From NCBI RefSeq assembly GCF_000016665.1, contig NC_009523.1, forward strand, positions 2,356,001 to 2,420,000: 64,000 nt of DNA, read 5' to 3'. The notes beneath the pieces are model-generated. The model was not told where the DNA came from. It did not search any database and saw only the letters and a program-made list of their open reading frames with translations. Shown one piece after another: positions 1 through 64,000 of this stretch. The position numbers and the translations under genes are program-made. Source of the stretch: Roseiflexus sp. RS-1 (GTDB taxonomy: Bacteria; Chloroflexota; Chloroflexia; Chloroflexales; Roseiflexaceae). How positions within the stretch are numbered: position 1 is the stretch's first letter; the number at the start of each line of letters is the position of its first letter.

Positions 1-27
1 ATCCGTCTGATTCCTCTGCGAACCCGG

Positions 28-351
28 ATGAAGTCCACGGAAATCCACCCCCCAGGCGCCAGTCGCCGGAGTGCCGGGGTGCTGCGCCGGGCGATTGGAC
101 GCTTGCCCCCGTTTCATCTGGCGGGAACGGATACTGCCATGGGCGTTACGATGGCGCACGCCCCGCATCCAGAGCGACGCACGGCCTTCGAACGAACGGT
201 CGCCGACATGGGGGTGCGGCATTGGCGGATCACACCCCGATCGCCGTGGCAAAATGGCATCATTGAACGGAGCAATCGGACGGATACTGCGGAATGGTTC
301 CATCAGCAGGAGTGCTCCTGTTCCGACCATCGTCGGTATGGGCATCGGTGA
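28..351 (+). pseudogene. IS481-like transposase remnant
   Basis: An open frame of 107 codons carries the end of a DDE integrase core. The stretch ITPRSPWQNGIIERSNR, around residues 68-84, is the usual context of the catalytic Glu in IS481-like transposases, and it follows a plausible helix, AFERTVADMGVRHW. The two upstream catalytic Asp residues and the N-terminal helix-turn-helix are not present, and the frame changes character after residue 95. I read it as a decayed insertion sequence with no intact copy in the window. The family assignment rests on the one motif. Confidence 0.55.
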
Positions 352-504
352 TGGGAGATGTAGTCCAACGATCACCGGCCACAGCAAGGGCGCGATGGCG
401 CCACACCGTTGGCGATCTTCCGTCGGTACTATCCGACTCCATGCCGCTGCCATGGGTGCGCTACCATAATGAAGCAGTACAGCTATCGACTACCACGGGC
501 GCGC

Positions 505-552
505 CCTTACCTTCTCACCTTCCACCTCTCCACCTGCAACGCTCAACGCCGT
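505..552. repeat. Short 7-bp repeat array upstream of the dinG-like gene
   Basis: Period-7 units such as CTTCTCA, CCTTCCA, CCTCTCC, ACCTGCA and ACGCTCA run up to the TATAAT box. They belong to the heptamer family seen at many other gaps in this window. This copy is short and divergent. Confidence 0.5.
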
Positions 553-554
553 GC

Positions 555-560
555 TATAAT
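555..560 (+). promoter_or_regulatory. -10 box (TATAAT) of the dinG-like gene
   Basis: A perfect TATAAT lies 38 bases before the start codon at 599. No good -35 hexamer is visible; the best candidate, CTGCAA at 534-539, has a short spacer. The upstream side is heptamer repeat. Confidence 0.45.
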
Positions 561-598
561 GTCTCCCCAGTTGGCGCATCGGCAGGCAGGGGCGCGTT

Positions 599-3469
599 AT
601 GAACCAGATCTACATCGCAATCGATGTCGAAACGACCGGGCTTGAGGCGGGGGTTGATGAGATTATCGAGATCGCTGCGGTCAAGTTCAACGCAGATGAG
701 GTGCTCGAAACGTTCAGCACCCTGGTGCAACCGGTCCATTCACTCCCCCTTAATTCCAGCCGGTTGACAGGCATCACTGCAGATATGCTCGCCAGCGCCC
801 CGCGCTTTGCCGAAGTTGCGCCACGTTTTGCCGCGTTCCTCAAGAATTACCCGCTCGTCGGGCACAATGTCGAGTTCGACCTGCGTATGCTGCGCGCTCA
901 GGGGATGCGACTGCCCCAACCAGCATTCGATACGTTTGAACTGGCAACGTTGCTGATGCCGCGCACGCCAGCGTACCGCCTTAGCGCGCTCGCGGCAACC
1001 CTGGGTATTCATCACGATGAAGCTCACCGCGCGCTGAGCGACGCAGATGTAACCCGTCAGATCTTCCTCTACCTGCTGCGCCGGATTGAGGCGCTCCCCC
1101 TGGACGATCTCAATGAGATCATGCGCCTGACCAGCCAGATTGAGTGGGGTCTGCGGAGCCTGTTCGAGGAAGCGCAACGCGCAAAAGCGCGACGCGTCTT
1201 TGTGGACGCAATACCCATCCAGGCAGACCGTTACGACGATCGTGATGAGAAGATCGTGCCGCTGAAACCGACCGGTGATGAGCGCCCGATCGATCTGGCG
1301 GACATCCGTCGGTTCTTCAGTCCTGATGGCGCGCTCGGTCGCGCGTTTGCGGGGTATGAACAGCGCGATCAGCAGGTGCGTATGTCCGAAGCGGTCGCCG
1401 ATACGTTCAACCAGGGAGGGGCGCTGATCGCCGAAGCCGGCACCGGCACCGGCAAAGGGCTGGCGTACCTGGTTCCTGCGGCGCTGCACGCTGCGCGCCG
1501 TGGCGAACGGGTGGTGATTTCGACCAATACGATCAATCTGCAAGATCAACTCTTCTTCAAAGACATCCCGGCGTTGCAACAGGTGATGTCCAACGGCGCC
1601 GACGAAGCGCCGTTCACTGCGGCGCTGCTCAAAGGGCGCAGCAACTATCTCTGTCTCAAGCGCTATAAAGACCTGCGCCGCGATCAGCGGTTGATGTCGG
1701 ACGATGTGCGCGCGCTGCTCAAGGTGCAGTTGTGGCTGCCGACGACCGAAAGCGGGGATCGGGCGGAACTGCCGCTTCACGAGGGCGAGAATGCGTCCTG
1801 GAACAGGATGAGCGCCGCCTGGGAACAGTGCACCGGTCCACGGTGCAGCGAGTTTCAGCGCTGCTTCTTCTTCAAGGCGCGCAAACAGGCGGAAGCGGCG
1901 CACCTGGTGATCGTCAACCACGCGCTGCTCATGGCGGATCTGGCGGTCGAAAACGATGTCATCCCACCCTACGACTACCTCATCATCGATGAGGCGCACA
2001 ATCTGGAAGACGTGGCTACCGACCAGTTGAGTTTCAATGTTGATCGTGAAGGATTGCTTGCATTTCTCGACGATATTTTCACCGAAGGGCAGGCGCAGGT
2101 GGTCGGCGGTCTGCTGAGCGAACTGCCCAACCACTTCCGCGAAAGTATGGCAACCCGCACCGACATCGACCGCGCCGATGCGATTGCCGATACGTTGCGC
2201 CCGGCAGTGGCGCGCGCGCGCGATGCGGTGTATGGGTGCTTCAATGTGCTGATGACATTCATCAAGCGCGAAGCCGAACTGACCGCCTATGACTCGCGGT
2301 TGCGCATCACCGATTCGCTGCGACGCAAACCGTCGTGGGCAGAGGTCGAACGCGCCTGGGACGCGCTCAGCGTGGCGCTCCACGCTGTCGGCGAGGGGCT
2401 GGGGCGTCTGGAGACGTTGTTGATCGACCTTAAGGATGCAGAATTACTGGAGTACGACGCCCTGATGCTACGGGTGCAGGCGCTCAGGCGCTACGCCACC
2501 GACGTGCGCGTCAATATCGGGCATATCCTGACCGGCGGCGCGGAAGAAAAGGTCACCTGGCTGACTCACGATCGTATGCGCGATACGCTGACTCTTTCCG
2601 CAGCGCCGTTGTCGGTCGCTGACGTGCTGCGCACCAACCTGTTCGAAGCGAAGACTGCGACCATCCTGACCTCGGCGACGCTGTCGGTCGGCGGCAACTT
2701 TGCCTTCATCCGTGAACGCATTGGTCTTGATCACGCCGAAGAGTTGACGCTGGACTCGCCGTTCGACTATACCCGGCAGGCGTTGCTCTACATCCCGCAG
2801 GATATTCCCGAACCAAACCAGAATGGCTACCAGCGGGCGCTGGAGCAGGCGATCATCGACCTGGCGCGCGCGACCGGCGGTCGAATGCTGGTGCTGTTTA
2901 CCGCTACAAATGCGCTACGCCAGACGTACCGCGCCATCCAGGAGCCGCTGGAAGATGCAGGGATCGCGGTGCTCGGTCAGGGGATCGACGGTTCGCGCCG
3001 CAGTCTGCTCGAACGTTTCAAGGAGTTTCCCGGTACCGTGCTGCTCGGCACGTCGAGTTTCTGGGAAGGGGTTGATGTCGTCGGCGATGCGCTCTCGGTG
3101 CTGGTGATCGCCAAACTCCCTTTCAGCGTGCCCACCGACCCGATCTTTGCAGCGCGGTCGGAACAGTTCGACGATCCCTTCAACCAGTATGCAGTGCCAC
3201 AGTCGATCCTGCGCTTCAAGCAGGGGTTCGGGCGCCTGATCCGTTCCAGAGAGGATCGCGGCGTGGTGGCAGTCCTCGACCGTCGCCTGCTGACGAAGAA
3301 GTATGGACAGATGTTCCTTGAGTCGCTGCCGCATACCACCGTGCGCAGCGGACCGTTGCAACGCCTGCCCGATCTTGCGAAACGCTTCCTGGCGGTCGGC
3401 AACGGTGCGATCAACGGCGCTCCCGGCGCAACGGCAACCGCTTCTGAAATGAAACGCACGCAGCGATAA
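599..3469 (+). CDS. DinG-family helicase with N-terminal 3'-5' exonuclease domain
   Basis: A 956-residue fusion. Residues 4-165 form a DEDDh exonuclease: Asp9 and Glu11 in AIDVETTG, the Asp of HNVEFDLRM, and the His/Asp pair of AHRALSDAD. The rest is a superfamily 2 helicase of the XPD/DinG type: Walker A AGTGTGKG near 280, DEAH in IIDEAHNL near 462, SSFWEGVD near 818, and the last motif QGFGRLIRS near 875. Four Cys between Walker A and DEAH (LCLK, EQC, PRC, QRC) fit the 4Fe-4S cluster of this family. The family unwinds DNA 5'-3' in repair and R-loop or D-loop removal. This exonuclease-helicase layout is known in Firmicutes DinG. It is transcribed alone, and no terminator is visible. Confidence 0.93.
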   Translation: MNQIYIAIDVETTGLEAGVDEIIEIAAVKFNADEVLETFSTLVQPVHSLPLNSSRLTGITADMLASAPRFAEVAPRFAAFLKNYPLVGHNVEFDLRMLRAQGMRLPQPAFDTFELATLLMPRTPAYRLSALAATLGIHHDEAHRALSDADVTRQIFLYLLRRIEALPLDDLNEIMRLTSQIEWGLRSLFEEAQRAKARRVFVDAIPIQADRYDDRDEKIVPLKPTGDERPIDLADIRRFFSPDGALGRAFAGYEQRDQQVRMSEAVADTFNQGGALIAEAGTGTGKGLAYLVPAALHAARRGERVVISTNTINLQDQLFFKDIPALQQVMSNGADEAPFTAALLKGRSNYLCLKRYKDLRRDQRLMSDDVRALLKVQLWLPTTESGDRAELPLHEGENASWNRMSAAWEQCTGPRCSEFQRCFFFKARKQAEAAHLVIVNHALLMADLAVENDVIPPYDYLIIDEAHNLEDVATDQLSFNVDREGLLAFLDDIFTEGQAQVVGGLLSELPNHFRESMATRTDIDRADAIADTLRPAVARARDAVYGCFNVLMTFIKREAELTAYDSRLRITDSLRRKPSWAEVERAWDALSVALHAVGEGLGRLETLLIDLKDAELLEYDALMLRVQALRRYATDVRVNIGHILTGGAEEKVTWLTHDRMRDTLTLSAAPLSVADVLRTNLFEAKTATILTSATLSVGGNFAFIRERIGLDHAEELTLDSPFDYTRQALLYIPQDIPEPNQNGYQRALEQAIIDLARATGGRMLVLFTATNALRQTYRAIQEPLEDAGIAVLGQGIDGSRRSLLERFKEFPGTVLLGTSSFWEGVDVVGDALSVLVIAKLPFSVPTDPIFAARSEQFDDPFNQYAVPQSILRFKQGFGRLIRSREDRGVVAVLDRRLLTKKYGQMFLESLPHTTVRSGPLQRLPDLAKRFLAVGNGAINGAPGATATASEMKRTQR

Positions 3470-3530
3470 ACGTGAGCATAGACCTCAGGGTTCAGCGGAA
3501 CGGCGTCGGGTGAAGGCGCATGTTGGACGG

Positions 3531-3836
3531 CTACTCGACCTTTGCCATCATTGTGGCCCAGCGCTCTGCCATTCGCTTCATCTCATCTGCATATTTTGGC
3601 CAATTGTACAATGTCTCCGGGTCAAAGTCCGCCCCATTTGGCCATACCAGTGTGTGTACTTCCGCGTCTATGTGAACCTGTTTGAACAGTTCTTCGTCCC
3701 GCAACATTCCATACACCGGTCCTTCCAACACTGGCTCGAAATTGATCTCTCGAACCATTCCATCATCAAAAGCGATGCGTAATGTGTAGGGACCTGTGAT
3801 TTCAAATCCAATCACCCGGCAGATCAAGTGTTCCAT
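3531..3836 (-). CDS. DUF2442 domain protein
   Basis: 101 residues matching the DUF2442 fold: an N-terminal strand pair giving YTLRIAFDDGMVREINFEPVL, a middle FKQVHIDAEVHTLVWPNG, then DFDPETLYNW, which is the family's usual C-terminal signature. It lies 11 bases downstream of a DUF4160 gene on the same strand. These two domains are very often adjacent, and the pair is suspected to be toxin-antitoxin-like, though no biochemical role is established. The start is an ATG at 3836; the upstream sequence AGGAGTGAAAA gives a good ribosome site. Confidence 0.85.
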   Translation of the reverse strand: MEHLICRVIGFEITGPYTLRIAFDDGMVREINFEPVLEGPVYGMLRDEELFKQVHIDAEVHTLVWPNGADFDPETLYNWPKYADEMKRMAERWATMMAKVE

Positions 3837-3847
3837 TTTTCACTCCT

Positions 3848-4117
3848 TTAGTGCAGTGGCGCTATCTTATGCGGCGCCTGTCCTGCCTGCAACCGCTCCC
3901 AACTCTCTCGTAGTTCGCCTTGATGCAATTCCGCCCATGCCTCCACAAGCCGTTGTTGTCTACGAGGCAACTCACCACTTATCCTCTCTATTGGGTCAAT
4001 GCTGTATACTGCTGCATGGTTCTGGTAATACACGTGGAAGTGGGGAACATGGTGGGGCACGCCCGGCTCCACATACATGCGGATGATGATACCGAAGAAG
4101 CGCGCAAGTTCAGGCAA
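3848..4117 (-). CDS. DUF4160 domain protein
   Basis: About 89 residues with the DUF4160 hallmarks: ELARFFGIIIRMY at the start, the His-rich strand HVPHFHVYYQNHAAVYSID, and a Leu-rich helix with RRQQRLVEAWAELHQ. A TTG at 4117 is chosen as the start because GGAG lies seven bases before it and because the family usually begins with MPE followed by this motif; an upstream TTG at 4132 is also open. It forms a two-gene unit with the DUF2442 gene. Function is unknown. Confidence 0.8.
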   Translation of the reverse strand: MPELARFFGIIIRMYVEPGVPHHVPHFHVYYQNHAAVYSIDPIERISGELPRRQQRLVEAWAELHQGELRESWERLQAGQAPHKIAPLH

Positions 4118-4266
4118 GGCAGCACTCCACAATTCTGCATCATCATTTCCCTGAACGACTTATAACCTTTGAGTGCGCTACGTTCCAGCATCCGCGGAGG
4201 CATAGGCAAACCCTTTCCAGATGATGCTTCCTTCAAGTGTACCACGGATCGGGTTTGCCTGGATAT

Positions 4267-5406
4267 TTACGCCCGCGCTGCCGCACCGATCGTCTCCGCG
4301 ACGGCGCGCTCGATGCGTGTATCGTCGCCGGAGGTCTCGAGCGGATCTTTGCGCAACCGGTGACGCAGTGAGAGGGTCGCAACCCGCGCGATGTCAGACG
4401 GTTGGGCGCTGTCGCGTCCCTCGAACGCCGCCAGCGCCACGGCTGCACGCGCCAGCGTCAACTCGCCGCGGTGACCGTCGATGTTCAGCGCGACACACAA
4501 ACGCGCTGCCGCGTACAATGCCTCATCGGTCAGTTCAACGGAACTGAGACGCTTCTGCGCTGCGCGAATGCGCCGCTGGAGGCGCTGCTGTTCCCGCTCC
4601 CACTGTTGCGCAAAGGCAACTGGATCGGCGTCGAACGCGCGCCGGCGCTTGACAATCTCAACCCGCTCCGCCACATCGTCGATGGTCGTGATCCGCGCAT
4701 GCAGCCCGAACCGGTCGAGCAGTTGCGGGCGCAGGTCACCCTCCTCCGGGTTGCCGCTGCCGACGAGCACAAAACGCGCCGGGTGCCGTACCGAAATTCC
4801 TTCACGTTCGACGACATTGACCCCGCTCTGCGCCACATCGAGCAACAGATCGACCAGGTGATCTTCGAGCAGGTTCACTTCATCGATGTACAGAAAGCCA
4901 CGATTGGCGCGCGCCAGCAATCCCGGCGCAAATGCCTGCACTCCTTCGACCAGCGCACGCTCGATGTCGAGTGCGCCGACCACCCGATCCTCAGTTGCAC
5001 CAAGCGGCAGATCAACCACCGGAACCGGGCGCAGGATCGAGGGCGGGCGTTTCGCGCCAGCGCGCCGCTTCTCCTGCCCGTTCTTTGTTGTGTGCTGATC
5101 GGGTGCAGAGCAGTGTGGACAGATTGGCGATGGCGCTGCCGGATCGCATCCGTAGGGGCACCCGGCGACGGCGCGCTGCGGCGGAAGGAGCGCAGCCAGC
5201 GCGCGCACCGCTGTGCTCTTTGCTGTTCCGCGATGCCCCATGACCATAACGCCGCCTATCGTTGGATCAATCACACAGAGGAGCAGCGCGAGTTTCAGTT
5301 CCGCCTGACCGACAATCGCAGTGAATGGATAGACCGGCAGCGTTGTGGGGACGCTGTCGGTCTCCCTGCCATTATGGGTTTCAGATGATGATCCTGTCAT
5401 ATGCAT
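4267..5406 (-). CDS. bchI: Magnesium chelatase ATPase subunit I
   Basis: A 379-residue AAA+ protein that, with BchD, drives ATP-dependent insertion of Mg2+ into protoporphyrin IX on BchH in the cytoplasm. Walker A GHRGTAKST is at 57-65, a Cys-rich insert CPYGCDPAAPSPICPHC near 82-98 is typical of BchI/ChlI, Walker B is GFLYIDEVNLLEDHL, and the sensor stretch GSGNPEEGDLRPQLLDRF follows. It starts 5 bases after the stop of the BCD-family carrier and is the last gene of its unit. There is no clear Shine-Dalgarno site, so translation may be coupled; an ATG two codons in is an alternative start. No bchD is in the window. Confidence 0.96.
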   Translation of the reverse strand: MHMTGSSSETHNGRETDSVPTTLPVYPFTAIVGQAELKLALLLCVIDPTIGGVMVMGHRGTAKSTAVRALAALLPPQRAVAGCPYGCDPAAPSPICPHCSAPDQHTTKNGQEKRRAGAKRPPSILRPVPVVDLPLGATEDRVVGALDIERALVEGVQAFAPGLLARANRGFLYIDEVNLLEDHLVDLLLDVAQSGVNVVEREGISVRHPARFVLVGSGNPEEGDLRPQLLDRFGLHARITTIDDVAERVEIVKRRRAFDADPVAFAQQWEREQQRLQRRIRAAQKRLSSVELTDEALYAAARLCVALNIDGHRGELTLARAAVALAAFEGRDSAQPSDIARVATLSLRHRLRKDPLETSGDDTRIERAVAETIGAAARA

Positions 5407-5411
5407 TCAGA

Positions 5412-6713
5412 TCAGGCATCGCCAGTGATCGCAACCAGTTCGGTCAGCGACGGTTGGCGGCTGCGGAAGGCGGTCACATCGATTCGCTGTAATAATACCA
5501 GAGAAATGCCCAGCAGCATTGCCTCGATCAGGAAGACGCTGACATAGCCGCTGACGGCGCTGCCGCTCATATGGGCAATGACATCGCGCATCACGCCGCC
5601 AAGCAACGTGCCGACGCCACGGGCGATTGCATCTGCCACACCCCACGCACCGATGAACAAGCCGACCTGCTCGGCTGTTGTCATATCGAGCATCAGCGCC
5701 AGGTTGGTCGTGGTGGCAATGCCGGTGCCGAAACCAAGGAGCAGGATTCCAGGGATGAACATGGCTTCGATGGCGAGCATGCCGCTCAGCGCAATCAGCA
5801 GGAAGCCGGTTGCGGCAATCGAACCGCCGATCATCGCGCCGCGCTTCTTGCTGATCCAGCGACTGAGCACCGCACCGTACAGCAGTAATGCCGTCAATGT
5901 GGCGCCGCCCCACATCGCGGTCAGTTGCGTCGTTTCTTTGACATTCATTCCGAATGCCTGCGCGCCAAACGGCTCGAGCAGAACATCCTGCCCCAGGATC
6001 GCCGCCAGCAGCATGATGAGATAGACGAAAAAGAAACGTGCCTGCGGATTGCCGATAATGGCGCGGATGGCTGCCATCTGCCCGGCGCGGCTCTGCTGCA
6101 CGGTCGCCGTTGTGCGGCGCGGCTCGAGACCGATCAACCCCACAAGCGCCAGCGCCAGCGCCACGCCGCCTGTCTCCAGAAAGACGGTGAAGAGACGCTC
6201 TTCGCTGTACGGCTCCAGCGCACGCCCAACGACAATCGCCGTCACTATGACGCTGGTGATCATCATGAACCACATGATCGCAACAGTCCGCGAACGCTGC
6301 TGCTCAGTGGACATATCGCTGGCGAGCGACAGGTAGGCGACCACTGCGAGATTGTATCCAACGCCCCACATCCCAAACAGCAGAACCGCCAGCGGCACGC
6401 CGATCAGCGGCTCCCGCGCCAGCGCCAGCGCGGCGTGCGGCGCCAGGGCAGCGCCTGTGATGGCGAGCAATGTCCCCAGTGCGATATACGGCGTGCGTCG
6501 GTACCCGAAGATCGGGTGGGTGTCGGAGTATTGCCCGATCCAGACCTGCGCTGGCGACAGCACGTAGGGCAACACGACCAGCACGGCAACAATGCTCGCC
6601 AGAATGTTCAGATCGTGGATCATGATCCGGTTCAGCACGCTGTTGATCAGCACGAACGTCATCGCAATCGCAACGTGCAGCAATCCCAGACGAATGTTCT
6701 TGAACAGCGTCAT
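5412..6713 (-). CDS. BCD-family MFS carrier (PucC/LhaA-like), second copy
   Basis: A 433-residue, 12-helix membrane protein of the BCD (bacteriochlorophyll delivery) branch of the major facilitator superfamily, known from PucC, LhaA and BchJ-type proteins. Supporting stretches are LPYVLSPAQVWIGQYSDTHP followed by GYRRTPYIALGTLL, both characteristic of the branch, and GTGIATTTNLALMLDMTTAE in the C-terminal half. The family helps deliver pigment to, or assemble, light-harvesting complexes; direct transport is unproven. It lies between bchH and bchI. The start ATG at 6713 is preceded by AAAGGAGCGCGCG. A second, diverged copy is at 18082-19455. Confidence 0.88.
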   Translation of the reverse strand: MTLFKNIRLGLLHVAIAMTFVLINSVLNRIMIHDLNILASIVAVLVVLPYVLSPAQVWIGQYSDTHPIFGYRRTPYIALGTLLAITGAALAPHAALALAREPLIGVPLAVLLFGMWGVGYNLAVVAYLSLASDMSTEQQRSRTVAIMWFMMITSVIVTAIVVGRALEPYSEERLFTVFLETGGVALALALVGLIGLEPRRTTATVQQSRAGQMAAIRAIIGNPQARFFFVYLIMLLAAILGQDVLLEPFGAQAFGMNVKETTQLTAMWGGATLTALLLYGAVLSRWISKKRGAMIGGSIAATGFLLIALSGMLAIEAMFIPGILLLGFGTGIATTTNLALMLDMTTAEQVGLFIGAWGVADAIARGVGTLLGGVMRDVIAHMSGSAVSGYVSVFLIEAMLLGISLVLLQRIDVTAFRSRQPSLTELVAITGDA

Positions 6714-6722
6714 CGCGCGCTC

Positions 6723-6846
6723 CTTTCATTCCTGGCGTTGAACGTTCAACGTTGTAATGTTCAACGCTTAACGTTAACCTTTCATTCCTGGCGTTCAACG
6801 TTCTAACGTTCAACGTTCAACGTTCTAACGTTCAACGCTCAACATC
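6723..6846. repeat. 7-bp repeat array between bchH and the BCD carrier gene
   Basis: Units of the AACGTTC/CAACGTT type fill the gap. A 17-base block, CTTTCATTCCTGGCGTT, occurs twice (near 6723 and 6779), so the array has also been duplicated as a larger piece. The last units overlap the end of bchH and contain its TGA stop. Confidence 0.85.
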
Positions 6847-9800
6847 CAACCGCAACCCCTTCCAGCCGATCCTCAAGATCCGCATAAATGGCTTGAAGCG
6901 CTTCGAGGGTTGCTTCATCCGCATTCCAGAACCCACGACTGTGCGCTTCGAGCAGTCTGCCGGCGATAGCTGTGGCAGCATGCGGGTTGAGGCTTGCCAG
7001 TCGCTCACGCATGGCTTCATCGAGGATGAAGGTTTCCGCCACTCCCTGATACACCCACCCCTCGACGGCATCGGCGGTGGCGCTCCAGCCATAGGTGTTG
7101 CTGACGCGCGCTTCGATTTCGTGCACCCCCTGATAGCCGTGCGCCAGCATTGCCTCGAACCACTTCGGATTCAAGAGTTTGGCGCGGGTTTCAATACGCA
7201 CCTGTTGCTCCAGCGTACTGATGCGCTCGCCGGTGGTCGCCAGCGCCTCGGCGACCAGGACGCGCGGGCGGGCGCCGCGCAGTTTCTCGACGCTCTTCGT
7301 TACGCCACCCAGATATTCGTAGTAGTGATCGATGTCGCTGATCCCAATCTCGAAACTGTCCACATTCTGGAAGGTGGCGTCAACTGTCGCCAGCGCGCGT
7401 TCCATGATGGCGCGCGCATCACGCCATTCGCCGCGCGCGTCGAGCGTGAAACTCTTCCGTGCAACGAAGGCTTCGCTCATTTCGGCATCGCTGTTCCAGG
7501 TGCTGCTTTCCACCAGGTGATTGACATTCGCGCCGTAACTCCCCGGCGCATTCGAGAATACCCGGATGGCAGCGTCATCGAGACTGATGCCGAGTTCCGC
7601 GGCATGCGCGAGCGCATGTTTGCGCACATAATTCCACTCTGGCGGTTCATCGGCGTGCGCCGCCAGTCGCGCCGCCTTATCCAGCAGGCGCATCTGGTGG
7701 GCGAACAGGTCGCGGAAGATGCCGCTGACGGTGATCACTGCATCGACGCGCGGTCTGCCCAGTTCTTCCAGCGGAATGAGCGTCACGTCGCTGACATTGC
7801 CGAGTTCGTCGGTGACCGGGCGCGCGCCCATGAGCGCCAGCGCCTGCGCCACACCTTCGCCGTCACTCTTCAGGTTATCGGTCCCCCACAGCACGATGGC
7901 AACGCTTTCCGGCATACGTCCCTGCTCGCGGGTCAGGCGCGCCAGCAGGTCGGCAACCAGACGTTCGCCGGTTGCCTGAGCCGCAGGCGTGGGCACACGA
8001 TAGGGATCCAGACCGTGGATGTTGCGTCCGGTCGGCACGGCAGCCGGGTTGCGCACCACATCGTTGCCGGGCGATGGTGGAATGTAGCCGCCGTCCAGCG
8101 CGTGCAACAGGTTGCAGAGTTCGTGGTCGTGCACCATTCGGTCGAGCAGCGCTTCAAGATAGGCGCGGAACCGGCGCAGCGCATCAGTCGGCAGGTGTGC
8201 ACGCTGTTGCAACAGGCGCTCGAATGTCGCAACCGGCGGAGACGCCGATGACTCCCGACTCCGATACTCGTCCACCAGCGCACGCACCGCATCGCGCACG
8301 ATCGTATCGATCTGCTGAAAGGTCTCCTGGGCGCACGGATCGTGGCGCAGCGCCGCCTGCAAACGACCGTAATCGCGCCCCAGCGCCGCAGCCACCAGAT
8401 GGGTCAGCGGATGTTCAACACCCGGCGGACGGGCGAATGCGGCAACCAGCGCCAGCACATCGGCAAGTTCGGCGGGATCGGGGTCCTTATCGAGAACGTG
8501 CAATCCCACCGGGATCATGCGCTGCTCGATCTGGATCAGTTCATGCGCCAGTGATGCCACATATGCTTCATCGTTTGCAGCATCGGGCGATTCGCTGCCA
8601 ATGCCCAGTTGTTCCGCCTGTGCGCGAATATCCGCCAGCATACCCGGATCGGGTCGCGCGCGGTAAGCATCGAGCGTGTCTTTCAGGCGACGCAACCCTT
8701 TGTACAGACCCGCCTGCTGGAGCGGCGGGACCATATAACTCACCAGCGTTGCGGCGCTGCGTCGCTTTGCAATCGTGCCTTCGCTGGGGTTGTTGACGCT
8801 GTAGTAGTAGATGTTCGGCAACGGACCGAGCAACCGCATAGGCCAGCACTGCGCGCTGAGACCGGCTTGCTTGCCGGGCATAAACTCCAGCGCGCCATGG
8901 GTGCCGAAGTGCACCACCGCATGCGCGCCGAACACATGCGTCAGCCATGTGTAGAAAGCGGCAAACGCATGGTTGGGCGCCGCGTCCTTCGCCATCAGCA
9001 GACGCATCGGGTCGCGCTCATAACCGAACGAAGGCTGTAATCCGACGAACACATTCCCGAACATGTGACCACAAATGAAGAAATCGCGACCATCGTTTAG
9101 CAACTCGCCAGGCGCCGCGCCCCAGAACGGCTCGATAGCCGCGTATGCCGGGAAGAGCCGCCGGTAATCAGCGACGCTGAGACGGGCAGCCACATTGCCG
9201 GGCGTGCCAAAGAGTTCAGCGTTCTGCTGCACCACACGATAGCGCAGTTCGTCCGGCGTCTCTGGAACCTCGACCGTATATCCGGCGTCGCGCAACGCCA
9301 GGAGCAGACGATGGAGCGATGCAAACACATCGAGATACGCGGCAGTGCCAGCGTTGCCAAGATTCGGCGGAAAGTTGAAGAGCACCAGCGCCAGTTTTTT
9401 CGCATGGTTTGGCGTGCGTCGCAGCGCCACGTGCCGCTCGATCCGCCCGGCGGCAAGTTCAATCTGATCGGGCAACGGCACAAACTGATCACTACCGGCG
9501 GTCGGTCCGCCAAAAACCAGCGGCTCGGTCGCACTATCGAGTTCCGGCAGCGCCACATTCATCGCCACCTGAATCGGGGAGAGTCCGGCATCGTCGCGCT
9601 GCCACTCTTCGACTCGCTGGAAAGAGAGCGGCACCAGACTCAGATACGAAACATCGAGATCGCTGAGCGCTGCAACCGCTTCCTCTGGCTGGCTCGCCGC
9701 CATCCCGCCGACCAGGGCAAAGCCCACGCCGTTGACCAGCACATCGACCGTTGCCCGGCGGGGATGGCGGGGGGTCTTTGCAGCGCCGAACCAGTGGTGT

Positions 9801-10690
9801 TGCGCCTGGCGTTCCATAAAGAAACGCTCAATCGCCGGACGGAAATCGAGACCGGCAGCGTATGCCATGCGAACCTCGAGACCGCGCTGCTCCAGCGCCC
9901 GGTAGAGTGCGTGCAAATGCGCCATATTGCCGCTCAATGCCACCGTGCGCAACGTGAGCAGACCAACGGTTCCCTTGACCGTCTCGCCTTTGCGTCGTCT
10001 GGAACGTTGCGCCAGCCATTGTGCATACTCTCGCTCGTCACCGAACGGTTCCGGCGCATCGGGATGCAGCAGCGCCACATCGGGATACTCAATCGGCGGC
10101 AACACCTTCAGGCGCCCCTGATACCCCGGCACGTAGCGTTCGATCAGCATTGCCAGCATGCGGCGCAGATTTTCCGGCGAACTGTGCATCCAGTATTGAT
10201 GAACGGCGATGTAGGTTGCCAGATCGCGCGCTTTTCCGGGAATATGCTGCAACACGCGTCCCAGGTTGCGCATCAGCGCCAGTTGCCGCTGCCCCTCGCC
10301 GCGCCCGTTCTTTGGACGGAACTTATGCATCCAGCGACTGAGCAGCGACGCCTCCTGCTCCTCCACTTTCTTCCGCAGATCGAAATGACCAATGCACGTC
10401 TTCCGGATCAGCGCCGGATTGCTCGTGATAATGCAGACCGGTGCATGCGCTCGTTCCAGCACACGCTCCAGCGGGCGAACAAACTCCTCGCCGAAGAGCA
10501 TCGAGCCGAAGACGAAATCACACGCCGCCACATCATCCGCCAGGCGTTGCCAGTCCGCACCAGTGCGTAGCGCATTTGTGTCATAGCATCCCAGACTCAG
10601 TGCGATCCCCTCATCGCGGCGCAACAATTCCGCTCCTTTGCGCAACGCCGCGAAGTGATTCCCGTCCATGGTCAAAAAGATGAAGCGCAT
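6839..10690 (-). CDS. bchH: Magnesium chelatase subunit H
   Basis: The porphyrin-binding, catalytic subunit of Mg chelatase, about 1283 residues, normal for the family. It opens with [13 protein letters not shown]. Family stretches include [35 protein letters not shown] with its conserved His and Glu, [18 protein letters not shown], and [17 protein letters not shown] near the C-terminus. The ATG at 10690 is chosen over the open extension to 10783 because AAGGA sits just upstream and the longer form would overlap acsF. The last codons (GVAVGC and TGA) are made of heptamer repeat. It lies between acsF and the BCD carrier. Confidence 0.97.
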   Translation of the reverse strand: [1283 protein letters not shown]

Positions 10691-10737
10691 GGCAGAGTCC
10701 TTATGGTTACGTGATGGAATGCGGTGCATCCCATCAT

Positions 10738-11853
10738 TCATGCGGATATGACCCGCTGATTGAGCGTTGCATCCTGTTTCCAACCCGGTCCAGGATAGTT
10801 TGGGAAGCCTTCAAGCCCCTGCCAGCGATTGGCGTCGGTGGTTGGCACGACCGGCAGGCGGTAGGTCGCCAGGAGACGCGCCGCAATCGCAGCGCCCAAT
10901 CGCGCCCGCTGCGCGGTTGCAATCGGATCGCTGCGCCCTTCGAGCGCGCGTATCTGAGCGTCATACGTCACACATGCGTCGAGATGACGGAAGAAGCGTG
11001 GATCATCGACCGGCAGCGTCACCGGGAACACCTGCGTGGCGATATGGTTCGTCAGGCGGATCACCCGCTGATCATAGTCGCGCCAGTCGAGACCGAGCGC
11101 CTGGTAGAAACCGGCGCGACGGGCATCGTTCAGGTACATCGTGGCGTACACCGCAAGCAAGAAGAAGCGGATCCAGCGCAGATTGCCGCCACGTAGCAGA
11201 TCCGGCTGGCTGCGCATCAAAAGTGAGAAAAACTCGCCGTGACGATACTCGTCGTTGCACCACTTCTCGAACCATTTGAAGATCGGATGGATCATGCCCT
11301 GCGGATATTTCTGCAAGTGACGATAAATCGTGATGTAGCGGGCGTAGCCGATCTTCTCCGACAGGTAGACACTGTAGAAGATAAACTTTGGCTGAAAATA
11401 GGTGTACTTCTTGCGCGTATGCAACACCTGCAGATTCATCTCGACACCCAGATCAGCCATGGTTTTATTGAGAAAACCGGCATGACGACCTTCATCACGG
11501 CTCATGCAGCGGAAGATTGCCTTGAGCGTTGGATCGTGCAGGTGCTTGACCATTTCCGCGTAGAGCAGACATCCGCTGAACTCCGCCGTGCAACTGCGTT
11601 CAAGGAACTCGATGAAGAGATCGCGCGCCGGCATATCGTCGAAATTCGCCAGAAACTCATCGTTGCGCACGAAATGCTTCCGGTTGTAATCAACCTCGAA
11701 CTCATTGCGGATCCAATCGAACTCATCACGCATGTGCGCAACATTCAGCCGATCAATCGCGCGGAAGTCGGTCGTGTAGAAACGCGGGTTCAGGATCGCC
11801 TCACGCAACGCATGGCGCGTCGTCGGGGTGTATTCGCCGGGTATGTTCATCAT
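10738..11853 (-). CDS. acsF: Mg-protoporphyrin IX monomethyl ester (oxidative) cyclase
   Basis: A di-iron oxygenase that closes the fifth ring to give protochlorophyllide, using O2. The iron-ligand motifs are visible: FIEFLERSCTAEFSG (Glu), CMSRDEGRHAGF (ExxH) and CNDEYRHGEFF (second ExxH). The start is the ATG at 11853 (a second ATG follows directly), preceded by GAGGAG; the open frame to 11973 lacks family similarity and would run into the upstream gene. It is about 371 residues, as usual. It is followed 47 bases later by bchH. The oxygen-dependent enzyme in an anoxygenic phototroph is expected for this group. Confidence 0.96.
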   Translation of the reverse strand: MMNIPGEYTPTTRHALREAILNPRFYTTDFRAIDRLNVAHMRDEFDWIRNEFEVDYNRKHFVRNDEFLANFDDMPARDLFIEFLERSCTAEFSGCLLYAEMVKHLHDPTLKAIFRCMSRDEGRHAGFLNKTMADLGVEMNLQVLHTRKKYTYFQPKFIFYSVYLSEKIGYARYITIYRHLQKYPQGMIHPIFKWFEKWCNDEYRHGEFFSLLMRSQPDLLRGGNLRWIRFFLLAVYATMYLNDARRAGFYQALGLDWRDYDQRVIRLTNHIATQVFPVTLPVDDPRFFRHLDACVTYDAQIRALEGRSDPIATAQRARLGAAIAARLLATYRLPVVPTTDANRWQGLEGFPNYPGPGWKQDATLNQRVISA

Positions 11854-11914
11854 TGTCGCTCTCTCCTCTTCGGAATACGTCGCTTCAGCGTTCGACCGGA
11901 CGATCGTGCTGCGT

Positions 11915-12244
11915 TCATGGATGCTCGACCAGTTCGTTGATTTCGACCAGGCTGCTACGCCGCACCAGTTCACGTCGCAGGCTGCTCGCCTTGGTCAACC
12001 GGATACGGCTTGGATAGGTGATCTCGCCATTCGTCTGACCATGGGTTTTGGGAACCGTGAGAATTTCGAGCGTATCACCCGGCTCGATCTCCATGCCCTG
12101 CGGAAGATCGACGTGCAGATGGAAGTGTTCGTGTTCGCTCTGGAGGTGCACCACCCCTTCGCCTTCCAGGACAGTCTCACGGCGATACCAGAGCCATACT
12201 GCTCCGGCAACCAGCGCCAGCAGCGGCAGAAACCATCGCTTCAT
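11915..12244 (-). CDS. Small His-rich membrane-anchored protein upstream of acsF
   Basis: About 109 residues, not recognised. One N-terminal membrane segment (WFLPLLALVAGAVWLWY, residues 3-19) is followed by a predicted beta-rich soluble part containing the His cluster HLQSEHEHFHLHVDLP, with six His in sixteen residues, then a basic tail with KASSLRRELVRRSS. It lies 61 bases before acsF and just after a palindrome shared with the other bch unit, so it is probably the first gene of the acsF-bchH unit. The start is uncertain between ATG 12244 and ATG 12256. I infer, without proof, a role near the cyclase. Confidence 0.7.
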   Translation of the reverse strand: MKRWFLPLLALVAGAVWLWYRRETVLEGEGVVHLQSEHEHFHLHVDLPQGMEIEPGDTLEILTVPKTHGQTNGEITYPSRIRLTKASSLRRELVRRSSLVEINELVEHP

Positions 12245-12275
12245 ACGCCCTCGCATTCCTTTTCATTCCTAAAGA

Positions 12276-12298
12276 TGTAGTTCATATTCGTTACTACA
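12276..12298. promoter_or_regulatory. TGTAGT-N11-ACTACA palindrome ahead of the acsF unit
   Basis: A 23-base dyad with perfect 6-base arms and an 11-base centre, 31 bases before the first gene of the acsF-bchH unit. The site at 19574-19596 ahead of the MFS-bchN unit matches it at 20 of 23 positions when read on the opposite strand. I infer a shared operator; the regulator is unknown. Confidence 0.55.
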
Positions 12299-12305
12299 GG
12301 AACAA

Positions 12306-12321
12306 TGAATAAAACTATTCA
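12306..12321. promoter_or_regulatory. TGAATA-N4-TATTCA dyad next to the shared palindrome
   Basis: A perfect 6-base inverted repeat with AAAC between the arms, 7 bases upstream (minus sense) of the TGTAGT palindrome. It may be a second protein-binding site or part of the promoter. No standard -10/-35 pair is clear nearby. Confidence 0.35.
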
Positions 12322-12410
12322 CGTTCTTCACGACAGCAACGTTCATCAAGTGCAAGATGCCCTCGATCACAGGAGAAATGTGACCACAGACCACAGCGAA
12401 GACCTCAGAG

Positions 12411-12473
12411 GGTTCAATCTTCAACCTTCAACCTTCCCACCTTCAACCTTCCCACCTTCAACGTTCAACGTGC
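12411..12473. repeat. 7-bp repeat array overlapping the 3' end of bchM
   Basis: About nine period-7 units (TTCAACC, TTCCCAC and CGTTCAA types). The array encodes the last four residues of BchM (His-Val-Glu-Arg) and its TGA stop at 12458-12460. Confidence 0.85.
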
Positions 12474-13165
12474 ACCGCCTCGACCAGATTGACATGGTAG
12501 AACCCACTGCGGATCGGCTCGATCCGACCGACATGCAAGCCATGCGCACCGACTGCACGGCGAACATCGTCTTCACGGATCATCTGGATTTCGGTCCGGC
12601 GATTGGCACGTGGGAAGAACCCGCCGATCCAGTGCATTGCGGCGAGCAACGGTTCGTATGGCGCATAGGTGAACAGGAGCAAACCGCGCGTACAATCTGC
12701 CAGATGAGCGATCAACTGATCGAATGCCGGTTGAGGATAGTGAATCAGCACATCGAAGCACGCCACCACATCGAAGGTTCCGGCAACCGCATCAATGTCG
12801 CCGGTCAGACAGGTTACACGCTGTGCAACTCCTGCCGCTCGAACCCGTTCGGCAGTTGCGGCGGTCATCTGTGGCGCAATGTCCACCGCTGTCACACTGA
12901 AGCCGTGCTGCGCCAGCGTGGTGCTGAACATCCCCGTGCCGCACCCGGCGTCGAGCGCGTTCAGGGTATGCGGGTCGCGCCCGGTGGCGCTGACCCATTC
13001 GAGCAACCACGCTTCGGCGCGCGCCAGCATCCGGTTGTGCCCGACACGGATCGTGCGCCGGACGCGCGAAACCTCCGCTTCACCATAGATCGCACTCCAG
13101 CGCTGGAATCCGTCGCCATCAAAATAATCGCGCAACTGCTGCTTATGTTGAGATACGTCGGTCAT
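12458..13165 (-). CDS. bchM: Mg-protoporphyrin IX O-methyltransferase
   Basis: Transfers a methyl group from S-adenosylmethionine to the ring C propionate of Mg-protoporphyrin IX, the step before AcsF. It has about 235 residues. The N-terminal [16 protein letters not shown] is characteristic of BchM/ChlM, SAM motif I is [11 protein letters not shown], and motif II lies around [16 protein letters not shown]. The ATG at 13165 overlaps the bchL stop as ATGA, which suggests translational coupling; an ATG two codons earlier (13171) is possible. The C-terminal HVER is encoded by heptamer repeat rather than family sequence. It is the last gene of the MFS-bchN-B-L-M unit. Confidence 0.95.
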
Positions 13166-13983
13166 CGCCATCCGCCGATCACATTGAAGATCTCACGATC
13201 ACCCAGGGGCTTCGGAACGGTCGAGCGCGGACGATTCAGCAATTCCTCCGCCATCTCCAGGAAGGGTGCGGTGCATTCCTCCTTCCCTGGACCCTCCATC
13301 TCGAACAGGGTCTTGCCCATCAACCGCGAGCGCCGGATGAGATCGTGGTACGGCACCCGTCCAATGATGCGTGTGCCGACGGTTTCGGCAAACTGTTCCA
13401 GCAACGTCGTGCCGCCGCCAAGTTCGTAATCCACGCGATTGGCAATGATGCCGGCAAGTTCGACGCGGTAACGCGCGCTTTTCTGCTTGATCGCCAGGCA
13501 CAGGCGGTTGGCGGCGAAAATGCTGTCGAAGTCGTTGCAGGCGATAATGATGCCGTAGTCCGCATAGTTCAGCGGCGCCGAGAACCCGCCGCACACCACG
13601 TCGCCAAGCACATCGAACACAATCACATCGTATTTGTCGTACAGCCCGAATTCGTGCAGCAGTTTGACCGTCTCGCCGACGACATAACCGCCGCAGCCGC
13701 TGCCAGCCGGCGGACCGCCCGACTCCAGCGTGTCCACCCCGGCAAAACCGGTATGCACCACATCCTCGACCGATACCTCTTCGTGGTGGAAATCAACTTC
13801 GGTCAACACATCGATGACCGTCGGTTGCAGCGTTCCGGTCAGGGCGAAGGTGCTGTCGTGCTTGGGATCGCAGCCGATCTGAAGCACCTTCGCGCCTTTG
13901 AGCGCCAGCGCCGCCGACAGGTTCGAACTGGTTGTGCTCTTGCCGATGCCACCTTTTCCGTAAATGGCAAGTGTGAGACTCAT
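13162..13983 (-). CDS. bchL: Dark-operative protochlorophyllide reductase ATP-binding subunit L
   Basis: The NifH-like Fe protein that passes electrons with ATP hydrolysis to BchNB for light-independent reduction of protochlorophyllide. It has 273 residues from the ATG at 13983, which GGAGGAAGG precedes. The P-loop is [17 protein letters not shown]. The two 4Fe-4S Cys are in [11 protein letters not shown] and [13 protein letters not shown], and CDPKHDSTF is the switch region. The open frame to 14007 adds eight unrelated residues. It follows bchB by 20 bases and overlaps bchM by four bases. Confidence 0.97.
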
Positions 13984-14003
13984 ACCCTTCCTCCGCCTGT
14001 GTT

Positions 14004-15710
14004 TCAACCGCCCAATGCCTCTCGCGCTTCAACCAGAACCTCAGCGGTGATCGTTGCATACCCGTGCTGCATCGCGTACCGTTCGACGTTCTTTTGCACC
14101 CGTCCCCGCACGAAGAAGGGTATCTTCTTCAGCATCGCCTGTGCGTCTGGAGTCCAGACGGGGTGAACGGTAGAAGATGATGGTGTGGTTGCGCGATTGG
14201 ATTCTTCCGTCACGACGCTCCTGGATGGAGCAGCCGAAGGTTCAGCGGCGCCGACGCTAACGCCTGCTTCCGGATGTCCGTTCGCCGATGCCCGGTTTTC
14301 GACTCTCAACTCCTGGTTTTCGGTTCGCGGTTCCCCGGTTTGCGGTTCGTCATAGTCCAGCCCTGCGTCGCCGAACATATCAATCAGATGCTTTTCCATG
14401 CCCAGCGTCGCTGTGGTGTAGACTGCGTCCGCCAGGACGTCGGCGCCATCGAAGCCGAGCACCGGTCGGTAGCTCAACAGATGGTTTTCGATATGCGTCG
14501 GCGGCGCGATCACCAGGCAGGGGATGTCGAGTTTGCGGCAGGCGTGGCGTTCCATCTGCGTGCCACAGACCAGTTCGGGCGACAGGTCGGCGATCCGTCG
14601 CGCGACATGCTGAAACACATCGGTCGCCAGAAAGGAAGATTTGGGCGATCCCGAATCATCGGGGGGCAGATACTCTTTGAGTTCCTGGTACACCCACTCT
14701 GCCTCTTCCTCCAGGTAGGTTCCCGCTCCGGCGATCTGCATGCCCAACTCGTCGCGCAGAAACTTCACCATGCCGACGGTATGGGTGGCATCGCCGAAGA
14801 CAAAGGCGCGCTTCATGCTGTAGCTTTCCATGTCGGCAGTGCGCGCGAACCAGGGAACCGAACTCGGCGCGCTCATCCCGTCGAGTGAGAAAGCAGTCAG
14901 CGGCGGCAGGCGCAGCGGTGTTGACAGGCGTTGCAGGCGCGCACCGGCTTCATTCAGCGTCTCAACCAGTCGTCGGAGCCAGCGTAATGTCGGTTGCACC
15001 CCGATAGGAGCGTCGGTCAACGCCGGGATGCCGAACTGATCTTCGAGCCAGCGGGCGGCGTTCTGACCCAATTCACGGTACGGCGCAATTGTTGCCCATG
15101 CCGCCGGCAGACGCTCCAGATCGTGGATCGATGCGCCGAGCGGCGCCACCACGTTGATCTGCACGCCGAGTGTCGCAAGCATGCGCCGCAGGCAGATCAG
15201 GTCGCTGCGGTTGTGGAAGCCGAGCGACGCCGGACCGAGAATGTTGACAGACGGCGTCGGCAGCGGCGCCTGCGGGCGCGCAAAACGCTGCACCAGCGTC
15301 GTCAGCAGCCCATCGGCGGAACGAACCTCCTGCATCCGGTACGGATTGGCGTCATACACCAGCACCTCTGCGCTCGTTCCGGCGCTGCGCGCCATCCGTT
15401 CCAGGTCTTCCTGGAGCAGAATGGTCGAACAACTGGCGCACACGATGATCAGATCGGGATGAACCTGCGCATCGACAGCGCGCAGTGTTTCAGGGAGACG
15501 CACCGTACCCTGCGCCAGGTCGCGCCCGCTGACAATGCTGGTCGTCATCCGGGGGAAATCAGGGGTACGTTCCAGCATGGTGAAGATCGGATTGACGTAG
15601 TCATCTCCCTGGGGAGCGTGGAAGACAGCGTGCACCCCGCGCATGCTGTTGGCGATCCGCCCGACGCCGTGATGGGCAGTGCCCTGATACATCCAGAGAG
15701 CCAGTCGCAT
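14004..15710 (-). CDS. bchB: Dark-operative protochlorophyllide reductase subunit B, with repeat-derived linker
   Basis: The NifK-like catalytic subunit, forming with BchN the protochlorophyllide-binding heterotetramer. It has 568 residues, on the long side for BchB. The core runs from [15 protein letters not shown] through the cluster Cys region [30 protein letters not shown] and the stretch around [14 protein letters not shown]. The PCP-red tail begins near [14 protein letters not shown]. Between core and tail lies a linker of about 70 residues; its first part, [19 protein letters not shown], is the 7-bp repeat in translation, and the rest is Ser/Ala/Pro-rich. The ATG at 15710 has AAAGGA upstream. 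Confidence 0.96.
14291..14350. repeat. 7-bp repeat inside the bchB coding region
   Basis: Read on the plus strand, the units CCCGGTT TTCGACT CTCAACT CCTGGTT TTCGGTT CGCGGTT are in exact period 7, followed by a one-base slip and two more units. The same type (GAACCGA, GAACCAG) fills the gap near 34080-34163. Here it lies in frame in the linker between two BchB domains. Confidence 0.85.
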
Positions 15711-15770
15711 AGCAGTGTCCTTTGGTTCGCCACCCACGTGCGCGCCACTGGCGCGCCCCTACCGCCGCTT

Positions 15771-15875
15771 GCAACCTGCAACCCGTAACCCGCAACCCGT
15801 AACCCGCAACCCGTAACCCGCAACCTGCAACCCGTAACCTGCAACCTGCAACCCGTAACCTGCAACCTGCAACCC
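15771..15875. repeat. Perfect-period 7-bp array between bchN and bchB
   Basis: Fifteen uninterrupted heptamers (105 bases) built from GCAACCC, GTAACCC, GCAACCT and GTAACCT, with substitutions only at the second and seventh positions. It begins about 60 bases upstream of bchB, and its last base is the first base of the bchN stop codon on the reverse strand. Confidence 0.97.
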
Positions 15876-17122
15876 TACCGCGCCGGCATCAACCCCGCCA
15901 CCCAGAGCGGATCGTCCATAAGCGGATCGAGTTGGGCGTGGCGCTTGAGCGGGCGGGTAAACATCCCGGCGAGCGTTGCTGCGCCACTCCAGCCGTGGAT
16001 CGGCATAAAACTGAACTCCGTGCTCCACTTTGCCACCACGCCATGCCCGACGAGCGGGTTGGTGGTTGCCAGGTTGCTGATCACCAGGTCGGGGCGCAAC
16101 TCCTGGATGTCGCGCAACTGCCGGTCGAAGTTGGGCTGCTCGACGACGCGTACGCCATCGAGCGCTTCCAGTTCGCGGGCGTGGAACTTGCGATTGATAT
16201 ACGGACTGCTGCATTCGAGAATGGTGCATCCCGCGTGCCTGAGAAAACGCGCCAGCGGCAATTCCATAAGGTTATCTGCGGTGAAGAACACTTTCTTGCC
16301 GCGCAACACATCGAGGTGTGGTTCAAGACGCTCCCACGCCTGCCGCTCGCGTTCGCGCAGATCGACGGCAATCCCCATCGCAGCCGCTACGTCCTCCCAG
16401 AACGCCCGCGTTCCATCAGGACCGAACGGGAACAGCGAACTGACCACAGTGGCGCCACGTTCGCGCGCCAGTCGACCGGCAACCTTCGCCAGGTATGGTT
16501 GCAGCGGCGCAACCACCGTTCCCGGACCGATCGGCGGCAGATCGTGGAAATGGCTCTCCGGCAGAAAACCAGCCACCGGAATACCAAGGCGCGCTGCCTC
16601 AGTGCGAAAATCATCGGCAATCGCATCGTTCACCGAGCCAAGAAACACCACCCGCCGGTCGTCGGGGGGAGCGACGGGGCAGAAAGGCAACAGCGCCTGC
16701 AACACCGAATCTTCCGCCTGGCTGAAGGTATAGTCGAGACCGCTGGCTGGCACGAAGAGCACCGGCAGGTTGGGGCGACTGACCGCGCGCGCCAGACCGT
16801 CGAACTCGACCTTCATCACTTCCGGCGTGCACGACGACAGCAGGAAAATCACCGAAGGATGATGATCGGCGACAATCTCATCAATGATCCGATCCAGTTC
16901 CGGCTGTTGCTTTGAAAGATCGGCTTCTTCTATCAGCGCAACGCCAAAGCGCGGACGGGCGAAGATCATGACGCCGAGCACATTCTGGAGCAGATGGGCG
17001 CAGGTATGCGTGCCAAGCACGAGGAAGAAACTGTCCTTGATCTTCTGGTACAACCATCCCACACATGTCAGACCACAGAAACTATGGTACGCGCCGTCTT
17101 CCCGAATCACTGTTGCAGGCAT
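15875..17122 (-). CDS. bchN: Dark-operative protochlorophyllide reductase subunit N
   Basis: The NifD-like subunit of the light-independent reductase, 415 residues, normal length. Cluster-ligand Cys lie in [20 protein letters not shown] and [11 protein letters not shown]. Other family stretches are [19 protein letters not shown] and [17 protein letters not shown]. The ATG at 17122 is followed by [15 protein letters not shown], a typical BchN start. The TAG stop abuts the 105-base heptamer array. It is followed by bchB and bchL, the usual N-B-L order. Confidence 0.97.
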
Positions 17123-17170
17123 GGCATCACCTTTTGGTCAGGGGTCAGGGTCACGGGTCAGAGGCGCCCG

Positions 17171-17281
17171 CAACCCACAACCTTCAACCCCACAATCTTC
17201 AACCCCACAACCCCACAACCTTCAACCCCACAGCCCTCAACCTTCAACCCTCAACCTTCAACCCTCAACCTTCAACCTTCA
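17171..17281. repeat. 7-bp repeat array overlapping the 3' end of the methyltransferase gene
   Basis: About sixteen period-7 units, mostly CAACCTT, CAACCCC, CACAACC and CAACCCT. The array fills the bchN upstream gap and encodes the last residues (Val-Lys-Val-Glu-Gly) and the TGA of the methyltransferase gene. Confidence 0.93.
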
Positions 17282-18065
17282 CCCCCCGCCGCGCCACCTG
17301 GATGACGAAGCGCCGCTCAACCATCTCCGGTTGCTGAACATCGTCGTAGACACTCTCCGCCCAGGCGCGCAACCGCTGGATCGCAGCGTGCAGGGTTGCA
17401 TCGTCGAGCACCCAGGTTTCGGCGTCGGAGCGCGATTCCATCTCGTCCAGCACCTGCGCCGGACTGATCGGCGCAACCCAGGTCGCCGCCACCATCTCCG
17501 GTTCGACCGTCGCCCCCAGTTTTGTCAGCGCCTGCCCGACAGCGGCGCCCGCGCCTGGCGGACGCGAACCGGGCAACAGTTCGATCAGCGTTTCTCGCAG
17601 TTTGCTGCGCAGACGACCCACACAACTCTGCGGATCGCGCCAGTCGCGCCCCTGGATGAAGACCCCGCCGGGGCGGAGAACGCGCAGCGCCTCGGCAAGT
17701 GCGGTGCGCCAGTCGCGCGCCAGGTGGAGCACATGCACCGCCAGGGTTGCATCGAACACCCCATCGGCAAACGGGAGATGCTCAATCGTGCCCTGGAGCA
17801 ACCACAGCGCCTGACCGTGATCCTTCGCACGCGCCATCCGCAGCATCTCTTCCGAGATGTCGATGCCGACGACCCGGCAACCGGCTGTGGCGACGGGCAG
17901 AGCGATGCGACCGGTGCCAACGCCAAGTTCAAGCACACGCGCATGGGTTCCTGCCACTGCCGCAATCGCTCTGCCAATCTGCTCCGCAACCTCAGGCGGA
18001 TGACCGCGCACACTGTCATAATTACCGGCAATTGCATCGAATCGAATGGGCAGCACATCGGTCAT
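17265..18065 (-). CDS. Class I SAM-dependent methyltransferase in the bch unit
   Basis: About 266 residues of the UbiE/Methyltransf_11 type. Motif I is VLELGVGTGRIALPVA, then the acidic strand VVGIDISEEMLRMAR, LQGTIEHLPFADGVFDATL and LRVLRPGGVFIQG. Start ATG 18065 has GAGGTG upstream; a GTG at 18071 is less likely. It sits between a BCD carrier and bchN, so a tetrapyrrole, carotenoid or quinone substrate is plausible, but the sequence alone does not show which. It is not BchM, which is present separately. The C-terminus (VKVEG) is encoded by heptamer repeat. Confidence 0.85.
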   Translation of the reverse strand: MTDVLPIRFDAIAGNYDSVRGHPPEVAEQIGRAIAAVAGTHARVLELGVGTGRIALPVATAGCRVVGIDISEEMLRMARAKDHGQALWLLQGTIEHLPFADGVFDATLAVHVLHLARDWRTALAEALRVLRPGGVFIQGRDWRDPQSCVGRLRSKLRETLIELLPGSRPPGAGAAVGQALTKLGATVEPEMVAATWVAPISPAQVLDEMESRSDAETWVLDDATLHAAIQRLRAWAESVYDDVQQPEMVERRFVIQVARRGVKVEG

Positions 18066-18081
18066 CCGCACACCTCGATCA

Positions 18082-19455
18082 TCACGCCACTGCGCCAGCT
18101 TCCATTGCGCGGGTCAGATCGGTGCGGGTCAATCCACGGAACGCCTCGACGCTGACGCCGGACAGCAGCGCAATGCCGATGACCATCAGCACCGCTTCCA
18201 GACCAAAGATCACCCCGTACCCCAGCGTCTGACCCAGCACCTGCGCCTCGATCAGCACCGTATGCAGCGCACCCGCCAGAATATTCGCCGTCGCCGTCCC
18301 AAACGCCTGCGCCATGCCCCACATGCCCATATAGAGACCTGTGGCGCCCTCGACGGTCATATCCATCATCAACGACAGCGCACCAACGTTGTAGAGACCA
18401 GTGCTGAAGCCCATGAGCATAATCGCCGGGTTGAGCAACGAACGCTGCTCAGTCAGAGCACAGGCTGCCAGCAACCCCAAACCGAACGCGGTGCCAACGC
18501 CGCCGATCAGCGCAATCACCTTCTTGCCAATCGGGAAAATGGAACTCAAGAGACCCATGATCAGCATACCGCCGAGCACGCCGCCGCCCCACGTCTGGGT
18601 GAATGTCGTCGTCTCCCTGATCGTCATATGGAAGACCTCAGCGCCGAAGACTTCCAGGATCGAGTCCTGCAGGAAGATGCCGACGATCGAGAGGAACACA
18701 AAGCCGAAGAAGGCGCGCACCTGCGGGTTCTGGCGAAACAGACCGACAGCCGCACGCAACGGATTTCCGGGAGGCGCCGCTGCGCGCGCGCGCTCAAGGG
18801 CGACTGCCAGTTCCTCGCGGCTCAGACGCTTCTCAATGCCGAGAACACCGAGCAGCGCCGAACCAATGACCACCAGCGGGGTCAGATTGTAGAGCGCCTG
18901 CATCGCTTCAGGGGTATAAGACGGCATCTGCGCCTTGATCACCGTTGCGGCGATGATCGTGCTCATAATCGTGAACGTCCACACCACCGCAATCACACCG
19001 CCGCGCGTCCTGGGATTGGTCACCTCGGCGATCAGCGCGTGGTGGCAGTCACCCATTGCCGCAATGCTGACGCCGAACAGGATCAGCAACGCATACCCCG
19101 CCACAATTGCCAGCACCGAACCCTCACCCATTGCAACCGCCACCGACGGCAGCGCCAGGAAGACCAGACTGGCGACCGTTGCGCCGATCAGCAGGTACGG
19201 CGTGCGACGCAACCCGAAGACCGGATGACTATCGGCGATCCGTCCCCACACCACCTGGAACGGCGACAGGAAGTGGTGCAGACCGATCATCGTTGTGACG
19301 ATGATCGCCATCACGCCCAACTCCACAATCGACACCCGGTTGAAGTTACTGGTCAGCAGGGCGAACATCCATCCGACACCCAGTTTGGGCAGCGCCAGAC
19401 GCAACACCTTGAGCGCGCCCAGCAGGAACCGACCGATTGCGCGAAGCAGATTCAT
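18082..19455 (-). CDS. BCD-family MFS carrier (LhaA/PucC-like), first copy
   Basis: A 457-residue polytopic membrane protein. The branch signatures are FNRVSIVELGVMA at the N-terminal end, HHFLSPFQVVWGRIADSHPV, then GLRRTPYLLIGATV, with GFSTGLYNVGALSLMMDMTV in the second half. In purple bacteria LhaA and PucC assist assembly of LH1 and LH2. Roseiflexus-type organisms have an LH1-like antenna and no chlorosome, so a role in antenna assembly or pigment delivery is a reasonable inference. It is the first gene of the unit, 16 bases before the methyltransferase, with a leader of about 230 bases. Confidence 0.88.
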   Translation of the reverse strand: MNLLRAIGRFLLGALKVLRLALPKLGVGWMFALLTSNFNRVSIVELGVMAIIVTTMIGLHHFLSPFQVVWGRIADSHPVFGLRRTPYLLIGATVASLVFLALPSVAVAMGEGSVLAIVAGYALLILFGVSIAAMGDCHHALIAEVTNPRTRGGVIAVVWTFTIMSTIIAATVIKAQMPSYTPEAMQALYNLTPLVVIGSALLGVLGIEKRLSREELAVALERARAAAPPGNPLRAAVGLFRQNPQVRAFFGFVFLSIVGIFLQDSILEVFGAEVFHMTIRETTTFTQTWGGGVLGGMLIMGLLSSIFPIGKKVIALIGGVGTAFGLGLLAACALTEQRSLLNPAIMLMGFSTGLYNVGALSLMMDMTVEGATGLYMGMWGMAQAFGTATANILAGALHTVLIEAQVLGQTLGYGVIFGLEAVLMVIGIALLSGVSVEAFRGLTRTDLTRAMEAGAVA

Positions 19456-19573
19456 ACGTCGCCTCCGTCCAACATACCTTCTTCAATCTGTTCACCTTCC
19501 CCTCAGAACGATCAGCCCAGAACGATGGAAATCCACGCGTCGCACCGTAGGAAAAGTGAACATTCGACAACCG

Positions 19574-19596
19574 TGTAGTAATAAATCTGAACTACA
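19574..19596. promoter_or_regulatory. TGTAGT-N11-ACTACA palindrome ahead of the BCD carrier-bchN unit
   Basis: Perfect 6-base arms around an 11-base centre, 118 bases before the start of the unit's first gene. It is the closest match to the site at 12276-12298. It lies downstream of the predicted transcription start, so it would act as a roadblock or on the RNA unless another promoter exists nearer. Confidence 0.55.
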
Positions 19597-19668
19597 AGAA
19601 CGGTATCAAAATCAAAGAAACATACAAACCGTGCAAGAACGGCATGCACAGTGCAGCAAGGCAATGTA

Positions 19669-19691
19669 TGTAGTTCAGAGTTTGTAGTCTT
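19669..19691. promoter_or_regulatory. Second, half-conserved copy of the TGTAGT motif
   Basis: The left 11 bases (TGTAGTTCAGA) are identical to one side of the site at 19574-19596, read on the other strand; the right arm is degenerate (AGTCTT). It sits directly next to the predicted -10 box, at the expected transcription start. Confidence 0.45.
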
Positions 19692-19719
19692 ACTATAGCA
19701 CACGTCACTGGAGTTTCAA
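19692..19719 (-). promoter_or_regulatory. Predicted promoter of the BCD carrier-bchN-B-L-M unit
   Basis: On the minus strand, TTGAAA (19714-19719), a 16-base spacer, then TATAGT (19692-19697). The surrounding DNA is clearly more AT-rich than the coding parts. This is the best sigma-70-like match in the leader. Confidence 0.5.
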
Positions 19720-19956
19720 CACTATTTTCACTACGCATCACTTACATCTTCTCTGCGCAATCGCTCGAAATGTCTGTCGATATTTTGCATATGATTTGCG
19801 AAGATCCTTCAAAACCTTTGCAATCTGAGATTGCAATGATGACGTCACTGCAAAAACGCACCGCAGCGGCGCAGAGGACGCGAAGTTTCAGCAGCGAAGC
19901 ACAGAACAGTTGACCGCCGGGACCGCGCGCATCGGGCGCGCACAACGCCTGTGCAC

Positions 19957-20142
19957 CTGGCCTCTCAAGGGTAGAGTTTTTGGGAGAGATGAGCGATGTT
20001 CTGAATTCCCGTGCGCCTTTGGCCCTCTTTCCCACCAACCTCCTTCTTCCACACGAGGAGAAGGGGAGTTCGGTCATCCTGATGGCTGAAACGGGAGATG
20101 GCACGCAGGGGCTTGCCAAAAAATCTACCCCTGTGAGGTGTA
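19957..20142. repeat. About 180-bp intergenic repeat, copy A
   Basis: Begins CCTCTCAAGGGTAGAG and ends near CTACCCCTGTGAGG. It shares a 58-base exact block with copy C (20989-21172), and the general layout with copy B (20751-20924), including a CCTTCT...AGAAGG stem. No coding signature; short open frames inside are not shared between copies. Confidence 0.8.
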
Positions 20143-20333
20143 CCCGGCACCCAAGAGGAGCAGAACATGCGGCTTTTTCATCAAGCCAATCTCTGCGTGC
20201 TGCGTCGCAGCGGTGAGGCGACCTTCTTGCAGGAGACGCAAGAATTTATAGCAGTTTTCAGATACGCTGACCTCTGTCTGGTCCTGCCGTGTCGCGCGAG
20301 GCGCCCGCTTCTAGCGAAGTGTAGACCGAAATG

Positions 20334-20449
20334 ATGGAGATTGAGTATTTATTCCGCTCTACCGCGCGAGCCGTGGGGCTGAAGCCCTCGGCTAGCCAGG
20401 GCGAAGCCCGTCTGCGCGGGCTATGGCAGATTATTTACTCAAAGACCAT
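20334..20449 (-). repeat. 116-bp branched palindromic element, inverted copy
   Basis: The same 116-base element as at 47857-47972 and 48926-49041, in the opposite orientation. It has an outer stem near the ends (read in the plus orientation, TAATCYGC...GCGGATTTA) and two inner hairpins (GCCCGC...GCGGGC and AGCCGAGGGCTTCAGCCC). This copy has more changes in the stems than the two later copies. Confidence 0.8.
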
Positions 20450-20750
20450 TATTTCGGTTATCGCGTGGGGTGCGTCATTCCCAGGAGTGTTCAACACGGA
20501 CGGTGGCAGATGGCTTCTCTCCGACCGCCACGCACGGCGGTCACCGCATTGGGGGGGCGATTGTGACTGCGCTCGTCCGAGGAGGTTCAACCTCTATGAG
20601 AACTGCTATAAATGCTCAATCGCCATTATTCATCACGCGAGGCGCGCCATTCCAAGGAGTGTTCACTCTCGTCCAGGTGGAGGCGTTGTCATGAGTGAGC
20701 ACCGGTTTTCTGCGTTCCGACGCATCTGTACCCTCATCTGCTTTCCCCCT

Positions 20751-20924
20751 GCCTCTCAAGGGTAGAGTTCGACGAGTGGTTTTCTGGATTCTTGTGCGCG
20801 GTTGCCCCTCTTCCCCCCGACCCCCTTCTCCCACACGGGGAGAAGGTGGAGGTTGGGCGTCCTGAAGCCCAAAACGAGCGAAGGAACGCAGGCGCCTCCA
20901 AAAAACCTATCCTTGTACGGTGCA
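20751..20924. repeat. About 180-bp intergenic repeat, copy B
   Basis: The most diverged of the three copies. It starts CCTCTCAAGGGTAGAGTT and contains CCCTTCTCCCACACGGGGAG followed by AAGG, a stem-loop also seen in copies A and C. Confidence 0.7.
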
Positions 20925-20988
20925 CAAGCGTCCCACCCGCCTGCCCACCCGCGGCGCGCGTTCCCCCACCGCCTGGGTGCGCGGGCGT

Positions 20989-21172
20989 CCCCTCTCAAAG
21001 GGAGCGTTCTTGGGCGCGATACGCGGTTTGCGGCATTCCCGTGCGCGTTTGCTCCCTCATCCCCCCGACCCCCTTCTCCCACAAGGTGAGAAGGGGGAGT
21101 TTAGGCGTCCTGATGGCTGAAACGGGAGATGGCACGCAGGGGCTTGCCAAAAAATCTACCCCTGTAAGGTAT
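20989..21172. repeat. About 180-bp intergenic repeat, copy C
   Basis: Shares with copy A an exact 58-base block that begins TCCTGATGGCTGAAACGGGA and ends TCTACCCCTGT. The hairpin CCCCTTCTC...GAGAAGGGG lies in its middle. Confidence 0.8.
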
Positions 21173-21212
21173 CGCCTGGGGGGGTATCGCCGAGAGGTTT
21201 ACCCCGGACGGC

Positions 21213-21307
21213 GCACGCCAGCCCGCGCAGGCGGACTTCGCATTCCATAGCCGAGGGCTGTACCCCTGCGGCAGTTCGAGATACCGGATTTCATTCTCAA
21301 TCTTCAT
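21213..21307. repeat. Degenerate copy of the 116-bp palindromic element
   Basis: Retains GCCCGCGCAGGCGGACTTCG, CATTCCATAGCCGAGGGCT and a CAATCTTCAT end, but the left stem and part of the second hairpin are lost. It lies just downstream of the gene ending at 21314. Confidence 0.6.
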
Positions 21308-21313
21308 GTTCGC

Positions 21314-22228
21314 TCACAGAGCATCACCAGCGTAGACGCTGCGCCCGTTTGCAGCTATCGCCTCATCGCCCGTATATGCATCATCCACCGGCGCTGGCGT
21401 CTGCCCTGTGGGTTCGGTGTACCCGCCCAGACTGAACTCATGCGCCCATGCCTGCACATCGGGCCAGTCGCGCAGCGCAAGTTCGACCACCTGATCAGGA
21501 CGCCAGAGGGTGCGAAGATAGGGGAGATCGATAGTTTCGGGATGGAGACTGGTCATCGGCATGACCGTCGCGGTTTCGCCCTTGCCCCACTGCTCTTCCT
21601 GCCCCGGACCAAGGGGCAACGCCAGCTCGTAACAGTGGATGACATCGGGGTGTTTCGCGCGATCCACCAGGGTGTCTGCAATTTCGCAGACCCGCACGTG
21701 ATCGACGAGCGCGGCAAGCAGTTCATCGGTCATGCGTGAGCGAACCGAGATCTGGACCAGACGCGGGTACAGCAGCCATTCGCCGCCTGTTTCATCCGTG
21801 CCGCGCCGGAGGATCTGAAGATAGCCGCGGATCGCCATCTTCGAGCGCTCACCCTCGCCTCGACCCCAGCGTAAGCCAATGCCAGCCTCGATCGTCGCAG
21901 CAACATTGCGCGCCGACAGGCTGGCAGCAACGGTCGTCGCCACCGGACCGCTGGTGAGCGGGAAGAAACGCAGACGCTCGCCAAGATTCCAGTGACGGAC
22001 GATCTGCGCGGTCGCACCCTGGCGCGGATGGCGAATCTCCATCTGTGGAATGCCTGCCTGGTAGACGAATCGGTCGAATTCGTCGTCACGCCCGACTTCG
22101 GCGTACCATCCAACGTGGGAAACGAAGCGCCCGACACCCGGTGTGAGCCGCGCCTCGTTCTTGCCATTTGCCCACTGGATGGTCATTGCATCGGTGAACT
22201 GACGGATTTTGTTGCGCCCGATAGCCAT
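21314..22228 (-). CDS. Hypothetical protein, unrecognised
   Basis: About 304 residues, no family recognised. It looks soluble, with no membrane segment or signal peptide. The N-terminal part is basic (MAIGRNKIRQFTDAMTIQW), the middle has QMEIRHPRQGATAQIVRHW and an Ala/Val-rich helix, and the C-terminal 40 residues are Pro/Gly/Asp-rich and probably disordered. The ATG at 22228 is chosen because the longer frame (to 22294) covers an AT-rich, promoter-like stretch. Neighbours are repeats on one side and a divergently set hydrolase region on the other, so context gives no role. Confidence 0.65.
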   Translation of the reverse strand: MAIGRNKIRQFTDAMTIQWANGKNEARLTPGVGRFVSHVGWYAEVGRDDEFDRFVYQAGIPQMEIRHPRQGATAQIVRHWNLGERLRFFPLTSGPVATTVAASLSARNVAATIEAGIGLRWGRGEGERSKMAIRGYLQILRRGTDETGGEWLLYPRLVQISVRSRMTDELLAALVDHVRVCEIADTLVDRAKHPDVIHCYELALPLGPGQEEQWGKGETATVMPMTSLHPETIDLPYLRTLWRPDQVVELALRDWPDVQAWAHEFSLGGYTEPTGQTPAPVDDAYTGDEAIAANGRSVYAGDAL

Positions 22229-22365
22229 GGCTGTTTCTTTCTCTGGTTTTAGTACATTTGTTCTTATTCTACACCACGGCATCACTGATGTCAATATCCG
22301 ATTTTGAGCGTCGCTATGGCAGGCGGGAAGACGCTAGAGAACCCACAACCACGGCACAATATTTC

Positions 22366-23235
22366 CTATGGGACGGATGGGTGCGGCGCTGCCAGGAACT
22401 CTCGCACAAGATGGATGAACTCCTCTGGTCGTTCATCCTGCACCGAGAGACGCGCCTTGTCTACCACCGCAAGGCGCGCGCGGGGATTGCGCGCCAGAAA
22501 GTCATCGGCGCTGCGTAGCGGCGTCAGATCCGCCTGACGACCCCACACCAGCAGGATCGGCTGACGCAGTTGCCCGAAGGCATCACGCACATCACAGTTC
22601 AACAACCCCGTCAGAAAACAGATCGGCGCCCACTTTGCGCCTGCCTGGTACGCTGCACGGTAGAACCCTTCGATAAGTTCATCGGTCACAACGGCTGGAT
22701 CGTAGTACGATTGCGCGCGCAGAAAATAGGCAATACTGGAGCGGCTCGCCAGCAGGCGAAAGACCAGATCGCCGAAGGGACTTGCAAGCGTCCTGTACGC
22801 CAGTCCGGGTTGTTGCGGATGCACGAGATTTCTCATACCCGTAGGACAGATCAGGATCAGAGGTCCGAAGAGATCGGCATCCCGTGCGGCTGCCCGGATG
22901 GTGTAGGCAGCGCCGAGCGAACTGGCGATCACCACTGCGCCCCGTCCAACTGTATCACGCACAAAATCGCCGATCAGGTCAATGTAATCGTCAGCGCAGT
23001 ATATGCGCTGCGGTCGATCCGATCCACCAAATCCCAGAAAATCAAGCGCGAAGACGCGATGATCGGTGCGAAGCGCTGCGAACGGACGGCGCATTTCGAA
23101 CGAGGACGCGGCTGCGTTGATGCTGTGGATCAAGAGGATTGCAGGACCGGCGCCTGCGGTGTAGCACGCGACTCGATAGCCGCGCCAGCGATAGAATTGT
23201 CGCGGGGCGTCTACCGGATAGCCGTTGTTCCTCAT
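22366..23235 (-). CDS. Alpha/beta hydrolase fold protein, probably lacking the catalytic His
   Basis: About 289 residues with the fold's landmarks: the oxyanion strand ILLIHSINAAASSFEM, VFALDFLGFGGSDRP, the nucleophile elbow VVIASSLGAAYTIR (Ser in A-S-S-L-G) and the acid strand ILLVWGRQADLTPL. At the C-terminus the usual G-H-x4-E-x-P-E-E-F becomes RLSVQDERPEEF, so Leu stands where His is expected. The protein may have lost hydrolase activity or use another residue. Start ATG 23235 is preferred; the open frame to 23427 is not conserved-looking. Substrate unknown. Confidence 0.8.
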   Translation of the reverse strand: MRNNGYPVDAPRQFYRWRGYRVACYTAGAGPAILLIHSINAAASSFEMRRPFAALRTDHRVFALDFLGFGGSDRPQRIYCADDYIDLIGDFVRDTVGRGAVVIASSLGAAYTIRAAARDADLFGPLILICPTGMRNLVHPQQPGLAYRTLASPFGDLVFRLLASRSSIAYFLRAQSYYDPAVVTDELIEGFYRAAYQAGAKWAPICFLTGLLNCDVRDAFGQLRQPILLVWGRQADLTPLRSADDFLARNPRARLAVVDKARLSVQDERPEEFIHLVREFLAAPHPSVP

Positions 23236-23368
23236 TGATTTCTCATTTCTCTCAACTATCTGCGGGGTATCGGGTACAGTATACTCTAAATAGCATCTGC
23301 CTGTGCATTTCTTACACAAGAGCATTTTTGCGCATCTTTGATTGAATGAACGACGTCTCTCTGTGATT

Positions 23369-25072
23369 ATGCGGTTCGTAACCCTGGCGCTCATTGCGAT
23401 CCTTGGAACTGGCATCGTCCCTGCCAAAGTGCACGCAGCGCAACAGGACGGTCAGGGGCGCATCGTCTTTGCCGCTTCCCGCGGTGATGGCGGTGCATTC
23501 GATATCTTTAGCGCCGATCTGGCTGGCGAGCGTGTGGTGAATCTCACTGCCGACCCGCATCCCGACCGCAGCCCGTCCTGGTCGCCCGCAGGAGATCGCA
23601 TTGTATTCGCCAGCCGTCGCGCCAGTAACTGGGATCTCTACGTGATGCGCGCCGACGGCAGTGATCTCCGCCGCCTGACCGAACATCCCGCCTACGATGG
23701 CGAACCGGCATGGTCGCCTGATGGACGGCAGATCGCCTTTACCAGTATGCGTGATGGTCAGCTCGATATCTATACGCTCGACCTGGATAGCGGTGATCTG
23801 CGACGCATCACCAGCCATCCATCCGCCGACTCGCAGCCGACGTGGGCGCCCGATGGGCGACGACTTGCATTCACGTCGTGGCGCGACAGCAACCAGGAGA
23901 TTTATATCACCGACGTAGAGGGCAGTACGATTGTCAATCTGACCAATCACCCCGCTCCTGATCACAGTCCGGCGTGGTCGCCCGATGGTCGCTTCATAGC
24001 GTTCATTTCGGATCGCGACGGCGGCGGCAACCTGCATATCGCTGATCTGGTCACCGGTGAAGAACGCCGCGCCGGTCCAGACAACCTGGGGTTGCGTGAT
24101 CCGGCGTGGACGCCAGGCGGCGGGTTGATGGCGGTCGCCCCCTGGGCGCTGGGCGAGCGCCGGTTCTTTTCACGGCAGGGGGTGGCGTTGTTCACTCCTG
24201 GGTTGAGCGGCGGAACCTTCGTGGTTGCCAGTGTTCACGGGTATAACCGCCCGGCATGGAGTAATCGCGCGATTGCGCCATCACTGCCCGACGATCGCTG
24301 GCAGGACGGGCGTTCGTTCGCTGCGGCGACCGCGCCGGTCGATACCGCGTCGCTGCCGCGTGGCATGACGCCGCTTGGCGATGTGCGCGCTGGCGGTCTG
24401 CCGGTGCTTGCTGCGGCGGTCAAACCTTCATTCGATGCGCTACGCCAGGAAGTCATCGAAGCCAGCGGGTATGACTTTCTCGGACAGTTGAGCGAAGCAT
24501 CGCGGGCGGTCGATTTTCAGAATGGTACGTCCTCGTTCACCAGCTGGCACAAGGCGGGACGGGCATTCGACACCCGCTGGGATTATCGTGTGAATGGCCA
24601 GCAGATCCTCTTTATTTCTCCCGAATGGCGCGCCGGACGGCTCTTCTGGCGCCTTTACCTGCGCGCGGCGCGCCAGGATGGACGTATGGGCGAACCGCTG
24701 GCAGCGCCGGTCTTCGATGCGCACAACCGCCGCCTGTTGCCGCCCCCTGCCGGGTATTTCGTCGATTTCACGGCGCTGGCCGCCGCGCATGGCTGGAACC
24801 GGATCGCCGCGCAGGAACGTGAGACCTTCGACTGGCGCACCCAACCGCTGGCGCTGGAATACTGGCATTTTGAGCGCCGCGATGGGTTGAGCTGGTACCA
24901 GGCGATGCGTCTGGTGCACGACGACCAGACGCTGGAGCGTATCTTCACCCGCGAGCGCGTGCTGGCAGCCGGCGCGCGCCCGAACTTCCTCCCGTTCCTG
25001 GGGTTGCCCTGGGCGCAATTGCCCCCGCCCGTCGCCGGACCGATCACCCTGCCGCCGGGGTATCGTCAGTGA
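23369..25072 (+). CDS. Secreted TolB-like beta-propeller protein
   Basis: 567 residues from the ATG at 23369. A signal peptide (MRFVTLALIAILGTGIVPA, likely cut after AHA-like KVHAA) precedes four to five PD40/TolB blades with the repeats DRSPSWSPAGDRIVFAS, YDGEPAWSPDGRQIAFTS, DSQPTWAPDGRRLAFTS and DHSPAWSPDGRFIAFIS. The C-terminal 300 residues (from about 280) are not a propeller and resemble no family I know. It should act outside the membrane, perhaps binding protein or polysaccharide. A TTG nine codons earlier is open but less likely, since the signal peptide starts at the ATG. Confidence 0.85.
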   Translation: MRFVTLALIAILGTGIVPAKVHAAQQDGQGRIVFAASRGDGGAFDIFSADLAGERVVNLTADPHPDRSPSWSPAGDRIVFASRRASNWDLYVMRADGSDLRRLTEHPAYDGEPAWSPDGRQIAFTSMRDGQLDIYTLDLDSGDLRRITSHPSADSQPTWAPDGRRLAFTSWRDSNQEIYITDVEGSTIVNLTNHPAPDHSPAWSPDGRFIAFISDRDGGGNLHIADLVTGEERRAGPDNLGLRDPAWTPGGGLMAVAPWALGERRFFSRQGVALFTPGLSGGTFVVASVHGYNRPAWSNRAIAPSLPDDRWQDGRSFAAATAPVDTASLPRGMTPLGDVRAGGLPVLAAAVKPSFDALRQEVIEASGYDFLGQLSEASRAVDFQNGTSSFTSWHKAGRAFDTRWDYRVNGQQILFISPEWRAGRLFWRLYLRAARQDGRMGEPLAAPVFDAHNRRLLPPPAGYFVDFTALAAAHGWNRIAAQERETFDWRTQPLALEYWHFERRDGLSWYQAMRLVHDDQTLERIFTRERVLAAGARPNFLPFLGLPWAQLPPPVAGPITLPPGYRQ

Positions 25073-25102
25073 GTGCTTCCAGGGCAGATGAGAACCCGTT
25101 CC

Positions 25103-26890
25103 TCACGGCGTCGGCGGACCGGTCTCCATCATCTGGCGGTCTTCCCAATCGACCCAATCCACCTCGAACGTTCTGACATACGCGCTGACCGCTTCACCGA
25201 TCGTCGGGAAGAAGAGCTGCTCGCCAAACCGCGTGAATAACCCAAAGCGCTTCAGCTTATCCTTCACCGGGTCTTTCATTTCGGCGAAGCACAACTCAAT
25301 ACCCGCCTGACTCAGCGCATCATCCAGGTCGGCGAGCATATCGGCAGCGGTCACATCCACGCTTGTCACCGGCTCGGCGGCGACAACCACCCGCCGCACC
25401 GGTGTTGGCGACGCGGCGACGGCATCGAGCACACGGGAGCGGAAATACTCAGCGTTGGCGAAAAAGAGCGGCGCATCCCAGCGGAAGATCACCAACCCTG
25501 GAATCAACCGTGCCTGCGGGTAGCGTGTGATGTCGTGGTACCCTTTGATACCATCAACGCGCCCCAGAATTGCCGAATGAGGTCGCCAACCATCCCACAG
25601 GAACTCGATAATCGCAATTACAATCGCCAGCCCAATGCCCTGAATAACGCCGAGCAGCGCAACGCCCGCCAGACACGCCATCGACAGCCAGAACTCCCAG
25701 CGCTGAATGCGATAGATGCGACGCAGATCGGCGATCTGCACCAGACCGAGCGCCGAAACGATTACAATAGCCGCCAGGACGGCGACCGGCACGTTGTGCA
25801 ACAGTGATGGCGCCAGGAGGATCAGCCCGACAATCGCGCCCGCGCCTACCATGCCGGTGACCTGGGTTCGTGCGCCAGCCGCCTCGGCGACCGGTGTTCG
25901 CGAGGCGCTGCTGGAAATCGCAAAACCCTGAAAGAAGCCGGCAGCAAGATTGGCGGCGCCCAATCCGATCAATTCCTGATTGGGATCGACCCGGTCACCC
26001 GTTTTGGCGGCATAGGCGCGTGCGAGTACGCTGGTATCGGCAAAAGCGACCAGCGCCACCGCAACGCTGCCGATCACGATCGGCGCCATACCGTCAATCC
26101 CAATCCAGGGCAGCATCGGCGCAGGCAGTCCCGGCGGAATCTCTCCCAGCACGACCACGCCTGCTCGACTGTCAAGGTCGAAAAGTGTGACCGCAAGCGT
26201 GGCGATAATCAGCGCGACCAGCATACCCGGAATCCTGGTCTGGCGTCTGAACGCAAAGATCATTGCCAGAGCGCCGGCGCCGAGCAGAAAAGCGATCCAG
26301 TTGATGCGTCCGGCGGCGATTCCCTGGATCAATGACCAGAACCGCTCGATCAGGTGATCGCCAGCGACAGAAAACCCCAGGAGTACAGGCATCTGACTCA
26401 CCGCCACGGTGAGCGCGATGCCGTTCATGTAGCCGTAGCGTATCGGCTTGGAGAGCAACTCGGTCACGAAACCGAACCGCGCGACGCCAGCGCCAATGCA
26501 GATCAGACCGACTACGATTGCCATCATACCGGCGAGCGCGACCGCACGCTGCGGGTCGCCGTGTGCAAGCGGGAGCACGGTCGCGGCAATCAGCGGCGCC
26601 AGCGACGAATCCGGTCCCAACACGAGGAAGCGACTGGGTCCAAAAATCGCGTAGGCGAGCAGCGCGGCAATCGTAGCGTATAAGCCGTGTACTGCGGGCA
26701 GACCGGCAGCCTGGGCATACGCCATCCCAACCGGCACAAGCATGGTTGTCAGCACCAGCCCGGCGCTCAGGTCGTCACGCAGCCAGGCGCGGGGATAGGT
26801 GCGCAACCGGTGCAACCCCGGCGCCCACCGTTGCCATCCGCGCACCGGGAGGGGATCACCCTGAAGGTGTCGGTCGTCGGATTCAGTCAT
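25103..26890 (-). CDS. SulP-family anion permease with STAS domain
   Basis: 595 residues. The membrane part has about 12 helices and family stretches DDLSAGLVLTTMLVPVGMAY followed by AQAAGLPAVHGLYA, then GPDSSLAPLIAATVL and FFQGFAISSSASRTPVAEAAG. The C-terminal STAS domain (about 460-575) contains VVVAAEPVTSVDVTAADML, the usual phospho-site strand with Ser/Thr before Asp. The family carries sulfate, bicarbonate or other anions; the substrate cannot be told from sequence. The ATG at 26890 follows TATAAT by only six bases, so the transcript is probably leaderless. Confidence 0.93.
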   Translation of the reverse strand: MTESDDRHLQGDPLPVRGWQRWAPGLHRLRTYPRAWLRDDLSAGLVLTTMLVPVGMAYAQAAGLPAVHGLYATIAALLAYAIFGPSRFLVLGPDSSLAPLIAATVLPLAHGDPQRAVALAGMMAIVVGLICIGAGVARFGFVTELLSKPIRYGYMNGIALTVAVSQMPVLLGFSVAGDHLIERFWSLIQGIAAGRINWIAFLLGAGALAMIFAFRRQTRIPGMLVALIIATLAVTLFDLDSRAGVVVLGEIPPGLPAPMLPWIGIDGMAPIVIGSVAVALVAFADTSVLARAYAAKTGDRVDPNQELIGLGAANLAAGFFQGFAISSSASRTPVAEAAGARTQVTGMVGAGAIVGLILLAPSLLHNVPVAVLAAIVIVSALGLVQIADLRRIYRIQRWEFWLSMACLAGVALLGVIQGIGLAIVIAIIEFLWDGWRPHSAILGRVDGIKGYHDITRYPQARLIPGLVIFRWDAPLFFANAEYFRSRVLDAVAASPTPVRRVVVAAEPVTSVDVTAADMLADLDDALSQAGIELCFAEMKDPVKDKLKRFGLFTRFGEQLFFPTIGEAVSAYVRTFEVDWVDWEDRQMMETGPPTP

Positions 26891-26896
26891 GGGAAC

Positions 26897-26902
26897 ATTA
26901 TA
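26897..26902 (-). promoter_or_regulatory. -10 box six bases before the SulP start codon
   Basis: TATAAT on the minus strand, then six bases, then ATG. This spacing puts the transcription start at or next to the start codon. Confidence 0.55.
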
Positions 26903-26937
26903 GCGCCGGATGCCGTCATCACGTCGGATGGCGGTTT

Positions 26938-27027
26938 GGAACCGACCCGTCGCTCGCGGTTGGTATTCGCTCAGGTCGGCGTAGGTTTTGAGCCAAATGG
27001 AACTGACCCGTCGCTCGCGGTTGGTAT
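26938..27027. repeat. 29-bp direct repeat, two copies
   Basis: GGAACYGACCCGTCGCTCGC plus GGTTGGTAT occurs at 26938-26966 and 26999-27027, differing at one base, with a 61-base period. It lies in the 322-base gap between the SulP and ACR3 genes. No coding frame spans it. Confidence 0.8.
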
Positions 27028-27107
27028 AGCTGGCTGAACTCCTTCACGATGACACTTCCTTTACCGGGAATTATCAAAATCTCCCTCGTCAAACAAGTAT
27101 GCGCGCT

Positions 27108-27129
27108 TATACTTCAACCATATGTTGAA
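27108..27129 (+). promoter_or_regulatory. Candidate promoter and operator of the ACR3 gene
   Basis: TATACT (27108-27113) could be a -10 box. It abuts an inverted repeat, TTCAA-N7-TTGAA (27113-27129), about 85 bases before the start codon. ArsR-type repressors bind AT-rich dyads near the promoter, but no arsR gene is in the window. Confidence 0.35.
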
Positions 27130-27212
27130 CTATTATTGCGACTGGAGCTCAGTCGCCCGCTGCCGTAAGCATAGTGATGGCGTCAGTTTGAGATAACGCA
27201 CCAGGAGTTCGT

Positions 27213-28382
27213 ATGTCACACACTTCCACAACCGTGCCGCACTCCACGCCGAGCGTCACGCGCCAGCTTTCCGCCCTGGATCGCTACCTCACCCTCTGGA
27301 TTTTCCTGGCAATGGCTCTGGGAGTCGGTCTGGGCTATTTCTTGCCCGGCGTCGAGCAGTTCATCAATCGCTTCCAGGTCGGTACAACCAATATTCCGAT
27401 TGCGATTGGCCTGGTATTGATGATGTATCCGCCGTTCGCCAAAGTGAAATATGAGGAACTGGGCGAGGTTTTTCGTAACACAAAGGTGCTTGGCTTATCA
27501 CTGATCCAGAACTGGGTCGTCGGACCGATCCTCATGTTTGGGCTGGCAATCATCTTCCTGCGTGATTATCCCGAGTACATGGTCGGCCTGATTCTGATTG
27601 GTCTGGCACGCTGTATCGCCATGGTGATCGTTTGGAACGAACTGGCAAAAGGCGATACCGAATATGCCGCCGGGATTGTAGCGTTCAACAGCCTGTTCCA
27701 GGTCTTCTTCTACAGCATTTACGCCTGGGTGTTCATTACTGTATTGCCGCCGTTGTTTGGCATGCAGGGCAGTATCGTTCGCATCGGCATTGTTCAGATT
27801 GCTGAAAGCGTGTTTATCTACCTGGGCATCCCGATGATCGCTGGCTTCCTGACCCGCTTTATCCTGCTGCGCGCCAGGGGGCGGGAGTGGTATGAACGCG
27901 TCTTCGTGCCACGTATCAGTCCACTGACGCTGATTGCGCTACTGTTTACAATCGTGTTGATGTTCAGCCTGAAGGGTGAATTGATCGTCCAGATCCCGCT
28001 TGATGTGGTGCGCATCGCCATTCCGCTGCTGCTCTATTTTGTGCTCATGTTCCTGGTCAGCTTCTGGATAGGCTATCGTCTCGGCGCAGATTACCGCAAA
28101 ACGACGACGCTCTCGTTCACTGCGGCGAGTAACAACTTCGAACTGGCGATCGCTGTTGCAGTCGCCGTCTTCGGCATCGGTTCCGGCGCAGCCTTTGCAG
28201 CGGTGATTGGTCCGCTGATTGAGGTGCCGGTGATGATCGGCCTGGTGAATGTCGCCTTCTGGTTCCAGCGGCGCTATTTCGCTCATGAAGCCCAACCAGC
28301 CGATGTCTTGTTGCAAACGACCGCCGAGGCTGGCTGTGGGTCGCCGGTGCGTGATCCAGGACAACGAACAGCGAACCGATGA
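27213..28382 (+). CDS. ACR3-family arsenite efflux permease
   Basis: 389 residues, ten predicted membrane helices. Family landmarks: [20 protein letters not shown], then [11 protein letters not shown], the essential Cys in [37 protein letters not shown], and the last-helix region [23 protein letters not shown]3 exports arsenite out of the cytoplasm using the proton gradient. The start ATG 27213 follows CAGGAG. It stands alone, without arsC or arsR. The C-terminal 30 residues, rich in Ala/Arg, lie beyond the family core. Confidence 0.94.
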
Positions 28383-28466
28383 GCGCACGGTTGACACTAG
28401 ACACCATCAAGGTTTAATGGTATACCGGGATGCAATCTTCCCGCAGCAACCAGATCGTCCGGCGTG

Positions 28467-29291
28467 TTATGCGCTGGCGCGATCCCGCCGCGCCAGCCAC
28501 AGAATCACGATCACCCACACGATGACCACGCTACTGATGAGCGCGTTGCCGACGCCTTCCGCGATGGGCGACGCGCTCACGAAATCGAACAGACCGTGCC
28601 ACAGCGCCACCACCAGGATGCTGCGCCCGCTTCCCCGATACATCCACGAGAGTAAGATCGACCCCATCGTGATACTGATCAGATAACCAGCGAAGCCGCC
28701 GATGCCCAACGCAATGAAGTTTGCCTTGTAGAAAAAGTACGGCAGATGCCACAAGCCCCACAGCACGCCGATCATTACTGCCGCCTGCACCCAACCTCCG
28801 CCCTCCATGCGATGGAAGGCGAAGCCGCGCCAGCCGACCTCCTCACCGAAGCCATAGGTGGCAATCCACAACGCCAGCGCCGCCAGTGCGCCGATAGCGC
28901 CCAGATAATCGACCTCGCCAAACAACGCCAGATCGGGCAGAACGCCGTTACTCAGCCAGAAGACGACAATCGCCGCCACACCGAGTGCAACCGGCGTGCC
29001 GACGCCGATCAGCCACCAGCGCCAGCCAACATCAGCGCGCATGCCCCGTCGCCAGAGATCGAGCAGACCAGGGCGACCGCTGATGAGCGCAGTCACAACA
29101 ATCGCTGCGACCATCGGACCGAAAGCGCTGACATAATGGAGCGCTCCTGGCACACTCAGCGCCCCCTGATAATCCGCAATCAGCAACCCGCCGATCGTCC
29201 ACGAGAACGCATAGGCGATCAGGAAAAAGACGACGACAGGATACTGATGGACGAGACCCTGGCGAGGCGCTTCAGACGGATAGACCGTCAT
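28467..29291 (-). CDS. CPBP-family intramembrane metalloprotease
   Basis: 274 residues, about eight membrane helices. The three motifs are present: YGFGEEVGWRGFAF (EExxxR), VLWGLWHLPYFF (FxxxH type) and VVALWHGLFDFVS (HxxxB). The family includes CAAX prenyl proteases and bacteriocin self-immunity proteins; the substrate here is unknown. It ends 84 bases after the convergent ACR3 gene and begins 29 bases downstream of the repeat protein gene. Confidence 0.9.
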   Translation of the reverse strand: MTVYPSEAPRQGLVHQYPVVVFFLIAYAFSWTIGGLLIADYQGALSVPGALHYVSAFGPMVAAIVVTALISGRPGLLDLWRRGMRADVGWRWWLIGVGTPVALGVAAIVVFWLSNGVLPDLALFGEVDYLGAIGALAALALWIATYGFGEEVGWRGFAFHRMEGGGWVQAAVMIGVLWGLWHLPYFFYKANFIALGIGGFAGYLISITMGSILLSWMYRGSGRSILVVALWHGLFDFVSASPIAEGVGNALISSVVIVWVIVILWLARRDRASA

Positions 29292-29320
29292 ACGATGAAC
29301 TCGCTTTCTTCTCGGCGCGA

Positions 29321-29884
29321 TCAGGTGTTCGGAAGCGGTGCGGCATCGTCGTTCTTCATCGCGTCCTGTTCCGCGCTGATCGCCGCACGCAATCGTTCTT
29401 GCGCACGCCTTCGAACCGCATCGCTCTGATCGTTCAGCAGGAGGCGAAGCACATCAGTGCGGGTCGCCTCACGCGCAAGCTTCCGCCGAAAGTCTGTCGA
29501 TACACGTGGATCGGCAAGCATCGTGTGAATCGCATCGAGCGGTGTGTGGGGATGGTTGCACAGGGCGCTGCCGGCTGCGAGACCGTTGTCGTTCCCGCGT
29601 CCACGGTTGAGCACTGCCGGTAAACGTTCAGCCAGCACACGCAACCCATGCGCCGGGGTGTTGGGATGCCGTGCAAGAGCGAGAGCAAGACGCTGTTCAT
29701 TCCAGGATGTGATATGCTGTGGGGTAAGTGCAACAAGCACATCCGCCTCCGCATGCGGATGTTCCGCGACCGCCAATCGAACAAAATCGTACACCGAACC
29801 GGCAAGGAAGCGCAATTCTTCGGGCGAGGCTGCCGGATCACGGGCGGCGTCCAGATAGTCTTTGGGGGAGTGATAGCGTCTCAT
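29321..29884 (-). CDS. Leucine-rich-repeat-variant/HEAT-like repeat protein
   Basis: 187 residues made of about five alpha-helical repeats of 24-30 residues with the pattern LA-x-HP-x(3)-xVL-x-L: DPAASPEELRFLAG, VRLAVAEHPHAEADVLVAL, ALALARHPNTPAHGLRVLAE, ALCNHPHTPLDAIHTML and ARDVLRLLLND-like. Such LRV proteins are scaffolds for protein-protein contact. No enzyme motif. The ATG at 29884 overlaps a TATAAT-like string, so a promoter further upstream or a later start is possible. Confidence 0.65.
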   Translation of the reverse strand: MRRYHSPKDYLDAARDPAASPEELRFLAGSVYDFVRLAVAEHPHAEADVLVALTPQHITSWNEQRLALALARHPNTPAHGLRVLAERLPAVLNRGRGNDNGLAAGSALCNHPHTPLDAIHTMLADPRVSTDFRRKLAREATRTDVLRLLLNDQSDAVRRRAQERLRAAISAEQDAMKNDDAAPLPNT

Positions 29885-29952
29885 TATATCAGGAAGCAGG
29901 ATAGTGATAACGATGTATCAAGTATACCATACACAGGCGAGCGAACGCCCTG

Positions 29953-29958
29953 TATAAT
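29953..29958 (+). promoter_or_regulatory. -10 box eight bases before the start codon at 29967
   Basis: TATAAT, eight bases, then ATG: the spacing of a leaderless transcript. No Shine-Dalgarno site fits between them. Confidence 0.5.
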
Positions 29959-29966
29959 TTTCGAGT

Positions 29967-30389
29967 ATGGATAAACAGCAACACATAACCTTTGGTCAGG
30001 CGCCGCGGATCGCGCTCTGGATTGGTCTCCTGATGCTTCTGACGGGGCTGGTCATCCGCTATATCCTGGGAGAGCGCGGTGTCAACACGCTGATCCCAAC
30101 CCTGCTTGGCATGCCGATCTCGATGCTAGGCTTTGTGGCGCTGGAACCAGAATACGCATCAGGCGCAATGCGCGGCGTAACGGCGCTGGCGCTGCTCGGC
30201 GTACTACTCACCTTCAATGTCGTGCCACAGCTGAACGCAGTGCTGCTCGGTCAACCGCCAACCAGCAGCGTCATCACCCTTGTGACCAACACGCTCACAC
30301 TTGTGCTCTGCGGCGCCCTGCTGTGCGTCTGCCTCATCGCATTTGGCTGGGTCTGGTACAAACGGCGCGCCACCAGAACCGGCGAATAG
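29967..30389 (+). CDS. Four-helix membrane protein, DUF2854-like
   Basis: 140 residues with four membrane segments: IALWIGLLMLLTGLVIRYIL, TLIPTLLGMPISMLGFVALE, GVTALALLGVLLTFNVV and VLCGALLCVCLIAFGWVWY. The arrangement, with GVNTLIPTLLGMPISMLGF and a following LEPEY, resembles the DUF2854 membrane proteins known from phototrophs, but I hold this loosely. Function unknown. It is probably leaderless. Confidence 0.7.
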   Translation: MDKQQHITFGQAPRIALWIGLLMLLTGLVIRYILGERGVNTLIPTLLGMPISMLGFVALEPEYASGAMRGVTALALLGVLLTFNVVPQLNAVLLGQPPTSSVITLVTNTLTLVLCGALLCVCLIAFGWVWYKRRATRTGE

Positions 30390-30452
30390 ACAGAAGAGCG
30401 GATGTGCTGCCGTTTGGTGATCTGGGATGTTCTATGACAGCGAACTGCACCC

Positions 30453-31256
30453 TTACCCGCGACTGACGGGCAATCCGTACACCAGATGGTTGACCGGTCC
30501 GTATCCTTTGCCGATCGCTGGCGCGTGGACGATGGCATCTTGGAGATAAGCGTGCGCCTGACGAACCGCCTGTTCGACCGGTAGACCGCGCGCGATCAGT
30601 GCGGCAATGGCAGCAGCGTAGGTGCAACCGGTGCCGTGGGTATGGTTCGTTTCCAGGCGCGGTGCGCGCAGTGTGACAAAACGCTCGCCGTCGTACAGCA
30701 GATCGACGACATCGCTCCCCGACAGGTGCCCTCCCTTCAGCAACACATACCGTGGTCCGAGTGTGTGGAGATCGCGCGCAGCATCCTGCATGTCGCGTTC
30801 GTCGGTCACCGGGCGATTCAACAGCACCGACGCTTCTGGCAGGTTCGGCGTCACTACCAGCGCCAGCGGCAATAGCCGCGCACGCAGCGTGGCGATAGCA
30901 TCTTCTTCGAGCAGGCGCGCACCACTCTTCGCAACCATTACCGGATCGATCACCAGACGCTCGACCCGGTATCGCTCCAGCGTGTCGGCGACCGCCTGGA
31001 TAATGGAAGCGTTCCCCAGCATGCCGGTTTTGACCGCATCGGCGCCGATGTCGTCGAGCACCGCCTCGATTTGCGCAACAACGAGTGATGGTTCGAGCAT
31101 GAGCACGGCATGCACGCCGACCGTGTTTTGAGCAGTGATAGCGGTGATCGCGCTGGCGCCGTAGACCCCATGCGCCATAAATGTTTTCAAATCTGCCTGG
31201 ATGCCGGCGCCGCCGCCCGAATCGGAACCGGCAATCGTCAATGCTCGCGGTATCAT
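30453..31256 (-). CDS. thiD: Hydroxymethylpyrimidine/phosphomethylpyrimidine kinase
   Basis: 267 residues; phosphorylates HMP and HMP-P to HMP-PP, the pyrimidine half of thiamin. The N-terminal [18 protein letters not shown] binds substrate and Mg[20 protein letters not shown] and [12 protein letters not shown] are family stretches, and the anion hole is [17 protein letters not shown]. It is the last gene of the riboswitch-led operon, 10 bases after ecfT. Confidence 0.95.
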
Positions 31257-31266
31257 GTGCGCCTCC

Positions 31267-31932
31267 TCACAGCATCATGAGTATCATCACGAACAGGGTT
31301 GCGCCGACGAGCGCCCAGTCCTGCCAGCGCACCCGATAGTCTCCCAGTGGAGTGCGGTGCGGGCTGCCGAATCCGCGCGTTTCCAACCCTTCCGCCAGAT
31401 CATCGGCAAAACGCATCACACTCAGCAGCAGCGGTGTCAGCAGCAACGGACCATTGTGCAGCAGATGCCATCCGTCGAACCGGATGCCGCGACTCGCCTG
31501 CGCATCGTATACATCACGCGCCAGTGCGCCCATCAGCGGTGTAAAGCGCAACGCTCCTTCCAGCAGAAAGGTCATCTGAGACGGAACGCCGCTTGCCAGC
31601 AACGCATCGCCCAATTCTTCGGGCGGGGTGACGCTAAAGAAGACGATGCCTGCGCTGACAAGCGCAATCAGGCGCAGCGCAGCGCCGATTGCCGCCTCGT
31701 AGCCGCCGCTCCAACCGGCAACCAGAGCGAACAGCAGGAGTGTCGGCAGCAGGATGCGCATCACCTGCAACCAGCGTCGTTCAAGTCCCAGCCCGATCAG
31801 TAATGCGCCGGTTACACCGGTGATCAGCGCGAGCCGCACGAGATCGGTTGTCAGGATGATGGTCGCCGAGCCGATCAGGTACGCCAGCGCCTTTGCGCGC
31901 GGGTCGAACCGTGATGTCGTCGAGCAATTCAT
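31267..31932 (-). CDS. ecfT: ECF transporter T component (EcfT)
   Basis: 221 residues, about five membrane helices. The N-terminal [19 protein letters not shown] is the usual EcfT start. The coupling helices that touch the ATPases are visible: [19 protein letters not shown] (A-R-G motif) and [14 protein letters not shown] (second A-R-G-like motif). It couples ATP hydrolysis to the S component, here ThiW. Its ATG overlaps the stop of the ATPase gene as ATGA. Confidence 0.9.
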
Positions 31933-32420
31933 ACACGTGCAACAATGCGCATCGCCTTCTGCCGCAATGCTTCTTCTGCTGGAAGGCGCAAACGCGCCTG
32001 CTCGATAATTGTCGGTTGGGCGCAGATTGCCGACGGTGCGTCACAGGCAACAACACTGCCGTGATCCAGCACCGCCCAGCGGTTACAGAGGTGGTACGCC
32101 CATTCGGTATCGTGGGTGGCGATGACCACCGTCATTCCATCGCCAGCAACATCGGCGATCAGCGCCCGCAATGCCTGCCGGTTGAGCGCGTCCTGCCCCG
32201 CTGTCGGTTCGTCGAGGAGCAGGATGGATGGTCGTGATGCCAGGATTGCGGCGATTGCGACTCGACGTTGCTCACCGGCGCTCAACCGGTGCGGTGACCG
32301 GTGCAGCAGCGGTTCGAGATGGCAGCGCTCGATGACACGCGCCAGCCAGGTACGATCCAGCCGGTTCAGCGCGCGTGGTCCGGTCTCCAGTTCGTCCTGC
32401 ACCGTCGGCGCGAACAGCAT
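31929..32420 (-). CDS. ECF transporter ATPase, C-terminal half of the second ABC domain (after an in-frame TGA)
   Basis: The same reading frame as the CDS at 32475-33536, separated from it by a TGA at 32475-32477 and 18 sense codons. It carries the signature HRLSAGEQRRVAIAAIL, Walker B SILLLDEPTAGQD and the H-loop VIATHDTEW. The Q-loop (GQHPWHMLFAPTVQDEL) straddles the first ATG at 32420, so that ATG is inside a conserved block and is unlikely to be a natural start; there is no ribosome site before it. If read through, the whole protein would be about 535 residues, normal for a double-ABC ECF ATPase. Confidence 0.75.
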   Translation of the reverse strand: MLFAPTVQDELETGPRALNRLDRTWLARVIERCHLEPLLHRSPHRLSAGEQRRVAIAAILASRPSILLLDEPTAGQDALNRQALRALIADVAGDGMTVVIATHDTEWAYHLCNRWAVLDHGSVVACDAPSAICAQPTIIEQARLRLPAEEALRQKAMRIVARV

Positions 32421-32474
32421 ATGCCATGGGTGTTGCCCGACTATCCCGACATCACGCGCAATCTCCCACAGCGG

Positions 32475-33536
32475 TCATCGCCCGATCGGTCGCCCCTGCA
32501 CGCGAACGATGCCGCGCTGTGGTCGCAGCAATCCGTTTCCCAGCCGAAGAAGTGTTGTTTTGCCGGCGCCATTTGCGCCCAGCAACCCGACGATGTCCCT
32601 GGGAGCAGCGGACAGGCGCGCTTGATGCAGTATCAGGCGGTTGCCGCGCGCAAACGATACGTCTTCCCAGATAATCGCTGGCGATACCGCCGGCGCGTTA
32701 TTTTGAGACGATAAGCGGCGCGCAAGCGACGGCGCAATATCCAGCGCCTCATCGAGCGTCAGGGGTGTTGCGGCCAAACCGGCGGCGCGCGCCAGACACA
32801 CCAGCGGCGGCAATTCCAGGTTCCATTGCGATACATCACACGCCAGCACCGACCGCGGCATCCCGTCCGCAACCACCTGACCTTCGTGCAACACTATCAG
32901 GCGCGTTGCCAGGTCGGCTACTTCTGCCAGGCGATGTTCGGCAACCACAATGGTCACCCCGCGCCGATGGAGCATGCGCAACGTTTCGCGCAGTCGTCCG
33001 CCGCCAGCCGCGTCGAGAAAGGCAAATGGCTCATCGAGCGCCAGCAGGCGCGGATGCAGCGCGAGCACCCCGGCAATCGCCACGCGCTGCACTTCGCCGC
33101 CCGATAGCGCGCTTACCTGGCGATCAAGCAACGGATCAATCGCCAGCAATGCCGCGACCTCATGAACACGCTCCGCAATTGTGGCACAGTCGAGACCCTG
33201 GCAGGCTGGACCAAGCGCCAGATCACGAGCGACCGTTGTCGCCAGACTCTGGGCTTCAGGGTTCTGTAATGCCAGCCCTACGCTGCGACTCAGGACGTAT
33301 GGCGGCGTCGAGCGCACATCCTGCCCTGCAACCAGTGCGCGCCCGCTCAGGTCGCCACTGTAGAGATGGGGAATGAGACCGTTGAACAGGCGGCAGAGGG
33401 TGGATTTACCCGACCCGCTGGCGCCTGCCAGAATGACGAACTCTCCCTCCTCGATGGTGAGTGACACCTGATGCAGGGCAAGCGTCCCATCCCGGTACCG
33501 ATAGGTCACCCCGTCACAGACAACCAGAGGGTTCAT
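32475..33536 (-). CDS. ECF transporter ATPase, first ABC domain and start of the second
   Basis: Begins with MNPLVVCDGVTYRYRDG; the ATG overlaps the thiW stop as ATGA. Domain 1 is complete: Walker A GASGSGKST, Q-loop LQNPEAQS, signature VSALSGGEVQRVAIAGVLA, Walker B LLALDEPFAFLD and H-loop VVAEHRLAE. Domain 2 begins near residue 290 and has Walker A GANGAGKTTLLRLGNG, then stops at GRPIGR-TGA. The codon at the stop differs by one base from CGA (Arg), and the frame continues with conserved sequence. So this is a nonsense mutation, a sequencing error, or read-through (the stop is TGA followed by C, a leaky context). Confidence 0.85.
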   Translation of the reverse strand: MNPLVVCDGVTYRYRDGTLALHQVSLTIEEGEFVILAGASGSGKSTLCRLFNGLIPHLYSGDLSGRALVAGQDVRSTPPYVLSRSVGLALQNPEAQSLATTVARDLALGPACQGLDCATIAERVHEVAALLAIDPLLDRQVSALSGGEVQRVAIAGVLALHPRLLALDEPFAFLDAAGGGRLRETLRMLHRRGVTIVVAEHRLAEVADLATRLIVLHEGQVVADGMPRSVLACDVSQWNLELPPLVCLARAAGLAATPLTLDEALDIAPSLARRLSSQNNAPAVSPAIIWEDVSFARGNRLILHQARLSAAPRDIVGLLGANGAGKTTLLRLGNGLLRPQRGIVRVQGRPIGR

Positions 33537-34057
33537 TGCGTTCCATCGGGACGTTCCAGGTAACCGGTTCGCCGCAGCGCCAGTAAGCCGAGCGCGCCCA
33601 GCACTGCGCCAACCAGTGACGAGAGCGCAAATGGAATAATGAGCGCCGTTGCACCCATCGGGCGATTCATCACATACGGCGCCACCGCCAGCGCGCCGAC
33701 CAGTGCGCCGATGATGCCGGTGCCGATCACTTCGCCTGCGACCGTCAGCGGGATGTTCCGTGTCGCGCGGTAGATCAGCCCCGCGAGCAGCACGCCGAAG
33801 ATGCTGCCGGGAAATGCCAGCGGCGTGCCCAGTCCCAGCGCATTGCGGATGATCGAGGTGACCAGCGCCACCGCCAGACCCCACCAGGGACCAACGAGCG
33901 CTCCGGCAAGCACATTGACCATATGCTGCACCGGAAAGACTTTTGCAATCCCGACCGGGATACTGATCGGCGACAACGCGACTGCCAGCGCCGTCAACAC
34001 GATGGCATACGCCAGCCGTCGCGTCTGTCCCCGCACAATTGAGGTTGTTGCTGCCAT
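33533..34057 (-). CDS. thiW: ECF transporter S component, ThiW family
   Basis: 174 residues, five to six membrane helices, the substrate-binding subunit of an ECF importer. ISIPVGIAKVFPVQHMVNVL, GALVGPWWGLAVALVTSIIR and GTPLAFPGSIFGVLLAGLIY are ThiW-like. ThiW is predicted to import the thiazole precursor of thiamin. Its neighbours fit: thiM salvages hydroxyethylthiazole and thiE joins the halves. The ATG at 34057 has AAGGAG seven bases upstream. The open frame to 34114 would be repeat-derived and is rejected. Confidence 0.9.
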   Translation of the reverse strand: MAATTSIVRGQTRRLAYAIVLTALAVALSPISIPVGIAKVFPVQHMVNVLAGALVGPWWGLAVALVTSIIRNALGLGTPLAFPGSIFGVLLAGLIYRATRNIPLTVAGEVIGTGIIGALVGALAVAPYVMNRPMGATALIIPFALSSLVGAVLGALGLLALRRTGYLERPDGTQ

Positions 34058-34079
34058 TGCGTTTCTCCTTGTGTTAGGA

Positions 34080-34163
34080 GTTACAAGAACCAGGAACCGA
34101 GAACCGAGAATCAAGAACCGAGAACTGAGAACCAGGAACCAAGAACCAGGAACCGGGAGTCAG
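34080..34163. repeat. 7-bp repeat array (GAACCGA type) just upstream of thiW
   Basis: About eleven period-7 units: GAACCAG, GAACCGA, GAATCAA, GAACTGA, GAACCAA and similar. It ends about 20 bases before the thiW start. This subtype matches the one inside bchB. Confidence 0.93.
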
Positions 34164-34286
34164 GGGTTCAAGGGCGGACAGAAAATATGTGCGATCCACC
34201 TTTCCACCGGTACCATGCAACGCGCAATGCGTTCCAAACATGCAACGTGCAACCCCCACACCCCCTCAGGGCGCGCCTTTAGTATT

Positions 34287-34535
34287 CAACGTGCAACATT
34301 CAACGTTCAACGTTCAACGTTCAACGTTCAACGTGCCACAACCTCCCCACCTTCAACCTTCAACGTACAACGTGCCACAACCTCCCCACCTTCAACCTTC
34401 AACGTACAACGTGCCACAACCTTCAACCTTCAACCTTCAACGTGCAACGTGCAACGTGCCACAACCTCCCCACCTTCAACCTTCAACGTGCAACCTTCAA
34501 CCCTCGCGCCCCTATCGCCTCACGCCTCCCGCCTC
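34287..34535. repeat. Long 7-bp repeat field between thiM and thiW
   Basis: Over 30 units of GTTCAAC, CTTCAAC, GTGCAAC and CCACAAC type, with a few phase slips. A 39-base block beginning GTGCCACAACCTCCCCACC is repeated in tandem, showing duplication above the 7-base scale. The end next to thiM runs as CGCCTCA, CGCCTCC, CGCCTCA, up to its stop. The 485-base gap holds no gene. Confidence 0.93.
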
Positions 34536-34542
34536 ATGACCC

Positions 34543-35355
34543 TCACGAACCACCTTCCACAACCCGTGCACCGTTCGCCACCTGTTCCGGCGTAAGGTTG
34601 TAGATCTGGTCGAACAGCGCAACCTTGAAACTGGCGGGACCGTGCGCCTTTTCGGCAGCCAGTTCCGCTGCCAGCCCAAACATTGCCAGCCCGCCAGCCG
34701 CTGCCAGCAGATAATCACGCTCGACCGCCGCAAACGCCGCAACCATCGTCGTTGCCATACATCCGGTGCCGGTCAGCGTTGTCAGCCAGATGTGACCATT
34801 GTTGACCGTAAGGACACGCTCGCCGTCAGTAATAATGTCGCGCGCGCCGGTCAACGCCACAACCGTGTGATACGTCTGCGCCAGACGACGGGCCGCCGTC
34901 AACGGGTCTTCCGGTCCGGATACGCTCTCTACGCCTTTCACCTCGCCGCCCTCACCGCTCAGCGCACCGATCTCGCCGCCATTGCCGCGCACCACAGCGA
35001 TCCGCAACGAGCGCAGCAACTCAAGATTCGTCCTGGTGCGGAGCTGGGTTGCGCCTGCTCCCACCGGGTCGAGCACCACCGGCGTCTGGAGTTCGTTTGC
35101 GCGACGACCGGCAATCAGCATCGACTCGATCCAGTCGGGTGAAAGGGTGCCGACATTCAACACCAACGCCCCGGCATGCGCCACCATCTCGGCGACTTCT
35201 TCTGCATCATGCGCCATGACCGGCAATCCGCCAACGTGCAAGGTTACATTCGCGGTATCGTTCATGACGACCAGATTGGTAATGTGGTGGATCAACGGTC
35301 TGGTTGCGCGAATGCGAGCAAGCATGTCACCAATGCGCTGGTTGATAGGATCCAT
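34543..35355 (-). CDS. thiM: Hydroxyethylthiazole kinase
   Basis: 270 residues; phosphorylates salvaged 4-methyl-5-hydroxyethylthiazole. Family stretches are PLIHHITNLVVMNDTANVTL, VLDPVGAGATQLRT, VRGNGGEIGALSGEGG and the phosphate-binding LTGTGCMATTMVAAFAA with its conserved Cys. It starts 42 bases after the thiE stop, with AGGAGG upstream (AAAAGGAGGCGCACG). Its 3' end meets the repeat field. Confidence 0.95.
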   Translation of the reverse strand: MDPINQRIGDMLARIRATRPLIHHITNLVVMNDTANVTLHVGGLPVMAHDAEEVAEMVAHAGALVLNVGTLSPDWIESMLIAGRRANELQTPVVLDPVGAGATQLRTRTNLELLRSLRIAVVRGNGGEIGALSGEGGEVKGVESVSGPEDPLTAARRLAQTYHTVVALTGARDIITDGERVLTVNNGHIWLTTLTGTGCMATTMVAAFAAVERDYLLAAAGGLAMFGLAAELAAEKAHGPASFKVALFDQIYNLTPEQVANGARVVEGGS

Positions 35356-35397
35356 CGTGCGCCTCCTTTTGGTAGAAGCATATCGTCCTCATATCGA

Positions 35398-36108
35398 CTA
35401 CCCGGCGCGTGCACGTTCATCGAGCGCTGACGCAATGACGGCATGGAGTGCCCGCGTTGCTGCTTCAGGGTCTGGCGCGCCGATCACCGCCGAGATGACC
35501 GCCACGCCAACAGCGCCTGCCCGAATAACCGAAGCGGCATTTGCGAGGTTGATGCCGCCGATGCCCAGCACCGGCAGGTTGACCGTGCGGGCAATCTCCG
35601 CCAGCGGTTCCAGCCCGATGGGTGGTCCCGCATCCGGTTTACTCGGCGTCCCGAAAAGATCGCCGACACTGACATACGTCGCGCCAGCGTCCATCGCGCG
35701 CTGCGCCTGCTCGACCGTTGCGACCGATACGCCGAGAATGCGTTCCGGACCGATGATCCGCCGCACCATTTCCGCCGGAATATCGTCCTGACCGACATGG
35801 ACGCCATCGGCATCGAGCGCCAGCGCGACATCGACACGGTCGTTGACGATGAGCGGGACTCCGGCATCGCGGGTGAGCGGAAGTAACGCCTGCCCCAGTG
35901 CAACCATGTCGCGCGCCGGCACGTCCTTGTCGCGGAGTTGAATCACATGCGCGCCACCACGCAACGCTGCACTCACAATATCCGTCAGCGCACGCTCTCC
36001 AGCTGCGCGCCGGTCGGTAATGACGTAGACAATACCTCCTCCAGATGGAAACGGTATCGGATCAGACTGGACCGACGGGAGTGGTTCGATCAGGGTGGAC
36101 AGAACCAT
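35398..36108 (-). CDS. thiE: Thiamine-phosphate synthase
   Basis: 236 residues; joins HMP-PP and thiazole phosphate to thiamin phosphate. TIM-barrel landmarks: VYVITDRRAAGERAL, VIQLRDKDVPARD, LIVNDRVDVALALDADGVH then VGQDDIP, YVSVGDLFGTPSKPDAGPP and VLGIGGINLANAASV. The ATG at 36108 has AGGAGG eight bases upstream; the open frame to 36159 would overlap the terminator and is rejected. It is the first gene after the TPP riboswitch. Confidence 0.95.
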   Translation of the reverse strand: MVLSTLIEPLPSVQSDPIPFPSGGGIVYVITDRRAAGERALTDIVSAALRGGAHVIQLRDKDVPARDMVALGQALLPLTRDAGVPLIVNDRVDVALALDADGVHVGQDDIPAEMVRRIIGPERILGVSVATVEQAQRAMDAGATYVSVGDLFGTPSKPDAGPPIGLEPLAEIARTVNLPVLGIGGINLANAASVIRAGAVGVAVISAVIGAPDPEAATRALHAVIASALDERARAG

Positions 36109-36132
36109 AGCGGTACCCTCCTGAAGCGCCAG

Positions 36133-36175
36133 AAACAAAACTGCCGCTGACCCCACCAACGTGGATCAGCGGCAG
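36133..36175 (-). terminator. Intrinsic terminator of the TPP riboswitch
   Basis: On the minus strand, CTGCCGCTGA, a 15-base loop, TCAGCGGCAG, then TTTTGTTT. The 10-base stem is perfect. It lies between the aptamer and the thiE ribosome site, so the switch most likely works by stopping transcription when thiamin pyrophosphate is bound. Confidence 0.9.
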
Positions 36176-36187
36176 ACTCTGGTCTGG

Positions 36188-36285
36188 ACACTTCCCTACG
36201 CTGGTATGACCCAGGTCAGGTTCAAAGGGTCTGCGGCATCGATGGGGCCGCACTCTCAGCCAGGCTCGCCTGGCTCCCCCAGTGG
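36188..36285 (-). promoter_or_regulatory. Thiamin pyrophosphate riboswitch (THI element)
   Basis: On the minus strand the conserved cores are CTGAGAG, ACCCTTTGAACCTGA, then CTGGGTCATACCAGCGTAGG and GAAG. These match the THI box consensus nearly exactly. Upstream, TATAAA near 36308-36313 could be the -10 box. It leads thiE-thiM-thiW-ATPase-ecfT-thiD. Confidence 0.96.
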
Positions 36286-36422
36286 CGCCGTTTACCGGCG
36301 CATTTTTATACAATTGTCAACAGGCAGTTAACGGTATGATACACGATGCTGCGACGGATGGCAAGATGTTTCCCAGATTAGTTGCTCGCCCGGTGAACGC
36401 CGTCCAAACGCGGTGCGGGCGG

Positions 36423-36476
36423 GACGCCCGCGTACCCAGCGACGCCCGCGCACCCAGCGACGCCCGCGCACCCAGC
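36423..36476. repeat. 18-bp tandem repeat, three copies
   Basis: GACGCCCGCGYACCCAGC three times in tandem, inside a GC-rich block with inverted forms (GCGGGCGGGACGC) on both sides. It lies between the thiE leader and htpX; the rest of that gap shows nothing else. Confidence 0.88.
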
Positions 36477-36511
36477 GGTGCGGGCGGGACGCTCGCGCTC
36501 CCAGGCGCGGG

Positions 36512-37402
36512 TTACCAGACCAGCGCGCGTCGGTGGAATGCCATCTGCTCCAACCGCGCGATGCGCTCTTCGGTTGGCGGATGCGTGCTGAAGAGACGGA
36601 CGATTGCGCCGCCGTCGAGCGGGTTGATGATATACAGGTTAGCCATCGCCGGATTGGTCGCCAGCGGCAGTTGCTGCTTCCATGCCTCAATTTTGCGCAG
36701 CGCCGAAGCCAGCGCCAGCGGTTCACCGCTGATCGTCGCGCCTGCGGCATCAGCCTCAAACTCGCGTGTGCGCGAAATCGCCAGCTGGATCAACGTCGCT
36801 GCAATTGGCGCAACCAGGATGAGCAGCAATCCGCCCACCACTCCTGCAACCCCGCTATCCTCTCCCTCATCGTCGTGACGTCCAAACCCGCCAAGCAACA
36901 GCGCCCACTGCGCCATATCCGCCAGAATTGCCACGGCGCCGGCAAACGTTGCCGCAATTGTGCTGATCAACGTGTCCCGGTTCTTGATATGCCCCAACTC
37001 GTGCGCAATGACCGCAGCAACTTCGTTATCATTCAGCAGTTGCAGCAACCCGGTTGTCACTGCAACCGCGCCATGCTTTGGACTGCGCCCGGTCGCAAAT
37101 GCATTTGGCGCCGCCGAGTCGATCAGATAGACGCGCGGCATCGGCAGATTGGCGCGCTGCGCCAGTTGAGCAACCATCTGGTAGAGACGCGGCGCTTCGT
37201 ACCGGTCGACCTCCCGCGCGCCTGCCATGCTCAACGCCAGTTTGTCGGAAAACCAGTATGCCCCGCCGTTCATCAAGACGGCAATCAGGAAAGCAATCAG
37301 CATACCCTGCGTCCCGCCAAACCACTGGCCCGCCAGAACCAGCAGCACGGTCAGAGTCGCCAGCAGGGCTGTCGTTTTCAATGTATTCGTCAGTCTCGTC
37401 AT
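36512..37402 (-). CDS. htpX: HtpX-like membrane zinc metalloprotease
   Basis: About 296 residues. Two N-terminal membrane helices, then the zinc motif AAVIAHELGHIKNRD (HExxH) and the third ligand in TREFEADAAG; two further helices lie between them (GAVAILADMAQWALLLGG and VVGGLLLILVAPIAATLIQ). The C-terminal STHPPTEERIARL is typical of HtpX. It degrades misfolded membrane proteins, with its active site in the cytoplasm. ATG 37402 follows a terminator, so htpX is its own unit. Confidence 0.94.
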   Translation of the reverse strand: MTRLTNTLKTTALLATLTVLLVLAGQWFGGTQGMLIAFLIAVLMNGGAYWFSDKLALSMAGAREVDRYEAPRLYQMVAQLAQRANLPMPRVYLIDSAAPNAFATGRSPKHGAVAVTTGLLQLLNDNEVAAVIAHELGHIKNRDTLISTIAATFAGAVAILADMAQWALLLGGFGRHDDEGEDSGVAGVVGGLLLILVAPIAATLIQLAISRTREFEADAAGATISGEPLALASALRKIEAWKQQLPLATNPAMANLYIINPLDGGAIVRLFSTHPPTEERIARLEQMAFHRRALVW

Positions 37403-37425
37403 TGCCAGATCCCCATCAGTAAAGG

Positions 37426-37458
37426 TTAGAAGAAAGCCGGGCATATAAATTGCCCGGC
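37426..37458 (-). terminator. Intrinsic terminator after the Hsp20 gene
   Basis: On the minus strand GCCGGGCA, a 7-base loop, TGCCCGGC, then TTTCTTCTAA. It separates hsp20 from htpX. Confidence 0.8.
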
Positions 37459-37562
37459 ACGTTCGTTGCCCGCAGTCCCATTGAGCCTGAACCGGCTCCC
37501 GGATTGCCTGTCAGCCTTATCACCGCCTGGGGCTGCGGTATGCATGCATCAATCGCACGTTA

Positions 37563-38012
37563 TTACGCAGCCTGGATGGTGATGCGGTGCGGTCGAGCAT
37601 GCTCGACTTTCGGCAGCCGGATGGTCAGCACACCATCGTTGAGCGACGCCGAGATCTTGTCTGCGTCTACCGTCGCGGGTAGACGGACGCTCCGCTCGAT
37701 CTTGCCGCTCGCGCGCTCCTGGATCAGATAGTGCGCATCCTTCGGCTGCTCAGCATGCACCTCACCACGAATGGTGAGCGTGTTCTGTTCGAGCTGGATA
37801 TCGATCTTGTCGCTGGGAACACCCGGCATGAGCGCCGTCACCACGTATGCCTCATCAGTTTCGTAGAGGTCCAACGGAATGCGCGACGTTCCTGCCCAAC
37901 CGCTGAAGAAGCTCCGTGGCATCACCCAGCTCTCGTTCAGCAGTTGCTCGACTGCGTCCGACAGCCGCAGCGCTTCAGCGAATGGCTCGAAACGAGTCAA
38001 CGCGGTTGTCAT
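37563..38012 (-). CDS. Hsp20/alpha-crystallin small heat-shock protein
   Basis: 149 residues; an ATP-independent chaperone that holds unfolded proteins. The alpha-crystallin domain runs from about 44 to 140: IPLDLYETDEAYVVTALMPG, DKIDIQLEQNTLTIRGE, RSVRLPATVDADKISASLND and GVLTIRLPK, the last being the family's signature. Start ATG 38012 has AAGGAGG ten bases upstream. Its leader has AT-rich sequence with TAATAT-like boxes; no CIRCE element is seen. Confidence 0.95.
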   Translation of the reverse strand: MTTALTRFEPFAEALRLSDAVEQLLNESWVMPRSFFSGWAGTSRIPLDLYETDEAYVVTALMPGVPSDKIDIQLEQNTLTIRGEVHAEQPKDAHYLIQERASGKIERSVRLPATVDADKISASLNDGVLTIRLPKVEHARPHRITIQAA

Positions 38013-38104
38013 TGGTCCTCACCTCCTTGTGGCATCTGGTGTTTTCGATTATGTATATTAGTGTCTCTACGTTAGAATTGTGTCAGAAAAACATTAGTGT
38101 TGCG

Positions 38105-39484
38105 TCAAACCTCATCGGTCTGCAACACCCACGTCACCCCTTCTTCCGCTGTGCTGAACACCCCGTCGAGCTGCGCTTCATAGGCGCGCCGCAGCAACGC
38201 TCCCAGGCGCGGTCCTGGCGCAACCCCCGCCGCAATCAGGTCACGCCCGCGCACCAGTGGCGCCGGGCGGCTCATCGCTGCGCCTTCCGCTTCGGCAACC
38301 GCCAGAAATGCCGCCGCTGGTCGATCCGGCGGACACGGCGGACGTCCAGAGGCGTCAGCTTCCACCAGGCGCTCCCACTGTTGCAGAGTCGCTGGCGCAA
38401 GACGATGCGCCAGCCGCCGCACAACGCGCGGTGTGGGTTGCACATTGAGATGCGCCAGATGTTCGCGCACCAGCGGCGTCACCCGGCGCTCGATCCAGTG
38501 CGGCGCGCCAATGCGCACCAGAAACGTCTGGGTCAACGACACGCCCGCTTCCGAATGCCCGATGCTACGCGGGATGCCATCGTCATCGATCACCGTGGTT
38601 GGCGGTTTTCCCAGGTCGTGGCACAGCGCCGCAACGATCAGTGTCAGGCGTTCATGACCATCGAGCGCATCGCGGTCGGCGATCCGCACCGCAGCATCAC
38701 AGACGTGCAACGTGTGCGTCCACACATCCCCCTCAGGGTGGTAACGGGGATGCTGCGGGCATCCCTGGAGCGCGGCAAGTTCCGGGTAGAGCGCCAGCCA
38801 TCCCGATTCGTCGAGTGCGCGCAACCCGGCAGATGGGAACACGCCGAGGAGCGCCCATTTCTGCCATTCCCGCCAGATGCGATCCGGCGGCAGACCGGCA
38901 GCCTGCGACAACAACGTGCGGCACAACGCAGCCGTCTCCGGCGCCAGACGCATGGCAAAGCGTGCAGCAAACTGCATCGCGCGCAACACTCGCAGCGGAT
39001 CATCGCCGAATGCCTCGGAGGTGTGACGTAATACCCGCGCCTCGAGGTCCGCGCGACCGCCAAAATAGTCGATCAGATCGCCGGATGGCGTCAGCGCCAG
39101 CGCGTTGATCGTGAAATCGCGTCGCGCCAGCGCCTCGCGCGGCGTCAGTGATGGGTCGTAATCCGGCAACGCACCGGTCTCCTCATCAGGCAGCGGATGG
39201 CGTCGCGACGGCAACGCCACATCCACCTCATACTCATCGAGACGCATTTTCAGTACGCCGAATGATCGCCCAACGACATTGACGCGACCGAATGGCGCAA
39301 GCGCAGCGGCAAGCGTTTGCCCATCAACGCCATAGACCTCGATATCGATATCGGTCGGCGTGAGACCGAGCAACAGATCACGCACCGCTCCACCCACGAG
39401 CAGCGGATGCCCGCCGACGCGCATCATTGCAGCGAAGAGCGGATCGAGACGTTCAAGGAGAGCATACCAGGACGGCTGAAGCAT
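38105..39484 (-). CDS. CCA tRNA nucleotidyltransferase/poly(A) polymerase family with HD domain
   Basis: 459 residues. The class II nucleotidyltransferase head is at 20-150: LLVGGAVRDLLLGLTPTDID, carrying GG and DxD, with ARRDFTINALAL and a family RxxxA helix (DPLRVLRAMQFAARF). An HD phosphohydrolase domain follows: WTHTLHVCDAAV, ALCHDLGKPPTT. The family adds CCA to tRNA 3' ends or works on tRNA repair. It stands alone, convergent or tail-to-tail with no partner, and is followed by Hsp20. Confidence 0.92.
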   Translation of the reverse strand: MLQPSWYALLERLDPLFAAMMRVGGHPLLVGGAVRDLLLGLTPTDIDIEVYGVDGQTLAAALAPFGRVNVVGRSFGVLKMRLDEYEVDVALPSRRHPLPDEETGALPDYDPSLTPREALARRDFTINALALTPSGDLIDYFGGRADLEARVLRHTSEAFGDDPLRVLRAMQFAARFAMRLAPETAALCRTLLSQAAGLPPDRIWREWQKWALLGVFPSAGLRALDESGWLALYPELAALQGCPQHPRYHPEGDVWTHTLHVCDAAVRIADRDALDGHERLTLIVAALCHDLGKPPTTVIDDDGIPRSIGHSEAGVSLTQTFLVRIGAPHWIERRVTPLVREHLAHLNVQPTPRVVRRLAHRLAPATLQQWERLVEADASGRPPCPPDRPAAAFLAVAEAEGAAMSRPAPLVRGRDLIAAGVAPGPRLGALLRRAYEAQLDGVFSTAEEGVTWVLQTDEV

Positions 39485-39661
39485 AGAACTTCCATCTCCG
39501 CAACTTCTGTCGCCTGCTCAGAAGGTTCGTGTTGCATGGATGAAAGGTGCGCTGCACCCGCATCCACACCAGAGCAACCCGAACCAGAGAGACATTGTAG
39601 CACGGTACGTCTTGCCGCCCCCATCGGAACATGAGATGCTCGTACCAGAACGGTTACGCGG

Positions 39662-39667
39662 TATAAT
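39662..39667 (+). promoter_or_regulatory. -10 box (TATAAT) of the GH13 gene
   Basis: A perfect TATAAT 65 bases before the start codon at 39733. The -35 region is not clear. Confidence 0.45.
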
Positions 39668-39732
39668 GGCGCCGGGTCGTTCCACGTCAGAGCGCCCACA
39701 CGACTGATCGCTTCTTGAAATGGAGGTCGGAG

Positions 39733-41358
39733 ATGGCGACGCAACCGGCCGAATATCTCTGGTGGCAGCGCGGGGTGATCTATCAGATCTATCCGCGATC
39801 ATTCCAGGACAGTAATGGCGATGGGGTTGGCGATCTGCGCGGCATTCGCTCCCGACTCGATTATCTGGTCGATCTGGGAGTTGATGCAATCTGGCTCTCT
39901 CCTATCTTTCCTTCGCCCATGGCCGATTTCGGCTACGATGTGTCCGATTACTGCGATATTCATCCCCTCTTTGGCACACTCACCGACTTCGACACCCTGG
40001 TTGCCGATGCCCATCGACGAAATCTGAAGGTCATTCTCGACTTCGTGCCAAACCACACATCGGATCAACATCCCTGGTTCATCGAGTCGCGCAGTTCGCG
40101 TAGCAACCCCAAACGTGACTGGTACATCTGGCGCGACCCGGCGCCGGATGGCGGTCCGCCGAACAACTGGCTCTCCTATTTTGGCGGATCGGCGTGGGAG
40201 TATGATGCAACTACCGGTCAGTACTATCTCCACCTCTTCCTCAAGGAACAACCTGACCTGAACTGGCGCAATCCGCAGGTGCAGGCGGCAATGCTCGACG
40301 CCATGCGCTTCTGGCTCGACCGCGGCGTGGATGGATTTCGTGTCGATGTCATGTGGCTGATGATCAAGGACGATCAGTTCCGCGATAATCCTCCCAACCC
40401 TGCCTGGAAACCCGGCATGATGCCGCATATGAGACTGCTCGAAACCTACTCCGCCGACCAACCGGATGTTCACACCATTGTTGCGATGATGCGCCGGGTG
40501 CTCGATTCATACGATGAGCGGATGATGGTCGGTGAGATCTACCTGCCGTATGATCGCCTGATGCGCTATTACGGAACCCCCGAAGCGCCTGAAGCGCACC
40601 TGCCGTTCAACTTTGCACTCGTGCTGCTGCCATGGGATGCGCAAACCATCGCGCAGACGATTGCACTGTACGAAGCGCTGCTCCCACCTTTTGCCTGGCC
40701 CAACTGGGTGCTTGGGAATCATGATCAACCCCGCATTGCCAGCCGGGTCGGTGAGGCGCAGGCGCGCGTCGCTGCCATGCTGTTGCTGACGCTGCGCGGC
40801 ACGCCGACGATCTACTACGGTGATGAGATCGGGATGCACAATGTGCCGATCCCGCCCGACCGCGTGCAGGACCCGTTTGAGAAGAATGTGCCAGGTGAAG
40901 GGCATGGCCGCGATCCGCAGCGCACGCCGATGCAATGGGATGCCAGCGAGTACGCCGGCTTCAGCAAAGTTCAACCCTGGCTGCCGGTCGCCGATGATTA
41001 CCGGCAGCGCAATGTGGCGACACAGCGCAACGTGCCGCACTCCATGCTCTCGCTCTATCGCCGTTTGCTGGCGCTGCGCCGCTCCGAGCCAGCGCTGTCG
41101 ATCGGTTCGTATCAGGCGGTGACGGTCGAGGGAGATGATGCCGCACGACAGTCGGTGCTGGCATTCATACGCGAAGCGGATGGCTGTCGCTTTCTGATCG
41201 CCCTCAACCTTGCATCGCATCCGGCGCGGATGAACCTTTCTGCCATCGGCGAAGGAACGATTGCACTCTCGACCCATCTCGACCGCGGCGGCATCACTGT
41301 CCGCGACTCTCTGGAACTGCGCGCAGATGAAGGGGTGGTTGTGGCGCTTGCGTCTTGA
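39733..41358 (+). CDS. GH13 alpha-glucosidase/oligo-1,6-glucosidase-like enzyme
   Basis: 541 residues; hydrolyses alpha-glucosidic bonds in small glucans in the cytoplasm (no signal peptide). The four GH13 regions are visible: DFVPNHTSDQHPWF, GVDGFRVDVMWLM (nucleophile Asp near 205), MVGEIYLP (acid/base Glu near 267) and LGNHDQPRIAS (third Asp near 330). WWQRGVIYQIYPRSF and DGVGDLRGIRSRLDYL place it near the oligo-glucosidase and trehalose synthase-like subfamilies; which substrate is open. Start ATG 39733 has GGAGG upstream. Confidence 0.92.
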   Translation: MATQPAEYLWWQRGVIYQIYPRSFQDSNGDGVGDLRGIRSRLDYLVDLGVDAIWLSPIFPSPMADFGYDVSDYCDIHPLFGTLTDFDTLVADAHRRNLKVILDFVPNHTSDQHPWFIESRSSRSNPKRDWYIWRDPAPDGGPPNNWLSYFGGSAWEYDATTGQYYLHLFLKEQPDLNWRNPQVQAAMLDAMRFWLDRGVDGFRVDVMWLMIKDDQFRDNPPNPAWKPGMMPHMRLLETYSADQPDVHTIVAMMRRVLDSYDERMMVGEIYLPYDRLMRYYGTPEAPEAHLPFNFALVLLPWDAQTIAQTIALYEALLPPFAWPNWVLGNHDQPRIASRVGEAQARVAAMLLLTLRGTPTIYYGDEIGMHNVPIPPDRVQDPFEKNVPGEGHGRDPQRTPMQWDASEYAGFSKVQPWLPVADDYRQRNVATQRNVPHSMLSLYRRLLALRRSEPALSIGSYQAVTVEGDDAARQSVLAFIREADGCRFLIALNLASHPARMNLSAIGEGTIALSTHLDRGGITVRDSLELRADEGVVVALAS

Positions 41359-41568
41359 TCACAATACGTTCACATTCGGTTATTGCACAGAACGGCAATC
41401 TGCGCGATAATACCCATGCGGAAGGTCCTGTCCCGGTATACGCCCGATCCCGCCCCGTTCCTGCGGTCCTCGGACGAATGACGACACTTCCCCTGTCTGG
41501 TACGCAATGGTGCTTAAGGTGTGTAAGGCTGTGCGTTACGTGTGGGCGCATGCCTGAGGAGACGACGG

Positions 41569-42957
41569 ATGGCTGTGCAGGTCTGGATCGGTGAGAAACC
41601 AGAACACGCAAATGAGCGGCGCGCAATTATGGCGCTGGCGCGCGGTCTGGACCGTCTCGACGGTCTGTACCTGATCCTTGCCAATTTCAGCGTCGGCGGT
41701 CGAAACATCGACCTGGTCATTATCAAGCAAGACGGGATTTTCATCATCGAACTGAAGCATTGCGACGGCAAGGTCTTCGGCGATGTCAACGGTCCGTGGT
41801 TTGTCGAAGGCTCCAACGGCGAGCGCAAACGGTTGAACCCCGGGCGCAAGAATCCATACAACCAGGTCATTTCGTATTACTACAATCTGGTCAATTTTCT
41901 CAACGACCATCGCGCTGAATTGCTGTCGCCCCAGAAGGCGAAGACGGTCGATTTTCGCACCTGCCGTCGCCTGGTTGTGATTGCGCCGACGCTTCAGGAA
42001 GGCTCACGCGTCGAAACCGACTGGAAGGTCGATCTCAAAGGGCTTGATGAGTTGCCCGCCTACCTGGTGACCGAGCGTTCGAGCGAAATCGACCTCACCG
42101 ATGAGGAGATGCTCCGCATCCCGGAACTGCTCCACCTCACGCGCTGGGCGGAGATCAATACGTTGCTCAAAGGCGTGCTCCCGCGCCTCGATGAACCGAC
42201 CGTTGTCGTGGAACGTCCGGCGTCGCCGGAACATCCTGTGATCGATGTTCCGCCAACCGAACAGGCGCGAACATTAACTGCTGATCCTGAAGCGCAACAG
42301 GTATCGACGCCAGCACCTCCAACGTCCAATCGGCGCCTGGCATCTCTCTGGCAATCCTGGACTGGTCGTGTCGCGCTGGCATCAGGACTGGTCATCCTTG
42401 CGCTGATCGGCATCCTGTTCAGCCAGGGGCGTTCCGCTCCCCGTCCGGATCAATCGGCGCAGAGCCTGGTGGTTTCGACCAGCCTTCCTGCCGGTGGCGC
42501 CGACGCCGGCGCCATTTCGCCGGTCAGTACCTGTGTCTGGAGCGGGTTCCAACCGGTCGGACGGCGCATGATCAACGGGGTCTGGGAGAATGTCGGCGTC
42601 GGCGGCAACGCGCCTGGACTATCCCCCGATGTGGTGGTAACCCTCGAAGAGGTTGAGTTCTGCAACGGCAAAATGACGCTGCGCTGGAGCCTGCGGAACA
42701 ACCTGAGCGACCAGAGCATTGTGTTGCCGCTGACAGCGGAGAACATCGAGGTGCGCGACTCGGTCGGAACGCGCTACCTGGTGGCGGATGACCTCTCTCA
42801 ACCGCGCGAACTGCGCGCCCCCCCCGGCGAAAGAGTGCGAGGAAGCGCTATCATTGATCGCCCTGTCAATTTGAATGCTTCCACCCTGGTGGTTGTACTG
42901 AAGAAACTTCCCTTCGGCGAAACGACCTGGCTGGTGCCGACGCCGGGAACGGGGTGA
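41569..42957 (+). CDS. NERD-domain protein with one membrane helix and an outside C-terminal domain
   Basis: 462 residues from ATG 41569 (GAGGAG upstream). Residues 1-180 are a nuclease-related domain with PD-(D/E)xK-like residues in NIDLVIIKQDGIFIIELKHC. A Pro/Thr-rich linker, one membrane segment (VALASGLVILALIGILFS) and a C-terminal beta domain follow; the latter has TLRWSLRNNLSDQSIVLPL, resembling DUF4352-type adhesion or signalling folds. Whether NERD proteins cut DNA is unsettled. The layout puts the nuclease-like part in the cytoplasm. Confidence 0.85.
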   Translation: MAVQVWIGEKPEHANERRAIMALARGLDRLDGLYLILANFSVGGRNIDLVIIKQDGIFIIELKHCDGKVFGDVNGPWFVEGSNGERKRLNPGRKNPYNQVISYYYNLVNFLNDHRAELLSPQKAKTVDFRTCRRLVVIAPTLQEGSRVETDWKVDLKGLDELPAYLVTERSSEIDLTDEEMLRIPELLHLTRWAEINTLLKGVLPRLDEPTVVVERPASPEHPVIDVPPTEQARTLTADPEAQQVSTPAPPTSNRRLASLWQSWTGRVALASGLVILALIGILFSQGRSAPRPDQSAQSLVVSTSLPAGGADAGAISPVSTCVWSGFQPVGRRMINGVWENVGVGGNAPGLSPDVVVTLEEVEFCNGKMTLRWSLRNNLSDQSIVLPLTAENIEVRDSVGTRYLVADDLSQPRELRAPPGERVRGSAIIDRPVNLNASTLVVVLKKLPFGETTWLVPTPGTG

Positions 42958-42989
42958 GTCAGGGACGCGTGTTTCCACTCAGCCGCTAA

Positions 42990-43429
42990 GAATGGTATCA
43001 ACCCAACATTGCTGTTTGCGCCTGCTGACCTTTTTTCCCGTCGTAGCCGCGCTCTCCGCCTGCTTCGGTCGTTGTGACTGATCAGGAGTCCAGGGCGCTG
43101 ATGGACGGCTCTGGGTCGCGATCCAGCGCGTGTCGCGCCAGTTGACGCAGCGTATCATCGATTTTGACCAATGTTCCATCGCGATTCCATTTGTCGAAAT
43201 AGTACCGAACCGAACTCATCGGCGGAAAATCTTTCGGAAGCATGCGCCACTGGCAGCCCGTGCGATGTTTGTACAGCAGCGCGTTGACGATCGCGCGGCG
43301 ATCGATTTCGGTCGGGCGGCCGCCGTTGGACGACGGGGTGACGACCAACGGTGCGATAGCGGCCCACTGTTCATCGGTCAGATCGGTTGCATACTTCGTT
43401 GGATAGGATCGAAGCGCACGTCGTGGCAT
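42990..43429 (-). pseudogene. IS5-type (IS402-like) transposase remnant
   Basis: The first 115 codons encode the DUF4096 domain of IS5-type transposases: YATDLTDEQWAAIAPLVV, GRPTEIDRRAIVNALLYKHR then TGCQWRMLPKDFP, YYFDKWNRDGTL. It stops at SALDS-TGA, just where intact copies read a short DSQSV-like motif. After the stop the frame goes on with SVTTTEAGGERGYDGKK, then a shift in a run of A ends it. The DDE catalytic part is lost. A 56-base duplicated block lies next to its 5' side. Confidence 0.85.
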
Positions 43430-43447
43430 ACGAGATTGCTCCTCATC

Positions 43448-43559
43448 AGAACGGCATGGTCACCATCATGATACCACAAACCCGAGTTTCTGATCGCCCT
43501 CTCAGAACGGCATGGTCACCATCATGATACCACAAATCCGGGTTTCTGATCGCCCTCTA
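43448..43559. repeat. 56-bp tandem duplication beside the IS relic
   Basis: Two adjacent 56-base units beginning TCAGAACGGCATGGTCACC and ending CTGATCGCCCTC, with two base differences. It may hold the old insertion-sequence end, duplicated. Confidence 0.9.
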
Positions 43560-43751
43560 ATGGTTGACGCACTATCGGTTGCCAGTTCAGCGCTGGCAGC
43601 GCCGCCGAACGGCGCTTTGGGAAATGTCGCTGCTCTGTCTGGAGATCAGCACGCAAGGAGTACACACGGGCAGGCACTGTGATCTGGACTGGTGGGCGGA
43701 GGCGGCGCCTTCGCCTGCCCCAGGGCTGTTTCCGCACGTGCGCAGCGGCGC

Positions 43752-45170
43752 CTACACCCGTGGTGAACGCCCGGTAAGCCGGGTGAATGCCTGATACCCC
43801 AACCAGCGGAACGGCTCCGGCGGTATGGGTGGGTAACGCCGCTCATAGAACGGCAACCACCGCCATCGGCTGTCATCCCCGCCGTACAGGTCGGCAATGA
43901 ACTCACCGGCAAGATTCGCCAGTGTAATCCCGTGACCAGAGTACCCCAGCGCGTAGTAGATATTCCGGTATTCGCCGCACCGACCCCACAGCGGTTGACG
44001 GTTCAGCGTGATCCCCAGAACCCCGCTCCAGCGGCAGGCGATGGGCAGCGCCGACGCCGCCGGAAAATATTCCAACAGCGTTTGCCGGATCGCTTCCTGA
44101 GCGCGACGGGCAATACCGCTCTGCATCGGGAAGCGGGTACGATTGTTGAACAGATAAGCATACGCCTGGTTACTGCCGCCGCCAAACACCAGGTGACCTG
44201 TACACGTCAGCGATCCATACGAAATGCGATCACGATCATCAGCAAACCCGGCAAACGAGCGCCATCCCAGTTCCTCCCGTTGAGCCGGGGTGAGCGGCGC
44301 CGTGGCAAACACGCTTGAATGCAGCGGGAACAGCGCATCGCGGAACAACCCCAACTTGCTGGTGTAGCCATTTGTCGCCAGCACCACCGCCTGTGACCGC
44401 ACCTCGCCGCGTGGCGTCGTCAGATGGATCTCTCGACCGACCCGGAGACGAAGCACCGGCGTCTGCTCATAGATCGCAACGCCGCGCTCCTCCAGAATTG
44501 GACGCAATCCGCGCACAAACTGCGCTCCGTTGATCTGCCCGGTATCCGGCTCGAACGTCGCCCCATACACGCCGCGAGCGTTGAACTGTGGCGCCAGTTC
44601 ATTGCGGTACAGGAACTGCACCGGAATGCCCAACCCGCGCAGATATTCCCCTTCGGCGTGCGCAGCTTCGGCGCGTTCAGGGCTGGTATGCAGCGTCAAT
44701 GTGCCATCGAAACGATGATCGACCGGGAGACGGTGACGTTCAATCAGGGTGCGGATGGCGCACAACCCGGCGCTCGTCAACCCATAAACCTTGCGGGTCA
44801 GGTCGGGATCGCTCGTGTCGATCCCGTTGATCCAGTTCAGCGCCAGACCGCCGTTCCGTCCACTGGCGCCATTCGCCAGCGATGTCGCTTCGAGCAGGAC
44901 AATGCGCCGTTGGGGAAAGCGCTGTGCGATATGATACGCGGTGCTGACGCCGGTGAACCCGCCGCCAATAATGGCAAGGTCGGCAGTGATGGAACCTTCG
45001 AGCGATGGACGTGGTCGATAGTCCGACGTCCCGGCATGCCAGATAGACTGAGTATCATCAAACTCCAGGCGCTCAGGCAAAAGCCGCTCCATCACGGGCC
45101 AGGCTGTGGATGCCAGTGCGGCAGCGCCTTCCAGCGCACGCGCTGTGAACGAGTTTTGGATCGAAGCCAT
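43752..45170 (-). CDS. FAD-dependent amine/glycine oxidase-like oxidoreductase
   Basis: About 472 residues of the DAO superfamily. The dinucleotide fold is DLAIIGGGFTGVSTAYHIAQ near 62-81. GASGRNGGLALNW is the family's FAD-linked stretch, and the C-terminal ALGYSGHGITLANLAGEFI closes the FAD site. It resembles gamma-glutamylputrescine oxidase-type enzymes, which oxidise secondary or primary amines with O2; the substrate is not shown. ATG 45170 is preferred, though an ATG six codons earlier is open. It stands alone. Confidence 0.88.
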   Translation of the reverse strand: MASIQNSFTARALEGAAALASTAWPVMERLLPERLEFDDTQSIWHAGTSDYRPRPSLEGSITADLAIIGGGFTGVSTAYHIAQRFPQRRIVLLEATSLANGASGRNGGLALNWINGIDTSDPDLTRKVYGLTSAGLCAIRTLIERHRLPVDHRFDGTLTLHTSPERAEAAHAEGEYLRGLGIPVQFLYRNELAPQFNARGVYGATFEPDTGQINGAQFVRGLRPILEERGVAIYEQTPVLRLRVGREIHLTTPRGEVRSQAVVLATNGYTSKLGLFRDALFPLHSSVFATAPLTPAQREELGWRSFAGFADDRDRISYGSLTCTGHLVFGGGSNQAYAYLFNNRTRFPMQSGIARRAQEAIRQTLLEYFPAASALPIACRWSGVLGITLNRQPLWGRCGEYRNIYYALGYSGHGITLANLAGEFIADLYGGDDSRWRWLPFYERRYPPIPPEPFRWLGYQAFTRLTGRSPRV

Positions 45171-45394
45171 ACTGGATGTGCGGTGCAATCAAATGATCCA
45201 TAGGGTAGGATGAGAGACGAGTTCTGTCAAATCCACGACTGAATGGCTGGTAATACCCTGGTGACATCCGTTGGATATACTCACAACACGTCGCGCGCAT
45301 GTGACCCTGACACGAACACATTATCTTGTGGCGCCGTCACGTTGCAGCAGTGTTTCCGTCAACCAGCCATGTATGCTCTCAGGAGGAAACAGAA

Positions 45395-46660
45395 GTGTCG
45401 TGGAGTCTGACCCGCAAAACCGCCGTGCTGGCAGTCGGGTATCTCATTATTCTGGGGGTTCTGGCGATTGATCTGATCTTCACGGTGATCGAAATCCAGA
45501 ACGTCGCCAATGATCTGAACCAGGCGATCATAGATGATGTTCAGACAGTTGCAGCAATCAATCTCGCCGCACAACAATTCCTGACCGAGTCCTACTCATA
45601 TCTGCAAACCCGCCATCCTGCAGAGTACGAGGAGAGCGCCGAACTGCTCAAGCAACTGGAAGAGGCGACGGCGCGGATGCGCACTTCAGAACATATCTCC
45701 AGCCTTGTCCTGGCAGATATCGACCAACAGCATGCGTCGATTGCAGACGAGGCTGAAGCGCTCCTGCGCGCGGCGCAGCGCCTGTACAATCGGCTGCCGT
45801 CTGAAACCGACGCGCTGACCGATACGCAGCGCGAGGCGTTTTACGCAGAGATTGAACTGGTCGAGGAGCAGCGCGAGGCATTCACAGATCAGGCGAACGC
45901 GCATTTCGCAGGCATGGGCGATGTCGCCCGGCAGTACATTGCAAATGATGTTACACTCACATTCGCGGATGTTGTGCTGGCGCTGATGGCAATGGTTGCG
46001 CTGACCGCCGGCGCGCTCTGGCTGATCGAGCGCCGCATTGTGCGTCCCCTGCGCTCGATTACAAACGTGGCAAGTCGCCTGGCGGAGGGTCGTCTGGATG
46101 GCGAACTGCCAGTCACGAGCAATGACGAGATCGGCATGCTGCAACAGACGTTCAACCGTATGGCAGCAACAGTCCAGCAGCAAGCCAGTGATCTCGAGTT
46201 GCACTACCGGCAGGTGACGCAGGCGCGCGATGCGCTCGAAATAGCGCACCGACAGGCTGTCGAGCAACTGACGATTATTCAGCAGCAGCAGGAAGCCATT
46301 CGCGAATTGAGCGTCCCTGTGCTGCCGGTAAGCCATGATACCCTGGTGATGCCGCTGGTCGGTGCACTCGATAGCACCCGCCTGCTCCAGGTTCAGGAGC
46401 AGGCGCTGGAACGCATCGCAGCGACCCGCGCCCGTCGCCTGCTGCTCGACATCACCGGCGTACCGGTGGTGGACAGTCATGTGGCGCAAGGACTGATCCG
46501 CGTCGTTCAGGCGGCGCGCCTGCTTGGATCAGACGTCACCCTGATCGGCATTCGTTCCGAGGTGGCGCAGTCCATCGTCGGACTGGGAATAAGCCTGAGT
46601 AGTATTCGAACCTGCAGCGATTTGCAGAGCGCACTGGCGCAAAAAGGAGGAGGCTCGTGA
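45395..46660 (+). CDS. Membrane HAMP-STAS protein (RsbR-like)
   Basis: 421 residues from GTG 45395, with AGGAGG eight bases upstream. Two membrane helices (AVLAVGYLIILGVLAIDLIF and VVLALMAMVALTAGALWLI) flank an outside helical sensor part rich in Glu/Gln. A HAMP domain follows (RRIVRPLRSITNVASRL, NDEIGMLQQTFNRM), then a coiled coil and a C-terminal STAS domain (RARRLLLDITGVPVVDSHVA, then QGLIRVVQA). In RsbR the STAS domain carries kinase-targeted Thr; here the matching places are Thr/Val/Asp-Ser. It overlaps the next gene as GTGA. Confidence 0.88.
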   Translation: MSWSLTRKTAVLAVGYLIILGVLAIDLIFTVIEIQNVANDLNQAIIDDVQTVAAINLAAQQFLTESYSYLQTRHPAEYEESAELLKQLEEATARMRTSEHISSLVLADIDQQHASIADEAEALLRAAQRLYNRLPSETDALTDTQREAFYAEIELVEEQREAFTDQANAHFAGMGDVARQYIANDVTLTFADVVLALMAMVALTAGALWLIERRIVRPLRSITNVASRLAEGRLDGELPVTSNDEIGMLQQTFNRMAATVQQQASDLELHYRQVTQARDALEIAHRQAVEQLTIIQQQQEAIRELSVPVLPVSHDTLVMPLVGALDSTRLLQVQEQALERIAATRARRLLLDITGVPVVDSHVAQGLIRVVQAARLLGSDVTLIGIRSEVAQSIVGLGISLSSIRTCSDLQSALAQKGGGS

Positions 46661-47601
46661 TCCGTCTGACACAACGACAGATCCATCATGGAACCTTTGG
46701 ATTACTCAATGGATTGGGGTTGTTCACTCTTACTGTCGCCCTCTTTCCGGAACCGCAGTGGCTCACCATCATCCCAATCGTTGCAGGTCTGGCGTTCGGC
46801 GGCGGTCTGTGGTTCGCCTACTGGCGCGGATGGGAACCTGCCCGTCCATTGCTCATCGTTTTTCTCACCCTGGTCGTGGCGCTTGGCATGAATGAGCAGT
46901 TCCTTGAGTCGCGCTTCAATCATGTCATCTACACCATCCCAGCGCTGGCATTGGTGCTGACCGGTCCGGTCTGGGTTGCCAGCAGTGCGCTGGCGCTGCT
47001 CGCCGCCTTCGCCATTCGCACAGGCGGCGGTCCCTATCTCAATCCCTTCGAGTTGGTGACGTTTACGTTGATTATCGGCGGAATGATCTTCAGTCGCCTG
47101 TCGATCGATAACGCTCAGCGCCTGGAAGCGGCAAAGCGTGAGGCGGAAGAAGCGCGCGCTCGCGCCGAGCAGCGCGAACGCGACCTTGCGGCGCAGGCGG
47201 AGGAACTGGCACAGCGCAACGCCGAACAGCAGCGACTCCTCGAACTCGTCTCGGTGCTGGAAACGCCAACCATCGCGCTGGCAGAAGGAGTGCTGCTGGC
47301 GCCAATTGTCGGCGCGCTCGACACCCGCCGCGCGCAGGCGCTCACTGCGCGGCTGCTCAACGACGCCAGCGCCCAACGAGCGCAACGGGTCATTCTCGAC
47401 ATCAGCGGCGTGACGGCTGTCGACACTCAGGTGGCGCAGGCGCTCATCCAGACTGCCCGGGCGCTGAGTTTGCTCGGCTGTCAGGTGACGCTCACCGGCA
47501 TCTCGGCGACCGTGGCTATGACCCTGACCCATCTGGGGGTGGCGCTGGAAAGCATCCACACCGTGCGTTCGCCGCAGGAGGCGCTGACGCAGACTCAGTG
47601 A
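46657..47601 (+). CDS. Membrane STAS-domain protein, partner of the preceding gene
   Basis: 314 residues. About four or five membrane helices in the first 150 residues, a long charged coiled coil (LEAAKREAEEARARAEQRER), then a STAS domain ending the protein (AQRVILDISGVTAVDTQVAQ, ALIQTARALSLLGCQVTLTG). The two STAS domains are alike, so the genes share an origin in that part. GTGA overlap means coupled translation and probably a complex. No anti-sigma factor or PP2C phosphatase is beside them. Confidence 0.88.
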   Translation: MIRLTQRQIHHGTFGLLNGLGLFTLTVALFPEPQWLTIIPIVAGLAFGGGLWFAYWRGWEPARPLLIVFLTLVVALGMNEQFLESRFNHVIYTIPALALVLTGPVWVASSALALLAAFAIRTGGGPYLNPFELVTFTLIIGGMIFSRLSIDNAQRLEAAKREAEEARARAEQRERDLAAQAEELAQRNAEQQRLLELVSVLETPTIALAEGVLLAPIVGALDTRRAQALTARLLNDASAQRAQRVILDISGVTAVDTQVAQALIQTARALSLLGCQVTLTGISATVAMTLTHLGVALESIHTVRSPQEALTQTQ

Positions 47602-47622
47602 TAGCACAGGTGAGGTCAAGAC

Positions 47623-47763
47623 ATGCCCGCTTTTCATCTCATACAATGCTTCCGCAATCTCTTCACTGTCCAGACCACGCCGCCAATCAGTCCATACTGG
47701 CGCACTGGTCTCTGGGGCGGGGTAGGATTGTTTGCCAGCTTGATCTATGTCCTGTTCCCATGA
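47623..47763 (+). CDS. Possible small membrane protein (46 residues)
   Basis: ATG 47623 has AGGTGAGG eight bases before it, and the frame runs to TGA at 47761. It encodes MPAFHLIQCFRNLFTV, a Pro-rich turn, and one membrane segment (GLWGGVGLFASLIYVLF). It lies 21 bases after the STAS gene, so it may be a third gene of that unit. Nothing else supports it. Confidence 0.4.
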   Translation: MPAFHLIQCFRNLFTVQTTPPISPYWRTGLWGGVGLFASLIYVLFP

Positions 47764-47788
47764 CCAGCGTTGCTGGCGCGACTGCCAG

Positions 47789-47856
47789 ATGGTCTTTGAG
47801 GAAATAATCCGCCATAGCCCGCGCAGGCGGGCTTTGCATTCCATAGCCGAGGGCTT
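47789..47856 (+). repeat. 116-bp palindromic element, truncated copy
   Basis: The first 68 bases of the element (ATGGTCTTTGAGGAAATAAT onward), ending at GAGGGCTT and directly followed by a full copy. A head-to-tail tandem. Confidence 0.85.
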
Positions 47857-47972
47857 ATGGTCTTTGAATAAATAATCCGGTATAGCCCGCGCAGGCGGGC
47901 TTCGCCTTGGCTAGCCGAGGGCTTCAGCCCCACGGCTAGCGCAGGATAGCGGATTTAATTTTCAATCTCCAT
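47857..47972 (+). repeat. 116-bp branched palindromic element, full copy
   Basis: Begins ATGGTCTTTGAATAAATAAT and ends TTCAATCTCCAT. The outer stem TAATCCGGTATAGC...GCAGGATAGCGGATTTA encloses two hairpins, GCCCGC-GCAG-GCGGGC and AGCCGAGGGC-TTCA-GCCCCACGGCT. Confidence 0.9.
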
Positions 47973-48042
47973 CAGCCCCATGGCAAGGGTGCATACCGGA
48001 TGTATTTCTCAATCTCCAGATGGCAGCGTAGCCATAACCGCA

Positions 48043-48225
48043 ATGCTGCTACGCGTTGTGCAAGTCGCGCTGGTGGGCGCCTGGATCGCCTGGCGACAGC
48101 CCTGGCGCGCCACCTCGCCAGCGCAACAGCGATTGGGGCATCTGGTGATGGTGATGGTCGCCGTGCTGCTCTTTCCGGCAGGAGCAACACTGTTTTTGCA
48201 GTCGAATTCGACAGCGTTCAACTGA
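48043..48225 (+). CDS. Possible small membrane protein or gene fragment (60 residues)
   Basis: Two hydrophobic segments, LLRVVQVALVGAWIAW and LVMVMVAVLLFPAGATLFL, joined by a basic loop. No ribosome site. It follows the palindromic element directly, so it could be the end of an older gene cut by it. Confidence 0.3.
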   Translation: MLLRVVQVALVGAWIAWRQPWRATSPAQQRLGHLVMVMVAVLLFPAGATLFLQSNSTAFN

Positions 48226-48314
48226 TGTGGTGCTTCAATCATCGATAGTGCTCCTCTATCAAGCCGATAAAGCGACGGTCGTTCCATCCCCGATACCTCG
48301 TCATCGGTCTTTGG

Positions 48315-48845
48315 TCACACCGGCTGCACGCCGGGTTTCTGGCGGCGTGCAACGGTGTATTCGTGGCCCCGCGTCACCAGGAGGATGATCACCAATACCT
48401 GGGCCACTACAAACGCCGGCACAGCAAAGGTCGGAATGAACCAGATCGGTCCGAGCGCGTAGTTTGCGGCAATGTTGAAGCTGATACCCAGCGTAAAGGC
48501 AGAAAGAAAGTCAAGCAGACCGATGATGCTGAACAACCACACGAGGATGAGGGCGCCGCGCCAGCCCCGCCGCAACGCGAAGAGGCTGACAAGCGCCAGT
48601 GTCACCGCGAGCAGGTCGCCGTAGGCGCCTGGAGCCGCAAACCCTTCAGGCAACGCCGTGCCGACGACACCCGGAAGGAGGAAGGTGGCGCCCATTGTTC
48701 GCAATACCTGAAACAGCAACAGTGGCGTTAGCGCCGCTACGAGCGGTAGTTGCTTCAGTCGTGGCTGGATATGCCAGCGAGCGACCAGGCTGTAGAGCAA
48801 CAGATTCACGACGACCTGCATTCCGAAGATGAGTGTTGCGAACAT
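48315..48845 (-). CDS. Polytopic membrane protein, unrecognised
   Basis: 176 residues, five or six membrane helices: TLIFGMQVVVNLLLYSLVA, LVAALTPLLLFQVLRTMG, GDLLAVTLALVSLFALRRG, ALILVWLFSIIGLLDFLSAF and FAVPAFVVAQVLVIILLV. A charged C-terminal tail (ARRQKPGVQPV) is cytoplasmic by the positive-inside rule. The ATG at 48845 has AAAGGAACATG-type spacing. It stands between two palindromic elements. Function unknown. Confidence 0.75.
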   Translation of the reverse strand: MFATLIFGMQVVVNLLLYSLVARWHIQPRLKQLPLVAALTPLLLFQVLRTMGATFLLPGVVGTALPEGFAAPGAYGDLLAVTLALVSLFALRRGWRGALILVWLFSIIGLLDFLSAFTLGISFNIAANYALGPIWFIPTFAVPAFVVAQVLVIILLVTRGHEYTVARRQKPGVQPV

Positions 48846-48925
48846 GGCATGTTCCTTTCGTGAGATGAGCTGAGAGAACGATACGCTATCTTCTGGTCAA
48901 ACCCGACCTGCCGCAATCATGGCTG

Positions 48926-49041
48926 ATGGTCTTTGAAGAAATAATCCGCTATAGCCCGCGCAGGCGGGCTTCGCATTCCATAGCCGAGGGCTTCAGCCCG
49001 ATGGCTAGCGCGGGATAGCGGATTTAATTTTCAATCTCCAT
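48926..49041 (+). repeat. 116-bp branched palindromic element, best-preserved copy
   Basis: The outer stem TAATCCGCTATAGCCCGCGC pairs with GCGCGGGATAGCGGATTTA with one bulge; inside are hairpins GCCCGC-GCAG-GCGGGC and AGCCGAGGGC-TTCA-GCCCGATGGCT. It has the same length as the copies at 47857 and 20334. Confidence 0.92.
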
Positions 49042-49091
49042 TAGCTCAGTCGCCAGGATGTTGCGCGGTCGAGGGCGTTGCACGCCCGTCC

Positions 49092-50501
49092 TCACACGAC
49101 AGGCTCGTAGTCCGAGGCGCCCTCCTTGCGAGCTGGCACGACTACCTGCGGCAGTCCGGCGCTGATCGCGCTCACCACCAATCCACCCGCGAGCATCAAG
49201 CCGAAGATCGGCGCGAAGGACACGGCTGTCAGCACCCCGTCGCCCAGCAACAGCACGGTCAGCGCGACCCCGAGCACACTGGCGAACTGGCGCAGGGCCT
49301 GCACCACGCTGCTGCCGGTCGCGAGTTGCGCCAGGGACAGTCCCTGCACGGCCGCGCCGCTCAACAGCGGGATGATCAGGGCGACGCCCAGGCCAGTGAG
49401 CACCATTGCTGGCAGCCAGCGGACAAGAAACTGCGGCGTCGGACCAGCCCCAATGAGCAGCACCAGGGCGCCAGCGGCGTAGAGCAGGCCGCCGACGACC
49501 AGCAGGCGCCGATGTCCCCAGCGGCTTGCGAGCCGCCCCGCCAGCGGCGCCCCGAGGACTACCATGAGCGGTCCCGGGGTGATCGCCAGCCCGGCCTGGA
49601 CGAGGCTAAAGCCCCAAATCCGGGTCAGGAAGAACACCGAGCCGAAGAACATTGCGGTGAAGGCTACGCCGAACAACGTGTTGGCCAGATTCGCCCGGCG
49701 GAACGGGCCGCTTGCGAATAGCGCGAGATCCAGCACCGGGACGGCCACCCGCTGCGCACGACGTAGAAAGCCGCCCAGCACCGTGGCCCCGACGGCCAGC
49801 ATGGCGAGCACTGCTGGCGATGACCAACCCCAGGCTTCGCTCTGCACCAGCCCGCCAGTCAGTAGACCGACACCGACGATGAGCAGGGTCACCCCCAACC
49901 CGTCAGGCCAGGCAGTGGTCGGCTCGCGCCATTCCGCCAGCACACGCCACCCAACCACGAGCGCCAGCAGCCCGATTGGCAGGTTGAGAAAAAAGATCCC
50001 CGACCAGCCGACCGTCTGTACGATCAGCGCGCCAAGGGGTGGCCCGGCCACGACTGCCAGGGCGCCAACTGCGCCATTGAGCGCCACCGCGAGGGTCCGT
50101 CGCTCTGGTGGGAAGGCGGCAAGCGTGAGGGCCAGCGCAGCTGGCGAGAGGAGCGCCCCACCTGCCGCCTGCGCCATTCGCAGCGCGACCAGCCACCCCG
50201 GTGACAGCGCCAGTCCGCACAGGACTGAGGCCGTCGTGAACAGCGTCACACCGAGCAGAAAGGTCCGGCGGCGTCCGATTCGGTCGGCAAGACGCCCGGC
50301 AGGAACCAACAGTGCGCCGTAGATGATCGTGTAGGCGTTGAGCACCCAGGAGAGCGCGGTGGCAGAGACGGCGGGGAAACTGCGTTCGATGTCCGGGAAG
50401 GCCACCACCAGCACCAGACTATCAAGCAACACGGCGAAGACTGCCAGGCTGGTGACGGTAAGCACATGCCAGGGTGAGCGGGCGGTTAATGGCGTTGCCA
50501 C
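49092..50501 (-). CDS. MFS drug-efflux transporter, DHA2 (EmrB/QacA) type
   Basis: 469 residues, 14 predicted helices. Early stretches VFAVLLDSLVLVVAFPDIER, TALSWVLNAYTIIYGALLVP and GRLADRIGRRRTFLLG (motif A) are typical, as is ALNGAVGALAVVAGPPLGAL (motif C). It would export toxic compounds with protons. GTG 50501 is chosen because AAGGAG is just upstream and because the frame to 50570 crosses the operator. It follows tetR by 84 bases, with the same palindrome before both. C-terminal residues are hydrophilic (ARKEGASDYEPVV). Confidence 0.92.
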   Translation of the reverse strand: MATPLTARSPWHVLTVTSLAVFAVLLDSLVLVVAFPDIERSFPAVSATALSWVLNAYTIIYGALLVPAGRLADRIGRRRTFLLGVTLFTTASVLCGLALSPGWLVALRMAQAAGGALLSPAALALTLAAFPPERRTLAVALNGAVGALAVVAGPPLGALIVQTVGWSGIFFLNLPIGLLALVVGWRVLAEWREPTTAWPDGLGVTLLIVGVGLLTGGLVQSEAWGWSSPAVLAMLAVGATVLGGFLRRAQRVAVPVLDLALFASGPFRRANLANTLFGVAFTAMFFGSVFFLTRIWGFSLVQAGLAITPGPLMVVLGAPLAGRLASRWGHRRLLVVGGLLYAAGALVLLIGAGPTPQFLVRWLPAMVLTGLGVALIIPLLSGAAVQGLSLAQLATGSSVVQALRQFASVLGVALTVLLLGDGVLTAVSFAPIFGLMLAGGLVVSAISAGLPQVVVPARKEGASDYEPVV

Positions 50502-50542
50502 AAGCGACTCCTTCCTGGCGCACACAATGGTGCGCCCTGCGA

Positions 50543-50558
50543 GAGACCGATCGGTCGC
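50543..50558. promoter_or_regulatory. Probable TetR operator before the efflux gene
   Basis: GACCGATCGGTC (50545-50556), a perfect 12-base palindrome, followed by GCAAAT. It matches the site before tetR. Confidence 0.7.
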
Positions 50559-50585
50559 AAATTGAGCCAAAAAAAGGGCGGCTGC

Positions 50586-51182
50586 TCAGCACGCGCGAAC
50601 GGACTGCTCGATATAACTGCACAGGTGGTTCGCAGCCTGCTCCAGTGGCGCAGCATCACGCAACAGGCGGGCGAGCATCACGGCGCCCTCCAGCGTAGCG
50701 ATCATGAGGAGAGCGAGGGCATCGCCGTCGATCTCGGGCCGGATCTCGCCGCGCGCGATGCCCTGGGCGACAGTGGTGCGGATCAGGCTGCGCCACTCGT
50801 CGATCACCGCCGCCGCCCGCTGTGCCAGCGCAGGATTGGTGTCGTCGCTGTCGATAGCGGTGTTGAGGATGGGACAGCCGCCGACCACGGGCGGGTTGTG
50901 GGCATAGCCGCGAAAAACTTCCACGAACCCCAGCAAGGTCGCCACTGCGGTCGGACTCCCAGCCAGACTGGCGGCGATGCGCTGACGCACCTGCCCGGCG
51001 GCATAGTCGAACGCAGCCAGGGCGAGTGCATCCTTGCCGCTGAAGTGGCGGTAGATGCCACCCTTTTCCAGGCCAGTAGCGCGCATGATATCGCTGATTG
51101 CCGTCCCTGCATAGCCATCGACGTTGAAGATCTCTGCTGCCCGAGCGATGATTCGCTCACGTGTTTCTGTGCCTTTACCCAT
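50586..51182 (-). CDS. TetR/AcrR-family repressor
   Basis: About 198 residues. The N-terminal helix-turn-helix is canonical: RERIIARAAEIFNVDGYAGT, AISDIMRATGLEKGGIYRHF, then SGKDALALAAFDYA. The C-terminal domain is the ligand pocket and dimer surface; CPILNTAIDSDDTNPAL recalls TetR_C_6-like regulators of quinone or drug response. ATG 51182 has GAGG seven bases upstream; ATG 51188 is possible. It very likely represses itself and the efflux gene. Confidence 0.93.
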   Translation of the reverse strand: MGKGTETRERIIARAAEIFNVDGYAGTAISDIMRATGLEKGGIYRHFSGKDALALAAFDYAAGQVRQRIAASLAGSPTAVATLLGFVEVFRGYAHNPPVVGGCPILNTAIDSDDTNPALAQRAAAVIDEWRSLIRTTVAQGIARGEIRPEIDGDALALLMIATLEGAVMLARLLRDAAPLEQAANHLCSYIEQSVRAC

Positions 51183-51197
51183 ATGCATGCCTCATTA

Positions 51198-51213
51198 GAG
51201 ACCGATTGGTCTC
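51198..51213. promoter_or_regulatory. Probable TetR operator before tetR
   Basis: GAGACCGATTGGTCTC, palindromic except at the centre, 15 bases upstream of tetR. It shares AGACCGAT-GGTC and the following CAAAT with the site at 50543-50558. Confidence 0.7.
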
Positions 51214-51267
51214 AAATCTATCACACTCGTGGCTGCCTGTCAAGATGTCAGAATGCCAGTTCAGGGC

Positions 51268-51620
51268 TTCTTAAGGTTCTCATTTTCGATGCTGATAGTT
51301 ATTACCGCCTCCATCGAGAAGAGATCGAGCAACAGATCGTTGAGAACGAGGCGGCGTAACAGATGGCGCGCTTATACGCCAATGAGCATTTTCCCCTTCC
51401 AGCCGTTGAGGAAGTGCGACGGTCGGGACATGATGTGCTAACCAGCTACGAGAGCGGTCGGGCGGGGCAGGCAGTCTCCGATGAAGATGTGCTGGCGTTT
51501 GCTGGAGCGGAAGAGTGCATCGTGATCACGCTCAATCGCAAACATAAGGCTATGGGCTGCCAGGCGAGGGAGTCGTCGGCCGCAGTGTCAACGGCGGCAG
51601 CCGCTGCGCCCGGAACGTGA
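51268..51620 (+). pseudogene. Relic of a DUF433-like/DUF5615 toxin-antitoxin pair
   Basis: A fragment ending DADSYYRLHREEIEQQIVEN, then EAA and stop (about 51268-51359), looks like the tail of an antitoxin-like protein. Three bases on, an ATG at 51363 begins MARLYANEHFPLPAVEEVRR, then SGHDVLTSYESGRAGQAVS, which is the DUF5615 PIN-like toxin start with its acidic residues. After ITLNRKH the family sequence ends and Ala/Ser-rich junk follows to 51620. Both genes are incomplete. Confidence 0.65.
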
Positions 51621-51716
51621 TCGCCGCGTTGGATGATGCCTCACCGTGCGCGATCTGCTGGTCAAATAGGGCTACAGACCCGGGGATTTTGGCTACAAAC
51701 CTGGCTGCATGAACGA

Positions 51717-51748
51717 CCAGACGCGAGATCGCAGGATCTCGCGTCTGG
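51717..51748. terminator. Perfect 14-bp hairpin downstream of tRNA-Arg
   Basis: CCAGACGCGAGATC-GCAG-GATCTCGCGTCTGG. The plus-strand side is followed by CTTTCTTA, so it fits a plus-strand terminator best; on the minus strand it lies 20 bases after the tRNA without a strong T run. Confidence 0.6.
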
Positions 51749-51768
51749 CTTTCTTATGCGCTGAACTG

Positions 51769-51844
51769 TGGCGCCCCCGGCGCGACTCGAACGCACGACA
51801 CGCGGTTTAGGAAACCGCTGCTCTATCCACTGAGCTACGGGGGC
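51769..51844 (-). tRNA. tRNA-Arg (anticodon CCT)
   Basis: On the minus strand the acceptor GCCCCCG pairs with CGGGGGC; the D arm is AGCTCAGTGGATAGAGC, the anticodon loop TTCCTAA reads CCT, and the T arm holds GTTCGAGTC. CCA is encoded at the 3' end (51769-51771). It reads AGG codons. Confidence 0.95.
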
Positions 51845-51862
51845 ATCATCTTTCTGCTCACG

Positions 51863-51891
51863 ATTATACCGGATTGGACGGTTTGCTGCAA
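51863..51891 (-). promoter_or_regulatory. tRNA-Arg promoter
   Basis: On the minus strand TTGCAG (51886-51891), a 17-base spacer, TATAAT (51863-51868), then about 19 bases to the mature tRNA. The best consensus promoter in the window. Confidence 0.75.
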
Positions 51892-52082
51892 ACCGGCATG
51901 ACCGCGCCTGCCTGCACATCGAATGGAAACACTCTGTACGATCATTGATCGTAGATCAACGATTTCGATCCTTTTTCGCAATCAGAGCGACTCACTTCTT
52001 GCGCGCGCGGCGTGATACAAATATCTCGCCGGGTGTGTACCATACGTTTGAGCATTGCATTGCACCAGGAAGAAGATACGCG

Positions 52083-52970
52083 ATGTCACACTACCTCAAT
52101 ATGCTCCGGCAACAGCGCCGACGCTCCACCGGGATCGAGTTTACCGCGCGCACGCTCCTGGCAATCCTGGCATTCGTTGCCATGGGCGGCTCTGCCGTCT
52201 ACTGGTGGGGCGTGCAGTCGCAACTCACCGACAACCGGATCGTCGCCGTCGCCTTCACCGCCATTCTGGTCCTCGCGCCACCGAGCCTCGTCTCGTTCCT
52301 CATCCCCTGGTCGCCTGCCGGGATGCTGCTCCAGAAAGTCAACGCCCGCACCTGGGCGTTCCCGGTCATCATCGGCTGCGCGCTCTACCTCCTCTACTAC
52401 GCCTTTCAGCTCCAGTGGGCCTGGTGGGCGGCGCAACCGGTCGTCGCCGAGACCAACCTGGTCTACCAGCAGGTGCTGATCGGCATGATCGGCTTCATCA
52501 TCATTCCCGCCCTGCTGTGGACGCCGGTCTCGTCGGACGAACTGGTCGAGCAGGTGCGGCAGGCGCATCTGGTGAAGCGCTATGAGTTGCAGACGCAGGC
52601 GGATATTGCGATCCTGCGCGCGACGCTGCTGCGGGCGCAGGAGAAGGCGCTGATCGGGTTCGCCAATCTGACGGTGCAGGAGCGCGAGGAGCTGGCGGCG
52701 GTGATGCAGTCGCTGGTAAGCGGGATCGACCGCACGCTGAAGGAGATCGGGCAGACGGTGAAGACCGTCTCCGGTGTGGCGCTGCCGTTCGATAGCATGC
52801 TCGACGATAACGAGGATATTCGCGATATTCTTGATTATATCGGCGACACCCTGCAAACCGGCGTTTTGGAGGATACGACGCAGGACCACAAGGAAGCGCA
52901 GCAACGCGGCAGCGCACACGAACGTGAAGAAGCGTTGCCGCGCAGCGTGCGCGAGCGCAGGCAGCGGTAG
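52083..52970 (+). CDS. Membrane protein with cytoplasmic coiled-coil tail, unrecognised
   Basis: 295 residues from ATG 52083. Four membrane helices (LLAILAFVAMGGSAVYWWG, IVAVAFTAILVLAPPSLVSFL, WAFPVIIGCALYLLYYAF and QQVLIGMIGFIIIPALLW), then about 150 residues of charged helix (VRQAHLVKRYELQTQADIAI, LTVQEREELAAVMQSLVSGI) and a basic end. It is followed after 9 bases by another membrane protein gene with its own good ribosome site, so the two form a unit. No function can be given. The open extension to 51945 is not protein-like. Confidence 0.8.
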   Translation: MSHYLNMLRQQRRRSTGIEFTARTLLAILAFVAMGGSAVYWWGVQSQLTDNRIVAVAFTAILVLAPPSLVSFLIPWSPAGMLLQKVNARTWAFPVIIGCALYLLYYAFQLQWAWWAAQPVVAETNLVYQQVLIGMIGFIIIPALLWTPVSSDELVEQVRQAHLVKRYELQTQADIAILRATLLRAQEKALIGFANLTVQEREELAAVMQSLVSGIDRTLKEIGQTVKTVSGVALPFDSMLDDNEDIRDILDYIGDTLQTGVLEDTTQDHKEAQQRGSAHEREEALPRSVRERRQR

Positions 52971-52979
52971 GAGGCAACC

Positions 52980-53552
52980 GTGGCAGTGCGCAGCAAATCG
53001 CTTGGTCCTACACCGCAGCGCTCGACGCGACAGCGCAAACCTGCTGTTCCGCCGCGCCGACCCTTTGCCCCCTACCCGATTGTCGAACCGCCAGCGCGCA
53101 GCGGCATCGGCGCGCCCGCCGGGCTGATGATGATCCTCTTCGGGCTGCCGCTCTGGGCGCTCGGCGCGAAATACACCCTCGACGGCGTGGTGATCGGGAT
53201 CAATATGCTGGCGGCGTTCCTCGAATTGCCCGCCCGCGTTCCTGCGCCCACCGGCTGGTGGAACCTGCTGCTCATTCCGATCGGGCTGCTCTTTTCGTAT
53301 GTCGAATCGAGTGTGCGCCTGAACCTGTTCGGCGGTCCTGCCCAACTCCTGGCGTTGCTTATCCTGCTCGCCCTGACCCACGGCATTGATATCTACACTA
53401 CCTACCTGGGCATCTCTTCCCTCGCGGCGCAATCGACCGGCATCGGGCAGGTCCTCAACCTGTTCTGGTGGAGTCCCTACGTTGCCGCAGTGGTGCTGAC
53501 CTACCTCCCCGAACTCCTCATTCGCGGCGGATGGTCGCTGCTGACGGAATAG
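52980..53552 (+). CDS. Membrane protein, partner of the preceding gene, unrecognised
   Basis: 190 residues from GTG 52980 (TAGGAGG upstream). An N-terminal basic, Pro-rich 45 residues precede four helices: APAGLMMILFGLPLWALGA, VVIGINMLAAFLEL, WNLLLIPIGLLFSYVE and QLLALLILLALTHGIDIY, with a fifth near the end. A 64-base piece of this gene, or of a paralogue, recurs at 54346-54409. Function unknown; perhaps a complex with the preceding protein. Confidence 0.78.
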   Translation: MAVRSKSLGPTPQRSTRQRKPAVPPRRPFAPYPIVEPPARSGIGAPAGLMMILFGLPLWALGAKYTLDGVVIGINMLAAFLELPARVPAPTGWWNLLLIPIGLLFSYVESSVRLNLFGGPAQLLALLILLALTHGIDIYTTYLGISSLAAQSTGIGQVLNLFWWSPYVAAVVLTYLPELLIRGGWSLLTE

Positions 53553-53776
53553 CGCATATTGAAAGGGTTTTTTGCCCGCCGGACAGAGCGCGATCCCGAA
53601 TGGCATCAGTAGTATAATGAAGAACAGACCGATCAGCGAGTCGCCTGACCATGGGGGCAGATCCATGCGCGTTCACCGATTTCACATGTGTGTGACGACG
53701 CTGAAGGCATTGCTTCAGACGTATCTCGATATGCCTCACTGTTGATTGAAGCGCGTGAACGTGTCGTGGTTGCCCT

Positions 53777-54109
53777 ATGCGTCTGCCACATGGCGATCAG
53801 GCAATAGTTGAGATGGTGAAGCTTCAGGAGTATTGCCTGAGTCCGACCCATCCTCGAGGACGTCACAAGGCGCGTGTGTTTGCAGCCGTGTTGGGCATCA
53901 CTGCCGACAACGCTGAGATTCTGCGAGATGCCTTGCTCCGTGCAGCTCTCGCAGGGGACGCGATCCTCACCAGTCAGGACGCCTTCGGACAGCGCTATGT
54001 CATTGACTTTCAGATGCAAGGTCCACGAGGAACCGCAATCGTTCGCAGTGCGTGGATTGTGCGAACCGGCGAACATATTCCACGGCTTACAAGCTGTTAC
54101 GTGCGCTAA
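53777..54109 (+). CDS. DUF6883 domain protein
   Basis: 110 residues matching DUF6883: MRLPHGDQAIVEMVKLQEYC, LSPTHPRGRHKARVFAAVLG, DAFGQRYVIDFQMQGPRGTA and IVRSAWIVRTGEHIPRLTSC. The family is common as a partner of small DUF4926 proteins and in polymorphic-toxin settings; no activity is established. TATAAT at 53613-53618 is a possible -10 box far upstream. It ends 14 bases before the DUF4926 gene. Confidence 0.85.
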   Translation: MRLPHGDQAIVEMVKLQEYCLSPTHPRGRHKARVFAAVLGITADNAEILRDALLRAALAGDAILTSQDAFGQRYVIDFQMQGPRGTAIVRSAWIVRTGEHIPRLTSCYVR

Positions 54110-54123
54110 GGGAGGCGGACGCG

Positions 54124-54342
54124 ATGAATGATACGCCAAAACTGTTCGATGTTGTCGCCCTGCTCGAAGATATTCCAGACTATCGCCTCAGCCGCGGTCA
54201 GGTCGGCACGATCGTCGAGGAGCTGGCGCCGCACGTTTTTGAGGTGGAGTTCAGCGACGATAACGGTCGAACATACGCACTGCTCGCGCTGCGCTCAGAT
54301 CAGTTTATCGTCCTGCATTACGAACCGAAACTGGCAGCATGA
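54124..54342 (+). CDS. DUF4926 domain protein
   Basis: 72 residues: LFDVVALLEDIPDYRLSRGQ, VGTIVEELAPHVFEVEFSDD, then NGRTYALLALRSDQFIVLH, the compact SH3-like DUF4926 fold. ATG 54124 has GGGAGG seven bases upstream; the frame upstream to 54052 is the DUF6883 tail in another frame. A likely antitoxin-like or immunity-like partner of the preceding protein, by association only. Confidence 0.88.
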   Translation: MNDTPKLFDVVALLEDIPDYRLSRGQVGTIVEELAPHVFEVEFSDDNGRTYALLALRSDQFIVLHYEPKLAA

Positions 54343-54345
54343 AGC

Positions 54346-54409
54346 GATCAGGATCAATATGCTGGCGGCGTTCCTGGAACTGCCTGCCCGTGTTCCTGCG
54401 CCCACCGGC
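54346..54409 (+). repeat. Displaced 64-bp fragment of a membrane-protein gene
   Basis: 59 of 64 bases match 53192-53255 inside the membrane protein gene. It would encode RINMLAAFLELPARVPAPTG. Of the five differences, four are silent. It sits between the DUF4926 gene and the 3' end of mutM. Confidence 0.9.
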
Positions 54410-54423
54410 AAAAAGGACGCGCC

Positions 54424-55245
54424 TCACCGCTGACATTCCGGGCAATAGTGCGTTCCGCGCTGCGCGACGACCGTTTTGATGATCGTTGCGCCGCAGCGCG
54501 GACACGGTTGTCCCTCACGGTCATAGGCGTTGAAGTGATCCTGGTTCGTGCCGCGCGTTCCGTATGAGTTACGGTAGTCGCGCAACGTGCTGCCGCCGTT
54601 GGTCAGCGCCTGCCGCAGCGCCGCGCGAATGCCATCGTGGAGCGCCGCAACTTCGTCGGCGCTCAGGTCGGATGCCGGGCGCAATGGATGGATGCGGGCG
54701 CGCCACAGCGCTTCATCGGCGTAAATGTTGCCAATTCCCGCAATCACCGCCTGGTCCAGCAACAGCGGCTTGATCGCCCGTTTCCGCCCGCGCAGCAGCT
54801 CCGCCAGGCGCTCGACGGTGAATGCGTTGGATAGCGGCTCATCGCCGTGCGCCGCATCGAGCGCCGCCCGACCATCCGCATCCAGCAATCGTGCACGCCC
54901 GAACTTGCGCGGGTCGCGGAAGAAAACCTGGCGACCATCATCGAGGCGGAGCACCAGGTGCGTGTGCTTATCGGGAGGTGCGTCCGCAGGTTGGACCGTC
55001 AGACTGCCGGACATGCGCAGGTGCAACGCCAGCGTCCAGCCGCCATCAAGAAAGAGCAGAATCCACTTGGCGCGACGCCCCCACCCATGCACCTGACGAC
55101 CGGCGAGCAGCGTGATGAACTCATCGGGCGAGGGGGTCTCGACCATGCGGGTCCAGTCGAGCCGTTCCACACGCACGATCCGCGCACCGACGATCTGCAC
55201 TCCCAGGCTATCGGCAGCAAGTTGAACTTCGGGTAACTCGGGCAT
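54424..55245 (-). CDS. mutM: Formamidopyrimidine-DNA glycosylase
   Basis: 273 residues; removes 8-oxoguanine and other oxidised purines and cuts the abasic site. Pro2-Glu3 of MPELPEV are catalytic; [34 protein letters not shown] and [13 protein letters not shown] are family stretches. The C-terminal zinc finger is [11 protein letters not shown]...YCPECQ. ATG 55245 is set by this start; it follows TATAAT by seven bases, so the message is probably leaderless. Confidence 0.96.
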
Positions 55246-55252
55246 AGCCGCT

Positions 55253-55258
55253 ATTATA
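55253..55258 (-). promoter_or_regulatory. -10 box seven bases before mutM
   Basis: TATAAT on the minus strand, seven bases, then ATG. TTGTAG (55278-55283) with a 19-base spacer is a possible -35 box. On the plus strand TACAAT (55279-55284) lies ten bases before the next gene. Confidence 0.55.
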
Positions 55259-55294
55259 GCAAGTGCGAACCCGCATGCTACAATACATTCCGCT

Positions 55295-56110
55295 ATGAAC
55301 CATCTCATATCGCTCAACCGGATCGCGATCCTTGCGCTTGTCGCATGCGTGGCGCTGTTCCTTTTCGCGCAACCCCAACCCCTGGTGCTGTCGCGCTGGT
55401 CGCCGGTCAGTCCATCAGTGCCGACAATCGGCGCTGTTGCCGTGCCGGTTGCGGACGTATCGCCGTTGAACATCGTAGTGAACGACGGACTCTACATTGA
55501 CGAACGTGATCGACTCGATCAGGATGCACGCCGCGCCTATGCGTATGTCGCTGCGCGATTCGGCAGCGAACTGATGAGTCCGCTCACCGTCGCATTCATC
55601 CAGGATGCCGGATGCGCCCTGAGCGGCATTGCCTATACTGATATTCGTCGGGTTCAGGTTTTCACCTGCAATGCTATCGGGCGCGAACGGGCGATTGCCA
55701 TTCTGGCGCACGAATATGTGCATCAACTCCAGCAGGACCGGTATGGGTCGCGGCATCTGAGCGCCGATCTGATCCTGTCTGAGGGCATGGCAACCTGGGG
55801 AGCGGGGGTCTACTGGCTTGGCGAATACCCCGATTTTTGCAGATATGTGCGCGCTCAGCGGACGAACGGTATCTCCCATCCCCTGGCAACCCACTACGCC
55901 GGGCGTGGCGTTGCACTGATGAACGCGCTCTACTACCAGTGGGCAAGTTTTGTTGAGTTCCTCATCGACCGGTATGGGCGTGAACGTCTGGACGCCGTGT
56001 ACGTTACCGGCGCAGGAACGCCCGGATCGGCAGATTATCGCGCAGTGTACGGAAAAGACCTGGCAACGCTGGAACAGGAATGGATCGCCTGGCTGGAAGC
56101 CGCTCCTTGA
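55295..56110 (+). CDS. Secreted or anchored gluzincin-like metalloprotease
   Basis: 271 residues. An N-terminal hydrophobic segment ([16 protein letters not shown]) acts as signal or anchor. The zinc site is [13 protein letters not shown] (HExxH) with the third ligand in [11 protein letters not shown], as in peptidase MA-like proteins. [20 protein letters not shown] and a C-terminal [16 protein letters not shown] repeat this family's pattern. It lies directly before a penicillin-binding protein (45 bases), perhaps in one unit. Confidence 0.88.
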
Positions 56111-56155
56111 ACGTTGTCCGTTGCCCGGTTCTCAGTGTGGCGCAGGAAACAGGTG

Positions 56156-58723
56156 ATGCAGGTAAAGCCGAACAGCGGTTCGATCTATTGGCGAGGTTTC
56201 ATCGCGCTGATACGCTTTCTCTGGCGTCTTTGCCTGGCATTCGTGAAATTGACGATCGTGGCGACCATCCTGACGGCGCTGGCGGTCTTCGTCGTCTACC
56301 GGCACTACAGCCGCGATCTGCCCGATCCGGCGCAGATCGGGCGACACCGCCCGGCGGAAACGGGGTATATCTATGCGCGTGATGGAACACTGCTCTACGA
56401 ACTGATCGATCCGCTGAGCGGCAGACGCACCGTTGTGCCGTTCGAGCGTATTCCGCGCATCCTGATCGACGCGACTGTCGCCGTTGAAGATGCCGGTTTC
56501 TGGACCAACCCCGGCGTCGATCTGCGCGGCATTCTGCGCGCGTTGATCCTCAACTACCAGGCGGGCGAAGTGGTCAGCGGCGGTTCAACGATCACTCAGC
56601 AACTGGTGCGAAACGTCCTGCTCTCGCCCGATGAGCGCGACGACCTCTCGCTCGACCGGAAACTGCGCGAAGCCATCCTGGCAATCGAAGTATCCCGTCG
56701 CTACAGTAAAGAACAGATCCTTGGCGTGTACCTGAACGAAGTCTACTATGGCAATCAGGCATACGGCATCGAAGCTGCGGCGCAGTCCTATTTCGGCAAA
56801 CACGTCTGGGAACTCTCAGCAGGCGAAGCCACTCTGCTCGCCGGTCTTCCCCAATCGCCAACAACCCTCAATCCGCTGCACAATTTCGCCGGAGCGAAGC
56901 AGCGTCAGCGCACCACCCTCGATCTGATGGTCAAATACGGCTATCTGACTGCAACAGAGGCGCAGGAGATCTTCGAAGAGCCGCTACGTTTCGCCCCGAT
57001 TGCCAGAGACATCACGGCGCCGCACTTTGTGTTTTACGTCATCCGGTTGCTCGAAGAGCGTTACGGACCGGAGACGCTCTACCGCAGCGGATTGCGTGTC
57101 GTGACGACGCTCGACCCGCAGTGGCAGGCGGAAGCGGAACGCATCGCCCGGCAATGGATCCGCGAAGGTGGACCGGGATATACGCCCCTGCGTGATCGGA
57201 ACGCAACCAATGCCGGTGTGGTGATGCTCACGCCCGACGCGCAGATCATTGCGATGGTCGGCAGTATCGATTACAACGATCCAACCATCGACGGGCAGGT
57301 GAATGTCACCCTCGCGCCGCGTCAACCGGGTTCTGCGCTCAAGCCGGTGGTGTATGCCGCTGCGCTCCAGCGGGGATGGACGCCAGCGACGATCATCTGG
57401 GATACGCCGGTGACATACCCTGCTGGCGATGGAACTGTCTACGCGCCACGCAACTACGACAACGCCTTCCACGGTCCGCAACGCCTGCGTATGGCGCTGG
57501 CAAACTCCCTCAACATTCCGGCAGTCCGAACCCTCGAATATGTCGGCATCGAGAACTTCGTATCGCTTGCCCACCGCATGGGAATCACCACCCTGAACGA
57601 CCCGCAGCGTTACGGTTTGCCGCTGGCGCTCGGCGCTGGCGAGGTGCGCCTGCTCGACCTGACGGCAGTGTACAATACCCTTCGCAACGGCGGACGTTAT
57701 CGCCCGCCAGCAGCGATCCTGAAGATCACGAATGCGCGCGGTGAAACTCTCGAAACCCTGAACGACACCCCCGGTCGTCAGACCCTCGGCGAACGCGGTG
57801 AACAGATCGCCTATCTGATCACCGACATCCTCAGCGACAATGCCGCGCGCCGGTCCATGTTCGGGCGAAACAATGTGATGGAACTCCGCGACGGGCGACC
57901 GGCTGCGGTCAAGACCGGCACCAGCAATGAGTGGCGCGACTCCTGGACGGTCGGATACACGCCCGACATTACGATAGGCGTGTGGGTGGGCAACAACGAC
58001 AACGCACCGATGCAGGAAGTTGCTGGCTCGAACGGCGCCGGGGTCATCTGGCGCGCTCTGATGGAACGCTACCACGAAGGGCGCCCTATCCTGACATTCG
58101 AGCCGCCAGATGGGATCAGCGAAGTGGTGATCTGCGCCGACACCGGCGCACTCGCGGATGAGCATTGCCCGCGACCGATCAGCGAGCGATTCATTGCTGG
58201 CACTGAGCCGCGCACCAGTGATGTGACCATCCTGACCGTTCGCGTCTCCGATGACGGCGCCTGTCTGGCGGCATCGTACACCCCACCGGAGCGTGTCCGC
58301 CAGGTCACATTCGTTGTTTATCCGCTGGCATTCCGGGACTGGGCGGAGTCACATGGCATTCCCCAACCGCCACAGCGCTACTGCCCGCCGCCGGAAGCCT
58401 CAACCGGGCGTGAAGGAGGGATCATCGCACGAATCACCCAACCGATCACTAACACGACCGTGCACGGACCGCTGGTGTATGTGCGGGGCGCCGCTCTCGG
58501 CGTCTATGCACTTGAGATCGCACCCGGTCGCAGCCCCCAGGGAGGCTGGCGCACGATTGCCCGCGGCGAGGCGATCCAGGAAGGTATGCTGGGCATCTGG
58601 CAGACAGGCGACGACGCGCCGGGAGAATATACACTGCGTCTGCGCGTGACGACCCGCGAGGGGATTCTGCTCGAACAACACGTGTGGGTGCGGCTGGAAG
58701 GAGAAGCAGGAAGCGGGAACTGA
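56156..58723 (+). CDS. Class A penicillin-binding protein (PBP1A-type)
   Basis: 855 residues; polymerises and cross-links peptidoglycan outside the membrane. After one membrane helix (VKLTIVATILTALAVFVVY) the GT51 domain has VAVEDAGFWTNPGVDLRGI (catalytic Glu near 106) and GGSTITQQLVRN. The transpeptidase has GSALKP (Ser near 391), SLN in LANSLNIPAV, and KTGTSNEWRD near 585. A C-terminal part of about 150 residues after the catalytic domain, with a beta-sandwich look, follows. The ATG at 56156 has AGGA nine bases upstream. One such enzyme fits a Chloroflexota cell wall. Confidence 0.95.
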   Translation: MQVKPNSGSIYWRGFIALIRFLWRLCLAFVKLTIVATILTALAVFVVYRHYSRDLPDPAQIGRHRPAETGYIYARDGTLLYELIDPLSGRRTVVPFERIPRILIDATVAVEDAGFWTNPGVDLRGILRALILNYQAGEVVSGGSTITQQLVRNVLLSPDERDDLSLDRKLREAILAIEVSRRYSKEQILGVYLNEVYYGNQAYGIEAAAQSYFGKHVWELSAGEATLLAGLPQSPTTLNPLHNFAGAKQRQRTTLDLMVKYGYLTATEAQEIFEEPLRFAPIARDITAPHFVFYVIRLLEERYGPETLYRSGLRVVTTLDPQWQAEAERIARQWIREGGPGYTPLRDRNATNAGVVMLTPDAQIIAMVGSIDYNDPTIDGQVNVTLAPRQPGSALKPVVYAAALQRGWTPATIIWDTPVTYPAGDGTVYAPRNYDNAFHGPQRLRMALANSLNIPAVRTLEYVGIENFVSLAHRMGITTLNDPQRYGLPLALGAGEVRLLDLTAVYNTLRNGGRYRPPAAILKITNARGETLETLNDTPGRQTLGERGEQIAYLITDILSDNAARRSMFGRNNVMELRDGRPAAVKTGTSNEWRDSWTVGYTPDITIGVWVGNNDNAPMQEVAGSNGAGVIWRALMERYHEGRPILTFEPPDGISEVVICADTGALADEHCPRPISERFIAGTEPRTSDVTILTVRVSDDGACLAASYTPPERVRQVTFVVYPLAFRDWAESHGIPQPPQRYCPPPEASTGREGGIIARITQPITNTTVHGPLVYVRGAALGVYALEIAPGRSPQGGWRTIARGEAIQEGMLGIWQTGDDAPGEYTLRLRVTTREGILLEQHVWVRLEGEAGSGN

Positions 58724-58742
58724 GCGATAGATGTCCTGTCAC

Positions 58743-58775
58743 TGCTCACCTTCCGCCTTCCACCTGCAACTGCCA
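58743..58775. repeat. Short 7-bp repeat array at the 3' end of the GGDEF gene
   Basis: Period-7 units CTCACCT, TCCGCCT, TCCACCT and GCAACTG. They contain the TGA stop (58746-58748) and encode the last residues, QVEGGR, of the cyclase. Confidence 0.6.
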
Positions 58776-60947
58776 GATTTCCAGCCGATTCTTACCCGCC
58801 TGCTTCGCACAGAGCAGCGCCTCATCCGCCCGTGCGACCAGTGTATCGATGCTCATCCCATCAAACGGCTCAGCATACACTGCCATGCCAAAACTGGACG
58901 TCATCCTCGCCACCCCCTGACCGGTTGCAATCGTTGTCTGGCTCCACAGCAGGCGCACACGCTCGACAACCTGCACGCCGCCGTTTTCGTCCGTCTCCGG
59001 CAACAGCAGAATGAATTCCTCACCGCCATAGCGCGCCACCAGATCGATAGAGCGCAATTCGCGGCGTAACAGATCGCTGAACGCCCGCAGCGCCCGATCA
59101 CCAACCGGATGACCGAAGTCATCGTTGATCCGTTTGAAATCGTCAAGATCGGCAATGATCACCACCAGCGGCGAGTGGTGACGGTGCGCGCGTTCGAGTT
59201 CGCGCCGCGCCGCACTCAGAAAATATCGCCGGTTGTACAGCCCCGTAAGCGGATCGGTGATCGCCAGATACTGCACTTCTTCAAACAGACGGGCATTTTT
59301 GATCGCAACCGTCGCCTGTTGCGCGAACATGCTGAGCAACCGGATATCATCTGCGGTGAAGATTCGCTTGAGATCGCCGTCTCCCGCGCTCATCGCGCCG
59401 ATCAGTTCATCGCCCGCCAGCAGCGGAACCGCCAGGACATTCGCCGTTGACTCCGCCTCGCACTGGAGCGAACGCTCACTCCACGCGCGATAGTCGCACA
59501 CAACGACCGGCTGGCGCGTAAGCGCCGCCTTGCCCATCGCCCCCTCCCCCAACGCCAGGCGCACACCGGCATAGTCGTAGTCCATGTTAACGCTCACATG
59601 GACAATGAGATGATTCTGCTGCGCGTCGTACAACGCCAGCGCACCGTGCGCGGCGCGTATCAGAGTCAGCATCCGCGTTACGATCGCCCGTAACACATCA
59701 TCGAGATTCAGATTGCCGGTAATATCGCCCATGATGCTGTACAGCGCATCGAGTTGCTGCACGCGCTGCCACAACCGCTCATACAGCCGCGCGCGCTCAA
59801 TGGCGACATGGATATGTTCCGCCAGTTCCGTCATCAAACGCAGGTCATCTTCGGTGAGCACAACGCCGTTAATGCTTTCAACGTTGAGCGCTCCGATAAC
59901 CCTGTCATCTTCCCAGAGCGGCACGCAAATTTCGGACACCACCCCTTCAATTGCGCCAAGAAAATCGCTGTCGGCGCTCACATCGGCAATCAGCGCCGGT
60001 CGTTCGCTCAGGATGGTGCGGCTGATAATCCCTTTTCCGAACGGAATGCGCTCTGGAATGTGCGAATACCCGACCTGATGTTGCAGTACCAGTTCATCGT
60101 GTTCACGCAGATAAATGCAGACCTGCGTGTAGCCGAAGGTTCTGGCGATTGCCTCGACCACCGAATAAAAGATGACCGACAGATCGATCGCCCGCGCCAG
60201 CACCGAACGCACCTGTCCGAGCAGTCGCAACTCCTGCGCCTGCCGCTTCGTGACCGTGTACAGATCGTGCAGATGCTGCGCGCTCGCGCGCAGTTCCGCC
60301 TCGATGCGCTGTCGCTCAGCAATTTCTCGCTGCGCTGCGGTGTACAATTGCGCATTATCAATCGCAATCGCCGCGAGATCGGCGAAGCGGGCGAGGAGTG
60401 CCGCGATGGTATGAAAATCGAAGGGGTTCGCTGCATCATACGCCACTCCCAGCACCCCGATCACGTCCCCGCGCGACTTCAGCGGCGCTGCAATCACTGC
60501 CCCAAAATCAATCATCTCCAACCGCTCGATGCGCCCTTCCCACGACCGGTAATCCTCCACCATCATCGGCTCGCCTGATTGCCAGACGCGCCCGGAAACC
60601 CCCTCGCCCGGAGCAATCACACTGCCGCGATTCAACGCAAACCGGCCAATGCCGACTTTCATCTCCATCAGTTCGGCATCCGCCAGGCGAAGATGGATAT
60701 AGCCGTGCTCCGTTCCCGCCAGACGCGCGGCATGCTCAACGATCGCCTCCAGCACATCGTTGAGTTCCAGACGATTCATGATCGCCAGCGTCGTTTCGTG
60801 GAACGCGGTAAAATAATCGGAGACAGCTGGAGAAACGTAAGGTGGAAAAGAAGCGAAAGATCGGGCATGGTGAAGTTGCCGCTCGAGTTCCCGAATACGT
60901 GTTCGTAGTGCGTCGTTCTCAGATTGAAGGTGTTCAGATTCGTTCAT
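58746..60947 (-). CDS. Diguanylate cyclase with three GAF domains
   Basis: About 733 residues, soluble. A short coiled coil is followed by three GAF domains: one with VARLAGTEHGYIHLRL-like sequence, the next with VCIYLREHDELVLQHQVG, and the third with ALALYDAQQNHLIVHVSV. The C-terminal GGDEF domain has YGGEEF near 641 (active form) and an inhibitory RxxD site (RSID) five residues before it. It makes c-di-GMP in response to small molecules or redox. ATG 60947 is chosen; a TTG at 61010 is open. The C-terminal QVEGGR is repeat-encoded. Confidence 0.92.
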   Translation of the reverse strand: MNESEHLQSENDALRTRIRELERQLHHARSFASFPPYVSPAVSDYFTAFHETTLAIMNRLELNDVLEAIVEHAARLAGTEHGYIHLRLADAELMEMKVGIGRFALNRGSVIAPGEGVSGRVWQSGEPMMVEDYRSWEGRIERLEMIDFGAVIAAPLKSRGDVIGVLGVAYDAANPFDFHTIAALLARFADLAAIAIDNAQLYTAAQREIAERQRIEAELRASAQHLHDLYTVTKRQAQELRLLGQVRSVLARAIDLSVIFYSVVEAIARTFGYTQVCIYLREHDELVLQHQVGYSHIPERIPFGKGIISRTILSERPALIADVSADSDFLGAIEGVVSEICVPLWEDDRVIGALNVESINGVVLTEDDLRLMTELAEHIHVAIERARLYERLWQRVQQLDALYSIMGDITGNLNLDDVLRAIVTRMLTLIRAAHGALALYDAQQNHLIVHVSVNMDYDYAGVRLALGEGAMGKAALTRQPVVVCDYRAWSERSLQCEAESTANVLAVPLLAGDELIGAMSAGDGDLKRIFTADDIRLLSMFAQQATVAIKNARLFEEVQYLAITDPLTGLYNRRYFLSAARRELERAHRHHSPLVVIIADLDDFKRINDDFGHPVGDRALRAFSDLLRRELRSIDLVARYGGEEFILLLPETDENGGVQVVERVRLLWSQTTIATGQGVARMTSSFGMAVYAEPFDGMSIDTLVARADEALLCAKQAGKNRLEIWQLQVEGGR

Positions 60948-61201
60948 GCGGGCGAGCGCTGTTCGCAGGTTGTGTTCGTGCGGGTCATTGCCAGCGAAAT
61001 AAATCAACAAATCCCTGTTAAGACATTTTATCAGGCTTGCCTCGCCGCCGCATTACCATACGGTTGCAATAACATTTCCTGCGCATCATACGACGACGCG
61101 CTTCGACCGTTGTTGACAACCGTGCGCTCCATTCGTACCATGCGACTACACGTTGAAGCGTTCAGAACCATCCAGGCGCAGGCGCCGATTGGAAACAGAC
61201 G

Positions 61202-62794
61202 ATGAACGACCCGATTATTCTCTATAATGGTCCTGTCTACACGCTCAACCCGGCGCAACCGCGCGCACAGGCGGTCGCGGTGCGCGATGGGCGCATTATT
61301 GCAGTCGGCAGCGAGGGCAAGGTACGCGCTGCCGTGACCGGACGCGCCGAGGGGATTAACCTCAATGGTCGCGCGCTTATTCCCGCGTTGACCGATGCCC
61401 ACGTTCACCTGGTCGCCCATGCTCTGGCGCGTCGCAACATTGCGCTCGACGACGCAGCGACGCTCGATGAGGCGCTGCAACGGATCGACGCTGCGGCGCA
61501 ACACCTCCCCGAAGGCGCCTGGGTGCGCGGACGCGGGTGGGACCACTCGCGCTGGGGGCGCTGGCCCACTGCGGCGCACCTCGATGCGGTCATCGGAGAC
61601 CGACCGGCGTATTTCTCGCGCAAGGACGGTCATTCCGCCTGGGTTAGCAGCGCGGCGCTGCGCCTGGCAGGCATCACCGGTGATACCCCCGATCCGCCCG
61701 GCGGCGCCATCCAGCGCGAGCACGGCGAACCAACCGGCATCCTGCTGGAAACGGCGATAGATCTGGTGCATCGTCATATTCCTGAGCCGGAGCAGGACGA
61801 GCGCCTGGCGGCAGTCCGCGAAGCGATCACCGAAGCCCATTCCTACGGTATGGTCGGCATGCACCTGCCAGCCAGCATGACCCCCGGCGATGGCGCCCAG
61901 ACCCTCAGCGACGTGCAAACCCTGCGCGAACACGATCACCTGCACCTGCGCTGCCTGGTCTATTTCGGTCTCGATGAACTCGATGCGGCGCTGGCGCTCG
62001 GCATACGCAGCGGACTGGGCGATCGCTGGGTCCGGATCGGCGGCGTCAAGATCTTCGCCGATGGATCGCTTGGATCGCAGACGGCAGAGATGCTTGCGCC
62101 CTATGAAGGCAGCAGCAATCGCGGCATTGCCGTCCTGTCGTTCGATGACCTGCGCGACGCTGTTCGCCGCTCGATCCACGGCGGTCTGGCAGTGATGATT
62201 CACGCCATCGGCGATGCCGCCAACCGCAAGGTGCTCGATGCCATCGAAGCGGCGCTGCCCGGCGCTCCGGCGCTCCGCATTCCCAATCGCATCGAGCATT
62301 GCCAGGTGGTGCATCCCAACGATCTGCCGCGTTTCGCCCGTCTGGGCGTCATTGCTTCGATGCAGCCGATCCACTGCACCACCGATATGGCGATGGCAGA
62401 ACAACTCTGGGGACGGCGCTGCGCGTATGCGTATGCCTGGCGCGCTTTGCTCAACGCTGGCGCAACGCTTGCATTTGGATCCGATGCGCCGGTCGAATCG
62501 CTCAATCCCTGGCTCAGCATCCATGCCGCCGTGACCCGGCAGCGACTGGACGGTGAACCTGCTGGCGGATGGTATCCAGAACAGCGGTTGACCGTTGAGG
62601 AGGCGCTGCGTGGCTTTTGCTCAGGAAGCGCAACCGCAGCCGGGACTGCCCATGAGCAGGGTATGATTGCACCCGGTATGCTTGCCGATCTCGCCGTCCT
62701 GTCCGCCGATCCGTTCAAGATCGACCCATCAGCGTTGCATACGGTGCGCGCCGATATGACCATGCTCGAGGGTCGAATCGTCTGGGAAGGCTAA
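61202..62794 (+). CDS. Amidohydrolase, YtcJ-like
   Basis: 530 residues of the metal-dependent hydrolase superfamily. Metal ligands: [10 protein letters not shown] (HxH), [16 protein letters not shown] (His), [12 protein letters not shown] (His) and [13 protein letters not shown] (Asp). [16 protein letters not shown] is specific for the YtcJ group. These enzymes cut amide or cyclic amide bonds; the natural substrate is usually unknown. No signal peptide. It starts divergently from the cyclase gene with about 250 bases between them. Confidence 0.92.
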
Positions 62795-62827
62795 CGTCTG
62801 GTTGCGGCAGCGTCGAAGGATACGTAT

Positions 62828-64000
62828 ATGAATGCCGATACGTTGCACCAGGCAATCGCCGCCGCGCGCGATGGGCGTCGTGACGACGCACGTGCGCTGC
62901 TGCTCCATCTGCTGGAAGCCGATCCGCGCAACGAGCGCGCCTGGCTCTGGCTGTCGGGGGTTGTCGATGATCCGGAGGACGTGAAGATCTGCCTGGAAAA
63001 TGTGCTGGCGCTGAATCCGTCCAATCCACGCGCGCGCCAGGGGCTGGAATGGCTGCACGCGCGGATGGGTCTGCCATTGCCGCCACTCCCCCCGCCGGAC
63101 CAAACCGGCAGCCGCCTGGAGCGCGAGATCGATACGCGCGCACTATCGGTTGCACGCCTGCGCGCATACCGCACAACTCTGGCAGTCGTCGAGCCGGTTG
63201 CACCACTGCCACCGAAGCCCGACCCGATATCCGCACCTGTACCGTCCACACCCCAGAGCAGGTCGGTTGCGACGCGAGCCAATCCCGCACCAGCGCCACC
63301 GGCGTCCGCTCCCGCAGCAGCGACCGCCAGAACAGCAGTTGCCCCACTATCAACCGCTCCTGCGCATCGCCTGGCAGCGGTCGCACCGGTGGATGATGCA
63401 ACCATCCCCTGTCCCTACTGCGGCGCGCCGACGGTCGAAACGCAACGCCGCTGCACCCAGTGCGGCGGAAATCTGCTGGTGCGGGTGGCGCCGTCGGATG
63501 AACGGTCGCCGATTGTGCAGGCGCTGGTCTGGATGTGGCGCGGCGGCGCCGTTGTCGTGCTTCTGATCGCGCTCGTCTTTCCGGTGATGGGTGTCTTGCT
63601 TTATCAGGAAGCGCCAGCGAACGGTTTCCCTATTGGCATCCTGATACCGGCGGTGATCCTTGCGCTGGTTGCACTCATCGGTTTTTCGGTCGCGCAGCAA
63701 CTGGCGCAACGCGCCGCCTGGGCGCTCTACCTGGCGGCGGGACTGACCACTGTCGGACTGATCGGCGCGCTGGCGCTTGCCATGCGCCCCGACACCCTCA
63801 CAGCGATGCTGGACCGCCTGACCGGTGCAACATCGATCCCATCAGCCTGGCTTCCCCCGCTGATGGCTGGCGCCAGGCTGATCGCCATTGGCGCAGGCGT
63901 GGCGCATCTCGCTGCGATTGCGCTCACCATCGCCGGGTACGATGCTATTGTCGGCAGACTCGAGCGTTTTCGCCATATCCTGAAGCCGTCCGACCATCTG
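62828..64000 (+). CDS. TPR-like, zinc-ribbon membrane protein (partial, runs off the end)
   Basis: 391 codons to the window edge with no stop. Residues 1-80 are TPR-like (AIAAARDGRRDDARALLLHL, AWLWLSGVVDDPEDVKICLE). A long Pro/Ala linker follows to about 190, then a zinc ribbon (CPYCGAPTVETQRRCTQCGG, near 196-215), and membrane helices (VVVLLIALVFPVMGVLLY, GILIPAVILALVALIGFSV, WALYLAAGLTTVGLIGALAL, AIGAGVAHLAAIALTIAGY). This layout is common among Chloroflexota proteins of unknown role. The ATG at 62828 comes 33 bases after the amidohydrolase stop. Confidence 0.75.
   Translation, partial: MNADTLHQAIAAARDGRRDDARALLLHLLEADPRNERAWLWLSGVVDDPEDVKICLENVLALNPSNPRARQGLEWLHARMGLPLPPLPPPDQTGSRLEREIDTRALSVARLRAYRTTLAVVEPVAPLPPKPDPISAPVPSTPQSRSVATRANPAPAPPASAPAAATARTAVAPLSTAPAHRLAAVAPVDDATIPCPYCGAPTVETQRRCTQCGGNLLVRVAPSDERSPIVQALVWMWRGGAVVVLLIALVFPVMGVLLYQEAPANGFPIGILIPAVILALVALIGFSVAQQLAQRAAWALYLAAGLTTVGLIGALALAMRPDTLTAMLDRLTGATSIPSAWLPPLMAGARLIAIGAGVAHLAAIALTIAGYDAIVGRLERFRHILKPSDHL

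Follow-up and report, generated by a model that had tools for sequence, protein, structure and literature searches.

How does a 7-bp repeat that mostly lies between genes come to be translated inside a photosynthesis enzyme? The question is raised by the bchB gene of Roseiflexus sp. RS-1, found in the 64,000-nucleotide stretch of DNA analyzed here (the window; positions 2,356,001 to 2,420,000 of contig NC_009523.1). The gene occupies 14004-15737 of the window on the minus strand. Matches to solved BchB/ChlB structures (PDB) and the combination of a nitrogenase-like Oxidored_nitro core (PF00148) with a C-terminal PCP_red domain (PF08369) identify its product as light-independent protochlorophyllide reductase subunit B. 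In an alignment of 16 BchB proteins, conservation extends to residue 460 and resumes at W528. The intervening linker is predicted to be disordered, as it lacks secondary structure in an AlphaFold2 model of moderate overall confidence (mean 65.8) and has pLDDT values of 24-34 between the ordered core and the PCP_red helices. The parts of the gene are as follows.

14412-15677, minus strand: nitrogenase-like catalytic core of BchB (PF00148), residues 21-442, from Pfam and PDB matches
14157-14357, minus strand: inter-domain linker of BchB, approximately residues 461-527, holding the array, from the alignment of 16 BchB and AlphaFold2
14292-14348, minus strand: coding heptamer array, eight AACC-type units plus one base, from sequence, translation, comparison of the chain with shuffles, and synonymous recoding
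14022-14156, minus strand: PCP_red domain (PF08369), following the linker in BchB, residues 528-572, from Pfam (E 6.6e-19)

In its coding register the array comprises 57 bp, or 19 codons, specifying residues 464-482. Read on the plus strand in GGTT register (14294-14350), it consists of the units GGTTTTC, GACTCTC, AACTCCT, GGTTTTC, GGTTCGC and GGTTCCC, an extra C, and then GGTTTGC and GGTTCGT. Sequence and translation thus agree with the initial annotation, according to which six in-frame heptamers are followed, after a slip of one base, by another two. The single extra base brings the total to 8 x 7 + 1 = 57, a number divisible by three. The PCP_red domain is encoded downstream of the linker, and its reading frame constrains the length of the array. 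The claim that the repeat encodes much of the linker stands in a narrower form: about 19 of roughly 67 residues are encoded by it here, which is not most of the linker, while in the relative SKYG45 the repeat supplies more than half. One 7/8-bp chain in the array contains six exact GGTT words, and five AACC/GGTT chains are present in the window versus 0 in a shuffled copy of it. When the protein was held fixed and codons were redrawn at genome usage, the AACC chain of bchB was reached in about 0.1% of recodings. The lag-7 identity of this copy is modest (25/42) and was reached in 1.2% of synonymous recodings.

The bchB array belongs to a large repeat family. The 5.80-Mb genome is a single contig of 5,801,598 bp with Roseiflexus MAGs as close relatives, and a search for four-unit GGTTNNN arrays yields 602 overlapping matches in it versus 1 for the reversed pattern. 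A survey of individual arrays covered 2.86 Mb (49% of the genome), with approximate gene calls made by a small hexamer-based finder. In this sampled half, 7 is the most frequent tandem period among 4 to 16, and 84 of 107 GGTT-family arrays are intergenic, with less than 30% gene overlap. Arrays favor gaps between aligned genes (73 vs 54 expected), with GGTT on the sense strand in 57 of these 73, and 55 of the 101 arrays beside a gene 3' end extend to its stop codon. Common units are GGTTGAA, GGTTCTC, GGTTCCT and GGTTCTT. Depending on the genome, a GAACCGA trimer with two mismatches allowed has 44-407 matches in the six Roseiflexus studied, and 0 in the control. These repeats have the properties of a dispersed bacterial heptamer family: a 7-bp tandem unit at many loci, a mostly intergenic location and copy numbers that differ between close relatives, as neighboring gaps in this genome and in 629F.7 demonstrate. 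No mobility machinery for the repeat was seen. The window itself contains the following further arrays, listed without strand.

34084-34158: intergenic GGTTCTC/CCT/CTT array directly upstream of thiW, from TRF and sequence
34285-34502: intergenic GGTTGAA/CGTTGAA-type array with the hydroxyethylthiazole kinase gene on one side and thiW on the other, from TRF and Pfam matches of the neighbors
15771-15875: intergenic GGTTGCA/GGTTACG array occupying most of the interval between bchN and bchB, from TRF
17171-17281: GGTTGAA/GGTTGAG array entering the end of a methyltransferase gene (...KVEG-stop), from TRF, ORF list and sequence
12413-12469: GGTTGAA-type array extending to the stop codon of bchM, which encodes the Mg-protoporphyrin methyltransferase, from TRF, ORF list and Pfam
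6722-6843: CGTTGAA-type array at the 3' end of bchH, from TRF and sequence

The gene downstream of the array at 34084-34158 matches ThiW (Pfam, E 1.6e-48), and the pyrimidine-type GGTT units of this array (GGTTCTC/GGTTCCT/GGTTCTT) bear out the statement that the subtype found in bchB also fills the gap before thiW. The bchN-bchB gap of 629F.7 carries a different array. Arrays enter gene 3' ends at 17265-17281, 12458-12469 and 15871-15877 of the window, and the last residues and stop codons of such genes appear to be supplied by the heptamers, ...KVEG-stop being one example. Another intergenic repeat, GACCTTTGAGGTCT, which has GACCTCAAAGGTCT partners, is found in the gap next to bchM and in the bchN-bchB gap of BF4.103, R1_47, SKYG45 and SKYB12, and a related stretch, CCTCTGAGGTCTTC, is present in the gap of the window.

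The history of the coding array can be followed in the six Roseiflexus genomes compared, in which duplicate loci (for example L002 and L031) were counted once. The array is present in each of the six bchB genes and comprises 8 to 24 units; five of the sequences come from draft MAGs, where repeats can be misassembled. Unit numbers and linker lengths, measured from LDY to VW, are as follows.

SKYG45 (L034): about 24 units, 89 aa
BF4.103 (L032): about 21 units, 82 aa
SKYB12 (L038): about 18 units, 75 aa
629F.7 (L031): about 8 units, 64 aa
This genome: 8 units, 64 aa
R1_47 (L033): about 8 units, 48 aa

As had been anticipated, linker length varies by frame-keeping heptamer steps while the flanking domains remain constant. 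The three longest linkers are separated by exactly 7 aa, equivalent to 21 bp or three heptamers, which is the smallest whole-unit step that preserves the frame. The expected differences in copy number between strains are likewise observed, with 629F.7 equal to this genome. The BchB proteins of these two are 98-99% identical and have linkers of equal length, and neighboring array-bearing intergenic stretches measure 214 vs 412, 140 vs 250 and 160 vs 144 bp in this genome and 629F.7, respectively. Such turnover of gap lengths points to slippage or unequal recombination. The length steps in bchB fit the same processes, of which the end states alone are visible, and slippage would be the mechanism setting the length of the bchB array, with this genome and 629F.7 equal in linker length.

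All six arrays begin just after LDY-E/D and have E-P codons at the same phase, and an ENQE unit is common to several of the species. The extra base follows unit 2 in this genome and lies near the 3' end in three others. In the BchB tree the six array-bearing proteins form one branch with moderate support (89/94). In L035, the nearest outgroup, the linker is unrelated and has no array, and the gaps, 13-72 bp long, are likewise free of arrays. Shared position and codon phase suggest a single ancestral entry, with the uniting branch at its moderate 89/94. Had the residues of the array been conserved in distant phototrophs without the repeat, this would have spoken against a repeat origin; EPRTENR-like sequence is present in no other BchB linker examined. 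With a family that is largely intergenic (84 of 107 arrays), an in-frame array in six of six Roseiflexus bchB genes and an outgroup without one, the central proposal that an intergenic heptamer has become coding sequence in bchB is upheld.

The periodicity resides in the DNA. Compared with synonymous recodings, the 7-bp periodicity was matched in 0 of 2000 for both SKYG45 and BF4.103, in 0.15% for 629F.7 and in 0.6% for SKYB12. It thus goes beyond what the protein requires in five of six genomes, and the decayed copy of R1_47 is not significant by this comparison. In addition, most heptads in the arrays of the relatives use AGA, a codon used for 1.5% of the arginines encoded by this genome. 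The excess over recoding together with AGA usage indicates that the bchB repeat is a translated DNA repeat and not a protein-driven periodicity. Three units are read as seven codons, as described at the outset, and yield the cyclic peptide EPRTENR; since 7 equals 1 modulo 3, every frame of a perfect array yields this same cyclic peptide. A unit that ends in TGA or TAA produces a stop in one of three phases and is harmless in the other two. Stop-bearing units make up 8/30, 6/27 and 0/22 of those at phases 0, 1 and 2 of the Roseiflexus bchB arrays, counts that come from related sequences and thus lend support without giving a strict probability; the baseline is 21.5% of GAACNNN units in the mostly intergenic arrays of the sampled genome. 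Third codon positions are only slightly enriched for substitutions (p 0.049), so that constraint on individual residues is weak. The accepted gene-internal arrays (bchB and two membrane-protein genes) all carry AACC on the sense strand, the reverse of the orientation that is usual between genes, probably due to the stop codon in GGTTGAA and to the hydrophobic peptide that the other strand of GGTTC subtypes would encode.

We consider it highly probable that a slippage-prone dispersed repeat seeded a permissive, presumably disordered linker and that filters on frame, stop codons and the hydrophilic strand shaped the resulting spacer. A tandem GGTTNNN/AACCNNN family located mainly between genes would grow or shrink by slippage or unequal recombination, and one subtype (GAACCGA-like in the sense direction) would have entered the bchB linker in an ancestor shared by the Roseiflexus species sampled. 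The array may then have been kept as a hydrophilic spacer as long as its net length left PCP_red in frame and no unit gave an in-frame stop, with later expansion to 18-24 units in three species or decay to 8 units in this genome. Its role would be that of a tolerated spacer, nothing more specific. The suggestion of a selfish or slippage-made repeat at an insertion-tolerant site holds in its second half: slippage together with some route of dispersal suffices, and no sign of mobility that would make the repeat "selfish" was found.

Other readings place the cause elsewhere. The heptad peptide could be a selected protein repeat, functioning in docking or oligomerization, with DNA periodicity as a by-product. 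Its presence in all six Roseiflexus, the retained EPRTENR register and the slight third-position enrichment would fit this idea, but the periodicity exceeds synonymous recoding, the heptamer is dispersed in non-coding DNA, and a linker predicted to be disordered conserves neither sequence nor length, ranging from 8 to 24 units and having no counterpart in other phototrophs. We therefore regard a selected peptide as decidedly improbable. Chance periodicity of a charged linker, to which the modest lag-7 identity here (25/42) and the non-significant R1_47 copy might point, deserves next to no credence given orthologues with up to 24 near-perfect units (SKYG45 and BF4.103 contradict it) and an exact heptamer dispersed in all six genomes.

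Two further alternatives concern how the array arrived and what its length changes do. Separate entries of the same family into different Roseiflexus lineages would account for the differing position of the extra base, and two other lineages discussed below show that this linker accepts repeats repeatedly; the common start after LDY-E/D, the same codon phase and the shared ENQE unit argue for one ancestral entry and make separate ones unlikely. Slippage by one unit in near-perfect arrays such as that of SKYG45 could also reversibly drop PCP_red, making bchB phase-variable and switching dark bacteriochlorophyll synthesis on or off within a mat population. Other bacteria have contingency loci built of heptamers or tetramers, the unit length is not divisible by three, and the arrays of SKYG45 and BF4.103 are long, nearly perfect and of a slip-prone kind. 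Against such switching, all six consensus genomes are in frame, every known step in length is a multiple of 21 bp, and the copy in this genome is short, degenerate and the same in 629F.7, so that we assign it a very low likelihood, below that of a selected peptide.

The reading of a translated dispersed repeat in a permissive linker extends beyond Roseiflexus. In the BchB linker of L053 (6324-6450), in-frame GAAGACA heptamers (TEDRRQKTEDRRQ) are found; this record falls on the Chloroflexaceae/Oscillochloridaceae side of the BchB tree, and its Gracilibacteria label evidently comes from a MAG that is mixed or wrongly labelled. Within the genome of L053 (G060), the corresponding TTCTGNN family is matched 81 times, versus 2 in the control, and it has no match in the two Roseiflexus genomes searched. 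The linker of an Oscillochloris-type genome (L045/L019) contains an 8-bp GGGGACNN array with a period-8 identity of 0.74 that reads as HGDAVTGG-type octads, and this family has 145 matches in its own genome (G059) versus 0 in the control. Linker periodicity exceeds all 2000 synonymous recodings in both cases. The BchB linker has taken up three unrelated non-triplet repeats, each from the dispersed family of its own genome, and at least two related lineages have filled the same linker independently with different repeats.

A literature search found no work specifically on Roseiflexus repeats, and comparable families are known elsewhere. STRR sequences are tandem heptamers dispersed in filamentous phototrophs and reported inside a functional gene, that of the RNase P RNA, and Rickettsia palindromic elements are dispersed repeat DNA tolerated in frame at permissive sites inside protein genes. 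STRR units differ from those described here, occur in a different phylum and do not form a protein linker, while the Rickettsia elements are palindromic and 100-150 bp long, not heptamer arrays, and no palindrome was noted in the bchB array. PMC2670836 and PMC2858038 mention STRR heptamers of heterocystous cyanobacteria, and PMC2229807 discusses the Rickettsia elements. The TAACTGA heptamers of marine Beggiatoaceae and some cyanobacteria (MacGregor, 2015; PMC4679880) resemble the Roseiflexus family in being dispersed, mostly intergenic arrays, some inside or overlapping ORFs, with orientation limited by stop codons and with overlap of the stop codons of upstream genes. They differ in their unit and in sitting just upstream of gene starts, and the 25 Beggiatoaceae ORFs that contain or overlap TAACTGA sets do so mostly at their ends or encode hypothetical proteins (PMC4679880). 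In contrast, the Roseiflexus array is internal to the linker of a conserved enzyme, genus-wide and up to 24 units long. The GGGAATC and GGGGA(C/T)T heptamers of Xanthomonas and Nostoc show the same stop-codon bias, and the excerpted text of Rehm et al. (2015; PMC4692102) describes no linker array with an orthologue series. Their core is GGG instead of GGTT, so strong four-stranded structure is presumably not expected in Roseiflexus, where, unlike in those heptamers, the last three bases vary. With units such as GGTTGAA, GGTTCTC, GGTTCCT and GGTTCTT, the Roseiflexus family works like the TAACTGA, GGGAATC and STRR families but is none of them.

Dispersed heptamer families with rare intragenic arrays are thus already known from Xanthomonas, Nostoc and Beggiatoaceae; the novelty here is that a coding array runs through a whole genus in a conserved enzyme of photosynthesis, that its length changes in clear 21-bp steps, and that one linker has been filled convergently. 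In a clean natural example, simple-repeat DNA from non-coding regions has become protein, and the source family, the coding copy, the in-frame length steps among relatives and the filtering by stop phase can all be seen together. With unrelated repeats in this linker in two additional lineages, the case grows from an anecdote into a test of which places in proteins accept new sequence. For BchB trees, repeat-rich linkers are DNA-driven and should be masked.

In the sampled half of this genome bchB is not the sole gene with a family array. A PMT-type glycosyltransferase gene (genome 521356-523833) has an internal 223-bp heptamer array, and a gene for a 1351-aa multi-spanning protein (1560538-1564593) has four. 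Both genes are of a membrane glycosyltransferase-like type, and their long in-frame STFNLQP-type arrays lie in loops between predicted membrane stretches; the glycosyltransferase orthologues examined have no long array at that loop. A methyltransferase/Eco29kI-type protein (5015535-5017088), with matches to DNA methylase and Eco29kI restriction endonuclease, carries a C-terminal array in the form of a heptamer-coded QPATCNLQ tail. Chains at 1275003 and 5145730 were rejected as chance, and hydrophobic N-terminal "extensions" at 2976192 and 3162735 were rejected as probably over-long gene starts. A 15-bp-unit repeat encoding (EEPSC)n, in an element present in eight copies, was also rejected as a family member. 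The 167-aa ORF with (EEPSC)n at 122422-122926 recurs in seven more sampled copies (for example at 200458, 315745, 388713, 1035562 and 5053118) and is likely part of a multi-copy element.
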